From: an uncultured Bacteroidia bacterium | GTDB lineage: Bacteria; Bacteroidota; Bacteroidia; Bacteroidales; Prolixibacteraceae | Length of the DNA: 42,530 nt | Direction: 5' to 3' | Assembly: GCA_903923905.1 (NCBI GenBank) | Contig: CAIXZH010000067.1 | Location: forward strand, 1 to 42,530 | Shown: positions 1-42,530 of the stretch, piece by piece | How the letters are laid out: each line of letters opens with the position of its first letter | How positions within the stretch are numbered: the first letter of the stretch is position 1 | Notes under the pieces: generated by a model | The model's database searches: none | What the model was told of the DNA's origin: nothing | What the model saw: the letters and a program-made list of their open reading frames with translations, nothing else | Program-made: the position numbers and the translations under genes

Positions 1-130
1 ATATATTATACAAGGTGATAGTTTTGATCCGGAAATAATATTTGTCATTCAGTACGAATTCCCAAATTACGTTAAAAGTTTTCAAATATAATTCGCTTTT
101 ACCTATTTTTGACCTTTGGAAATTACAAAT

Positions 131-2104
131 ATGTTAATGATGACCACAAAAACGGCAATTTTATCTGTTATTTTTTCGTTTGCGCTCACGGCCGGTCAGC
201 TTCAAGCCGAAAACATGGGCAAAACACTTCCCCGGATAGAGCAACTTCAAGGATATCAACCAAGCGACTCTTTGAAATGGAGTGTCGGTTTTCTAAATAA
301 ATTACTCTATTCATGTAAAGAGTGGTACCTTAATGATGATCAATATAAGAAACCAATTCAGGGGGTTTTGAACTATGCTGAGAATGATCCATTGGATACT
401 GTGGTTTTTAATCTGAGAAAGTTGTTGAAAGATGGCAAAGTGGTTTATCTGATCAATCGACACTCGGAGGACATCCGGGATTTAAAAGATGTTCCTGGCT
501 ATGTTTCGGAAGAGGAAATGACCAAAAGAATATCGAATATCCGGAAAGATATTTTTAATAATCTGAATGACAGCGATATAGTTGTTCCAATGATGGTTAT
601 GGAGTCTGGATTGTCTAAGGCACCTCATGTACCTGATGGAGAACCAAATGTATTATTGGGAAGGCAGAAGGAGCTTCCTCCTGAATTTGTGAAAAAACTT
701 AATTTACAAATTTCTGCATTACGATTTCCATCGAATGTAACAGGTTTTGCAATGGATTCGACCATTAATCAGCTCTTTAATAACTACCGCAAGATCTATA
801 ATGATTCGATACAGATCCGCATTCGTGATAAAATAAACTTTAATTACCGGACCAACTATATTGCCGCAAGAACTGATTTAAGAATAAAGGAGTATAAGAA
901 ATCTGTGGCTGAGCAAAATACGGCACAGCTAGCTTCCTACAACGAAAAGACGATTGGTATAATCAATGATTCTCTGCGGATTGCACTTCATTACCTGGTT
1001 GCTCATGCCGAGACTGATTCTACATTGATCAGGTTATCCAATTTAAACAATGAACAAACCAGTTTATGGACAGCAAACCGATCCATGAAACCCCTAAGAA
1101 TGTTTGTAAAAAATGCCCAACAGGATTCGCTTAGTATAGCTTTGATTAATAGTGGAAAAGGCCTAATAAAACTGATCATCGATGATGGTGTCATCCTGAC
1201 CAGGATCTCAAAAAAACAAAACCGGTATACTTCTTTTGAAACCAAAGACCCTGACAAAAAGTTGAAAAAAGTTGAGCTGAAAAAGGTTGTACTTCCGCCA
1301 TGGACACTTAAAGGAAACGGCTCGCTTGGATTTACGCAGACTTCATTATCAAACTGGGCAAAGGGGGGTGAAAGTTCACTTCTCTTGCTGGCTATTGGTA
1401 AATACAATGCAAACTATTCGAAGGATAAGGTCAAATGGGAAAACGGAGCAGAATTCCGCTACGGGATCACCAAGAGCAAAACAACAGGTTTAGAAAAAAA
1501 CGATGATAAAATAGAATTTCAAAGTCGGTTTGGATACCAGGCTTTTAAGAAATGGTACTATTCGGTCGAGTCGGACTTTAAAACCCAAATTGCCAATGGA
1601 TATGCTTATCCGGATAAAGTACACCCGATTTCAGCATTCATGGCTCCAGGTTACCTGACATTATCATTAGGTCTTGATTATAAACCGAATAAAGACTTTT
1701 CCCTTTTCCTTTCTCCGATTACCTCAAAAACTACCTATATTAGGGATACGCTTTTGATCTCCCCATTAAAATACGGATTTCCACCCGGAGCCAAATCCCT
1801 TTGGGAGCCCGGTCTGATCATAAAGTCAAACTGGCATCTAAAGATTTCGGATAATATCACCTATGATACCAAAGGCGAATTCTTTGATAATTATAAAGAC
1901 TTTTTTCAGAAAGTCTCTGCAGAATGGGATCAGACACTCATTATGCAGGTCAACCGGTTTATCAATGTTCGGGTTATGACTATGATGATTTATGATTACA
2001 ATACCAAATTTCCGGTTTTGAATGCAACCGGGACTGTAATTGGCCAAAAACCAAAATTGCAATTTGAAGAGCTGTTTACTTTAGGATTAGTCTATAAATT
2101 TTAA
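131..2104 (+). CDS. DUF3078 outer-membrane-type protein
   Basis: The 657-residue product starts with a hydrophobic signal peptide (about residues 1-27, ending near AGQLQAEN), so it is exported. The C-terminal third, from about residue 395 (TLKGNGSLGFTQTSLSNWAKGG), has the aromatic, alternating pattern of a beta-barrel and matches the Bacteroidota DUF3078 family as I know it; the last residue is Phe, as in many barrels. The middle 350 residues are polar and helical and I recognise no domain there. The ATG at 131 is preferred over an in-frame TTG at 116 because it gives a proper signal-peptide start. The SRPBCC gene follows after 4 bases, so the two are probably co-transcribed. No reaction is known for the family. 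Confidence 0.8.
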   Translation: MLMMTTKTAILSVIFSFALTAGQLQAENMGKTLPRIEQLQGYQPSDSLKWSVGFLNKLLYSCKEWYLNDDQYKKPIQGVLNYAENDPLDTVVFNLRKLLKDGKVVYLINRHSEDIRDLKDVPGYVSEEEMTKRISNIRKDIFNNLNDSDIVVPMMVMESGLSKAPHVPDGEPNVLLGRQKELPPEFVKKLNLQISALRFPSNVTGFAMDSTINQLFNNYRKIYNDSIQIRIRDKINFNYRTNYIAARTDLRIKEYKKSVAEQNTAQLASYNEKTIGIINDSLRIALHYLVAHAETDSTLIRLSNLNNEQTSLWTANRSMKPLRMFVKNAQQDSLSIALINSGKGLIKLIIDDGVILTRISKKQNRYTSFETKDPDKKLKKVELKKVVLPPWTLKGNGSLGFTQTSLSNWAKGGESSLLLLAIGKYNANYSKDKVKWENGAEFRYGITKSKTTGLEKNDDKIEFQSRFGYQAFKKWYYSVESDFKTQIANGYAYPDKVHPISAFMAPGYLTLSLGLDYKPNKDFSLFLSPITSKTTYIRDTLLISPLKYGFPPGAKSLWEPGLIIKSNWHLKISDNITYDTKGEFFDNYKDFFQKVSAEWDQTLIMQVNRFINVRVMTMMIYDYNTKFPVLNATGTVIGQKPKLQFEELFTLGLVYKF

Positions 2105-2108
2105 CCAA

Positions 2109-2483
2109 ATGAGAGATTTTAAAAAATATTTTAAACTGGAAGCCTCGCCCTCTGATTTGTATAATGCCCTTACAAACCCAGTGATGATTGAGATCTGGAC
2201 CGGTGAAACCGCAGTGATGAGTACCGAACCCGGAAGTGAATTTTCGCTTTGGGACGGTGAGATTGCGGGTCGAAATATCGAGTTTGTCCCTAACGAGAAA
2301 ATCGTGCAGAGCTGGTTTTTTGGAGAGGATTCAGATTCAATTGTGACTATTAAACTCCATCCGGATAAACAAGGCACTAATGTTGAGGTTCACCAGACAA
2401 ATATTCCGGATGAAGCTTACGAAAATATTGCAGAGGGGTGGGAGTCAGACTATATCGGTGGTCTAAAGGAGTTGTTTGACTAA
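2109..2483 (+). CDS. SRPBCC (AHSA1-like) domain protein
   Basis: This 124-residue protein resembles single-domain START/AHSA1 proteins, a helix-grip fold that encloses a hydrophobic ligand. Supporting features are the N-terminal ALTNPVMIEIWTG segment, the central strand EFSLWDGEIAGRNIEF and the closing GWESDYIGGLKELF helix, all in the usual order. There is no signal peptide, so it should be cytoplasmic. It begins 4 bases after the DUF3078 stop codon and is likely translated from the same message. The ligand cannot be told from sequence. A convergent gene ends at 2616; the short gap between them contains a 7-bp inverted repeat (2555-2561 with 2599-2605) but no T-run. Confidence 0.85.
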   Translation: MRDFKKYFKLEASPSDLYNALTNPVMIEIWTGETAVMSTEPGSEFSLWDGEIAGRNIEFVPNEKIVQSWFFGEDSDSIVTIKLHPDKQGTNVEVHQTNIPDEAYENIAEGWESDYIGGLKELFD

Positions 2484-2615
2484 ACTCTTTGATTGGAAAT
2501 TAATCTACATTCCCGATCAACAACCCATCATTTGTTCACAATTTGAAGATTCCAGGAGTTCCCCGATGCATCATGTATTCGTTCCGGGAGGTTTCAGAGA
2601 ACTCCGGGATAAAAT

Positions 2616-3665
2616 TCATTTGTCCGCGATCGCAACAGGATGCCGTTTAAAATACTCAATCAGATTCTTTGGCCGGTAGGTCGGATTAGTCCTGTATCGC
2701 TCTATTACAGAAGAATGCAAGAATTCATTGGTAATTCCTCTTCCTGGTATTACTATATCTATGGGTCTTAAATACTGAGGCCTCAGCCTGTAAAATCCGC
2801 TGTACGATTCATGTTTCATAGCCATAGCATTAGGATTCAAGGGAATGGGATCAAATTTTAACTGACAGTTTTGGGCCCTTTCAAGCATCCATGCCAGTGC
2901 AACATCGGATAGCCCATTTTCAAGATACCCACCACCAACATCACTATGTACGCCGGTGAACCAAACTTGTTCAAGTACCTGATTTCCTGAGTCTTTTTGC
3001 TGGTGCCATAAAGTTGATTCAAAATTTTTCCGTTTCTCATCGATGGCAAGGGCCTGATAAGCGAAATTTACTTTGGTCGACAAATCAGTATCATGAAATC
3101 CATTTCTTTTGCTGACGATTCCGTTCAGAAACAATGGATTACCTAATGCCCCTACAGTATCCCATACCCCTATGAATTTTATTTTTGTAGTCTCTTCAAC
3201 AGCATAAGTTTTTCTGAAAAGTGTAGCTTCAACTTCACGGGGTTGGTGTTCAGGTTTACGAGACCGGTAAAGGCGATAAGCCCTGGGAATCTGATCCTTG
3301 TTTTCCGGCAATAAAATTCCGGAGTTCCTGATCAGCCCCGCCAGGCTGCGAACTGTAAAAGCGCCTCTGCTAAATCCAAAAAAGAACAATTCATCATCCC
3401 TTTCGTAGTTTGTAATGAGAAAACGATAGGCTTGCAAAATATTTTCAGAAATACCTGTCCCTGTGGCACCGTCATAAACCCTAGAGAGTAAGTTTCCCTC
3501 TGTTCCAATACCGGAATTATAATAGAGCAACTGGGGCATACCGTCATTGGAAACAGCCGAAAGCGCCTTGGCCATTTTAACCACATTTGTCTGACAGAGT
3601 TTCCCATCAATCCTCTCGTCCGGAGTATTCCATGTGCCATCACAAAAAATTACGATCTTCTTCAT
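2616..3665 (-). CDS. DUF2235 alpha/beta-hydrolase-like protein
   Basis: The 349-residue protein carries the DUF2235 hallmarks: an N-terminal FCDGTWNTPD segment, a nucleophile elbow GFSRGAF with Ser99, and a downstream TGVHSDVGGGY motif that supplies the acid/His region. The family includes type VI secretion lipase effectors of the Tle1 type, but also many stand-alone cytoplasmic proteins. Here there is no signal peptide, no VgrG, PAAR or immunity-like neighbour, and the gene stands alone between convergent and divergent genes, so a housekeeping hydrolase is at least as likely as an effector. The substrate is unknown. Confidence 0.85.
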   Translation of the reverse strand: MKKIVIFCDGTWNTPDERIDGKLCQTNVVKMAKALSAVSNDGMPQLLYYNSGIGTEGNLLSRVYDGATGTGISENILQAYRFLITNYERDDELFFFGFSRGAFTVRSLAGLIRNSGILLPENKDQIPRAYRLYRSRKPEHQPREVEATLFRKTYAVEETTKIKFIGVWDTVGALGNPLFLNGIVSKRNGFHDTDLSTKVNFAYQALAIDEKRKNFESTLWHQQKDSGNQVLEQVWFTGVHSDVGGGYLENGLSDVALAWMLERAQNCQLKFDPIPLNPNAMAMKHESYSGFYRLRPQYLRPIDIVIPGRGITNEFLHSSVIERYRTNPTYRPKNLIEYFKRHPVAIADK

Positions 3666-3785
3666 TGGATAAATGATTAGAATAATAGATTTTATAATTT
3701 ATTCCGGATCTGCTTTAATTACAATGCAATATCCATATTTTTCAGATCAATAGCAAGTAATTTAGTCCAAATAATTAGTTAAACA

Positions 3786-3818
3786 TTGAACAAATCCTCC
3801 GCTTAGGCATTACCTTTG
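3786..3818 (+). promoter_or_regulatory. Bacteroidota-type promoter of the desaturase gene
   Basis: TACCTTTG at 3811-3818 matches the TAnnTTTG -7 box of the Bacteroidota primary sigma factor, and TTG at 3786-3788 lies 22 bases upstream. The desaturase ATG at 3907 is about 90 bases downstream of the box, leaving an untranslated leader of roughly 80 bases. Confidence 0.5.
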
Positions 3819-3906
3819 CAGGTATCCTTCCCTTTCCGCCTGGATTTCCAAAAACTATTCTGAGTAATTAATTCGTTGCGATGCCGCAATATTAAAAATG
3901 TAAGTA

Positions 3907-4920
3907 ATGAAAACTGAAAATATCAACGCGAATAGCTCCCTGTCGTGGATAGAAATTGTCTCCAAATACAATTTTTCGGACCCGGTAAGGAGTTGGTGGC
4001 AAATATCCAATTCGGTAATCCCCTATTTTTTACTTTGGGCCGTTATGGTTTGGAGTCTGAAAGTCTCTTATTTGCTTACGCTGTTTCTATCCGTTTTTGC
4101 TGCAGGATTTATGGTACGGATTTTTATTATTTTCCACGACTGCGGACATGGATCATTCTTTAAATCCAAAAAGCTCAGTCGTATCGTGGGTATTGTTACC
4201 GGACTAATAACCTTTACTCCATATGATAAATGGACTCACGAACACAAGGAACACCATGCAACCGTAGGTAACCTTGACAAGCGGGGTGTAGGCGATGTCA
4301 AAACGCTAACCATTGAAGAGTTCCTGAATTTATCCCCATGGAAAAAATTTGTTTACCGCTTCTACCGTCATCCGCTCTTTCTGTTGGGAATCGCCCCCTT
4401 CCTGGTTTTTGTCTTTCAAAATCGGTTACCAAAAAACAACATGAGCCGAAAGGAACATCTGTATCTTCACCTTAGTAACCTTGCTTTAATCGCAATAATC
4501 ATACTGGCGATGTGGGGACTTGGCTGGAAAACCTACCTTTTAATCCAGCTGCCGGTACTCTACATCGCATCGGTACATGGGGTCTGGCTTTTTTATGTCC
4601 AGCATCAGTATGAAAATGTAGTTTGGAAACGGGCACAGGAATGGAATTATAAGGAGATCGCCCTTTCAGGAAGTTCCTATTTCAAACTTCCCAAGGTTCT
4701 TCAATGGTTTACCGGCAATATAGGGTTTCACCATATCCATCATCTGAGCCCCAAGATTCCCAATTACAAACTCCCGGCCTGTTATAAAGAAAATACAGTT
4801 TTCCAGGAAGTTAAACCTGTCACTTTCTTCTCCAGCCTGAAGTCCCTGAAATTAAGATTATGGGATGAAAATAAAAAACAACTCGTAGGATTTAAGGCCT
4901 TGCGCTATTATCCCCGGTAA
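3907..4920 (+). CDS. Fatty acid desaturase (membrane, di-iron)
   Basis: This 337-residue membrane protein has the three histidine boxes of the acyl-lipid/omega-type desaturases: HDCGH at 77-81, HEHKEHH at 111-117 and HHIHH at 275-279, which together bind the di-iron centre. Hydrophobic segments lie at about 37-75, 93-103, 152-171 and 186-228, consistent with four membrane spans and the histidines on the cytoplasmic face. It should insert a double bond in membrane phospholipid acyl chains using O2, which implies at least occasional exposure to oxygen. Position of the double bond cannot be read from sequence. It is monocistronic, with a promoter at 3786-3818. Confidence 0.92.
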   Translation: MKTENINANSSLSWIEIVSKYNFSDPVRSWWQISNSVIPYFLLWAVMVWSLKVSYLLTLFLSVFAAGFMVRIFIIFHDCGHGSFFKSKKLSRIVGIVTGLITFTPYDKWTHEHKEHHATVGNLDKRGVGDVKTLTIEEFLNLSPWKKFVYRFYRHPLFLLGIAPFLVFVFQNRLPKNNMSRKEHLYLHLSNLALIAIIILAMWGLGWKTYLLIQLPVLYIASVHGVWLFYVQHQYENVVWKRAQEWNYKEIALSGSSYFKLPKVLQWFTGNIGFHHIHHLSPKIPNYKLPACYKENTVFQEVKPVTFFSSLKSLKLRLWDENKKQLVGFKALRYYPR

Positions 4921-5058
4921 CGGATCTAACTTAAAAAAATCGTACAATTTTCTCCTAATTATTTCAGCCCCAGGAATCACAATAAATTATATACAATGGG
5001 ATAATTCCCGGTGCCATCCGGCAATAATCTTGATTAATTATGCCATAACCATTTTGAT

Positions 5059-6297
5059 ATGAGAAATATCTATGCAGCCGTTCTTGTTACTGTTACTTTT
5101 TGTGCTGTGCTTTTGACCTCGTGTCATTCAGGATTTGTACCGTTGAAAGAGGGTTTATGGAGGGGAACCTTTCAATTGCCTGAACACGAAATCCCTTTTA
5201 TTTTTGAAGTCAGAGGCGAAAGCGCTGACAGCACAACCGTGCTCCTGATTAATGGAGAAGATCGTTTTAAGACAAATAAAGTCTGCTACAATAATGATTC
5301 GGTTTCAATCCCGATAGATCTTTACGATGTTGTATTAAAAGGAAAGCTCACTAAAAATACTTTTGAGGGGGATTTTATCAAAACAGCGGTTAACAGGGAA
5401 ATGACAAAGGTTCCATTCAAGGCAGAACATGGAAATCTCCCCCGTTTCCCGGCAAATAATGACCCACCATCTGCTTCTCTCGATGGAACATGGGATATAA
5501 ATATCATCGCGTCAGTAAATACCGAAAAAACGGTAGGGAATTTTATCCAAAAAGGATCTGTATTAACCGGATCAATCCTTGAAGAAACAGGCGATTACCG
5601 CTTCTTTGAGGGGGTTATTCACGGGAAAATATTTTCATTATCGGCTTTTGGCGGATCGACTCCCTACCTTGTTAAGGGAGAGTTTATGAGTGACACCACC
5701 TTCTCGGGTGAATTTGTCACCCTGCGCCAAACCTCCAAAATTAAAGGGAAACGCAATCCTAAAGCCAGTTTACCCTATCCCTATTCAGCCTCCCACCTTA
5801 AGGAAGGATTCACAACAGTCGGGTTTACATTCCCAAATCTCCAAGGGAAGCAGGTTTCGCTTTCTGATGCTAACTATAAAGGGAAAGTTGTAATCATCAC
5901 TATTTTGGGCAGCTGGTGCCCTAACTGCCTGGATGAGAATACGTTTTTATCCTCATGGTACAAGTGTAACCGTCAACGTGGAATAGAAATTGTAGGATTG
6001 GGGTTTGAAAGGAAAGACGATTTTGAATCGGCCAGAAAATCGTTGGCAAACTTCAAAACCCGCCTTGGCATCGATTATGAAATTCTTTTCGCCGGAAAAT
6101 CAAGTATAGAATCGGCCTCAAAAGCTTTGCCTGCTTTAAACGGAATCGCAGCTTTTCCAACCACTCTGTTTATTGACAGGAAAGGGAATGTCCGTAAAGT
6201 CCATACCGGTTTCAGTGGTCCTGCTACCGGGAAATTCTACGATGAATTTAAGAAGGAATTTAATAGATTGATTGATCAGCTGGTTTCTGAAAAATAG
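5059..6297 (+). CDS. TlpA-like thioredoxin-fold lipoprotein
   Basis: The 412-residue product has a lipoprotein signal peptide with lipobox LTSC (Cys22), so it is probably membrane anchored and faces the periplasm. Residues about 30-240 form a beta-rich region often found in Bacteroidota TlpA/ResA-type proteins (DUF4369-like, assigned by position only). The C-terminal thioredoxin domain contains WCPNC with Cys287 and Cys290, and a cis-Pro region AFPTTLFIDRKG. A reductase or disulfide-handling role in the periplasm is expected; the partner is not identifiable. A likely terminator follows at 6403-6425. Confidence 0.87.
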   Translation: MRNIYAAVLVTVTFCAVLLTSCHSGFVPLKEGLWRGTFQLPEHEIPFIFEVRGESADSTTVLLINGEDRFKTNKVCYNNDSVSIPIDLYDVVLKGKLTKNTFEGDFIKTAVNREMTKVPFKAEHGNLPRFPANNDPPSASLDGTWDINIIASVNTEKTVGNFIQKGSVLTGSILEETGDYRFFEGVIHGKIFSLSAFGGSTPYLVKGEFMSDTTFSGEFVTLRQTSKIKGKRNPKASLPYPYSASHLKEGFTTVGFTFPNLQGKQVSLSDANYKGKVVIITILGSWCPNCLDENTFLSSWYKCNRQRGIEIVGLGFERKDDFESARKSLANFKTRLGIDYEILFAGKSSIESASKALPALNGIAAFPTTLFIDRKGNVRKVHTGFSGPATGKFYDEFKKEFNRLIDQLVSEK

Positions 6298-6402
6298 TTT
6301 GTCTCCTATCCTAATCTCCTAAACAAGTTTGCACATTTTCCTGCAATTCTGATTCATACAATAAATTAAGATTAGCGGATCCAATTCCGTTAATTATTCA
6401 GG

Positions 6403-6425
6403 AAAGCCTTAACCAATAAGGCTTT
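6403..6425 (+). terminator. Hairpin terminator after the TlpA lipoprotein gene
   Basis: AAAGCCTTA (6403-6411) pairs with TAAGGCTTT (6417-6425) around a 5-base loop; the T-run is short (TTTT then AATAG). It lies about 100 bases after the stop codon. The rest of 6298-6530 shows no gene, only two short 5-bp hairpins near 6460 and 6496. Confidence 0.5.
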
Positions 6426-6563
6426 TAATAGATTTCACCAATTTTTCCAGGCCCCTGTAATACCTATTTATAGGGTGATGAATATCTTCAAAAATACCGG
6501 GAAACAGGTATGTTTTAATTCATAATTGGTTCAGATATTTGTCCCGGTTAATAAAAAATATCA

Positions 6564-6668
6564 ATGAATCCAATTTCAGCATTTCGTTCACTCCTGATCG
6601 CCGGAACCCAATCTTTGGTTTCCGGTTGCTGTTGTTGCAATGGTTTTTCGTGGCGAATGTGTTTCTAA
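6564..6668 (+). CDS. Candidate cysteine-codon leader peptide
   Basis: A 34-codon frame begins at ATG 6564 after an A-rich stretch (TTAATAAAAAATATCA), the usual start context in this phylum, and ends at TAA 6666. Codons 22-25 are TGC TGT TGT TGC, four cysteines in a row, and a fifth Cys is residue 33. A hairpin at 6601-6625 lies inside the frame directly before the Cys run. The next gene, 162 bases on, makes homocysteine from sulfide. Runs of codons for the end product before a biosynthetic gene are the mark of translation-coupled attenuators, so I infer a cysteine-sensing leader. A -7-like box (GATATTTG, 6534-6541, one mismatch) could start the transcript. No clear downstream terminator stem is visible, so the exact mechanism is open. 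Confidence 0.6.
   Translation: MNPISAFRSLLIAGTQSLVSGCCCCNGFSWRMCF
6601..6625 (+). promoter_or_regulatory. Hairpin inside the leader frame, before the Cys codons
   Basis: CCGGAA-CC (6601-6608) can pair with GG-T-TTCCGG (6617-6625) with one bulged T, an 8-bp stem. A ribosome paused at the cysteine codons (6627-6638) would cover it, so it could act as the switching element of an attenuator. Alternative pairing of CCCGG near 6543 with CCGGG near 6732 is also possible. Confidence 0.4.
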
Positions 6669-6818
6669 CACTTTGGTCACCACTTCCGCCAACATTAATT
6701 TCTGATCAGCGTCCCTCAGTATGATGCGGGTCCGGGAAGGGCAAATAATCTGAAAAATTCAAATCAAAAATCGTAATGCCTTAACAATCAACATATTTTT
6801 CGACTTTTTATAATTTAA

Positions 6819-8213
<1,395 letters not shown>

Positions 8214-8367
8214 TCGCCTGTAATATGAACCTGCACTATGATTAGTCTCTGCAGGAATATTCTCCTGACAGTCATAATGTAGGAAGGTCAGTTAACATTA
8301 GGGCAGAACTCAAATTTCTGCCCTAATTTAATTCAATTTAAACAAAATATGACTACTTTCGTCACTC

Positions 8368-9189
8368 ATGGATAAGCCATTTCACATATTTGAACTGACC
8401 CGGGAGCTCGTCGAAGATATTCGATCCAGAACTTATGACTCTCATTTTCATGAATTTGAGGAGCTTATAATTATTACCCAAGGCAGTCTCGAACATTTTA
8501 TCGATTTTAAGAAGGAATCTCTCGAAGCCCCGGTTGCCTGTTATGTTTCCATGGGGAAAATGCACAAACTAGTGCCTGACCACAATTTAAGAGGATGGGT
8601 TATCAACTATAAAACAGCCTTTATCCCCGATTCCAAGCTGAGTTTTTATTCCAATTTCTTTACCTCAACCAATATCCCACTCTCCAAGGGTAGCTGTATC
8701 AATCGTTTTATCAACCTGTGCCAGATAATCAACGGCGAATACAATCAGGAACTTGTTGACCATACCACCATACGTTACCTTCTGAGCGGACTTGTCGCCA
8801 TGATTGACGCAGAGCGGAAAAGGAACTCGCCTGCGGAAAATGTTGCTAAGGCATCTCAGGTAGTGACTTTCAATAACTTCCTTAAAATCCTCGAAGAAAA
8901 CTATCATCGCAATGAGGGAGTTTCCTTTTATGCCAATAAATTGAATATGTCGGAACGGAACCTGAATATCGTTTGCCAGAATAATTTTCGAAAAAGCGTT
9001 TCTGAAATTATAGAGACCCGCAAACTTATTGAGGCTAAGAGGATGTTACTTTATACTGATAAAACTGTTTCTGAGATTGGATATGATCTGGGATACAACG
9101 AAAAATCGTACTTTACCCGGGTCTTTCATGCCAAAATGGAGATAACCCCAAGCCGGTTCAGGGAAATGACAAAAAGTATTATTTCCTAA
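8368..9189 (+). CDS. AraC-family transcriptional regulator
   Basis: The 273-residue protein has an N-terminal cupin-like sensing domain (DSHFHEFEELIIITQGSLEHF) and a C-terminal double helix-turn-helix from about residue 175, including LNMSERNLNIVCQNNFRKSVSEI and the highly typical VSEIGYDLGYNEKSYFTRVFH followed by TPSRFREM. It is a DNA-binding regulator whose ligand is unknown. The next gene, yceI-like, is 113 bases downstream on the same strand and is the most obvious candidate target, though that is inference from position only. Confidence 0.92.
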   Translation: MDKPFHIFELTRELVEDIRSRTYDSHFHEFEELIIITQGSLEHFIDFKKESLEAPVACYVSMGKMHKLVPDHNLRGWVINYKTAFIPDSKLSFYSNFFTSTNIPLSKGSCINRFINLCQIINGEYNQELVDHTTIRYLLSGLVAMIDAERKRNSPAENVAKASQVVTFNNFLKILEENYHRNEGVSFYANKLNMSERNLNIVCQNNFRKSVSEIIETRKLIEAKRMLLYTDKTVSEIGYDLGYNEKSYFTRVFHAKMEITPSRFREMTKSIIS

Positions 9190-9302
9190 ATATACCACAA
9201 CCTTTCTGAAAACTGTTACCATCGGCTTATCTGTTCGATGCACCTTTGCATTGTAAAAACAATAGAAATAATTCAAAATCAAAAAACAAATAAACAATTA
9301 TT

Positions 9303-9848
9303 ATGAGCACACAGGAAACAACAAAATGGGCAATTGACCCAACACACAGCAAAATCGGGTTTAAAGTAAAACATCTGATGATTTCAAACGTTTTAGGAAG
9401 TTTCAGGGAATTCGAAGGCGAAGTCTCAACCGTTGGAAATGACTTTTCCAAATCGGTAATCTCCTTCTCATTAGATACGGCCTCAGTAGATACAGAAATA
9501 GCCGACAGGGACGGACATTTAAAAAGCGGTGATTTCTTCGATGTTGAAAACTATCCCAAGATCACCTTTACCGGTAATGGCTTAAAGGATCTGGGCGATG
9601 ATCTTTATGACCTCACTGGCGACCTGACCATCAAAGGGGTTACAAATCCAACTACTTTATCCGTGGAATTTGGCGGTGTCAATGCTGATCCATGGGGAAA
9701 CGTAAAAGCAGGGTTCGCCATCACCGGGAAAATCAACCGTAAGGATTGGGGTTTAACCTGGAATGCAGCACTTGAAACAGGTGGGGTACTTGTTGGCGAA
9801 GAGGTGAAGATTAATTGTGATATTGAACTGGTAAAAAAAGCGGAATAA
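9303..9848 (+). CDS. YceI family protein
   Basis: This 181-residue protein matches the YceI lipocalin-like family: it begins with WAIDPTHSKIGFKVKHLMIS, has SFSLDTASVDTEIADRDGHLKSGDFFDVENYPKITF-type strands in the usual order and ends with GGVLVGEEVKINCDIEL. Family members bind long isoprenoid or related amphiphilic molecules in a barrel cavity. No signal peptide is present, so this copy is probably cytoplasmic, unlike E. coli YceI. The gene follows an AraC regulator and is closed by a strong hairpin at 9869-9907. Confidence 0.93.
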   Translation: MSTQETTKWAIDPTHSKIGFKVKHLMISNVLGSFREFEGEVSTVGNDFSKSVISFSLDTASVDTEIADRDGHLKSGDFFDVENYPKITFTGNGLKDLGDDLYDLTGDLTIKGVTNPTTLSVEFGGVNADPWGNVKAGFAITGKINRKDWGLTWNAALETGGVLVGEEVKINCDIELVKKAE

Positions 9849-9868
9849 TTATTCAGATTAATATCCGA

Positions 9869-9907
9869 AATCACTAAACTTGCCCGATTAGGCAGGTGTT
9901 AGTGATT
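9869..9907. terminator. Two-part hairpin terminator after yceI-like gene
   Basis: AATCACTAA (9869-9877) pairs perfectly with TTAGTGATT (9899-9907), and an inner CTTGCC/GGCAGG stem extends it; TCTGTTCCTTT follows. The remaining stretch to 10200 shows no reading frame, RNA or repeat that I can support. Confidence 0.6.
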
Positions 9908-10200
9908 TCTGTTCCTTTAAGGTCAGTATATTTAGCTACTAAATGTAATAGGCCTTATAGCAATAGTATCCAATCTAACTAGTGTTCTGATTGCAGCTGG
10001 CAATTGGTAGCAGGCCTCCGGCAGATTTTTACCAGGATAATTTAGTATCATTCAGAACAATGTTATGAATAAATGTCAATTAAATGTAGGCAATTTAGCC
10101 AGCAGCTAGCAGCCAAATGCAAACTGTAATTCAATAATCTGTTAGTAGCAAGGAAAGTTTTTTTACCCATTCATATCTTTATCGAACAAATAACTTTATC

Positions 10201-11085
10201 ATGAACAGACGATCTTTTATGCGATCGGCAATGCTGTTCCCAATAGCTTTTAACATCATGGATAACAATTCATTGAAAGATTTAGATGCCTCCACTGAAA
10301 ACAGTGAGCGGATGCCTGTACTTTTTGTCGGACACGGAAGCCCAATGTATGCAATTGAAGAGAATGAATTTGTACACTCATGGCGGAAACTCGGCGAATC
10401 TATTCCCCGCCCAAAAGCAATTCTGTGTATATCTGCCCATTGGGAGACAAACGGAACTTTTGTCACAGCAATGACAAAACCTCCAACCATTCATGATTTC
10501 GGAGGATTTCCCAGACAATTATTCGAGGTTCAATATCCGGCACCAGGAAGTCCTGAATTGGCCTATCTGACCAAAAATACTTTAAAAAAGACCCCAGTTG
10601 AACTTGATCAAAAATGGGGATTGGATCACGGTGCATGGAGTGTCATCCGCAATATTTATCCGATGGCAGACATCCCAGTCATTGAAATGAGTCTCGACTA
10701 TAATCAGTCCCCCCAATTCCATTATGATCTGGCTAAGGAACTTTCCTCGTTAAGGAATAAAGGGGTACTGATTATTGGGAGCGGGAATATTGTGCACAAC
10801 CTCCGGATGGTAGCCTGGGATAAGGTCGATGAACCAGAACATGGTTTTGACTGGGCAATATATGCAAACGATAAAATAAAAAAACATATTTTGAGCAACA
10901 ACCATAAAGAACTGATAAACTACATGTTACTTGGAAGGGAGGTACAAATGGCTGTACCTACACCCGAACATTACCTTCCACTGCTTTACACTCTCGCCTT
11001 AAAAGGGGAAAATGAACAGATCTCTTTTTTTAATGATAAAGCGGTGATGGGTTCATTAACCATGACCTCTGTGAAAATTGGCTGA
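10201..11085 (+). CDS. ygiD: LigB-type extradiol dioxygenase (4,5-DOPA type)
   Basis: This 294-residue protein belongs to the class III extradiol ring-cleavage family. VLFVGHGSPMYA (His45), ILCISAHWET (His80), GLDHGAWSV (His143), GSGNIVHNL (His199) and PEHYLPLLY near the C terminus are the conserved positions; the first two histidines and the last region would hold the metal. E. coli YgiD opens the ring of L-DOPA at the 4,5 bond. Unlike that protein, this copy starts with RRSFM and a hydrophobic stretch, resembling a Tat-type export signal, so a periplasmic location is possible. The natural phenol substrate is not known. It stands alone upstream of a response regulator. Confidence 0.9.
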   Translation: MNRRSFMRSAMLFPIAFNIMDNNSLKDLDASTENSERMPVLFVGHGSPMYAIEENEFVHSWRKLGESIPRPKAILCISAHWETNGTFVTAMTKPPTIHDFGGFPRQLFEVQYPAPGSPELAYLTKNTLKKTPVELDQKWGLDHGAWSVIRNIYPMADIPVIEMSLDYNQSPQFHYDLAKELSSLRNKGVLIIGSGNIVHNLRMVAWDKVDEPEHGFDWAIYANDKIKKHILSNNHKELINYMLLGREVQMAVPTPEHYLPLLYTLALKGENEQISFFNDKAVMGSLTMTSVKIG

Positions 11086-11159
11086 TTTTGTTTATCTTGC
11101 GAGCCTTAAGAATCTAAAAAAAGGATACTTAATCTACCAGTTAAGTATTGTAATAAGCG

Positions 11160-11819
11160 ATGGAAAAGATAAATAAGGTAATTATAGCGGATTCCCAGTT
11201 CCTGGTAGTAGAAGCGTTGAAGTCACTGATTATGGCAGATCGTGACTATACAGTTACAGGAGTTGCGGCAACAAAACATGAACTCTTAAAGTTACTGGAC
11301 AGCGGCTCTGCAGAGCTGTTGATAACAGATTATGTGAATATTGATTATGATGGACTTGATGATCTGAGAATCATTCGGCTGAAATATCCCCAATTATCGA
11401 TACTGATTCTTACCAATACCATCAGCAAGCAGGAGTTTGCCGAACTGACAAAATCGGGCATTAAGAATATTATTTATAAGACTGCTGACAAGGACGAAAT
11501 CTTTTCTGCTATTGAATCAACGTTGAAATCGAGAAAATTTTATTCAGATGAAATTCTTGACCTTTTCCTCGATATAAGCGAATCAAAATATATTGCTGAA
11601 GACCCTAAAACATTGACTCCTTCTGAAATTGAAATTGTAAAACTAATCGCTGACGGATTGACAACCAAAGAGATTGCATCAAGGAGAAATATTAGTTACC
11701 ACACGGTAAATACTCACCGTAAGAATATTTTCAGAAAAGTGGAAGTCTCCAATGCTTCTGAATTAATTATGTTGGCGATCAAAGCGGGCTGGATAGATAA
11801 TATCGAATATTACATTTAA
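11160..11819 (+). CDS. NarL/FixJ-type response regulator
   Basis: The 219-residue protein has a receiver domain (about 6-125) with phosphoacceptor Asp57 in LLITDYVNID, Thr85 and Lys107, and a LuxR-type helix-turn-helix (about 153-212): LTPSEIEIVKLIADGLTTKEIA followed by RRNISYHTVNTHRKNIFRK. The first acidic pocket has a single Asp11 (IIADSQ) where two acidic residues are usual, which may weaken metal binding. It has no adjacent kinase, so it is an orphan regulator here, perhaps acting with a kinase encoded elsewhere. It likely binds DNA as a dimer. Confidence 0.92.
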   Translation: MEKINKVIIADSQFLVVEALKSLIMADRDYTVTGVAATKHELLKLLDSGSAELLITDYVNIDYDGLDDLRIIRLKYPQLSILILTNTISKQEFAELTKSGIKNIIYKTADKDEIFSAIESTLKSRKFYSDEILDLFLDISESKYIAEDPKTLTPSEIEIVKLIADGLTTKEIASRRNISYHTVNTHRKNIFRKVEVSNASELIMLAIKAGWIDNIEYYI

Positions 11820-11906
11820 GATAAGTTTAATGAGTACTTTTGGGGCACTATTTTTGATAAGTTAAAGAGTTCTTTCGGGATTTAGCCTGAAGAACAAAAA
11901 ATATTT

Positions 11907-11914
11907 TATCTTTG
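11907..11914 (+). promoter_or_regulatory. TAnnTTTG -7 box before the beta-barrel gene
   Basis: TATCTTTG matches the Bacteroidota -7 consensus, about 100 bases before the ATG at 12015. No convincing TTTG lies at the expected distance upstream. Confidence 0.45.
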
Positions 11915-11927
11915 CCCCCTTACTGTC

Positions 11928-11980
11928 CTATGAATAGGAGAAGTGCGGCACCTACTTGGTAGGGAGTGAATGCTGAAAAA
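11928..11980 (+). promoter_or_regulatory. Two small hairpins in a 5' untranslated leader
   Basis: Downstream of the -7 box the leader contains TCCTA-TGAA-TAGGA and, about 20 bases later, CCTAC-TTG-GTAGG, two 5-bp stems with related sequence. They do not match a riboswitch class I recognise. Confidence 0.3.
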
Positions 11981-12014
11981 CTTAAGAGTAGGCAAAATTA
12001 ATTTTATCGATTGA

Positions 12015-12704
12015 ATGAAAACAAAACTGATTTATGCAATTGCTTTTACTTTATTAGTGCAATTTGCTAATGCACAAATGATTGGTGTCAAAGGAGGCCT
12101 TAATATTGCCAATATGTCAATGACTTTGGCCGATAATCCTTACTCACCGGATCCCTTATACGGTTTTCACCTGGGCCCGGTCATTGATTTTAACCTGCAT
12201 AAGAATCTTTTCCTGAACACCGGATTGCTTTATTCATTAAAAGGTTATAATTTAAAGAATAGAAGTAATTACGCGCTTGGAAATGCATCTAATCTCAATG
12301 GAAAGGCAAAAATCAGTTTCTTTGATATCCCATTGAATCTGGCTTATAAAATTCCATTCTCCAGTAAATTCAAATTCGTTGTTCAGGGAGGTCCCTATGT
12401 TGGGCTTGGTTTGGGAGGAAGCGAAAAAAATCCGCAAGTAATTTCCACCGGTGGTCTTAATCAAACTGTCCCTATCCAGGATATATATTCAAGGGGAAAT
12501 CTTGCAAAAGTAGATTACGGAGTTGGTGTTGGAGCCGGATTTGAAATTGGCAAGATGATTTACAGCGTAAGTTATGATTACGGGCTTCGCAACTTGTGGT
12601 ACAAACCTTATACAAATGATATGACCGGAACACTTAAAATTACAACACTGGAGTTCTCCTTAACTTATATGTTCGGGAATTTAGCAAGCTCTGTAGGTAA
12701 ATAA
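12015..12704 (+). CDS. Small outer-membrane beta-barrel (PorT/OmpA-like)
   Basis: The 229-residue protein starts with a 20-residue signal peptide ending FANA, followed by MIGVKGGLNIANMS, the usual opening of Bacteroidota PorT-family eight-stranded barrels. The rest alternates hydrophobic and polar residues with turn-rich gaps (YGFHLGPVIDFNLHKNLFLNTGLLYSLKG-type strands), consistent with a barrel in the outer membrane. No extra domain is attached. Function of such single-barrel proteins is usually unknown. The gene has its own -7 box and a strong shared terminator at 12725-12764. Confidence 0.85.
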   Translation: MKTKLIYAIAFTLLVQFANAQMIGVKGGLNIANMSMTLADNPYSPDPLYGFHLGPVIDFNLHKNLFLNTGLLYSLKGYNLKNRSNYALGNASNLNGKAKISFFDIPLNLAYKIPFSSKFKFVVQGGPYVGLGLGGSEKNPQVISTGGLNQTVPIQDIYSRGNLAKVDYGVGVGAGFEIGKMIYSVSYDYGLRNLWYKPYTNDMTGTLKITTLEFSLTYMFGNLASSVGK

Positions 12705-12724
12705 TCCGGAAAAATATCTTAATG

Positions 12725-12764
12725 AAAAAAAGCTGGTGGATATTTAGTCCATCAGCTTTTTTTT
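12725..12764. terminator. Bidirectional terminator between convergent genes
   Basis: AAAAAAGCTGGTGGA and TCCATCAGCTTTTTT form a long stem around TATTTAG with A-tract and T-tract on either side, so it can stop transcripts from both directions. Confidence 0.88.
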
Positions 12765-12803
12765 GCAATATCCCTAAGATATTTTGATTCGTTGCAGACC
12801 CAA

Positions 12804-13982
12804 TCATTTCACCCATTTCTTCTGTTTTGCTTTAGTATGTAAATCTCCCAATGCTTTGAGAGCCCTTGCCAATGTTTCTTCATTTTTTGCAAAATGAAAC
12901 CGGATTAAATGATGCACCTCTTCCTGGAAGAAACTGGACCCAGGGACCGCTGCAACTCCCACTTCGCAGGCCATCCATTCACAAAATTCGATATCGTTGG
13001 TCGCACCAAATTCAGAAATATCAACCATCACATAATATGCTCCCTGGGGAACTGTATAATTCAGACCCAGCTGATCAAGCCCGTTCAGAAAATAATCTTT
13101 TTTTTCGGTATACGACTTCTGCAAATTGATGTAATATTCATCCCCAAAATTAAGTGCCGTTACCGCTGCTTCCTGTAATGGAGCAGCAGCGCCCACAGTA
13201 AGGAAATCGTGAACTTTACGCACACCATCTATAATATTAGAGGGAGCAATAACATATCCTAAGCGCCATCCTGTAATTGAATATGTCTTTGAAAGGGAAC
13301 TGCATGAAATGGTTCGCTCAAACATCCCCGGCAAAGAAGAGATGTAAATATGGTGGAATGGTTCATACACGATATGCTCGTACACCTCATCCGTAATGAC
13401 AAAAACATCATATTTAATGGCGAAACGGGCAATAATTTGAAGTTCTTCCCGGGTATAAACTTTACCGCATGGATTCGAGGGATTACATAAAATCAGAGCT
13501 TTGGGATTTTGCATGAACGCTGATTCCAATTCGGCAATATCAAAGTGATAATAGGGTGGTTTAAGGTGCACATAAATCGGTTCAGCGCCCGAAAGGATAG
13601 CATCGGCAGTATAATTCTCGTAAAATGGGGAGAATACAATTACTTTATCTCCGGGATTACAGACAGTCATCATCGTAGCGATCATTGCCTCAGTGCTCCC
13701 GCAGGTAACTGCGACCTGAGTTTCCGGATTGATCTCAAAACCCATTAACCTGGATTGTTTCCGGGCAAGGGCCACCCTGAAATTAGCGGCTCCCCAGGTA
13801 ATGGCATATTGGTGAATGCTTCCGCCCGCTACTTTTTCCAATGCCTCCTTCAGTGCCTTTGGCGGATCAAAATCAGGAAAGCCTTGCGACAGATTTACCG
13901 CCCCGTGCAGATTCGCAATTCTTGTCATCCGGCGAATAACTGAGTCCGTAAAATTGGCTAATTTTCTGCTTAATTCAGGCAT
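12804..13982 (-). CDS. Class I/II aminotransferase (methionine/kynurenine type)
   Basis: This 392-residue fold-type I PLP aminotransferase resembles YbdL and kynurenine aminotransferases. It has the N-terminal NLSQGFPDFDPP, the cofactor residues Asn170 (CNPSNPCGKVY), Asp198 and Tyr201 (ITDEVYEHIVYE), and the Schiff-base Lys232 in SSLSKTYSITGWRLGY, plus a C-terminal IRFHFAKNEETL arginine for the substrate carboxylate. YbdL prefers methionine, and last-step transamination to methionine in salvage would fit the sulfur amino-acid genes nearby; an aromatic substrate is also possible. It is cytoplasmic. The upstream gene on the same strand ends 81 bases before it. Confidence 0.9.
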   Translation of the reverse strand: MPELSRKLANFTDSVIRRMTRIANLHGAVNLSQGFPDFDPPKALKEALEKVAGGSIHQYAITWGAANFRVALARKQSRLMGFEINPETQVAVTCGSTEAMIATMMTVCNPGDKVIVFSPFYENYTADAILSGAEPIYVHLKPPYYHFDIAELESAFMQNPKALILCNPSNPCGKVYTREELQIIARFAIKYDVFVITDEVYEHIVYEPFHHIYISSLPGMFERTISCSSLSKTYSITGWRLGYVIAPSNIIDGVRKVHDFLTVGAAAPLQEAAVTALNFGDEYYINLQKSYTEKKDYFLNGLDQLGLNYTVPQGAYYVMVDISEFGATNDIEFCEWMACEVGVAAVPGSSFFQEEVHHLIRFHFAKNEETLARALKALGDLHTKAKQKKWVK

Positions 13983-14063
13983 ATATCAGGGGAGTTTTAA
14001 GTTGCAAATTTTTATCCAAAAATTATTTAATTGTCTATATATCTGCATATTACATCATAATAT

Positions 14064-14558
14064 TCATAATTTTCCAAGCATCCAGACATCACAGCCAAAA
14101 TGGCCGGTGTTTCCGAGTGGAGAAGGTAAATATTCAAATCCAAACTTTTCATAGAGCTTCAGTGCTTGATTAAGTTCAGGCATCGATTCCAGATATATTC
14201 TTTCAAAACCTAATTTTCCGGCAGCTTGCAGGCAGTGTTGCATTAATGATTTGCCAAAACCTTTGCCTCTGGCTTGCGGCACTAAATACATCTTTACCAA
14301 TTCACACGTATCTGAAGGCAACCCTTCAGTTGGGAAAATTCCACCGCCTCCTACGATTTCTCCATTATATTCAGCGACATAGTAACAAGAGCCCTCTTTC
14401 CTGAAAAGTTCATATAGTGCATCCGTCGATTGATCAAAATAAACGGTTCCCGGATGATCTGCACCAAATTCAGCCAGTGAAGAGCGGACAATTTTTGCCA
14501 ATATTTGATTATCTTTAGGTTGAATGGGACGTATTTGCAAAACTGAATCGTTTTTCAT
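14064..14558 (-). CDS. GNAT family N-acetyltransferase
   Basis: The 164-residue protein is a single GNAT domain: IRPIQPKDNQILAKI at the start, the beta4 segment CELVKMYLVPQARGKGFG with the acetyl-CoA pyrophosphate loop Q95-xxGxG at 95-102, and the C-terminal YEKFGFEYLP. It transfers acetyl from acetyl-CoA to an amine; the acceptor is unknown. It is divergent from cysK, and a CAAAGTTA box (reverse of TAACTTTG) at 14593-14600 could be its -7 element. Confidence 0.92.
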   Translation of the reverse strand: MKNDSVLQIRPIQPKDNQILAKIVRSSLAEFGADHPGTVYFDQSTDALYELFRKEGSCYYVAEYNGEIVGGGGIFPTEGLPSDTCELVKMYLVPQARGKGFGKSLMQHCLQAAGKLGFERIYLESMPELNQALKLYEKFGFEYLPSPLGNTGHFGCDVWMLGKL

Positions 14559-14685
14559 TTTTATGATGTCTATGTCGCAATATTAATGGATTCAAAGTTA
14601 AATTCCCAATTCCTGCAAAAATATAAACCCTGTCGAAACCAGCTATACCATAAAGCAGGTATTAAAAAATACGCATTTTATGGGA

Positions 14686-14715
14686 TTGTTGTACCTGTTT
14701 TTCACTTTACATTTG
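14686..14715 (+). promoter_or_regulatory. Promoter of the cysteine synthase gene
   Basis: TTG (14686-14688), 19 bases, then TACATTTG (14708-14715) fit the Bacteroidota consensus. The box lies inside the longest possible reading frame, which shows that the real start of cysK is the ATG at 14740. Confidence 0.6.
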
Positions 14716-14739
14716 TATCATAAAATAAAAAATAAAGCC

Positions 14740-15705
14740 ATGACAAAAATTGCATCCAATCTTACCGATTTAATTGGGAATACTCCCTTACTTGAATTCT
14801 CGAACTTCAATAAGCAACATAAACTTGAAGCAACGATTATTGGAAAGCTCGAATTCTTTAATCCTGCCGGAAGTGTAAAAGACCGTATTGGTTTTGCGAT
14901 GATCGATGCTGCCGAAAAGCAGGGATTGCTGAATAAAGACTCTGTAATCATTGAACCTACCAGCGGTAACACAGGGATTGCTCTTGCATTTGTTGCAGCA
15001 GCCAAGGGATATCGGTTGATTATTTTATTACCCGAGACCTTCAGCCACGAAAGAAGGAATATATTGAAAGCCCTTGGCGCCGAATTAGTCCTCACCCCGG
15101 GAAGCGAAGGGATGAAAGGGGCAATACGAAGGGCAACAGAACTTGCTGCAGTTACTCCAAATTCTTTCCTTCCTCAACAGTTTAAAAACCTGGCAAACCC
15201 TGAAATTCACCGCAAAACTACTGCCGAGGAAATCTGGAGAGATACTGATGGTGATGTGGATATTTTTATTTCCGGTGTAGGTACAGGTGGAACCATAACC
15301 GGAGTAGGAGAAGTGCTGAAATCCAGAAAACCTGGTGTCCAAATTATCGCAGTTGAACCAACTGACTCCCCCGTTCTTTCAGGCGGAAATCCAGGACCTC
15401 ACAAGATTCAGGGTATTGGTGCCGGTTTTGTACCGGATATTCTAAACGTTTCTGTTATTGATGAAATTATCACGGTAACAAACGATCAGGCGATTCAAAC
15501 AAGCCGTGAATTAGCCAGAACTGAAGGACTCTTGGTTGGAATTTCCTCAGGCGCAATAGCTTATGCGGCATTACAGGTTGCTAAACGGCCTGAAAACAAG
15601 GGTAAAAAGATCGTTACCATTATGTGTGATACCGGTGAACGCTATCTGTCAACAGTGCTCTATCAGTTTGAAGACGAAAAAGCTACGACTGTGGCAGCAA
15701 ATTAA
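14740..15705 (+). CDS. cysK: Cysteine synthase A (O-acetylserine sulfhydrylase)
   Basis: The 321-residue PLP enzyme makes cysteine from O-acetylserine and sulfide. It shows the family signature with Schiff-base Lys47 ([11 protein letters not shown]), the substrate loop TSGNTG at 74-79, the PLP phosphate loop GTGGT, and ISSGAIAY and [11 protein letters not shown] at the C-terminal end. The start at 14740 is chosen because the promoter sits between the upstream in-frame start at 14680 and this ATG, and because [18 protein letters not shown] is where the family begins. It has no Cys-codon leader, in contrast to the O-acetylhomoserine enzyme 7 kb upstream. A strong hairpin terminator follows. Confidence 0.95.
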
Positions 15706-15737
15706 TCCATTACATATTCTGAAAATCCTCAACAAAT

Positions 15738-15778
15738 ACACCCTTGATCTATTTCAGATTTGGATAGATCAAGGGTGT
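15738..15778. terminator. 15-bp stem terminator after cysK
   Basis: ACACCCTTGATCTAT (15738-15752) pairs perfectly with ATAGATCAAGGGTGT (15764-15778), followed by TTCTG. A second weak 4-bp stem with a T8 run follows near 15800. The rest of the stretch to 16046 holds the CRP-like site and promoter listed separately. Confidence 0.8.
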
Positions 15779-15928
15779 TTCTGTGAATAACTGTGACAGA
15801 ATCTGTTTTTTTTGAAATACGGGTTTAACCAAAAACCAAATTTCGTAAAATAATCCGGAATCAGATTGGCTATTTTTGACTTCATGTCTTAATTACTGAT
15901 TATCAGACACTATTCATTGAACCTTAAA

Positions 15929-15944
15929 TGTGCGATTTGTCACA
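15929..15944 (+). promoter_or_regulatory. CRP-like palindrome upstream of the FadL gene
   Basis: TGTGC-GATTTG-TCACA matches the CRP/FNR-type operator TGTGA-N6-TCACA at 9 of 10 positions. Its centre is about 65-75 bases before the -7 box at 15999-16006, where an activator could sit. No regulator gene of that family is in the window, so this is a prediction. Confidence 0.4.
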
Positions 15945-15972
15945 AGGTCCTTTGCAAAGATGCACACCCATA

Positions 15973-16006
15973 TTTGCCTGCCATAAGACAGGTGATCATA
16001 ACTTTG
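15973..16006 (+). promoter_or_regulatory. Promoter of the FadL-type gene
   Basis: TTTG (15973-15976) and TAACTTTG (15999-16006) with 22 bases between them fit the phylum consensus; the ATG at 16047 is 40 bases further on. Confidence 0.55.
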
Positions 16007-16046
16007 TGAGCAAATAACGACCAAATTTTTTATTAATACTTAAACT

Positions 16047-17330
16047 ATGAAAAGATTTTATAAGATTACCTATTCGACCTTGTTAATCCTAACAGGTTTT
16101 GGATTATTTCAAACAGTGCAGGCGACAGATGGATATTTCGGTGTAGGTTACGGCGCTCAGAATAAGGGATTGGCTGGAGCCGGTTCTGCATGGTACAAAA
16201 ACAGTCTGATTAACGGGAACCCGGCAGGAAACGTTTTTCTGGGTAACCAGTATAATCTGGGTTTCGAATTTTTTAATCCCAACAGGCAATATACGATTAC
16301 CGGAACTCCATCAGGTAACCCAGGCACAATGGGATTAGCCCCCGGGACTGTTGAGAGCGGTTCCAGGCTCTTTTTGGAACCAAGTCTTGGAGCCAACTGG
16401 ATGATCAATAACAAGAGTAGTTTTTCCGCAACCCTTTTTGGTAATGGAGGGATGAATACCAATTATAAAACTCAGACTTTTTATGACTCCAGCTCGCAAT
16501 CAACGGGAATTAATCTGGCCCAGATGTTTCTCGGGCTTACCTACTCGAGGAAAATTGCTGAAAAGCATAGTCTTGGTGTGACTGCATTAGTGGTATATCA
16601 GTATTTCAGTGCCAAAGGTGTGGCAACATTTGATCAGATGTCTGAAGCCTCGTCAAAAGTAAGCGGAAACGGAACCGATAATAGCACAGGATTAGGAATC
16701 AAAATTGGGTATATGGGGCAACTGACAAAAGGATTAACCTTAGGGGTAAATTATCAGCCAAAGATAACAATGACGAAATTCAGTAAATATGCCGGCCTTT
16801 TTGCTGAACAGGGGAATTTTGATATTCCATCAAACTGGTCTGTCGGATTGGCGTATGAGTTCAGTAAAGAATGGGCTTTACTGGCAGATTATAAGCGTAT
16901 TAATTATACAGGTGTTGCATCCGTTTCCAATTCTTTTAACCCACAAACTTTAGCTACTGCACCATTGGGTTCTAATAATGGTCCCGGTTTTGGCTGGCAA
17001 GATATCAATATTTATAAAGTTGGGGTCGAATTTAGCGGAATTAAAGGGTGGATATTAAGAGGTGGTTATTCTCATAGTGATCAACCCATCCCATCTACCC
17101 AGACTTTATTTAACATTCTGGCTCCTGCAACAATACAGGATCACCTTACGTTAGGATTTTCCAAAAAGATTGGAAAGACCAAAAACTCAGTCCATGCAGC
17201 ATTGGCCTATGCATTGCCTGCAAGTGTCAAAGGCTATAACCCCCTGGACTATACCGGGAATGGAATTCCAAACCAAACTATTAATCTGAAGATGAATCAA
17301 TTGGAGCTTGAATTTGCGTTCACCTTTTAA
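16047..17330 (+). CDS. OmpP1/FadL-type outer-membrane transporter
   Basis: The 427-residue product has a signal peptide (about 1-26, ending TVQA) and then the FadL hatch start TDGYFGVGYGAQNKGLAGAGSAWYKNSLINGNPAG, closely like the NPA-containing N-terminal region of the family. The remainder is a long beta-barrel with FadL-type features such as LTLGVNYQPKITMTKFSKYAG-like strands and a final Phe (LELEFAFTF). Family members pass long-chain fatty acids or other hydrophobic molecules across the outer membrane. It is monocistronic, with its own promoter and a CRP-like site upstream, which would suit nutrient control. Confidence 0.9.
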   Translation: MKRFYKITYSTLLILTGFGLFQTVQATDGYFGVGYGAQNKGLAGAGSAWYKNSLINGNPAGNVFLGNQYNLGFEFFNPNRQYTITGTPSGNPGTMGLAPGTVESGSRLFLEPSLGANWMINNKSSFSATLFGNGGMNTNYKTQTFYDSSSQSTGINLAQMFLGLTYSRKIAEKHSLGVTALVVYQYFSAKGVATFDQMSEASSKVSGNGTDNSTGLGIKIGYMGQLTKGLTLGVNYQPKITMTKFSKYAGLFAEQGNFDIPSNWSVGLAYEFSKEWALLADYKRINYTGVASVSNSFNPQTLATAPLGSNNGPGFGWQDINIYKVGVEFSGIKGWILRGGYSHSDQPIPSTQTLFNILAPATIQDHLTLGFSKKIGKTKNSVHAALAYALPASVKGYNPLDYTGNGIPNQTINLKMNQLELEFAFTF

Positions 17331-17476
17331 AACTTTCCTAATTTCCTTAGTATTTATCTTCTTCTGTCTAAATGGGCGTTCAAAAAGGTTCCTTGAGGGC
17401 TACTCATTTTATTAAAAGCCTTTGGTGTACCCATTAAATAGATTTGAAAAATACTGGTGAGGTGATTTTGGCTGAA

Positions 17477-17500
17477 GAGGGTGTCCAAAAAGGCACCCTC
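17477..17500. terminator. Hairpin terminator after the FadL-type gene
   Basis: GAGGGTG (17477-17483) pairs with CACCCTC (17494-17500), with CC/GG extending inside around AAAAA; GTCTGTTT follows. It lies about 145 bases after the stop codon. Confidence 0.6.
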
Positions 17501-17587
17501 GTCTGTTTAATCTTCATCATTCCTTCCGAAATTTCCAAAGTTTTATTCCTTTTAATTCGTTTCCATCCTGAAAGGATTTCAAACCCC

Positions 17588-17630
17588 ATTTAAAAACCTT
17601 CGAGGTTTTCGAAACCTCGAAGGTTTTTAA
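17588..17630. repeat. Perfect 20-bp inverted repeat
   Basis: Arms 17588-17607 and 17611-17630 are exact reverse complements with a 3-base TCG loop; the core is ACCTTCGAGGT...ACCTCGAAGGT. It overlaps the last bases of the cas6 remnant (stop at 17627). It could be a bidirectional terminator, or a dispersed palindromic element; only one copy is in the window. Confidence 0.8.
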
Positions 17631-18396
17631 ATAACCTCACAACACCCAAACCCCATACTGTTCTTTTCCCCAAATCCACAGTAGTACCCGATCCGAAGCA
17701 ACTCCTTAGTAGCTTTGAGCTTAAAATCATATTGATATCCAACCAATTTGGTTTGCTGCGGAGTCCCTGTTTTGATTAGAATTCCCTTTTGTTTGGACCT
17801 GCTAAGTAGCTTTATCCCGGAATTTTGTACAGGATTCAGCTGCTCTATCCCCGTGTAAACCTTCAATTTCTCTTTTAGATTGTTGATTATAAGCCGGGTA
17901 TAATCCTCCTGTTGGGGGGCAAAATATTGTGCGTATTTTTGCCCCTCGACTTTTCCTGAAACAAAAATCGGAGAGAGGGCCCGAAATGACATTTCGTTCG
18001 TGAAAATTGGAATTGGCATCGCTTCAATGGAGTCAATCCGAAAACCGGCAGTTGAAATCCGGTCACCCAGAGTAAACTCACGCGCACGAAAAACACCGGC
18101 AACAAAATGTTGGATATTCTCTTCAGGTAAAGTGGAGATAATCAGTTCAATCTTATCAGACTTAATAATCAGTCTGTCACCGTTAATCTCATATTGCGAT
18201 ACAATAAGATTTGAGAAGGTAAACAGCCGGAATTGTTATTATCATTTGAGTAGCCCTTATTATGCAGCCAGTCGGCAAATGCTGGATCGCTGTGATTGAT
18301 CACTTTGTAGATCCAGGCGCTAAGCTCATACTGGTAATTAACAGGTAAAACGTTCCGATTCCGGTCAAGGAGCGAAAGGCAAAGGTTAAATCGCAT
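17627..18396 (-). pseudogene. cas6: cas6 CRISPR endoribonuclease, frameshifted
   Basis: The N-terminal part (18396 down to about 18230) reads MRFNLCLSLLDRN, then LPVNYQYELSAWIYK and WLHNKGYS, the standard Cas6 opening. The rest continues in another frame as RLFTFSNLIVSQYEINGD and ends with GYYCGFGEKNSMGFGCCEV, the glycine-rich Cas6 signature. One inserted base at about 18229-18233 (AATTCC) would rejoin them into a protein of about 256 residues, the family length. Cas6 cuts CRISPR precursor RNA. No array and no other cas gene is visible in the window, so this is an isolated, broken or mis-sequenced copy. Confidence 0.85.
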
Positions 18397-18602
18397 GAAT
18401 TTGGGTTATTATTAAACCCTTAATATTTAGGTCGGTAAAAAATATCTTTATAAAATTACAAAATCTAAATTTAATAATTGAACTTATTTATATTTTGTTT
18501 AAAACTTTTTCATATGATGATTTTCCCAATTATTATATCTGCCGGATGTCCTCCCGATTATTTTGCCTAATTTTACCTCTGCCCTACATACGACGATTTT
18601 AT

Positions 18603-21437
18603 ATGTTAGCAGGAAATTACAAAACCCTATTTCAGCAACTTACCCCGGTTATAGACTCAAAGCGGATCTTTCATGATCCGCTTCATACACTTGCCTACGG
18701 CACAGATGCCAGTTTTTACCGGCTAATCCCTAAAATGGTGATAAAGGCAAAGGACGAACAGGAGTTGAGGTTGATCTTACAGAAAAGTTCCGCCCTTTCA
18801 CTTCCAGTCACCTTTCGGGCTGCAGGGACAAGCCTTTCTGGCCAGGCAATCTCCGATTCCGTATTGGTCATTGCCGGAAATCATTGGAAAAAATATGCCA
18901 TCATTGAGGAAGGTTTAAAAATCCGCCTCCAACCCGGGTTGACCGGCGGACGCGTCAACGCTTTGCTAGCTCCGTATGGGCGTAAAATTGGTCCGGACCC
19001 CGCATCAGTAAATGCAGCAATGGTTGGAGGTATTGCCGCCAACAATGCCAGCGGGATGTGTTGTGGAACATCTGAAAATACCTACAAAACGCTCGACAGT
19101 ATGCGCATTATTTTTGCCGACGGCTCGTTGCTTGATACTGCTGATCCGAAAAACAGGGAGCAATTTGGCCTATCGCATCCTGAGTTAATCCGAAGTATTG
19201 CTGATATGGCAGTTAAAGTCAAGGCGAATAAAACCCTGGCGGACAGAATATCGTTGAAATACAAAATGAAGAATACTACCGGGTACAGCCTGAATGCCCT
19301 GGTCGATTTTTCTGATCCGTTTGATGTGATAGAACATCTGATGATCGGTTCCGAAGGAACACTTGGATTTATTGCAGAAATCACTTATAAAACGGTGATA
19401 GAACACCCCTACAAAGCCAGTGCTCTGATGATATTCCCCGATATTGAAAAAGCTTGCAAGGCAGTAACTTTATTGCAAACAGCCCCGGTTTCGGCGGTGG
19501 AGCTCATCGACAGGGCAGGTTTACGCTCAGTTGAAAATCAGGAAGGGGCTCCGGAATACCTGAAAACTATAAATCCCAAAGGATGTGCACTCCTTGTCGA
19601 AACCAGGGCGCTTCAGCAGAAAGAGGTTGAAAGACAGATCGCTGTAATCCTTGGTACAATTCAACCTATTCCAACTGAAATACCTATTCGGTTTACCACA
19701 ATTCCATCAGAATATGAGCAATTCTGGAATATCCGCAAAGGGATGTTCCCATCTATTGGAGCCATTCGGAAAACCGGAACTACCGTTATTATCGAAGATG
19801 TTGCATTCCCGGTAACCCGATTGGCTGAAGCAACGCTTGACCTTCAGCAACGCTTCAAAAAATGGGGCTATAACGAAGCAGTAATCTTTGGCCATGCGCT
19901 GGAAGGAAACCTTCATTTTGTATTCACACAGGATTTTGGAGTGCAAAGCGAGATTGACCGCTACGGCCAATTTATGGCAGATGTTACAGATATGGTGGTT
20001 GCAAAATATGATGGCTCGCTTAAAGCAGAACATGGAACTGGCCGCAATATGGCACCATTTGTAGAACTGGAGTGGGGTAAAGAGGCCTATAAACTGATGA
20101 AACAGATCAAATATCTGTTTGATCCTCTGAACCTTTTAAATCCGGGCGTGATTATTACCAATGATCCGGAGGCACATATTAAGCATCTCAAACCAATTCC
20201 GGAGGCGAACGAAAAGATCGATAAATGCATTGAATGTGGTTTCTGTGAACCATCCTGCGTTTCAGCTGAACTGACTTTAACTCCCCGACAACGGATCGTC
20301 GTATACCGCGAAATGATAAATCTCATTAAAACAGGCCATGAACCTCACATTTTAGCGGCATTAACCAAAGACTTTAAGTATGCAGGAAACGAAACCTGCG
20401 CCACAGACGGGTTATGTGCCACAAATTGTCCGGTTAAAATTGACACCGGCAAACTCATCAAACACTTAAGACATAATGAGATCGGATCCGGCAATGGATT
20501 TGCCGACTGGATTGCCGGGAACATGAACCTGGTTACCGCTTCGGCAAGATTCGCCCTTTCAGCGGTTGGTGCTTTTCATTCCTTGTTGGGAACTTCACTG
20601 ATGAATAGTATTTCAGGCGGGCTGCGCACTTTGTCGGGAAACAGAATTCCGCAATGGAACCCTTATATGCCTCTGGGGGCCGATAAAATTGATGTCGATA
20701 GCATGCCTGTTATAGTCACGGGACGAAAGGTCGTTTATTTTCCATCATGCATTAACCGGGCTATGGGGGTTTCACAAGAGAACCGCAAGGAAAAACAACT
20801 TTCCATAAAATTGGTGCAACTTTTGACCAAGGCCGGTTTCGAGGTAATTTACCCTGAAAATCTGAATAACCTGTGTTGCGGAATGGCCTTTTTAAGTAAA
20901 GGGTACACCGAAGCGGGAGTGAAAAAATCAAAAGATCTTGAAACTGCCCTGATTCAAGCAACTGACAACGGGAAATATCCTGTTCTTTGTGATATGAGTC
21001 CCTGCCTGTTTACCATGAAAGAGAATATGGAAGAAAAACTCAGATTGTACGAACCGGTTGAGTTTATTCTTGAACACCTCATCCCCTGGCTTGAAATAAC
21101 ACCTTTACAGGAGACCATTACCGTCTTTCCCGTTTGCAGCATGAAAAAAATGGGATTGGAAAGAAAATTGACCGAATTGGCTCAAATTTGTGCCTCCAAG
21201 GTTGTGATTCCGGAAACAAATTGTTGCGGTTTCGCCGGGGATCGCGGGTTTTCATTTCCGGAACTGAATAAACACGGACTAATCGACCTTAAAAATCAAT
21301 TGACTTCAGAAGACATCCTCAACGGCTATTCGACCAGCAGAACCTGCGAAATAGGGTTAAGTCTACATACTGGGATCTCGCATCAATCGATTGTATACCT
21401 GGTTGATAAGGTGAGCACTTCCAGATTTAAAGAATAA
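18603..21437 (+). CDS. FAD-linked and Fe-S-binding oxidoreductase (D-lactate/2-hydroxyacid type)
   Basis: This 944-residue protein joins an FAD-binding domain (about 45-270, with FRAAGTSLSGQA and GPDPASVNAAMVGGIAANNASG), an FAD-oxidase C-terminal domain (about 280-530, with HALEGNLHFVF and KAEHGTGRN), a two-cluster 4Fe-4S segment (Cys542-xx-Cys545-xx-Cys548-xxx-Cys552, then CATDGLCATNCPV) and two cysteine-rich CCG motifs (NLCCGMAF and TNCCGFAGDRG). This order is that of YdiJ- and Dld-type enzymes that oxidise D-2-hydroxyacids such as D-lactate or D-2-hydroxyglutarate and pass electrons on. The ATG at 18603 is preferred to an in-frame TTG at 18495 whose extra 36 residues have no family counterpart. 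The substrate is not fixed by sequence. Confidence 0.9.
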   Translation: MLAGNYKTLFQQLTPVIDSKRIFHDPLHTLAYGTDASFYRLIPKMVIKAKDEQELRLILQKSSALSLPVTFRAAGTSLSGQAISDSVLVIAGNHWKKYAIIEEGLKIRLQPGLTGGRVNALLAPYGRKIGPDPASVNAAMVGGIAANNASGMCCGTSENTYKTLDSMRIIFADGSLLDTADPKNREQFGLSHPELIRSIADMAVKVKANKTLADRISLKYKMKNTTGYSLNALVDFSDPFDVIEHLMIGSEGTLGFIAEITYKTVIEHPYKASALMIFPDIEKACKAVTLLQTAPVSAVELIDRAGLRSVENQEGAPEYLKTINPKGCALLVETRALQQKEVERQIAVILGTIQPIPTEIPIRFTTIPSEYEQFWNIRKGMFPSIGAIRKTGTTVIIEDVAFPVTRLAEATLDLQQRFKKWGYNEAVIFGHALEGNLHFVFTQDFGVQSEIDRYGQFMADVTDMVVAKYDGSLKAEHGTGRNMAPFVELEWGKEAYKLMKQIKYLFDPLNLLNPGVIITNDPEAHIKHLKPIPEANEKIDKCIECGFCEPSCVSAELTLTPRQRIVVYREMINLIKTGHEPHILAALTKDFKYAGNETCATDGLCATNCPVKIDTGKLIKHLRHNEIGSGNGFADWIAGNMNLVTASARFALSAVGAFHSLLGTSLMNSISGGLRTLSGNRIPQWNPYMPLGADKIDVDSMPVIVTGRKVVYFPSCINRAMGVSQENRKEKQLSIKLVQLLTKAGFEVIYPENLNNLCCGMAFLSKGYTEAGVKKSKDLETALIQATDNGKYPVLCDMSPCLFTMKENMEEKLRLYEPVEFILEHLIPWLEITPLQETITVFPVCSMKKMGLERKLTELAQICASKVVIPETNCCGFAGDRGFSFPELNKHGLIDLKNQLTSEDILNGYSTSRTCEIGLSLHTGISHQSIVYLVDKVSTSRFKE

Positions 21438-21542
21438 AATGACTATTACAAATAACCGGATGCAGGTCTATTGTTTAAACATTTATCTGGTCACTATCCT
21501 GTTTTTAACAATCCGAAGAATGTGCAACAATTTATGAAAGTC

Positions 21543-24500
21543 TTATTCTCCTGATTTCCTCAAAAGAGCCTGTAAATGTTTCCATTCCACAACCAATTCT
21601 GCAAATAAATCACTTAGTTCACTAAAGTGGTCTTTATCAAGGTACAATTCGAATTCAATGGCTAATTCGGCCATTTTATTGAAGTACATATTTAATGAGG
21701 CACCTTTAACGGAGTGTGCAATTAATTTAACATTTGACAAATTTCGTTCTTCGATCGCTTTCCTTAAAAGTGCAATATCCTGAGTAAATTGAATTTGAGC
21801 AGCTTCCAGCAATTCTTCAAGAATTACCTCGCTATTGCCGATACTTTCTAGAACCATTATCCGGTCAAAATGAATATTGCCGGAATGCTCAGAGGTTTTT
21901 AAATTAAAATTACTGATTTCCTGATGAGTATGTAAATATGTTTCTAAAATACGGCGTAAACGTTTATTATCAAGTGGCTTAGTCAGAAAATCATCCATAC
22001 CTGCCTCCAGACATTTCTCCTTTTCCCCTTTAAGGGCTCCGGCAGTCAAAGCAATAATTGGGATCCGGCTACCTTTCCCGATTTCATAATTCCGAATAGA
22101 CATTGTTGCCTCAATACCTGACATCTCCGGCATTTGAATATCCATGATTATCAGATTCGGTTTTTTTGATATGGCCATTTCGAAAGCCTCTCTCCCATTT
22201 TTAGCTTCATAGATCACCGCCTTTGGAATCATTTGTTTTATTAAGGTGGTCACCAGAATCATATTTATAATAACATCCTCTGCTACAAGAATTACTGGAG
22301 TAGATACTTGCTGCAGAGTATCGTTAATTGATTCAAATACAAGACTATTATTCCGGGAGATTAAATCTGGCAAATTGTGAATACTCTTCAGATAATGCAA
22401 CAATTCGGTCGATTTAACGGGCTTGGTAAGATTAAATATGACTCCCAACCTTTTGCACTCCTCATAAATTTCAATATCATCGGACGAGCTGTGGAGCAGG
22501 ATAATTGGTTGCTTTTCAGGGGTGAGCCTTAAATTATCCCTTATCATCCGGATGGTGTCCAGCCCATTTATATCAGGCATCTGAAAATCGACGATAATCA
22601 CGTCAAACGGTTTCGACGTTTCTAAAAGTTTAATCGCCGAGAGTCCACTTTCAATACCCACAAATTCGATTCCCCAATTTTGACAGGTATGTTCCAGAAT
22701 CAATCGGTTATTATCATTATCATCGATTACCAATAATCGGTTTATAGTTGTCAGACTTTGTAAGTCTAATTTTTCTCCAGTTTCAAATTCTGTTTTAAGG
22801 ATAAAATAGAACGTTGAACCTTTACCAGGTTCACTTATTACTTCAATCTGACTCCCCATTTTTTCGGCCAGCATATTTGAAATAGTGAGACCTAGTCCTG
22901 TTCCACCAAATTTCCTGGTAGTTGAAGTATCAGCCTGTGAAAATGCCTTAAATAATTGATGCTTTTGTATCTCGCTGATTCCTATGCGCGTATCCCGAAC
23001 TGAGAAATTAAATTCACCAGAGATCTCATCTGTTTTACTGAATGTAACTTTCAATTCTACTTCTCCCGATTCAGTAAATTTTACGGCATTTGATAAGAGG
23101 TTGACCAAAATTTGTTTCAGCCTTGTCGGGTCTATCACCGCGAAACGGGGAATATCCTGCTGAATATTCAGCAGGAGCTCGATATTTTTTTGGGACGCAT
23201 GATATTTAACAATGTCGGATGTTAATTCGGCAAGTTCTATAATATCAGCCTTTATCAGGTCGAGCTCCATCTTGCCTGCTTCTATCTTGGAAAAGTCGAG
23301 AATGTCATTAATGATTCCTAATAAAGAGTGGCCAGAGGTATTTGCATTTTTAGCATATTGCTGTTGGATTTTATTGAGCGGAGATCTTAAAAGCAGATCG
23401 GTAAATCCGATCACTCCATTAAGCGGAGTCCGAATTTCATGACTCATATTGGCCAAAAATTCCGATTTGGCTTTATTTGCACTATCAGATTCCTGCTTGG
23501 CGATTAAGAGTGTCTCTTCAGTCTTTTTTTGTTCTGTAATGTCCCAATTCGTCCCGATTATGTGAAGTGGTTTGCCTGAGTCATCGCGCTGAACCGTTGC
23601 AAGCGCCCTGATATTGTGCACTGATTTATCCGGCCAGATCACACGGAATTCAGTATCAAATTCCTTCTCTCCCAAGATGGCCTGCTCAATCTGAGCGTCA
23701 ACAATGAATGCATCTTCAGGGTGTATACCTGCGATCCGTGTCTCGTTTGCCTGACCAACATACATTCTATCAACGCCGTAAAGCGAAAACATCTGATCAT
23801 CCCATAACAGGAAATTCTCAACAAGATCAAGATCCCAAACTCCTACCCCACCCGCACGCGTTGCCAATGATAGCCGGGTTGAAATTTGCTTCAGATCATC
23901 CTCCGCCTTTTTGCGTGAACTAATATCGTGGGTTACCCCCACTAGTCCCGTAATTTTACCATGAACATCGCGTAAAGGCACCTTGGATATTAACAACGAG
24001 CGTATTTTTCCTTTATTGTCTATTAATGTCCCTTCCACATCCAGAATTGATTTCCCCGTTTGAAGAACATACTGGTCTTCCTGCAATGCCCGCTTTGCGG
24101 TAATATCGGGATACAAATTATCGTCAGTTTTACCGATTATATCCTCTTCTGCCTTTTTACCGGCAAATTGAACTTCTGTTGGATTGGCCAGGATCTTTCT
24201 CCCTTCGGTATCTTTGACATACACCGCATCAGGAATCAGATCAATAATGGTTCTAAAAAGGGCCCTTTCATTTAGCAGCAACTCTTCGGCTTGCTTGCTT
24301 TTGGTAATGTCCCGGAAAGTCCAGATCCGGCCATAATTCTTCCCATCTTTTCCCAAAACCGGTGCCGAATAACGGTCCAGAATTTTCCCGTTAATCAGTT
24401 CCAGCTCATCTTGACTTATTTCATTATTATGATCATTAAGGTATTTGACTTTTTCCAGAAATTCCTCGGGATTTTTATTCAGGCTCATAACATGATTGAG

Positions 24501-26171
24501 CAACAAGGAATCATCCTCATTATCAACAATATATTGCGGAACTTCAAACAGATCAATCACACGTTGGTTGATCAGGACTCTTTTATGATCGTTATTTACA
24601 ATTAAAATTCCATCGATTGTTGCATTTGTCTGAGCTTCGAGCAAAGAAGTCTTAGTTTGGAGAGTTTCTTCGGCTAACTTTCTCTCTGTAATATCACGTT
24701 CTACAAACAGGATACTTTCGGGATTACCATTGGCATCATACAACAGGGAAGAATTCACATCAATGAAGAACTTGCTTTTATCCTGTCTTACTGCCAGATA
24801 TTCAGTTATTTTGTGACCTTTTTCACCAGAAAGTAATTTATGAATATTGTCAATCAGCATTTTATGATCCGACGGATCAATAAAATCAAAGATCGTTTTA
24901 TCCAGATATTCATCTCTCTGATCGATTGAGTAGCCATGGATTATGGCTAACTTCTCGGACATAAGTTGAAGCTTCCCGTCTATAGAGACCATCCCTATTC
25001 CATCCGGCGAAGCTGAGATAATGGCTTCCCATTTCTGGCTGCTTTGTTTTAATGCGTCTTCGGCCTCTTTTCGTTCAGTAATATCCCTGCTGATACCAAG
25101 AATTCCAATCAACCCCCCGTCACTTGCCCAATAGGGAGTTTTAAGGGTGTCAATTAGTATTTTCCGGCCATCGGGATAGGTTATCCATTCTTCATTATGT
25201 TGAGAATGCTTTTGTTTAAGCATTTCATTATCGAAGAATCTAAATGAATCTGCCAACTCCAGGTCGAAAATATCATAGTCATTTTTGCCGATAATCTCAT
25301 TTCTCGATTTACCCACCAGTTCCGCAAATGGTGGATTGCAACCGAGATAGACTCCATTGATATCTTTGAAAAAGATGATATCCGGAATAGAGTCGAGTAA
25401 AGAAGTTATCAAACCTGTTTGTTTTACCCGCTCCACTTCTGCCCTTTTTCGAGCCGTAATATCCTCTTTAATGGCAATAAAATGGGTGATTTGCTTGTTT
25501 TCATTGATAATCGGCGATATTAAGGCCGATTCCCAGTAATGTTCACCGTTTTTCTTCTTGTTTTGGAGCTCTCCCTGCCATTCGTTACCCGCCAGAATGG
25601 TATCCCAAAGGTCGATAAACAATTCATAGGGAGTGGATTCTGATTTTAATATTCTAGGATTCCTGCCAAGAACTTCTTCTTTGGTATACCCGGTCAGATT
25701 GCAGAACTTTGGATTTACATATTCAATATCTCCGTCTGTATTTGTTATAACGATGGATGCAGGATTTTGCTCCACAGCCTTGGAGAGTTTTAGAATTTCT
25801 TCTTCAGCTTGTTTACGCTCCTCAATTAATTTAATAAGCGAACTGAACAAATAACTGCTATCTGAGGGAGCAGCCCCACCTTCAATAATTTTAGTATGAT
25901 CATCAGGATTGAGAGCATAGATCGCCTCCTTTATTTTATTGATAGTCTCCTTTTGGGCTTCCGCGTCTAGTTTAAGTTTCTGATAGGCCTCCCTGAGCTC
26001 CTGTGAACTGATTTCAATTGAAGTCTGAAGCAGTTGAGCGTCCTCCTCGAAATTTCCATAGGTGTTGTTAATGTCTTGAATAAATGCAACGAGCCCATTC
26101 GGCAAAGGGTCAATGGCACCGAAATGGCGCCTAATCTGACGCAGCAAAAGCTTGTTCAATTTATTTTCCAT
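21543..26171 (-). CDS. Hybrid sensor histidine kinase with six PAS domains
   Basis: The 1542-residue soluble protein has, in order, an N-terminal helical region (1-120), six PAS/PAC repeats (about 128-245, 255-370, 380-498, 508-627, 638-755, 765-880), a HisKA domain with His911 (FLANMSHEIRTPLNG), a HATPase (N box NLLSNAVKF, G2 box GGTGLGL at 1089-1095), receivers with Asp1195 (VDFQMPD) and Asp1344 (MDIQMPE), and a C-terminal HPt with His1486 (LIAHSVKGASL). The complete phosphorelay lacks an output domain, so phosphate should go to another protein. In the first ATP-lid box DTGIG the Gly is Arg1062 (DTRIG). No membrane span is seen. It starts 12 bases after the FIST gene. Confidence 0.94.
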   Translation of the reverse strand: MENKLNKLLLRQIRRHFGAIDPLPNGLVAFIQDINNTYGNFEEDAQLLQTSIEISSQELREAYQKLKLDAEAQKETINKIKEAIYALNPDDHTKIIEGGAAPSDSSYLFSSLIKLIEERKQAEEEILKLSKAVEQNPASIVITNTDGDIEYVNPKFCNLTGYTKEEVLGRNPRILKSESTPYELFIDLWDTILAGNEWQGELQNKKKNGEHYWESALISPIINENKQITHFIAIKEDITARKRAEVERVKQTGLITSLLDSIPDIIFFKDINGVYLGCNPPFAELVGKSRNEIIGKNDYDIFDLELADSFRFFDNEMLKQKHSQHNEEWITYPDGRKILIDTLKTPYWASDGGLIGILGISRDITERKEAEDALKQSSQKWEAIISASPDGIGMVSIDGKLQLMSEKLAIIHGYSIDQRDEYLDKTIFDFIDPSDHKMLIDNIHKLLSGEKGHKITEYLAVRQDKSKFFIDVNSSLLYDANGNPESILFVERDITERKLAEETLQTKTSLLEAQTNATIDGILIVNNDHKRVLINQRVIDLFEVPQYIVDNEDDSLLLNHVMSLNKNPEEFLEKVKYLNDHNNEISQDELELINGKILDRYSAPVLGKDGKNYGRIWTFRDITKSKQAEELLLNERALFRTIIDLIPDAVYVKDTEGRKILANPTEVQFAGKKAEEDIIGKTDDNLYPDITAKRALQEDQYVLQTGKSILDVEGTLIDNKGKIRSLLISKVPLRDVHGKITGLVGVTHDISSRKKAEDDLKQISTRLSLATRAGGVGVWDLDLVENFLLWDDQMFSLYGVDRMYVGQANETRIAGIHPEDAFIVDAQIEQAILGEKEFDTEFRVIWPDKSVHNIRALATVQRDDSGKPLHIIGTNWDITEQKKTEETLLIAKQESDSANKAKSEFLANMSHEIRTPLNGVIGFTDLLLRSPLNKIQQQYAKNANTSGHSLLGIINDILDFSKIEAGKMELDLIKADIIELAELTSDIVKYHASQKNIELLLNIQQDIPRFAVIDPTRLKQILVNLLSNAVKFTESGEVELKVTFSKTDEISGEFNFSVRDTRIGISEIQKHQLFKAFSQADTSTTRKFGGTGLGLTISNMLAEKMGSQIEVISEPGKGSTFYFILKTEFETGEKLDLQSLTTINRLLVIDDNDNNRLILEHTCQNWGIEFVGIESGLSAIKLLETSKPFDVIIVDFQMPDINGLDTIRMIRDNLRLTPEKQPIILLHSSSDDIEIYEECKRLGVIFNLTKPVKSTELLHYLKSIHNLPDLISRNNSLVFESINDTLQQVSTPVILVAEDVIINMILVTTLIKQMIPKAVIYEAKNGREAFEMAISKKPNLIIMDIQMPEMSGIEATMSIRNYEIGKGSRIPIIALTAGALKGEKEKCLEAGMDDFLTKPLDNKRLRRILETYLHTHQEISNFNLKTSEHSGNIHFDRIMVLESIGNSEVILEELLEAAQIQFTQDIALLRKAIEERNLSNVKLIAHSVKGASLNMYFNKMAELAIEFELYLDKDHFSELSDLFAELVVEWKHLQALLRKSGE

Positions 26172-26183
26172 AATTAGAACGAC

Positions 26184-27326
26184 TTATACCTCCTTAAACA
26201 GGGTTATGGTCATAGTTTGATTATGAAGTTCGCAATGTTGTTCAAATGGTTTGATCGGACTAATCTCCCCATAGGAATAAAAACCGGCAATAGTAGTCTG
26301 CCTGCCAAAAGACTCCCGTATAATCTCCAGTTCTTCCTCCACTCTTTGTTTGAGCACTAGTTTCCGACCAACGCAACTGATCAGAATTGCAAGATCAGGA
26401 GAGGAATCTTTCAGAGAAATTTTCGCCATTTCGGCAGCTCCGTTTGCACCCTCAATCAGCCGGTCAGAATTGGCTTTCATCAGCCTCACATATTCACCGT
26501 GAGGAATGTCTCCGGCAAAAACCATGCTTCCATCAGCCTCATTTACAGCCAATACTGTTCTGACCAAAGCTGTTTCAGAATCTTTTAATCGCAGGCTTAG
26601 CGGGAAGAGCAGCGCCGATGCGGGCAGATTCGCAGCATGGTCTCCCAGGTATCGCTTGTATAACTCGAGAGCCGGATGTCCGTCAAGCTCATATAAAATA
26701 TTCCCCTTCGATTTGGTAACTTCCCGATCGACGCCAAATGAATCCCAGCCTCCCATCGATCCATAGCCAACTTTAAGATGGTCTCCATAGAATCCAATAG
26801 CCAGTACCAGGTTCGCTTCACCAGCCTGATTATGGACAATAACAGTTTCATGAAAGTCTGCCTGATCACCTGCCAGGCCTCCTGTAACCGGAATCCTGTT
26901 TTTCAGTTTACTGTTTAGCCCTTTTGTAAGCTCACTTCCATTAATATTTAAACCTTCCGACAGGATCATAACATGAACCAGCTCCATATTATCGAGCTGT
27001 TCAGCCAGCTTTTCACCGACCATGAAACTATCTTCCATCGACTGAATATGTTCTCTCACTATTTTGGTAACGGTATTCTCAAACCAAACAGCAGTACACA
27101 CAATGTGACTATTCATCACCTCTTCCTGGTAAATCTCACCCGAAGTCGAGCACCCCACAATTTGGGCCAAAGGATATCTCTCTGCAACCTTATCAATATG
27201 TTGTTGATCTTTCAATAATTCCTTATTCCCAAATAGAAAAACAAGCTGAGCCAATTTTCCCAGGTCGTTATCACTTTTTCTTTCCCAGCCAGTAGCTTCG
27301 GAATAGATACATTGTTCAGTTTTCAT
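26184..27326 (-). CDS. FIST-domain sensor protein
   Basis: The 380-residue protein has the FIST N domain (about 25-215; IVGCSTSGEIYQEEV, VTGGLAGDQADFHETVI) and the FIST C domain (about 220-365; YELDGHPALELYKRYLGDHA, MKANSDRLIEGA, GEISPIKPFEQHCELHNQTMTI). FIST domains are proposed small-ligand sensors that occur in signalling proteins. No signal peptide or membrane segment is present. The histidine kinase starts 12 bases after the stop codon, so the two are co-transcribed, and the FIST protein probably feeds a ligand signal to the kinase; this partnership is inferred. A CAAAGTTA box at 27365-27372 is a likely promoter. Confidence 0.93.
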   Translation of the reverse strand: MKTEQCIYSEATGWERKSDNDLGKLAQLVFLFGNKELLKDQQHIDKVAERYPLAQIVGCSTSGEIYQEEVMNSHIVCTAVWFENTVTKIVREHIQSMEDSFMVGEKLAEQLDNMELVHVMILSEGLNINGSELTKGLNSKLKNRIPVTGGLAGDQADFHETVIVHNQAGEANLVLAIGFYGDHLKVGYGSMGGWDSFGVDREVTKSKGNILYELDGHPALELYKRYLGDHAANLPASALLFPLSLRLKDSETALVRTVLAVNEADGSMVFAGDIPHGEYVRLMKANSDRLIEGANGAAEMAKISLKDSSPDLAILISCVGRKLVLKQRVEEELEIIRESFGRQTTIAGFYSYGEISPIKPFEQHCELHNQTMTITLFKEV

Positions 27327-27364
27327 GAAACACTATTAATGAGTAGTTTATTAAGGCGATTAGG

Positions 27365-27372
27365 CAAAGTTA
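27365..27372 (-). promoter_or_regulatory. -7 box of the FIST/kinase operon
   Basis: CAAAGTTA is the reverse complement of TAACTTTG and lies 39 bases before the FIST start codon on the minus strand. No upstream TTG is well spaced. Confidence 0.45.
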
Positions 27373-27609
27373 GAAGTTTATTTTACAATCCGGACTGTTC
27401 ACAAAAGAATGTAATAATCGAATGATCAATAATGGTTTCTCCTTAAATAATCGCAGTTTTAATAAAATATTCAGCTAAACGCACAAAACTCAGTTTATAC
27501 TTCTTAAATCTTTTGATAGGTTCAAAGCCATATAGCTAGTAATGGTGAATAGAAGTCTGGATTTATTCTTGGCAAGCCAAATATATGGAATCCTTAATTG
27601 AAAAACAAA

Positions 27610-27882
27610 TTACTCTGCAGTTGTCGGATCGATGGTTGTAAACACCTGACTGACAGAATTAGCTGGAAATCCTCCCTGTCTTGCATGTTCCCGAACCATC
27701 TCCTCATTAGGAGCAATATAAACACAATAAACCTTATCAGTAGTTACATAACTGTGAAGCCACTGAATATCTGAACCCATTTTGCTTAGAACTCCGCAAG
27801 ACACCTGCGAAATACCTTTTAATTGTTCGGCTGTCAGATTGCCGGCACCGGGAATTTCCCGCTCTATTACATATTTAGGCAT
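27610..27882 (-). CDS. DUF4242 family small protein
   Basis: The 90-residue protein matches the DUF4242 pattern: MPKYVIEREIPGAGNLTAEQL at the start, then IQWLHSYVTTDKVYCVYIAPNEEMVREHARQGGFPAN, and ends VFTTIDPTTAE. A characterised member of this family binds nickel, but I cannot assign metal ligands here with confidence. It is compact, cytoplasmic and has a ferredoxin-like fold by family. It is transcribed in the same direction as the HD-domain gene upstream, with 117 bases between them. Confidence 0.85.
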   Translation of the reverse strand: MPKYVIEREIPGAGNLTAEQLKGISQVSCGVLSKMGSDIQWLHSYVTTDKVYCVYIAPNEEMVREHARQGGFPANSVSQVFTTIDPTTAE

Positions 27883-27999
27883 AACTTTTAGTTTTTAGTT
27901 CAAGACTCTTGTTTTATTATCAAAAAGAGTAACAATAATCTAATAGTAAATGTTTCGCATTCAGCAAAAAAGGTTACTGTTCCGAACCGTTTCAGAAAA

Positions 28000-28575
28000 C
28001 TACAGGTTTCCTCTCAGCCCGATAACTTCTGCCCCCTTTTGCATGGCCAAGATAGTTTCTTCAACAAGTGCTTCTACCGCTGATCCGAGCATTTCAGCCC
28101 CTTTAGATATTACTTCGCGGTTAGCGCCGGCTGCAAAAGCTCTTGTATTCCATTTCTTCATCACCGATTTGACCGTCAGGTCGAGAATGCTTTTGGACGG
28201 CCGCACATAAACGCAAGCAGTGATCAATCCGGTTAGTTCATCGGTGGCAAAGAGTATCTTCTCCATCCATTCCTGGGGCTCCACATCAGAACAGATCCCC
28301 CAACCATGACTCACAATAGCGCGGATATAGGATTCGGGCCAGTTCTCAGCTTCGAGGATTTTCCGGGTCATAATGCAGTGCTGATCGGGGAATTGCTCAT
28401 AATCCAGATCATGACAAAGTCCGATCACTGCCCACTTTTCAATATCCTCGCCCGATTGTTCTGCAAAATAGCGCATCACCGCTTCTACAGCAAGTCCATG
28501 ACGGATCAGGCTGTCCTGTTGATTATACCGGCATAAAAGGGCAAAAGCATCACTGCGTGAAGGTAGACTTTGCAT
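28000..28575 (-). CDS. HD-domain metal-dependent hydrolase
   Basis: The 191-residue protein is a single HD domain: His26 (LIRHGLAVEAVM), His55-Asp56 (IGLCHDLDYE), His90 (IVSHGWG) and Asp112 (FATDELTGL) fit the H...HD...D metal-binding set. Such proteins are phosphohydrolases, often acting on nucleotides; no substrate can be read from this sequence. It is divergent from the Gfo/Idh/MocA gene whose promoter lies at 28605-28637. Confidence 0.87.
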   Translation of the reverse strand: MQSLPSRSDAFALLCRYNQQDSLIRHGLAVEAVMRYFAEQSGEDIEKWAVIGLCHDLDYEQFPDQHCIMTRKILEAENWPESYIRAIVSHGWGICSDVEPQEWMEKILFATDELTGLITACVYVRPSKSILDLTVKSVMKKWNTRAFAAGANREVISKGAEMLGSAVEALVEETILAMQKGAEVIGLRGNL

Positions 28576-28604
28576 AAGATATTAAGATTAAAGGGTATGT
28601 AAAG

Positions 28605-28637
28605 TTGAACATATTTTTTTGAAAAAAAGTATCTTTG
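28605..28637 (+). promoter_or_regulatory. Promoter of the Gfo/Idh/MocA gene
   Basis: TTG at 28605-28607, 22 bases, then TATCTTTG at 28630-28637 fit the phylum consensus. The ATG at 28652 is 14 bases after the box, so the leader is very short; the alternative TTG start at 28619 would be upstream of the transcription start. Confidence 0.6.
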
Positions 28638-28651
28638 AAGAAAATTGTTCA

Positions 28652-29659
28652 ATGACAAAGAAAGTTTACAATTGGGGAATTCTGGCTCCCGGCCGTATTG
28701 CACGGAAATTTGCGACCGAAATACAACAACTTGAGAATGCCTTTGTTTTTGCCGTTGGATCTACAAACGATGAGCGGTCAAAAGAATTTGCAGCTGAATT
28801 TGGAACCAAACACAGTTATAATAATTATGCGGATCTTGTTGCGGATCCTGAAGTAGATATCATTTACATTGCCTCACCACATGCTTTTCACGCAAAGCAA
28901 ACACTCCTTTGTCTGGATCATCATAAACCTGTACTTTGTGAAAAAGCACTTGGACTAAATCTTACAGAGGTTAAAAAGATGGTCGAACGGGCCAGGGAAA
29001 ATAAGGTTTTCTTCATGGAGGCGATGATGGTTCCTCATCAACCTTCATATCAGAAGGCCAAACAAATCATCGAATCCGGTAAATTGGGAAAAATTAAGTC
29101 AATCCATTCCTGGTTTGGATTTAACAAATCACCCTATGATCATTCTCAACGCCTTATGAATCCGGTATTGGGGGGGGGGGCATTGCTGGATATCGGGCTT
29201 TACCCGTTATTCGATACCCTCTATTTTTTGGGTGAACCACAAAATATAACTGCATCTGCCGAATTTGCACCAACGGGTATTGATCAGAGTGTATCGATAA
29301 GACTCGATTACCCGGATGGATTATCTGCTTCTGTATTCGCTTCTTTTGTTGCTTCTTCCGGAGTTGGAACCGATATCTTTTGCGAATTTGGCACCATCCG
29401 TTTACGCAGGCAGTCTGCTTTGGAGCAATGGATAGAGGTCGAAACTCTGTTATCCGGGGTAAAAAGGTATACCTATGAAGAAAAATTCTGCGGATTGAAG
29501 CTGGAGGCGAGTGATGCGATGAGATGTCTGGATGAACATCGGCTGGAAAGCGATCTGATGCCGCTCTCATTAAGCATCAGCCTTATGAAATACATGGATC
29601 TGATTCGCCATCAGACACATATTATTTATCCGGGGGAAAGGGAACCTGCAATTGAATAA
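28652..29659 (+). CDS. Gfo/Idh/MocA family NAD(P)-dependent oxidoreductase
   Basis: The 335-residue protein has an N-terminal Rossmann domain (WGILAPGRIARKFA; Ala-Pro occupies the usual Gly-x-Gly turn), the EK97-98 pair (CEKALGLN, where EKP is usual) and the C-terminal domain with GGGALLDIGLYPL at 174-186. It likely oxidises or reduces a sugar or cyclitol. The conserved GGGA is encoded by a run of 11 G bases (29170-29180), with every Gly codon GGG. A one-base change there would cut the protein at about half length. The chosen ATG follows the promoter; see also the findings. Confidence 0.92.
   Translation: MTKKVYNWGILAPGRIARKFATEIQQLENAFVFAVGSTNDERSKEFAAEFGTKHSYNNYADLVADPEVDIIYIASPHAFHAKQTLLCLDHHKPVLCEKALGLNLTEVKKMVERARENKVFFMEAMMVPHQPSYQKAKQIIESGKLGKIKSIHSWFGFNKSPYDHSQRLMNPVLGGGALLDIGLYPLFDTLYFLGEPQNITASAEFAPTGIDQSVSIRLDYPDGLSASVFASFVASSGVGTDIFCEFGTIRLRRQSALEQWIEVETLLSGVKRYTYEEKFCGLKLEASDAMRCLDEHRLESDLMPLSLSISLMKYMDLIRHQTHIIYPGEREPAIE
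29170..29180 (+). repeat. 11-G homopolymer inside a gene
   Basis: Eleven consecutive G bases cover the end of the Leu173 codon, three Gly codons and the first base of Ala177. Such tracts are prone to slippage. Confidence 0.9.
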
Positions 29660-29703
29660 ATCAATATCAATTATCTATGAACAAATCTCTTACGACAACA
29701 AAT

Positions 29704-30225
29704 TTACTTCCTGATTAAATATCCGGCTATCGCTTTTCCAAGTTCAGCACCATGTAGGTTCTTTGCCAGGATTATTCCATTCTCATCGATTAGAACATTA
29801 AAAGGCAATTCCTGAATATTATAGGTTTTGGCAACAGGTGATTGCCAGAACTTAAGATCACTTACCTGAATCCACTGGACATTCAGAGTATGGATACCAG
29901 TTTCCCAGTTGGATTTTTTAGCATCGAGGGAAACTCCATAAATCTCAAAACCTTTTCCCTTGGTAAATTCGGACCGTTTATATTTTTTATACAACCCTGC
30001 CAATTCGGTCTGTTCTTTGACACATGGGGCACACCAGGTTGCCCAAAAATCTATCAAAACAAGCTTCCCTTTTAAGGATGAGAGTGGTACAGGCCTTCCG
30101 TTAGGATCCGAAAGTTCTATTTCTGGCGCCTTATCCCCTAGGGCAATCCGCTGCGTTTGAGCAAACCCGGTTGATATATTGCCGAAAAATATGATCACAG
30201 CACTTATCAAAAACAATCTTGTCAT
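29704..30225 (-). CDS. TlpA/ResA-type thioredoxin-fold protein
   Basis: This 173-residue exported protein has a signal peptide (MTRLFLISAVIIFFG to about FAQ23) and a thioredoxin fold with WCAPC (Cys65, Cys68) in LIDFWATWCAPCVKEQTELA, and the cis-Pro region ELPFNVLIDENG. It should reduce disulfides or deliver electrons in the periplasm. The ATG at 30225 is preferred to an upstream in-frame start at 30357 because it begins a clean signal peptide and sits 5 bases after the stop codon of the rhodanese-like gene. The two are probably one operon. Confidence 0.92.
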   Translation of the reverse strand: MTRLFLISAVIIFFGNISTGFAQTQRIALGDKAPEIELSDPNGRPVPLSSLKGKLVLIDFWATWCAPCVKEQTELAGLYKKYKRSEFTKGKGFEIYGVSLDAKKSNWETGIHTLNVQWIQVSDLKFWQSPVAKTYNIQELPFNVLIDENGIILAKNLHGAELGKAIAGYLIRK

Positions 30226-30230
30226 TGATA

Positions 30231-30680
30231 TTAATCGTTTACAGGATAACCCGGATCGATCCAGTCTGCCTTGATGTTCCGCGGCAGGTTCAATAGTTTG
30301 TAATTGCGGAACTGCATATTCTTTAAAAGCTCTATTGCAGGACGGACATTGGGGCACCTGTCAAATGGACAACATCCGCAATAAATCACGATTTGCGCAT
30401 TTTTGGACAATTTATCCAGCTGTAGTCTTAAATTATCAAGGTTCCCTTTCATCCTGGCAGGACCAATATCAATTGAACCTTTGATAACAGCCTGCGGGCC
30501 GACACTAAAAACATAAGATTGTGGTAATTTGGTATTGTTCAGCATTTTAGCCAATTCAGCCGGATTTAACAACTGTTGAGGGGTCCATGGATCTTTCTGT
30601 TCCTGGGAAGAAAACAGGTTAAATGCCATTCCTGGCAGCGAAACAGTAAGAAAAAGGATAATTGCGATTTTTGTTTTCAT
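30231..30680 (-). CDS. Exported rhodanese-like protein with CxCC motif
   Basis: The 149-residue product starts with a signal peptide (MKTKIAIILFLTVSLPGM). Its C-terminal half resembles a rhodanese fold ending in the active-site loop YCGCCPFDRCPNVRPA, where Cys101 is in the sulfur-transfer position and is followed by Cys103, Cys104 and Cys109. The N-terminal part (DPWTPQQLLNPAELAKML) is typical of this family. The ATG at 30680 gives a signal peptide; the longer frame from 30722 does not. It is followed 5 bases later by the TlpA-type gene, which suggests that sulfur or thiol chemistry is shared between the two. Confidence 0.82.
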   Translation of the reverse strand: MKTKIAIILFLTVSLPGMAFNLFSSQEQKDPWTPQQLLNPAELAKMLNNTKLPQSYVFSVGPQAVIKGSIDIGPARMKGNLDNLRLQLDKLSKNAQIVIYCGCCPFDRCPNVRPAIELLKNMQFRNYKLLNLPRNIKADWIDPGYPVND

Positions 30681-30758
30681 AGTTAAATCATTGATTTCAT
30701 TAACGTCGTACAAATGTTGCAATAAATTAAATCAAAGTCTAAGATTATACTAAAAAAA

Positions 30759-30789
30759 TGAAAGCCCGCTAAGACTTAGCAGGCTTTCA
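30759..30789 (-). terminator. Terminator of the ferredoxin gene
   Basis: TGAAAGCC and GGCTTTCA, with inner GCTAAG/CTTAGC, form a long stem with one mismatch. On the minus strand it is followed by a run of seven T bases (plus-strand A-run at 30752-30758). Confidence 0.8.
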
Positions 30790-30809
30790 TACTATATCTA
30801 TTTCTCTGA

Positions 30810-30977
30810 TTATTCGGGAGAAATTGCGTCGGTAGGACAAACTTCAGCGCATGAACCACAATCGGTGCAAAGACTAGCATCGATTAAAAAGATATCACCT
30901 TCGCTGATTGCTTCTACCGGGCACTCGTCAATACAAGTTCCGCAAGCGATACATTCATCTGAAATTTTGTAAGCCAT
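30810..30977 (-). CDS. 2[4Fe-4S] ferredoxin
   Basis: A 55-residue protein, MAYKISDECIACGTC then IDECPVEAISEGD and LCTDCGSCAEVCPTDAI, carries two CxxCxxCxxxCP cluster motifs (Cys9, 12, 15, 19 and Cys37, 40, 43, 47). It is a small cytoplasmic electron carrier of the clostridial/Bacteroidota type with two low-potential 4Fe-4S clusters. It is below 60 residues, so it is easily missed. A promoter (TTTG-N18-TACTTTTG) at 31030-31059 and a strong terminator frame it as a single-gene transcript. Confidence 0.96.
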   Translation of the reverse strand: MAYKISDECIACGTCIDECPVEAISEGDIFLIDASLCTDCGSCAEVCPTDAISPE

Positions 30978-31029
30978 AACTACTGATTTTTTTGTTTATG
31001 ATTATCCTGATGTTTTTCAAACTACGCCA

Positions 31030-31059
31030 CAAAAGTACAAAGAATGGACAAATAACAAA
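31030..31059 (-). promoter_or_regulatory. Promoter of the ferredoxin gene
   Basis: CAAAAGTA at 31030-31037 is the reverse complement of TACTTTTG, and CAAA at 31056-31059 (reverse of TTTG) lies 18 bases upstream on the minus strand. Confidence 0.55.
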
Positions 31060-31083
31060 TTCTATTTGTAATTTTTACTTAAT

Positions 31084-31737
31084 TTAAACAGTGATTTTTT
31101 TAAGTTCCTTGTCATAGTAAACACAGACAGACCGAATTCCGCACGCCTCACATTTGGGTTTCCGGGCAACGCAGACATATCTACCATGTAGGATTAACCA
31201 GTGATGTGCAATTGGAATAAGCTCATCCGGGATATATGCGATTAGCTGCTTCTCCGTTTCCAAAGGAGTTTTCGCATTGGAAGACAACCCAATACGGGCT
31301 GCAACCCTGAAAACATGGGTATCCACAGCCAGTGCCGGTTTATTAAAAACGACCGATGCAATGACATTTGCTGTCTTGCGTCCAACTCCTGGAAGGGTTA
31401 CCAGTTTATCCACCTCCGAAGGTATGATCCCATGAAAATCTTCAACAAGCTTCCGCGCCATTCCAACCAGGTGTTTCGCTTTGTTATTTGGATAAGAGAT
31501 GGAGCGGATGTACTCAAACACTTCATCGGGCTCTGCTTCAGCGAGTTTCTGAGGCGTGGGAAACACCTTCAACAGTTCAGGAGCAACCATGTTTACCCGT
31601 TTGTCGGTGCATTGTGCAGACAAAATTACAGCCACCAGCAATTCATAGGGATTAGCATAGTGAAGCTCAGTCTCTGCAACCGGCATACTGGCTTTAAACC
31701 ACTCGATAACCTTTTCAAACCGCTCTTTTTTTCGCAT
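31084..31737 (-). CDS. nth: Endonuclease III (DNA glycosylase/AP lyase)
   Basis: The 217-residue base-excision repair enzyme removes oxidised pyrimidines. It has the helix-hairpin-helix LPGVGRKTANV with catalytic Lys121, Asp139 in ALAVDTHVFR, and the C-terminal 4Fe-4S loop Cys189-x6-Cys196-x2-Cys199-x5-Cys205. Its length matches the family. The gene upstream of ferredoxin in the same direction has its own spacing (about 100 bases), and CAAAAATA at 31760-31767 (reverse of TATTTTTG) may be its -7 box. Confidence 0.96.
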   Translation of the reverse strand: MRKKERFEKVIEWFKASMPVAETELHYANPYELLVAVILSAQCTDKRVNMVAPELLKVFPTPQKLAEAEPDEVFEYIRSISYPNNKAKHLVGMARKLVEDFHGIIPSEVDKLVTLPGVGRKTANVIASVVFNKPALAVDTHVFRVAARIGLSSNAKTPLETEKQLIAYIPDELIPIAHHWLILHGRYVCVARKPKCEACGIRSVCVYYDKELKKITV

Positions 31738-31790
31738 ATATCCGCTCTTAAACCAGTGTCAAAAATACAATTAAAACAAGAATGAAATAT

Positions 31791-31798
31791 TATATTTG
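31791..31798 (+). promoter_or_regulatory. -7 box before the antitoxin-like remnant
   Basis: TATATTTG is a perfect TAnnTTTG match 27 bases before the antitoxin-like frame at 31825, facing away from endonuclease III. No -33 TTTG is seen. Confidence 0.35.
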
Positions 31799-31824
31799 TA
31801 TTGTACTACAAAGCAGATTTAATT

Positions 31825-32052
31825 ATTGAAACATAAATAGTCCATCTTGATAAAACAGTCAGTAAGCACAAGGTTAAAGAGGCCTTAAAAATGATACCCG
31901 GTATTGAGAGTGTTTCCGATCGAATAACTCGTTCTGACTTTGAAGATTTAGCGGATGATATTTTGATCCGGGAAATGAAACAAGCAGATAAAGGAATCAG
32001 TCTTTCGTTTGAAGAGGGGAAAAACGAATTTGCAAGCATTAAAAAGAATTGA
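31825..32052 (+). pseudogene. Degenerate antitoxin-like gene
   Basis: Reading from 31825 gives I-E-T-stop-IVHLDKTVSKHKVKEALKM and on to 53 further residues (ATG at 31891, stop at 32050). It looks like a small Bacteroidota RelB-type antitoxin that should begin METYIVHLDK: the ATG is ATT and a Tyr codon is TAA. The later part, with DRITRSDFEDLADDILIREM and FEEGKNEFASI, is intact. A protein of 53 residues from the internal ATG is still possible. It directly overlaps a toxin-like fragment. Confidence 0.5.
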
Positions 32053-32149
32053 AATTGCCCCTTTCCGTATCGGTGTCGAAATGGCAGGTTATTTCATTAT
32101 ATTTATACGTGTAATTCTCAGGTCTTTTTTCTATCAGCAATTTCCTTAG
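32030..32149 (+). pseudogene. RelE/ParE-like toxin fragment
   Basis: A short frame overlapping the antitoxin end reads ALKRIEIAPFRIGVEMAGYF then IIFIRV, ILRSFFYQQFP and a stop. It recalls the last third of RelE-type toxins (YRIGVE, IIF-V, HRKDFY--FP). The usual first 60 residues are missing, with ALKRIE joined straight to the C-terminal part, so this is probably an internally deleted remnant. The match is by eye and is weaker than the antitoxin call. From 32150 to 32307 I see nothing but spacer. Confidence 0.4.
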
Positions 32150-32307
32150 AAAATTACAATCCAGGTAATCAATTATTTTTTATGGATTAAAATTCACTGA
32201 TTTTCCAATCCCAAATATTCTTATTAAAGTGGTATATCTTGCAGTGAAAAGAAAAATATCTTTTGTGGTTTTTCGTGCTAATATTGTGCCCGTAATTTTA
32301 ATTGTCT

Positions 32308-34170
32308 ATGATCACATACCTGCAAGTCGATAATCTTTCAAAATACTGGGGCGAACTAACACTATTCGAAGGAATTAGCTTTTCGGTTACCGAAGGTCAA
32401 AAAGTGGCTATGATCGCCAAAAACGGGGCCGGGAAATCGACATTAATGGATATTATTGCAGGTCTTGAGACCCCTGATTCCGGGAAACTGACATTAATGA
32501 ATCCGGGATCGATCGGATACCTGCGACAGAATCCCGATCTGAATCCGGAAGATACGGTCTTGGAAGCGGCATTTAATGCTCCCGGCGAACTGATCCAGGC
32601 GGTCAAAAATTATGAGAAAGCTCTCGAGAACCATGATCCAAAACTTCTTGACCACGCCATCGAGCGGATGAACGTGCTGAATGCCTGGGATTTTGAACTC
32701 AGGATTAAGCAGATTCTCACCCAACTAAAAATTACGAATGTCAATCAGCAGATCAAATTTCTTTCGGGTGGTCAGAAAAAAAGGGTTGCCCTCGCCCACA
32801 TCCTGATCAATGAACCAGATTTTCTGATCCTCGATGAACCCACCAACCACCTCGATCTGGAGATGATTGAGTGGCTAGAAAAATACCTTGAAAAAGCAAA
32901 ATGCACCCTGTTTATGGTAACCCACGACAGGTACTTCCTGGATCGCGTTTGTAATGAGATCATTGAACTGGATGATAATGCGATTTTCAAATATAAGGGA
33001 AACTACTCTTACTATGTTGAAAAGAGAGAGGAACGCATCCAATCACTCAATGCCGAGATCGACCGCGCCCGCAATCTTTTTCGTACCGAGCTGGAATGGC
33101 TTCGCAAAATGCCTAAAGCCCGAACTCATAAATCGAAGTACCGCACTGAAAATGCCTATAAATTACAGGAGAAAGCTTCACAATACCGGTCTGACGATGA
33201 TATTGAACTAACCGTACAGGGGAAAAGACTTGGGAGTAAAATTCTGAATGTTAAAAGTCTCTGCAAAGCATATGACGAGCTTGTCATTTTGGACAAGTTC
33301 AACTATAACTTTGCCCGGCTCGAAAAAATTGGTATTATCGGAAAAAACGGAAGTGGCAAAACAACCGTACTAAATATGCTGACCGGTAACATATTGCCCG
33401 ATAGTGGAACAATTGATGTAGGTGAAACGATCAGCTTTGGCTATTACCGACAGGATGGCATAAATTTCAAGCCTGGTGACCGTGTAATCGATGTAATTAA
33501 AGAAATTGCCGAGGTGGTGGATCTTGGAAATGGGAACAGGATGAATGCATCCCAGTTTCTGAATTATTTCCTGTTCCCTCCCGAAACCCAATTTAATTAT
33601 GTGGAAAAATTAAGCGGAGGAGAGAAAAGACGACTCTACCTCTGCACCATTCTGATGCGTAATCCAAATTTCCTGATCCTGGACGAGCCTACCAACGACC
33701 TGGATATTATGACACTAAACGTACTTGAAGATTACCTGCGTAATTTTCAGGGTTGTGCAATAGTCGTCTCGCATGACCGGTTTTTTATGGATAAGATTGT
33801 CGATCACCTTTTTGTATTTGAAGGAGGCGGGATAATCAAGGATTTCCCGGGTAATTATTCAGACTACCGTGATTGGCTGGAGGATAAAGAGAAAGAGCAA
33901 AGGGCACCTGAAAAACGTGAAAAATCGATTAAAACTAAACCGGCAAAAGAAGGGATCCGAAAATTAAACTTCAATGAGAAAAGGGAACTTGATCAATTGG
34001 AGAAAGATATTTCCCAGCTTGAGGAGGAAAAACAACTGCTCGAAAGGGAGATGAATTCGGGGGATTATTTATCATCTGACCTGGTGCAAAAATCGCAGCG
34101 TCATGGAGAAATCAGGGAATTGCTGGATGAAAAAGAGTTAAGATGGCTGGAATTAAGTGAGTTACAGTAA
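32308..34170 (+). CDS. ABC-F family ATPase
   Basis: The 620-residue protein has two ABC ATPase domains in one chain without membrane domains: Walker A AKNGAGKS (38-45) and GKNGSGKTT, signatures LSGGQKKRVALA and LSGGEKRRLYL, Walker B FLILDEPTNHLD and FLILDEPTNDLD. A linker of about 80 residues with charged helices joins them and a C-terminal coiled coil (about 550-620) resembles Uup-type ends. ABC-F proteins act on the ribosome, as translation factors or antibiotic-protection factors; this sequence alone does not say which. The first Walker A has Ala in place of the first Gly, which I recall as common in this subgroup. The ATG at 32308 is preferred to TTG 32302. Confidence 0.93.
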   Translation: MITYLQVDNLSKYWGELTLFEGISFSVTEGQKVAMIAKNGAGKSTLMDIIAGLETPDSGKLTLMNPGSIGYLRQNPDLNPEDTVLEAAFNAPGELIQAVKNYEKALENHDPKLLDHAIERMNVLNAWDFELRIKQILTQLKITNVNQQIKFLSGGQKKRVALAHILINEPDFLILDEPTNHLDLEMIEWLEKYLEKAKCTLFMVTHDRYFLDRVCNEIIELDDNAIFKYKGNYSYYVEKREERIQSLNAEIDRARNLFRTELEWLRKMPKARTHKSKYRTENAYKLQEKASQYRSDDDIELTVQGKRLGSKILNVKSLCKAYDELVILDKFNYNFARLEKIGIIGKNGSGKTTVLNMLTGNILPDSGTIDVGETISFGYYRQDGINFKPGDRVIDVIKEIAEVVDLGNGNRMNASQFLNYFLFPPETQFNYVEKLSGGEKRRLYLCTILMRNPNFLILDEPTNDLDIMTLNVLEDYLRNFQGCAIVVSHDRFFMDKIVDHLFVFEGGGIIKDFPGNYSDYRDWLEDKEKEQRAPEKREKSIKTKPAKEGIRKLNFNEKRELDQLEKDISQLEEEKQLLEREMNSGDYLSSDLVQKSQRHGEIRELLDEKELRWLELSELQ

Positions 34171-34197
34171 ATAAACGCACAATTGGGCATCTTAACA

Positions 34198-34602
34198 TTA
34201 ATTCATCCCAAACTGGTGATCATCGGTTAAATCAGAGGTTTGGTAACTTTCGCGTTCCATAACAAAAGAACCCCCGGTTCCTTCAGAATCGCGGCTGTTC
34301 CCAACTATTTTCCCGTTTGGCAGGAGTTCGCCAGTCCAGGTATCCAACTCATAGATAATGTCCTCATCACTAAACAAAATCTCACAGGAATGGGATTTCA
34401 GATCAACCTTTGTACCATTGATTTTTCCTGCAATTTCCTGTTTTACAATAAAGGTTTCCTCTCCGTCTATTTGCTCCGAGAAACGCAAGACCCCTTTGAG
34501 GTGTTTTCCCCTCTGGCTGATTTCAGCATAACCGCTGTCCTTGCCAAATCCGAAATTCTCCTCAAATCGCCAACGTCCTGTAAGGTTTATTTTCTCGGGC
34601 AT
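34198..34602 (-). CDS. Hypothetical beta-rich protein
   Basis: The 134-residue protein is not recognised. It is rich in beta-type patterns (LTGRWRFEENFGFGKD, GYAEISQRGKHLKGVLRF, KINGTKVDLKSHSCEIL) with GRW near the start, as in lipocalin-like or fatty-acid-binding barrels; that similarity is only in pattern. There is no signal peptide, membrane span or catalytic motif. It is convergent with the ABC-F gene. Confidence 0.65.
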   Translation of the reverse strand: MPEKINLTGRWRFEENFGFGKDSGYAEISQRGKHLKGVLRFSEQIDGEETFIVKQEIAGKINGTKVDLKSHSCEILFSDEDIIYELDTWTGELLPNGKIVGNSRDSEGTGGSFVMERESYQTSDLTDDHQFGMN

Positions 34603-34739
34603 AACTTAAATATTTCCGTTTTAACAATTCAAAAAATCAGAGATATACGAAAGTAATCAATAGATTTAAATTATTCAACTTTGAGAAACAGAAACCGTCC
34701 AACCCAGGACAGACTCTGTTTCTCAATTATTTCAGTCCA

Positions 34740-35612
34740 TTATTTAACAAAAGATGCATTATTAAGATAATCAAAACTTTTTTGAACACTTATCAGGGGT
34801 TCAAAAGCATAACGTTCAACCTCAACAATGGCAAATTTGGTGCCAGCTTTTGACTTATTATCATAAATTGCCTTAAAATCTATAGTGCCGCTGCCATCAA
34901 CCTCTGTCTCACCTTTAATATGCAGCAACTCAAATCGCTTAGGATACTTATTGAAATATTCCACAGGTTTCTGTCCCCCTTTAACGACCCAGTAAACATC
35001 CATTTCGAAGGTCACTTTTTTAGGATCAGTGTTTTTTAACATATAATCATAAACCAGGTCAGTTCCATCAGATATCTTGTTAAACTCGTGATTGTGATTA
35101 TGATATCCAAACCGGATCCCTTTGGCGTTACATTTTTCCCCGATAGCATTAAAATAGTCGCAGGTTTTTTTAAGCGATTCCTGATTTTCATAAGGATAAT
35201 CACCCATGGAAGGTTTAATAATATACAGACATCCAGCCTTCTTATGGGCATCAATCGCCATGTCCCACCAGGTCATAGCAGCATCCCATGAAGCCTGATC
35301 GCCGGTATAATTCGGCCCTGTATGAGAACTGATCAGTTTCATGCCGTTGGCTTCAATCAGGGCCTTAAACGCTTCCGGTTCCATCCCGTAAAATTTGCCA
35401 TTATCGAAACCTGCAGCTTCGAGCGAAGTGTATCCCATTTTACCCATCTTTTCGATCGTCCCTTTCAAATCTTTTTTCAGATCATCACGGAGAGAGTACA
35501 TCTGAAGAGCAATTTCTTTCTTCCCTTTGGCAAGGGATTTCTGTGATAAACCTACCATAAAGCATGCCACTAATAGTAAAGATATTAATGACTTAATCAA
35601 ATTTGTTCTCAT
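34740..35612 (-). CDS. Exported sugar phosphate isomerase/epimerase-like TIM barrel
   Basis: The 290-residue protein has a signal peptide (MRTNLIKSLISLLLVACFMVG to about KSLAKG29) and the TIM-barrel AP-endonuclease 2 fold: SLEAAGFDNGKFYG, HTGPNYTG, RFGYHNHNHEF, EMDVYWVVKGG and ELLHIKGE supply the usual His/Asp/Glu metal positions. Secreted members of this family are common in carbohydrate loci of Bacteroidota and are often annotated as isomerases or 3-keto-glycoside processing enzymes; the exact reaction is unknown. It is divergent from a sulfatase gene, with a CAAATTTA -7 box at 35671-35678. Confidence 0.88.
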   Translation of the reverse strand: MRTNLIKSLISLLLVACFMVGLSQKSLAKGKKEIALQMYSLRDDLKKDLKGTIEKMGKMGYTSLEAAGFDNGKFYGMEPEAFKALIEANGMKLISSHTGPNYTGDQASWDAAMTWWDMAIDAHKKAGCLYIIKPSMGDYPYENQESLKKTCDYFNAIGEKCNAKGIRFGYHNHNHEFNKISDGTDLVYDYMLKNTDPKKVTFEMDVYWVVKGGQKPVEYFNKYPKRFELLHIKGETEVDGSGTIDFKAIYDNKSKAGTKFAIVEVERYAFEPLISVQKSFDYLNNASFVK

Positions 35613-35670
35613 GCGATTTTAAATTTTTAATTAAGTTATAGAACTATTTTTTTACTTTAAACGAACAGGG

Positions 35671-35678
35671 CAAATTTA
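35671..35678 (-). promoter_or_regulatory. -7 box of the TIM-barrel gene
   Basis: CAAATTTA is the reverse complement of TAAATTTG, 58 bases before the start codon on the minus strand. No clear -33 element. Confidence 0.4.
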
Positions 35679-35796
35679 GAGTTATAATCGGTTAAAAAAA
35701 ATTGAAGCTTTATATTTAAATGTTTTTACCCTTTTATTTATTAAGTTTAACCCTTTGTTCCATTCAATGCGGAATGTTAACTTTAAGTTAAACAAG

Positions 35797-37287
35797 ATGA
35801 AAAGTGATCAGCTAAGTTGGTTGGGATTATGTGGTTTACTGAGTGTAACAACACTGCAGGCAAAAGAGCCCGCCACAAAAATGTTAAGTGAGGGCCATCC
35901 TCCGAATGTAGTTTTAATCCTCACCGACGATTTGGGATATGGCGACCTTAACTGTTATGGTGCCACACGGTATTTAACGCCCAATCTCGACAAACTTGCT
36001 GCAGGCGGAGTCAGGTTCACCAATTTCTATGTTTCGCAGGCAGTTTGCAGTGCTTCCAGGGCTGCTTTACTTACTGGATGCTATTCAACCAGAATTGGGA
36101 TAGGGGGTGCTTTGTTTCCTTCCTCCACAATTGGGCTGAACCCTCAGGAGGAGACGATCCCTGAAATCCTGAAAAAGAAGGGTTACAAGAGTGGGATTTT
36201 CGGGAAATGGCATTTGGGATACCAGCGTAAATTCCTTCCCTTGCAGCAGGGGTTTGATGAATACCTTGGTTTACCGTATTCGAATGATATGTGGAAATAT
36301 AATCTTGATGGTTCTGTGGCCACCCCGGAACAAAACAAAAATAAAGCGAGCTATCCCCCTCTCCCACTGATCGAGGGAAATGATATGATTAAGGAGATTA
36401 AAACCATGGACGATCAGGCGACTTTGACAACAAGATATACCCAACGGGCTGTTTTATTCATCGACAAACACAAAAATGAGCCTTTCTTCCTTTATGTTCC
36501 CCATTCGATGCCTCATGTTCCGATAGCTGCCTCTTCCAAGTTCAAAGGGAAGAGCGATCAGGGACTTTACGGTGATGTGGTAATGGAAATCGATTGGTCT
36601 GTCGGACAAATCATGGATGCCATTGAAAAGAATGGACTTGCCAAAAATACACTGGTCATCTTTGCGTCAGATAACGGACCGTGGATTAACTACGGGAATC
36701 ATGCAGGTTCAGCCGGCGGATTTCGTGAAGGAAAAGGGACCAGCTGGGAGGGTGGTCAGCGGGTTCCATGCATCATGAAGTGGCCAGGTCACATCCCGGA
36801 TGGAATTGTTTGCAACAAGATAGCAGCCATGATGGATATTTTGCCCACACTTGCTCATATCGCCGGAGCTCCGCTTCCAAAACTTAAAATTGATGGTATC
36901 AATATCATCTCCTTATTAAAAGGCGACCTGAATGCCAACCCGCGCGAAGTCTTTTTATATTACTATAATTCAAATTGTCTGGAAGCTGTGCGAAAAAATC
37001 AGTGGAAACTGGTCTTCCCCCACCGTTCACAAACCTATGAAGGATACCTGCCGGGGAATGATGGCATTGCCGGAAAAACTGGAAATATCCAGGTGGAGAC
37101 TGCCTTGTTCGACTTACGGCGTGATCCGGGGGAACGCTATGATGTGAAGGAACTTTATCCCGAAGTTGTGGCTGAACTCAGTAAGATTGCTGATGAAGCC
37201 AGAGCAGACCTTGGTGACGGAATCAGGAACATCAAGGGGGCAAACGTACGCGAACCGGGAAGGATGGAGGTACCCGAGCCTAAATAA
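35797..37287 (+). CDS. Formylglycine-dependent sulfatase (CSASR type)
   Basis: This 496-residue S1-family sulfatase has a signal peptide (to about TLQAKE) and the metal-binding start NVVLILTDDLGYGDLNCYG. The modification site is Cys84 in VCSASRAALLTGCYSTRIG, that is C-x-A-x-R where C-x-P-x-R is more usual; Ala at this position is accepted in many Bacteroidota enzymes. IFGKWHLG, VPHSMPHVP and FASDNGPW follow in normal order. It hydrolyses a sulfate ester on a glycan in the periplasm or on the surface; the target sugar is unknown. The start at 35797 gives the best signal peptide, though ATG 35767 is possible. Confidence 0.93.
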   Translation: MKSDQLSWLGLCGLLSVTTLQAKEPATKMLSEGHPPNVVLILTDDLGYGDLNCYGATRYLTPNLDKLAAGGVRFTNFYVSQAVCSASRAALLTGCYSTRIGIGGALFPSSTIGLNPQEETIPEILKKKGYKSGIFGKWHLGYQRKFLPLQQGFDEYLGLPYSNDMWKYNLDGSVATPEQNKNKASYPPLPLIEGNDMIKEIKTMDDQATLTTRYTQRAVLFIDKHKNEPFFLYVPHSMPHVPIAASSKFKGKSDQGLYGDVVMEIDWSVGQIMDAIEKNGLAKNTLVIFASDNGPWINYGNHAGSAGGFREGKGTSWEGGQRVPCIMKWPGHIPDGIVCNKIAAMMDILPTLAHIAGAPLPKLKIDGINIISLLKGDLNANPREVFLYYYNSNCLEAVRKNQWKLVFPHRSQTYEGYLPGNDGIAGKTGNIQVETALFDLRRDPGERYDVKELYPEVVAELSKIADEARADLGDGIRNIKGANVREPGRMEVPEPK

Positions 37288-37342
37288 CCTGCGGTATCAG
37301 CCTCTTTTGGAATACAGTAATTTGCAGGTTTTAAGCAATTAA

Positions 37343-37390
37343 TAATGCTAAATGGTTAATGCTAAATGGTTAATGTTAAATGGTTAATGC
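37343..37390 (+). repeat. 14-bp tandem repeat, 3.4 copies
   Basis: TAATGCTAAATGGT at 37343-37356 repeats at 37357-37370 and (with one change) 37371-37384, followed by a partial TAATGC. It lies between the two sulfatase genes. Confidence 0.85.
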
Positions 37391-37472
37391 CTTATTCTGT
37401 TGATTAGCTAAGAATGATATTCATACATTCGGGTTACATACATTGTGAATGGGAACAGATATAAATTTTAAA

Positions 37473-39047
37473 ATGAAAATACAAATCAAAACAGGGATAA
37501 CCCTGGGGCTCTGCCTGACTTGCTTAGCTCCAATATGCACTGGCCAAACCCGGGACCTGAGGAGACCGAATATCCTTTTCATCATGAGCGATGATCACGG
37601 TTACCAGGCGATCAGCGCCTATGGATGCGGATTAAATTCCACTCCGAATATCGACAGGCTGGCCAAAGAAGGGGCGATATTTACGCGGTCATTTGTGACC
37701 AACTCCATTTGCGCTCCCAGCCGGGCAGTAATGCTCACCGGGAAATACAGTCACATCAATGGGAAAATCGATAATAATGGCGGATTCAACTGGAATCAAA
37801 TGAGTTTCCCTAAGCTTTTACAGCAAAGCGGATATCAGACTGCCCTGATCGGGAAGATTCATCTGGACGGATCTCCCCAGGGGTTCGATTATTCGAACGT
37901 TCTTCCAGGACAAGGTGATTATTACAATCCCGATTTCATTGAAAACGGAATTCGCAAACAAGTTCCCGGCTATGTTACCACATTAACCACAAAGTATGCT
38001 CTTGAGTGGCTCGATAGGAGACGCGATAAATCGAAACCCTTCTGTCTGTTGTACCATCAGAAAGCGCCACACCGGAACTGGTTACCGGAAGAGAAATACC
38101 TGAATCTTTATGAAAATCGTGACTTCCCGTTCCCGGAAAATTTCTTTGATGATTTTTCCGGGCGAGGCACTGCAGCTCATACCCAGGAGATGGGAATTGT
38201 TAAAGATATGATGTGGGGCCATGATATGAAATTTGAAAACGATCCATATACCGGTAAACCAACCAACTTCATGCCCGATATCCAACGGATGGATGAGAAT
38301 CAACGCAAAGCCTGGCGGGCAGTATATGACCCAAAAAATGAAGAGTTCAAAAAAACGATGCCTATTGGACGTAATCTGGCAAAATGGAAATACCAGAGGT
38401 ATATTCGTGACTACCTCAAATGCATTCAATCCATTGATGATGGTGTTGGCGAAGTTCTTGATTATCTGGATAAAAATGGTTTGTCCGAAAATACAATCGT
38501 TGTTTATACTTCTGATCAGGGTTTTTATTTGGGTGAGCATGGCTGGTTTGACAAACGATTTATGTATGAAGAGTCATTCCGGACACCGCTCTTAATCAGG
38601 TATCCCAAAGAGATAAAGCCCGGAACCGTTATTAAACAGATGATTTTGAATCTTGATTTTGCACCTACATTTTTAAATTACGCCGGGATTCAGGACCAAA
38701 AAGAGATGCAGGGGGAATCGTTCCGAAAAGTACTTAGCGGGGAATCTGTAAAATGGAGAGATGCAATCTATTACCATTACTTTGAATATCCTGGAGTTCA
38801 TGCCGTAAAACGACATTATGGTGTCAGGACAGAGCGTTATAAACTCATCCATTTCTATTACGACATTGACGAATGGGAGCTATACGATCTTGAAACAGAC
38901 CCTCACGAAATGAAGAATGTCTATACTGACCCTTTTTACGCCGGAATCCGTTCTGAATTGCACCGCAAACTGGAAGAACTTCGCCTGAAATATAAGGATT
39001 CCGATGAAGTTACACGGTCGTTTTTGCCCCCTGCAAAGAATAATTAA
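37473..39047 (+). CDS. Formylglycine-dependent sulfatase (CAPSR type)
   Basis: This 524-residue S1 sulfatase has a signal peptide (MKIQIKTGITLGLCLTCLAP to about CTGQ) and the canonical site Cys80 in ICAPSRAVMLTGKYSH, with NILFIMSDDHGYQAISAYG before it and YTSDQGFYLGEHGWFDKRFMYEESF after it. The last motif is typical of the iduronate/N-acetylglucosamine-6-sulfatase-like group, so uronic-acid-type or amino-sugar sulfate is possible. It differs markedly from the sulfatase before it, so the two should attack different positions. The ATG at 37473 is preferred to one at 37449 because it begins the signal peptide. Confidence 0.93.
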   Translation: MKIQIKTGITLGLCLTCLAPICTGQTRDLRRPNILFIMSDDHGYQAISAYGCGLNSTPNIDRLAKEGAIFTRSFVTNSICAPSRAVMLTGKYSHINGKIDNNGGFNWNQMSFPKLLQQSGYQTALIGKIHLDGSPQGFDYSNVLPGQGDYYNPDFIENGIRKQVPGYVTTLTTKYALEWLDRRRDKSKPFCLLYHQKAPHRNWLPEEKYLNLYENRDFPFPENFFDDFSGRGTAAHTQEMGIVKDMMWGHDMKFENDPYTGKPTNFMPDIQRMDENQRKAWRAVYDPKNEEFKKTMPIGRNLAKWKYQRYIRDYLKCIQSIDDGVGEVLDYLDKNGLSENTIVVYTSDQGFYLGEHGWFDKRFMYEESFRTPLLIRYPKEIKPGTVIKQMILNLDFAPTFLNYAGIQDQKEMQGESFRKVLSGESVKWRDAIYYHYFEYPGVHAVKRHYGVRTERYKLIHFYYDIDEWELYDLETDPHEMKNVYTDPFYAGIRSELHRKLEELRLKYKDSDEVTRSFLPPAKNN

Positions 39048-39156
39048 TTGTGAAGATATATTCTAAAAAAAAAGAAATATGATTACTAAAGATAAAAAAT
39101 GAATCAGTAATTTCGAAGATCAGAATATTCAATCAATTAACTAAAATTATTTTCAA

Positions 39157-41916
39157 GTGAAAAAAATCAACAGCTATTTAAAGATGGCAGTCATCATGAT
39201 TTTGTTTAATGGATTTACACATGTTTCGTTTGCGAAAAATGAGGTAAAGCTGCTCGTTTGCGAATACAAAACCGATCCAGTTGGGATCGATGTTGCAAAA
39301 CCAAGACTAAGCTGGCAACTCACAACAACCGAGAATGGAGTCATGCAGACGGCATATGAAATCCGTGTTGCAGAGTCAGCTTCAAAGCTCAGCTCGGGTA
39401 AATTGATCTGGTCTACCGGTAAAGTGAATAATTCACAATCGGTTAACATAGTTTATAATGGCCCTGTTTTAAGCTCATCTGAACGGGTATACTGGCAGGT
39501 TCGGGTTTGGGACAGCAAAGATAAAGCAACCGCCTGGAGTGCACCGGCATTCTGGGAAATGGGAATTCTGAGCCCATCGGAATGGAAAGGAAGCTGGATC
39601 ACATTCGGTAAGCCGAAAGAGGTCAAAGAGTCTCTGCCATCCCAATATTTCAGAAAAGAGTTCTCCCTTTCAAAAAAAGTCAAATCTGCCAGGGTTTATG
39701 CAACTTCTCTTGGATTTTATGAACTTCACCTGAACGGATCAAAAGTATCAACTGATCTTTTTACTCCGGGGTGGACAAGCTTTAAAAAGCGTCTTCAGTA
39801 CCAGACTTATGATATAACATCCATGCTCAAGGATAAGAATACAATAGGTGTGGTGCTTGCTGACGGCTGGTACAGGGGCAACCTTGGATGGTCAAAAAAA
39901 GGGGCATATTATGGTAACCAACTCGCTTTTCTGCTTCAGCTTCAGGTAACCTATACGGATGGAACTATTGAAAATATTAGCTCAGATAACAGCTGGAAGG
40001 CTACAACAAACGGTCCGATTCTGGGATCAGACATTTATAACGGAGAAACCTATGATGCCCGTCTTGAACTTACCGGATGGGATCAAACCGGTTATGATAT
40101 GGGGAAATGGGACAATCCGCTTCCCTTTAACCAGTCAAATGATATCCTTGTAGCACCATATGGTGTTCCCGTAAAAGCGATTCAGGAGATCAAACCAATC
40201 AAACAGTTTGTCACCCCAAAGGGCGAACTCGTTTACGATATGGGACAGAATATGGTAGGCTGGATCAGGCTGAAGATTTCCGGGAAGCCAGGGGATCAGG
40301 TTACGCTTAAATTCGCTGAAGTACTTGATAAAGAAGGAAATGTATATACCGAAAATCTTCGTGCCGCAAAAGCTACTGATGTTTATATTCTTAAGGGAGA
40401 AGGGATTGAAACATTCGAGCCCCATTTCACGTTCCACGGGTTCAGATACCTAAAAATTGAAGGCTTGAACACACCTCCTGCACTTGACCAGATTACAGGT
40501 GTTGTGATCCATTCTGATATTACTCCAACAGGAAACTTCAGTTGTTCAGACACCCTTATAAATAAGCTGCAACACAATATTCAGTGGGGACAGAAAGGTA
40601 ATTTTGTAGATGTCCCGACTGATTGTCCTCAAAGGGACGAGCGTCTGGGCTGGACCGGTGACGCACAGGTTTTCAGTACAACCGCCGCTTTTAACTTCAA
40701 TGTAGCCGCTTTTTATACCAAGTGGATGGGGGATTTCACAGCCGATCAACTACCTGATGGTAAAGTTCCGCACGTAATTCCTGATGTTTTGAATGGCGGG
40801 GGCGGTGCAACTGCCTGGGCTGATGCCTCGGTCATAGTTCCCTGGAATGTTTATCTGGCTTATGGAGATACAAAGATCCTTGAAGTGCAATATCCAAGCA
40901 TGAAGGGCTGGATAGGTTACATGACAAGCAGGGCACAGGCAGATCATCTCTGGATTGGTGATCCCCATTTCGGTGACTGGCTGGCATTTGCCACTAACAA
41001 TTCAGACTATCCGGGGGCAACAACAGAAAAGGACCTGATTGCCACTGCATATTACTATCATTCCACAATCCTCTTAAGTAAGATTGCTTTAATAATCGGG
41101 AAAAAAGAGGATGCTGAAAAGTATAAAACTCTTGCAAGTGGTATCAGGGAATCTTTTAACCGTGAATTTGTGACCCCTAACGGACGTTTGGTTTCTCATA
41201 CCCAAACTGCCTACGCATTGGCCCTTTCCTTTGATCTGTTATCCCCTGAAATTGCTGCAAAAGCTGCAGCCTATTGCGCTAAAGACGTAGAGAAGTTTCA
41301 GCACCTGACAACCGGGTTTGTTGGAGCACCTCTGCTCTGTAAAACCCTTTCGGCCATCGGACGGGATGACCTGGCATTTATGTTATTGAATAACAAGAAA
41401 TATCCCTCCTGGTTATATCCTGTAATGCAAGGTGCCACCACCATCTGGGAACGGTGGGATGGTCAGAAACCTGACGGCTCCTTCCAGGACAAAGGGATGA
41501 ACAGCTTTAACCATTACGCCTACGGCGCTATCGGAGAGTGGCTTTATCAGCACGTCGCAGGTCTCAAAATGGATGAAAACATGCCAGGCTATAAACATAT
41601 CCTTTTTGCTCCACATCCAGGCGGCAGACTAAAAAATGCAGGTGCGGAGATTTCAACCCTGTATGGCAAGGTATCGTCATCCTGGAAGTTCGAAAATGAT
41701 AATTTTGTCTATGAGGTCATTATACCTGCCAACACAAGTGCAACGGTTTCATTACCTTATGCCAGAGCAGATCAGGTTAAGCAGGATGGACTGCCGGTTA
41801 AAGGTGACTTTGTTCAAAACACCAATGAATTGCAAATTAATCTTGGTAGCGGGAAATATAGTTTTACATATCCTGCTCAGGCACTTATGACAGCTGTTTC
41901 TGAGAAAAAGGAATAG
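39157..41916 (+). CDS. GH78 alpha-L-rhamnosidase
   Basis: The 919-residue exported enzyme has a signal peptide (to about SFAKNE), N-terminal beta domains starting LLVCEYKTDPVGIDVAKPRL, and the GH78 (alpha/alpha)6 domain with DCPQRDERLGW at 489-499 (acidic catalytic region) and IWERWDG with Glu765, the likely base. It cleaves terminal alpha-L-rhamnose. Start codon is GTG at 39157: the next ATG (39184) would remove the basic start of the signal peptide. It lies 109 bases after the second sulfatase in the same direction, and a hairpin terminator follows. Confidence 0.93.
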   Translation: MKKINSYLKMAVIMILFNGFTHVSFAKNEVKLLVCEYKTDPVGIDVAKPRLSWQLTTTENGVMQTAYEIRVAESASKLSSGKLIWSTGKVNNSQSVNIVYNGPVLSSSERVYWQVRVWDSKDKATAWSAPAFWEMGILSPSEWKGSWITFGKPKEVKESLPSQYFRKEFSLSKKVKSARVYATSLGFYELHLNGSKVSTDLFTPGWTSFKKRLQYQTYDITSMLKDKNTIGVVLADGWYRGNLGWSKKGAYYGNQLAFLLQLQVTYTDGTIENISSDNSWKATTNGPILGSDIYNGETYDARLELTGWDQTGYDMGKWDNPLPFNQSNDILVAPYGVPVKAIQEIKPIKQFVTPKGELVYDMGQNMVGWIRLKISGKPGDQVTLKFAEVLDKEGNVYTENLRAAKATDVYILKGEGIETFEPHFTFHGFRYLKIEGLNTPPALDQITGVVIHSDITPTGNFSCSDTLINKLQHNIQWGQKGNFVDVPTDCPQRDERLGWTGDAQVFSTTAAFNFNVAAFYTKWMGDFTADQLPDGKVPHVIPDVLNGGGGATAWADASVIVPWNVYLAYGDTKILEVQYPSMKGWIGYMTSRAQADHLWIGDPHFGDWLAFATNNSDYPGATTEKDLIATAYYYHSTILLSKIALIIGKKEDAEKYKTLASGIRESFNREFVTPNGRLVSHTQTAYALALSFDLLSPEIAAKAAAYCAKDVEKFQHLTTGFVGAPLLCKTLSAIGRDDLAFMLLNNKKYPSWLYPVMQGATTIWERWDGQKPDGSFQDKGMNSFNHYAYGAIGEWLYQHVAGLKMDENMPGYKHILFAPHPGGRLKNAGAEISTLYGKVSSSWKFENDNFVYEVIIPANTSATVSLPYARADQVKQDGLPVKGDFVQNTNELQINLGSGKYSFTYPAQALMTAVSEKKE

Positions 41917-41937
41917 CTGGTTTGAAAAATATAACTG

Positions 41938-41966
41938 ATAAAGGCTGCAGATAATGTGGCCTTTAT
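41938..41966. terminator. Terminator after the rhamnosidase gene
   Basis: ATAAAGGC (41938-41945) pairs with GCCTTTAT (41959-41966) around a 13-base loop and is followed by TATTTTTG. Confidence 0.7.
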
Positions 41967-41979
41967 TATTTTTGATTAC

Positions 41980-42186
41980 TCAAAGTAAAAATCTTAGCCG
42001 GTAAGTGGCAACTGAAAATTCCCGGACTGTTTTAAGGGTTAAATTCTTATTATCGGCCGGTATAACCGGATTAAGCCAGAATTTACACTCTCCATCGGCT
42101 GTTTCAACATGAATATGAGGTGGCTCACAATACACGTCCGAATAGAAATGAAACCTGTACGGTCCAATGGGTAAAACAGTTGGCAT
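41980..42186 (-). CDS. DUF4160 family protein, short C terminus
   Basis: The 68-residue protein starts with MPTVLPIGPYRFHFYSD and has EPPHIHVETADGECKFWLNPV, the DUF4160 core. Members I know run to about 80-95 residues and end in a longer helix; here the end, NLTLKTVREFSVATYRLRFLL, is shorter. The usual DUF2442 partner gene is absent. It may be a trimmed remnant of a small two-gene unit. Function of the family is unknown. Confidence 0.75.
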   Translation of the reverse strand: MPTVLPIGPYRFHFYSDVYCEPPHIHVETADGECKFWLNPVIPADNKNLTLKTVREFSVATYRLRFLL

Positions 42187-42280
42187 TTTATCATCTTTCT
42201 GCTACAATGTGAAATTGTAAAAAATCGAAATATAAAATTACAAGAAATTCATTTCTGTTTTCACAGTAAAAAAAAACCTT

Positions 42281-42288
42281 TATATTTG
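42281..42288 (+). promoter_or_regulatory. -7 box before the tRNA genes
   Basis: TATATTTG is a perfect TAnnTTTG match 79 bases before the first tRNA-Gly. A -33 element is not clear. Confidence 0.5.
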
Positions 42289-42367
42289 CATCCGCTTAAC
42301 CGGAGCAATAATTGTTAAGGAACATTAGTTAGAAGGCTTTATTGTCAGGTTTGCAAAGAATAAGAAT

Positions 42368-42440
<73 letters not shown>

Positions 42441-42473
42441 CAGGTTATAAATCGTTCTTTTTGTCATTACAAT

Positions 42474-42530
<57 letters not shown>

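Follow-up and report, generated by a model that had tools for sequence, protein, structure and literature searches.

A cysteine-codon-rich upstream open reading frame before metY of a Prolixibacteraceae bacterium: a candidate attenuator with relatives before enzyme and outer-membrane genes

The metY leader in its genomic setting

The window, i.e., the whole stretch of 42,530 nucleotides that was analyzed, originates from an uncultured Bacteroidia bacterium of the family Prolixibacteraceae and contains a short upstream open reading frame (uORF) in front of metY (Table 1). The sequence bears out the initial annotation of this leader, which described a 34-codon frame with A-rich bases upstream of its ATG, Cys at codons 22-25 and a fifth Cys, encoded by TGT, at codon 33. 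It also placed a hairpin directly before the Cys run and a sulfide-assimilating enzyme downstream, and both are found: the predicted hairpin stops one base short of codon 22, and the downstream gene scores above the TIGR01326 cut-off. When positions 6298-6830 were dinucleotide-shuffled 20,000 times, an ATG-started uORF with a run of four Cys codons never occurred (0/20,000), while runs of three and two were counted 15 and 652 times, respectively. No riboswitch, the SAM class included, matches the region upstream of metY at Rfam gathering scores, as the annotation had stated for SAM riboswitches, and the single match at E values up to 1 is a snoRNA far below its gathering score.

Table 1. Positions of the metY leader, its predicted control elements and associated genes in the window.
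Feature	Position	Strand	Remark
Palindrome ATACC-N8-GGTAT, probable transcription-factor operator	6494..6511	.	same-spaced TACC-N8-GGTA before 18 of 18 leaders
GATATTTG, Bacteroidota-type -7 promoter box	6534..6541	+	NANNTTTG at the equal place in 18 of 18 leaders
Leader uORF, 34 codons	6564..6668	+	ATG at 6564, stop at 6666-6668; peptide MNPISAFRSLLIAGTQSLVSGCCCCNGFSWRMCF
CAGCA, predicted to pair with the first bases of the Cys run (6627-6631)	6577..6581	+	comparable predicted stems in related leaders
Predicted hairpin immediately 5' of the Cys run	6600..6626	+	from folding; related hairpin in relatives
Four Cys codons TGC TGT TGT TGC (codons 22-25), presumed stall site	6627..6638	+	
CGA ATG TGT (Arg-Met-Cys), shortened version of the CGAATGCGAATGTG end motif	6654..6662	+	
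metY, O-acetylhomoserine (thiol)-lyase, presumed regulated gene	6831..8213	+	TIGR01326, 698 bits against a cut-off of 495
LuxR-type response-regulator gene	11160..11819	+	60-76% identical to near-leader regulators in G008, G009, G012 and G061
Second palindrome	14645..14662	.	between cysteine synthase (14740-15705, +) and GNAT-type acetyltransferase (14064-14558, -) genes

Related leaders and the genes that follow them

In a sample of 140 genomes of the family, many of which are drafts with some contamination, a profile built from ten leaders detected 18 leaders in 11 genomes at E<=1e-4. The 18 leaders, of which ten are rows of the search profile and eight are new, come from two genera. Profile matches up to E 0.02 were present in 16 genomes, and three additional places that were translated (in G128, in G154 and a second place in G034) contain no leader. 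Both the frame and the Cys run recur when metY upstream regions and family genomes are compared, in line with the initial annotation; the run consists of at least three Cys codons in 15 of the 18 leaders and of two in the three leaders that precede cystathionine gamma-synthase (CGS)-type genes.

The genes after the 18 leaders are mostly involved in sulfur metabolism or located beside genes that are, and they include seven metY genes, three CGS-type genes, five genes for SusC-type TonB receptors, two porin genes and one LuxR-type regulator gene. Among the metY genes, those of the window, G003 and G061 are above the TIGR01326 cut-off, those of G012 and G017 are 89-91% identical to that of the window, and those of G073 and G070 were assigned from their N-termini. 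Cys_Met_Meta_PP is found in all three CGS-type genes, of which the one in G008 falls just below an NCBIfam cut-off, all five SusC-type receptors exceed the TIGR04056 cut-off, and Porin_O_P is found in both porin genes, with PBP-like and PstC-like genes following the porin gene of G034. In one cluster of G061 (L153), the order is LuxR-type regulator, leader, SusC, SusD, redoxin, 119-aa protein, leader, metY and porin, where the redoxin is 67% identical to the product of window gene 5059-6297 and the 119-aa protein has no Pfam match. The leader before the LuxR-type regulator gene (L156 of G012) ends with KMRM and lacks the final Cys, and the genes after the regulator resemble, by eye, an ATP-binding protein gene and a cysteine desulfurase gene.

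At the genus level, 21 metY matches were obtained from 17 of 18 genomes. Four of them are 89-91% identical to the metY of the window, and a Cys-run uORF is found directly upstream of three (G003, G012 and G017), the leader of G003 having surfaced first in the leader-peptide search and then in the positional check of the 21 genes. The metY of G013 (91%) lacks a leader and has its promoter layout in common with the leader-bearing genes, and directly upstream of it is a gene that by eye is a sulfite reductase-TusA-like fusion. No ATG-started Cys-run uORF was seen before 16 metY genes of 68-71% identity, including the second metY of the genome studied here; this check covered ATG starts only, among the frames listed, and it included two short upstream stretches as well as one locus (L048) that starts within the gene and is not judgeable.

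Among the leader-peptide matches, 31 loci were translated (L005 and L018 aside), and besides the leader of the window only those of G003 and G009 are leaders; none of the other matches within its own genome is a leader, and the plasmid collection yielded no match. With the leader profile, 393 genomes of the order gave 20 places besides the leader of the window, all weak, of which one passed the motif filter and contains no ATG-started leader, and 395 genomes of the class gave 15 weak places besides that leader, of which 14 were translated and none is convincing. As at most 19 candidates were scored per genome in these order and class searches, leaders may have been missed. Nine of the 18 leaders are also found in eight named sequences, including those of Mariniphaga sp. 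and Prolixibacteraceae bacterium.

Promoter layout, end motif and RNA structure

The -7 box of Bacteroidota promoters has the consensus TAnnTTTG. Before all 18 leaders, the first base of TACC-N8-GGTA is located exactly 39 nt upstream of the NANNTTTG box, a regularity that was noticed post hoc and among related loci. The 39-nt layout is kept in G003_c, although its uORF start is shifted downstream by about 85 nt relative to the other leaders. Among the loci examined, in which spacings of 38-40 were considered, three leaderless sites also have the 39-nt spacing: that of the G013 sulfite reductase fusion-metY operon and those of a 119-aa protein in G061 and in G073. From the promoter layout, transcription of the metY leader would start near 6547, i.e., upstream of the uORF, in line with the initial annotation. 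Of the six leaders from the second genus, five (L110, L111, L112, L113 and L121) have two palindromes upstream of the uORF, 23-24 bp apart.

The genome of the window contains 11 copies of the palindrome with its flanking A and T, compared with 3 of a control pattern. Two of the 11 are in the window, one before the metY leader and the other between the cysteine synthase and GNAT-type genes. Only the metY site has a box at 39; at 14645, the side facing the GNAT-type gene has the box at 38, and the remaining nine palindromes have no box at the corresponding place, so most of these nine may be chance occurrences. One of the nine (L142:2-1138) is upstream of a fragment resembling cysJ, which scores 424 bits against a cut-off of 668 and covers profile positions 95-470 of 597. 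In the window itself, TACC-N8-GGTA is found at three sites against 0.21 expected, the third of which (5520) is inside gene 5059-6297. The upstream region of the cysteine synthase gene carries the same palindrome as the metY leader, and when read by eye it reveals no Cys leader at the 14645 palindrome, in agreement with the annotation that this gene lacks one. The product of the LuxR-type response-regulator gene in the window is a candidate for binding the palindrome.

At or near the leader end, R-M-R-M-C is found in 14 of the 18 leaders; the exceptions are the leader of the window and G012_a, which possess only R-M-C, G008_b with R-M-R-I-C and G012_c with K-M-R-M. Arg is encoded by CGA at 31 of 35 positions after the Cys run vs. 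9 of 29 before it, so the CGAATGCGAATGTG end motif is constrained at the nucleotide level. Coding constraint is moderate, with a pN/pS of 0.62 pooled over ten pairs and of 0.55 when the misaligned pair G003_a/G017_a is removed.

Similar ends are also seen elsewhere. A uORF of Candidatus Symbiothrix dinenymphae (L139:6063-6131) with seven Cys codons ends with MRMRMCC and has 21 nt (CGAATGCGAATGTGCTGCTAA) in common with the leaders of G073 and G061, and by eye no evident sulfur gene is found immediately downstream of it. With up to two mismatches, this 21-base motif is matched in 2 of 395 genomes of the phylum, one of the matches being outside any leader. On the reverse strand of L174 (G775), at about 1500, another uORF ends with MRMRMCC, lacks a Cys run and precedes a gene that by eye is TonB-receptor-like; a search of 251 genomes of its family with the G775 peptide returned only itself and one borderline match.

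The region 6540-6830 as a whole is of ordinary stability (z of -0.98, with 34 of 200 shuffles equally stable). From the start codon to the Cys run, the uORFs are more stable than their synonymous recodings, with a pooled z of -5.9 and a mean of -1.4 over the 18 leaders, nine of which are individually significant at 5%; because the leaders are kin by descent, the pooled z-scores overstate independence. Most of the excess stability comes from the metY and CGS-type leaders; it is almost absent from the five SusC leaders and differs between the two porin leaders. The hairpin before the Cys run is likewise found mainly in metY and CGS-type leaders. Over the 48 nt that surround the hairpin, pooling gives a z of -4.3 relative to synonymous recodings but only -2.3 relative to dinucleotide shuffles, and covariation is slight, with both-sided changes in 1 of 25 and 2 of 11 pairs. 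A commonly predicted fold pairs the first codons with the Cys run, the resulting stem enclosing the hairpin. Downstream of the uORF in L060, L119, L063, L059 and L061, a small hairpin followed by a GAUGUCAGG-like sequence is found before metY and CGS-type genes alike.

A candidate cysteine-sensing attenuator and its alternatives

The frame, the Cys run, their recurrence, the shared promoter layout and the excess uORF structure in the metY and CGS-type groups are observed. Based on these features, we consider it likely that the uORF serves as the Cys-tRNA sensor of a ribosome-mediated attenuator before metY. Transcription would begin at the promoter near 6547, with a regulator site at about -42, and ribosomes would translate the 34-codon leader. 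When Cys-tRNA is plentiful, ribosomes would get to the stop codon and metY expression would be kept low; when Cys-tRNA is scarce, they would stall at codons 22-25 and melt the stem between the uORF start and the Cys run together with the hairpin before the run, and the altered RNA or ribosome position would then allow metY expression. Translation, stalling, the response to cysteine and the direction of control are what we infer from this arrangement.

How the signal would be passed on bears on the first alternative, classical attenuation, in which stalling at the Cys codons leads to an antiterminator, an intrinsic terminator forms otherwise and read-through reaches metY. The layout of uORF, residue run and hairpin fits this scheme, and by eye a CACAUC downstream of the CGS-type leaders has two possible alternative pairing partners, AUGUG in the terminal part of the uORF and a GAUGU farther on. 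Against it, no intrinsic terminator is found in 6290-6860, and a second scan for a hairpin with a U tract found none in 16 of the 18 leaders and weak candidates in two. A hairpin between the uORF end and the RNA after the stop codon is convincing to the eye in several leaders; its pooled z over the 18 is -0.3 compared with downstream shuffles, so it was rejected as a general feature, a result that also speaks against classical attenuation, which we regard as unlikely. With no intrinsic terminator in evidence, the output would probably be by Rho-type termination or at the level of translation. Downstream of the stop codon, C exceeds G as expected for Rho, but the difference is modest (0.051 vs. 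about 0), the C excess of the metY leader is equalled by 13 of 65 partly overlapping controls, and a plain Rho site was set aside on this account.

A different possibility is that the peptide itself acts, by arrest or as a thiol- or metal-sensing nascent chain in which the Cys run and R-M-R-M-C matter as amino acids; a copper-sensing nascent protein is reportedly known. The occurrence of R-M-R-M-C in most leaders would fit, as would the lone uORF of G775 before a TonB-receptor-like gene, although the latter is without a Cys run. The preference for CGA after the Cys run is unexplained by peptide constraint alone, however, and the linked genes indicate sulfur and none of them metals, which makes this explanation quite improbable. 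It is more improbable still that a palindrome-binding regulator is the only control and the uORF a passenger or a small protein. The three leaderless sites with a box at 39, among them the G013 sulfite reductase-metY operon, fit such an explanation, but the Cys run and the frame are kept before five kinds of genes in two genera despite diverged intergenic sequence.

In attenuators of the trp/his type, a biosynthetic gene is preceded by a short uORF that contains a residue run; compared with these, the metY leader set has no terminator that we could find, includes transport genes and shares an upstream palindrome. Polycysteine uORFs of mycobacteria, described as leaderless, were reportedly tested by experiment by Canestrari et al. 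in 2020. Predictions of Cys-run uORFs exist for the cys operons of Mycobacterium and Propionibacterium acnes and for cbs of Bifidobacterium longum, in each case upstream (PMC1262725); those of mycobacteria have no conserved terminator, Rho was proposed for them in 2005 (PMC1262725), and a citing paper ascribes translation attenuation to them (PMC13236596). The mycobacterial uORFs resemble the leaders described here in that they are short, contain consecutive Cys codons, precede cysteine genes and come without a conserved terminator, and differ in that they are actinobacterial and leaderless and have the Cys run near the stop codon; the available text of these reports mentions neither an R-M-R-M-C end nor TonB receptors. 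The uORFC-8-2 motif of Rhodobacterales, a tandem-Cys uORF before cysS at which stalling is proposed to permit read-through (PMC8632094), is similar in its tandem Cys codons and structured leader, whereas as far as its description available to us goes it is alphaproteobacterial, is found before cysS only, and has two Cys codons and a U run consistent with a terminator.

Within the phylum, regions upstream of amino-acid operons in Flavobacterium psychrophilum have been reported to hold clues to leader-peptide attenuation (PMC9723704), and Bacteroides thetaiotaomicron has sORFs that recall leader peptides (PMC7366714). The same general mechanism is proposed there; the main text of these reports names no Cys leader, and their supplementary lists could contain one. 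Our literature search, limited to main texts, found no Cys leader in Bacteroidota, and in the accessible parts of the literature found, amino-acid attenuators of this phylum receive only passing mention. Judged from its sequences, the metY leader set probably follows the known Cys-attenuator principle, from whose other examples it is set apart by its end motif and by the broader range of genes, and it looks like a Bacteroidota variant of the Cys-codon attenuator that extends to outer-membrane uptake.

The initial annotation had combined attenuation with control of the homocysteine branch alone. The former agrees with a recurrent, Cys-codon-rich leader with a hairpin; the latter is not supported, because similar leaders precede SusC-type receptor, porin and regulator genes. 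Given the leaders before SusC-type uptake genes, the device would govern sulfur supply more widely. Tentatively, we propose as a possibility a two-layer sulfur regulon of Bacteroidota, in which a LuxR-type regulator at TACC-N8-GGTA may switch promoters on and most transcripts may then pass through a Cys-sensing uORF. Its CGAATGCGAATGTG end might be an undescribed kind of nucleic-acid element, placed before enzymes and SusC/SusD alike and also outside the family, as the same 21 nt in Candidatus Symbiothrix may indicate. The near-invariant CGAATGCGAATGTG end with its fixed Arg codons offers a concrete target for mutation. If the proposal is true, a Cys leader common to sulfur-assimilation enzymes and SusC/SusD would couple outer-membrane transport directly to tRNA charging, and it would hint that the cargo of the leader-linked SusC/SusD transporters is a sulfur source.
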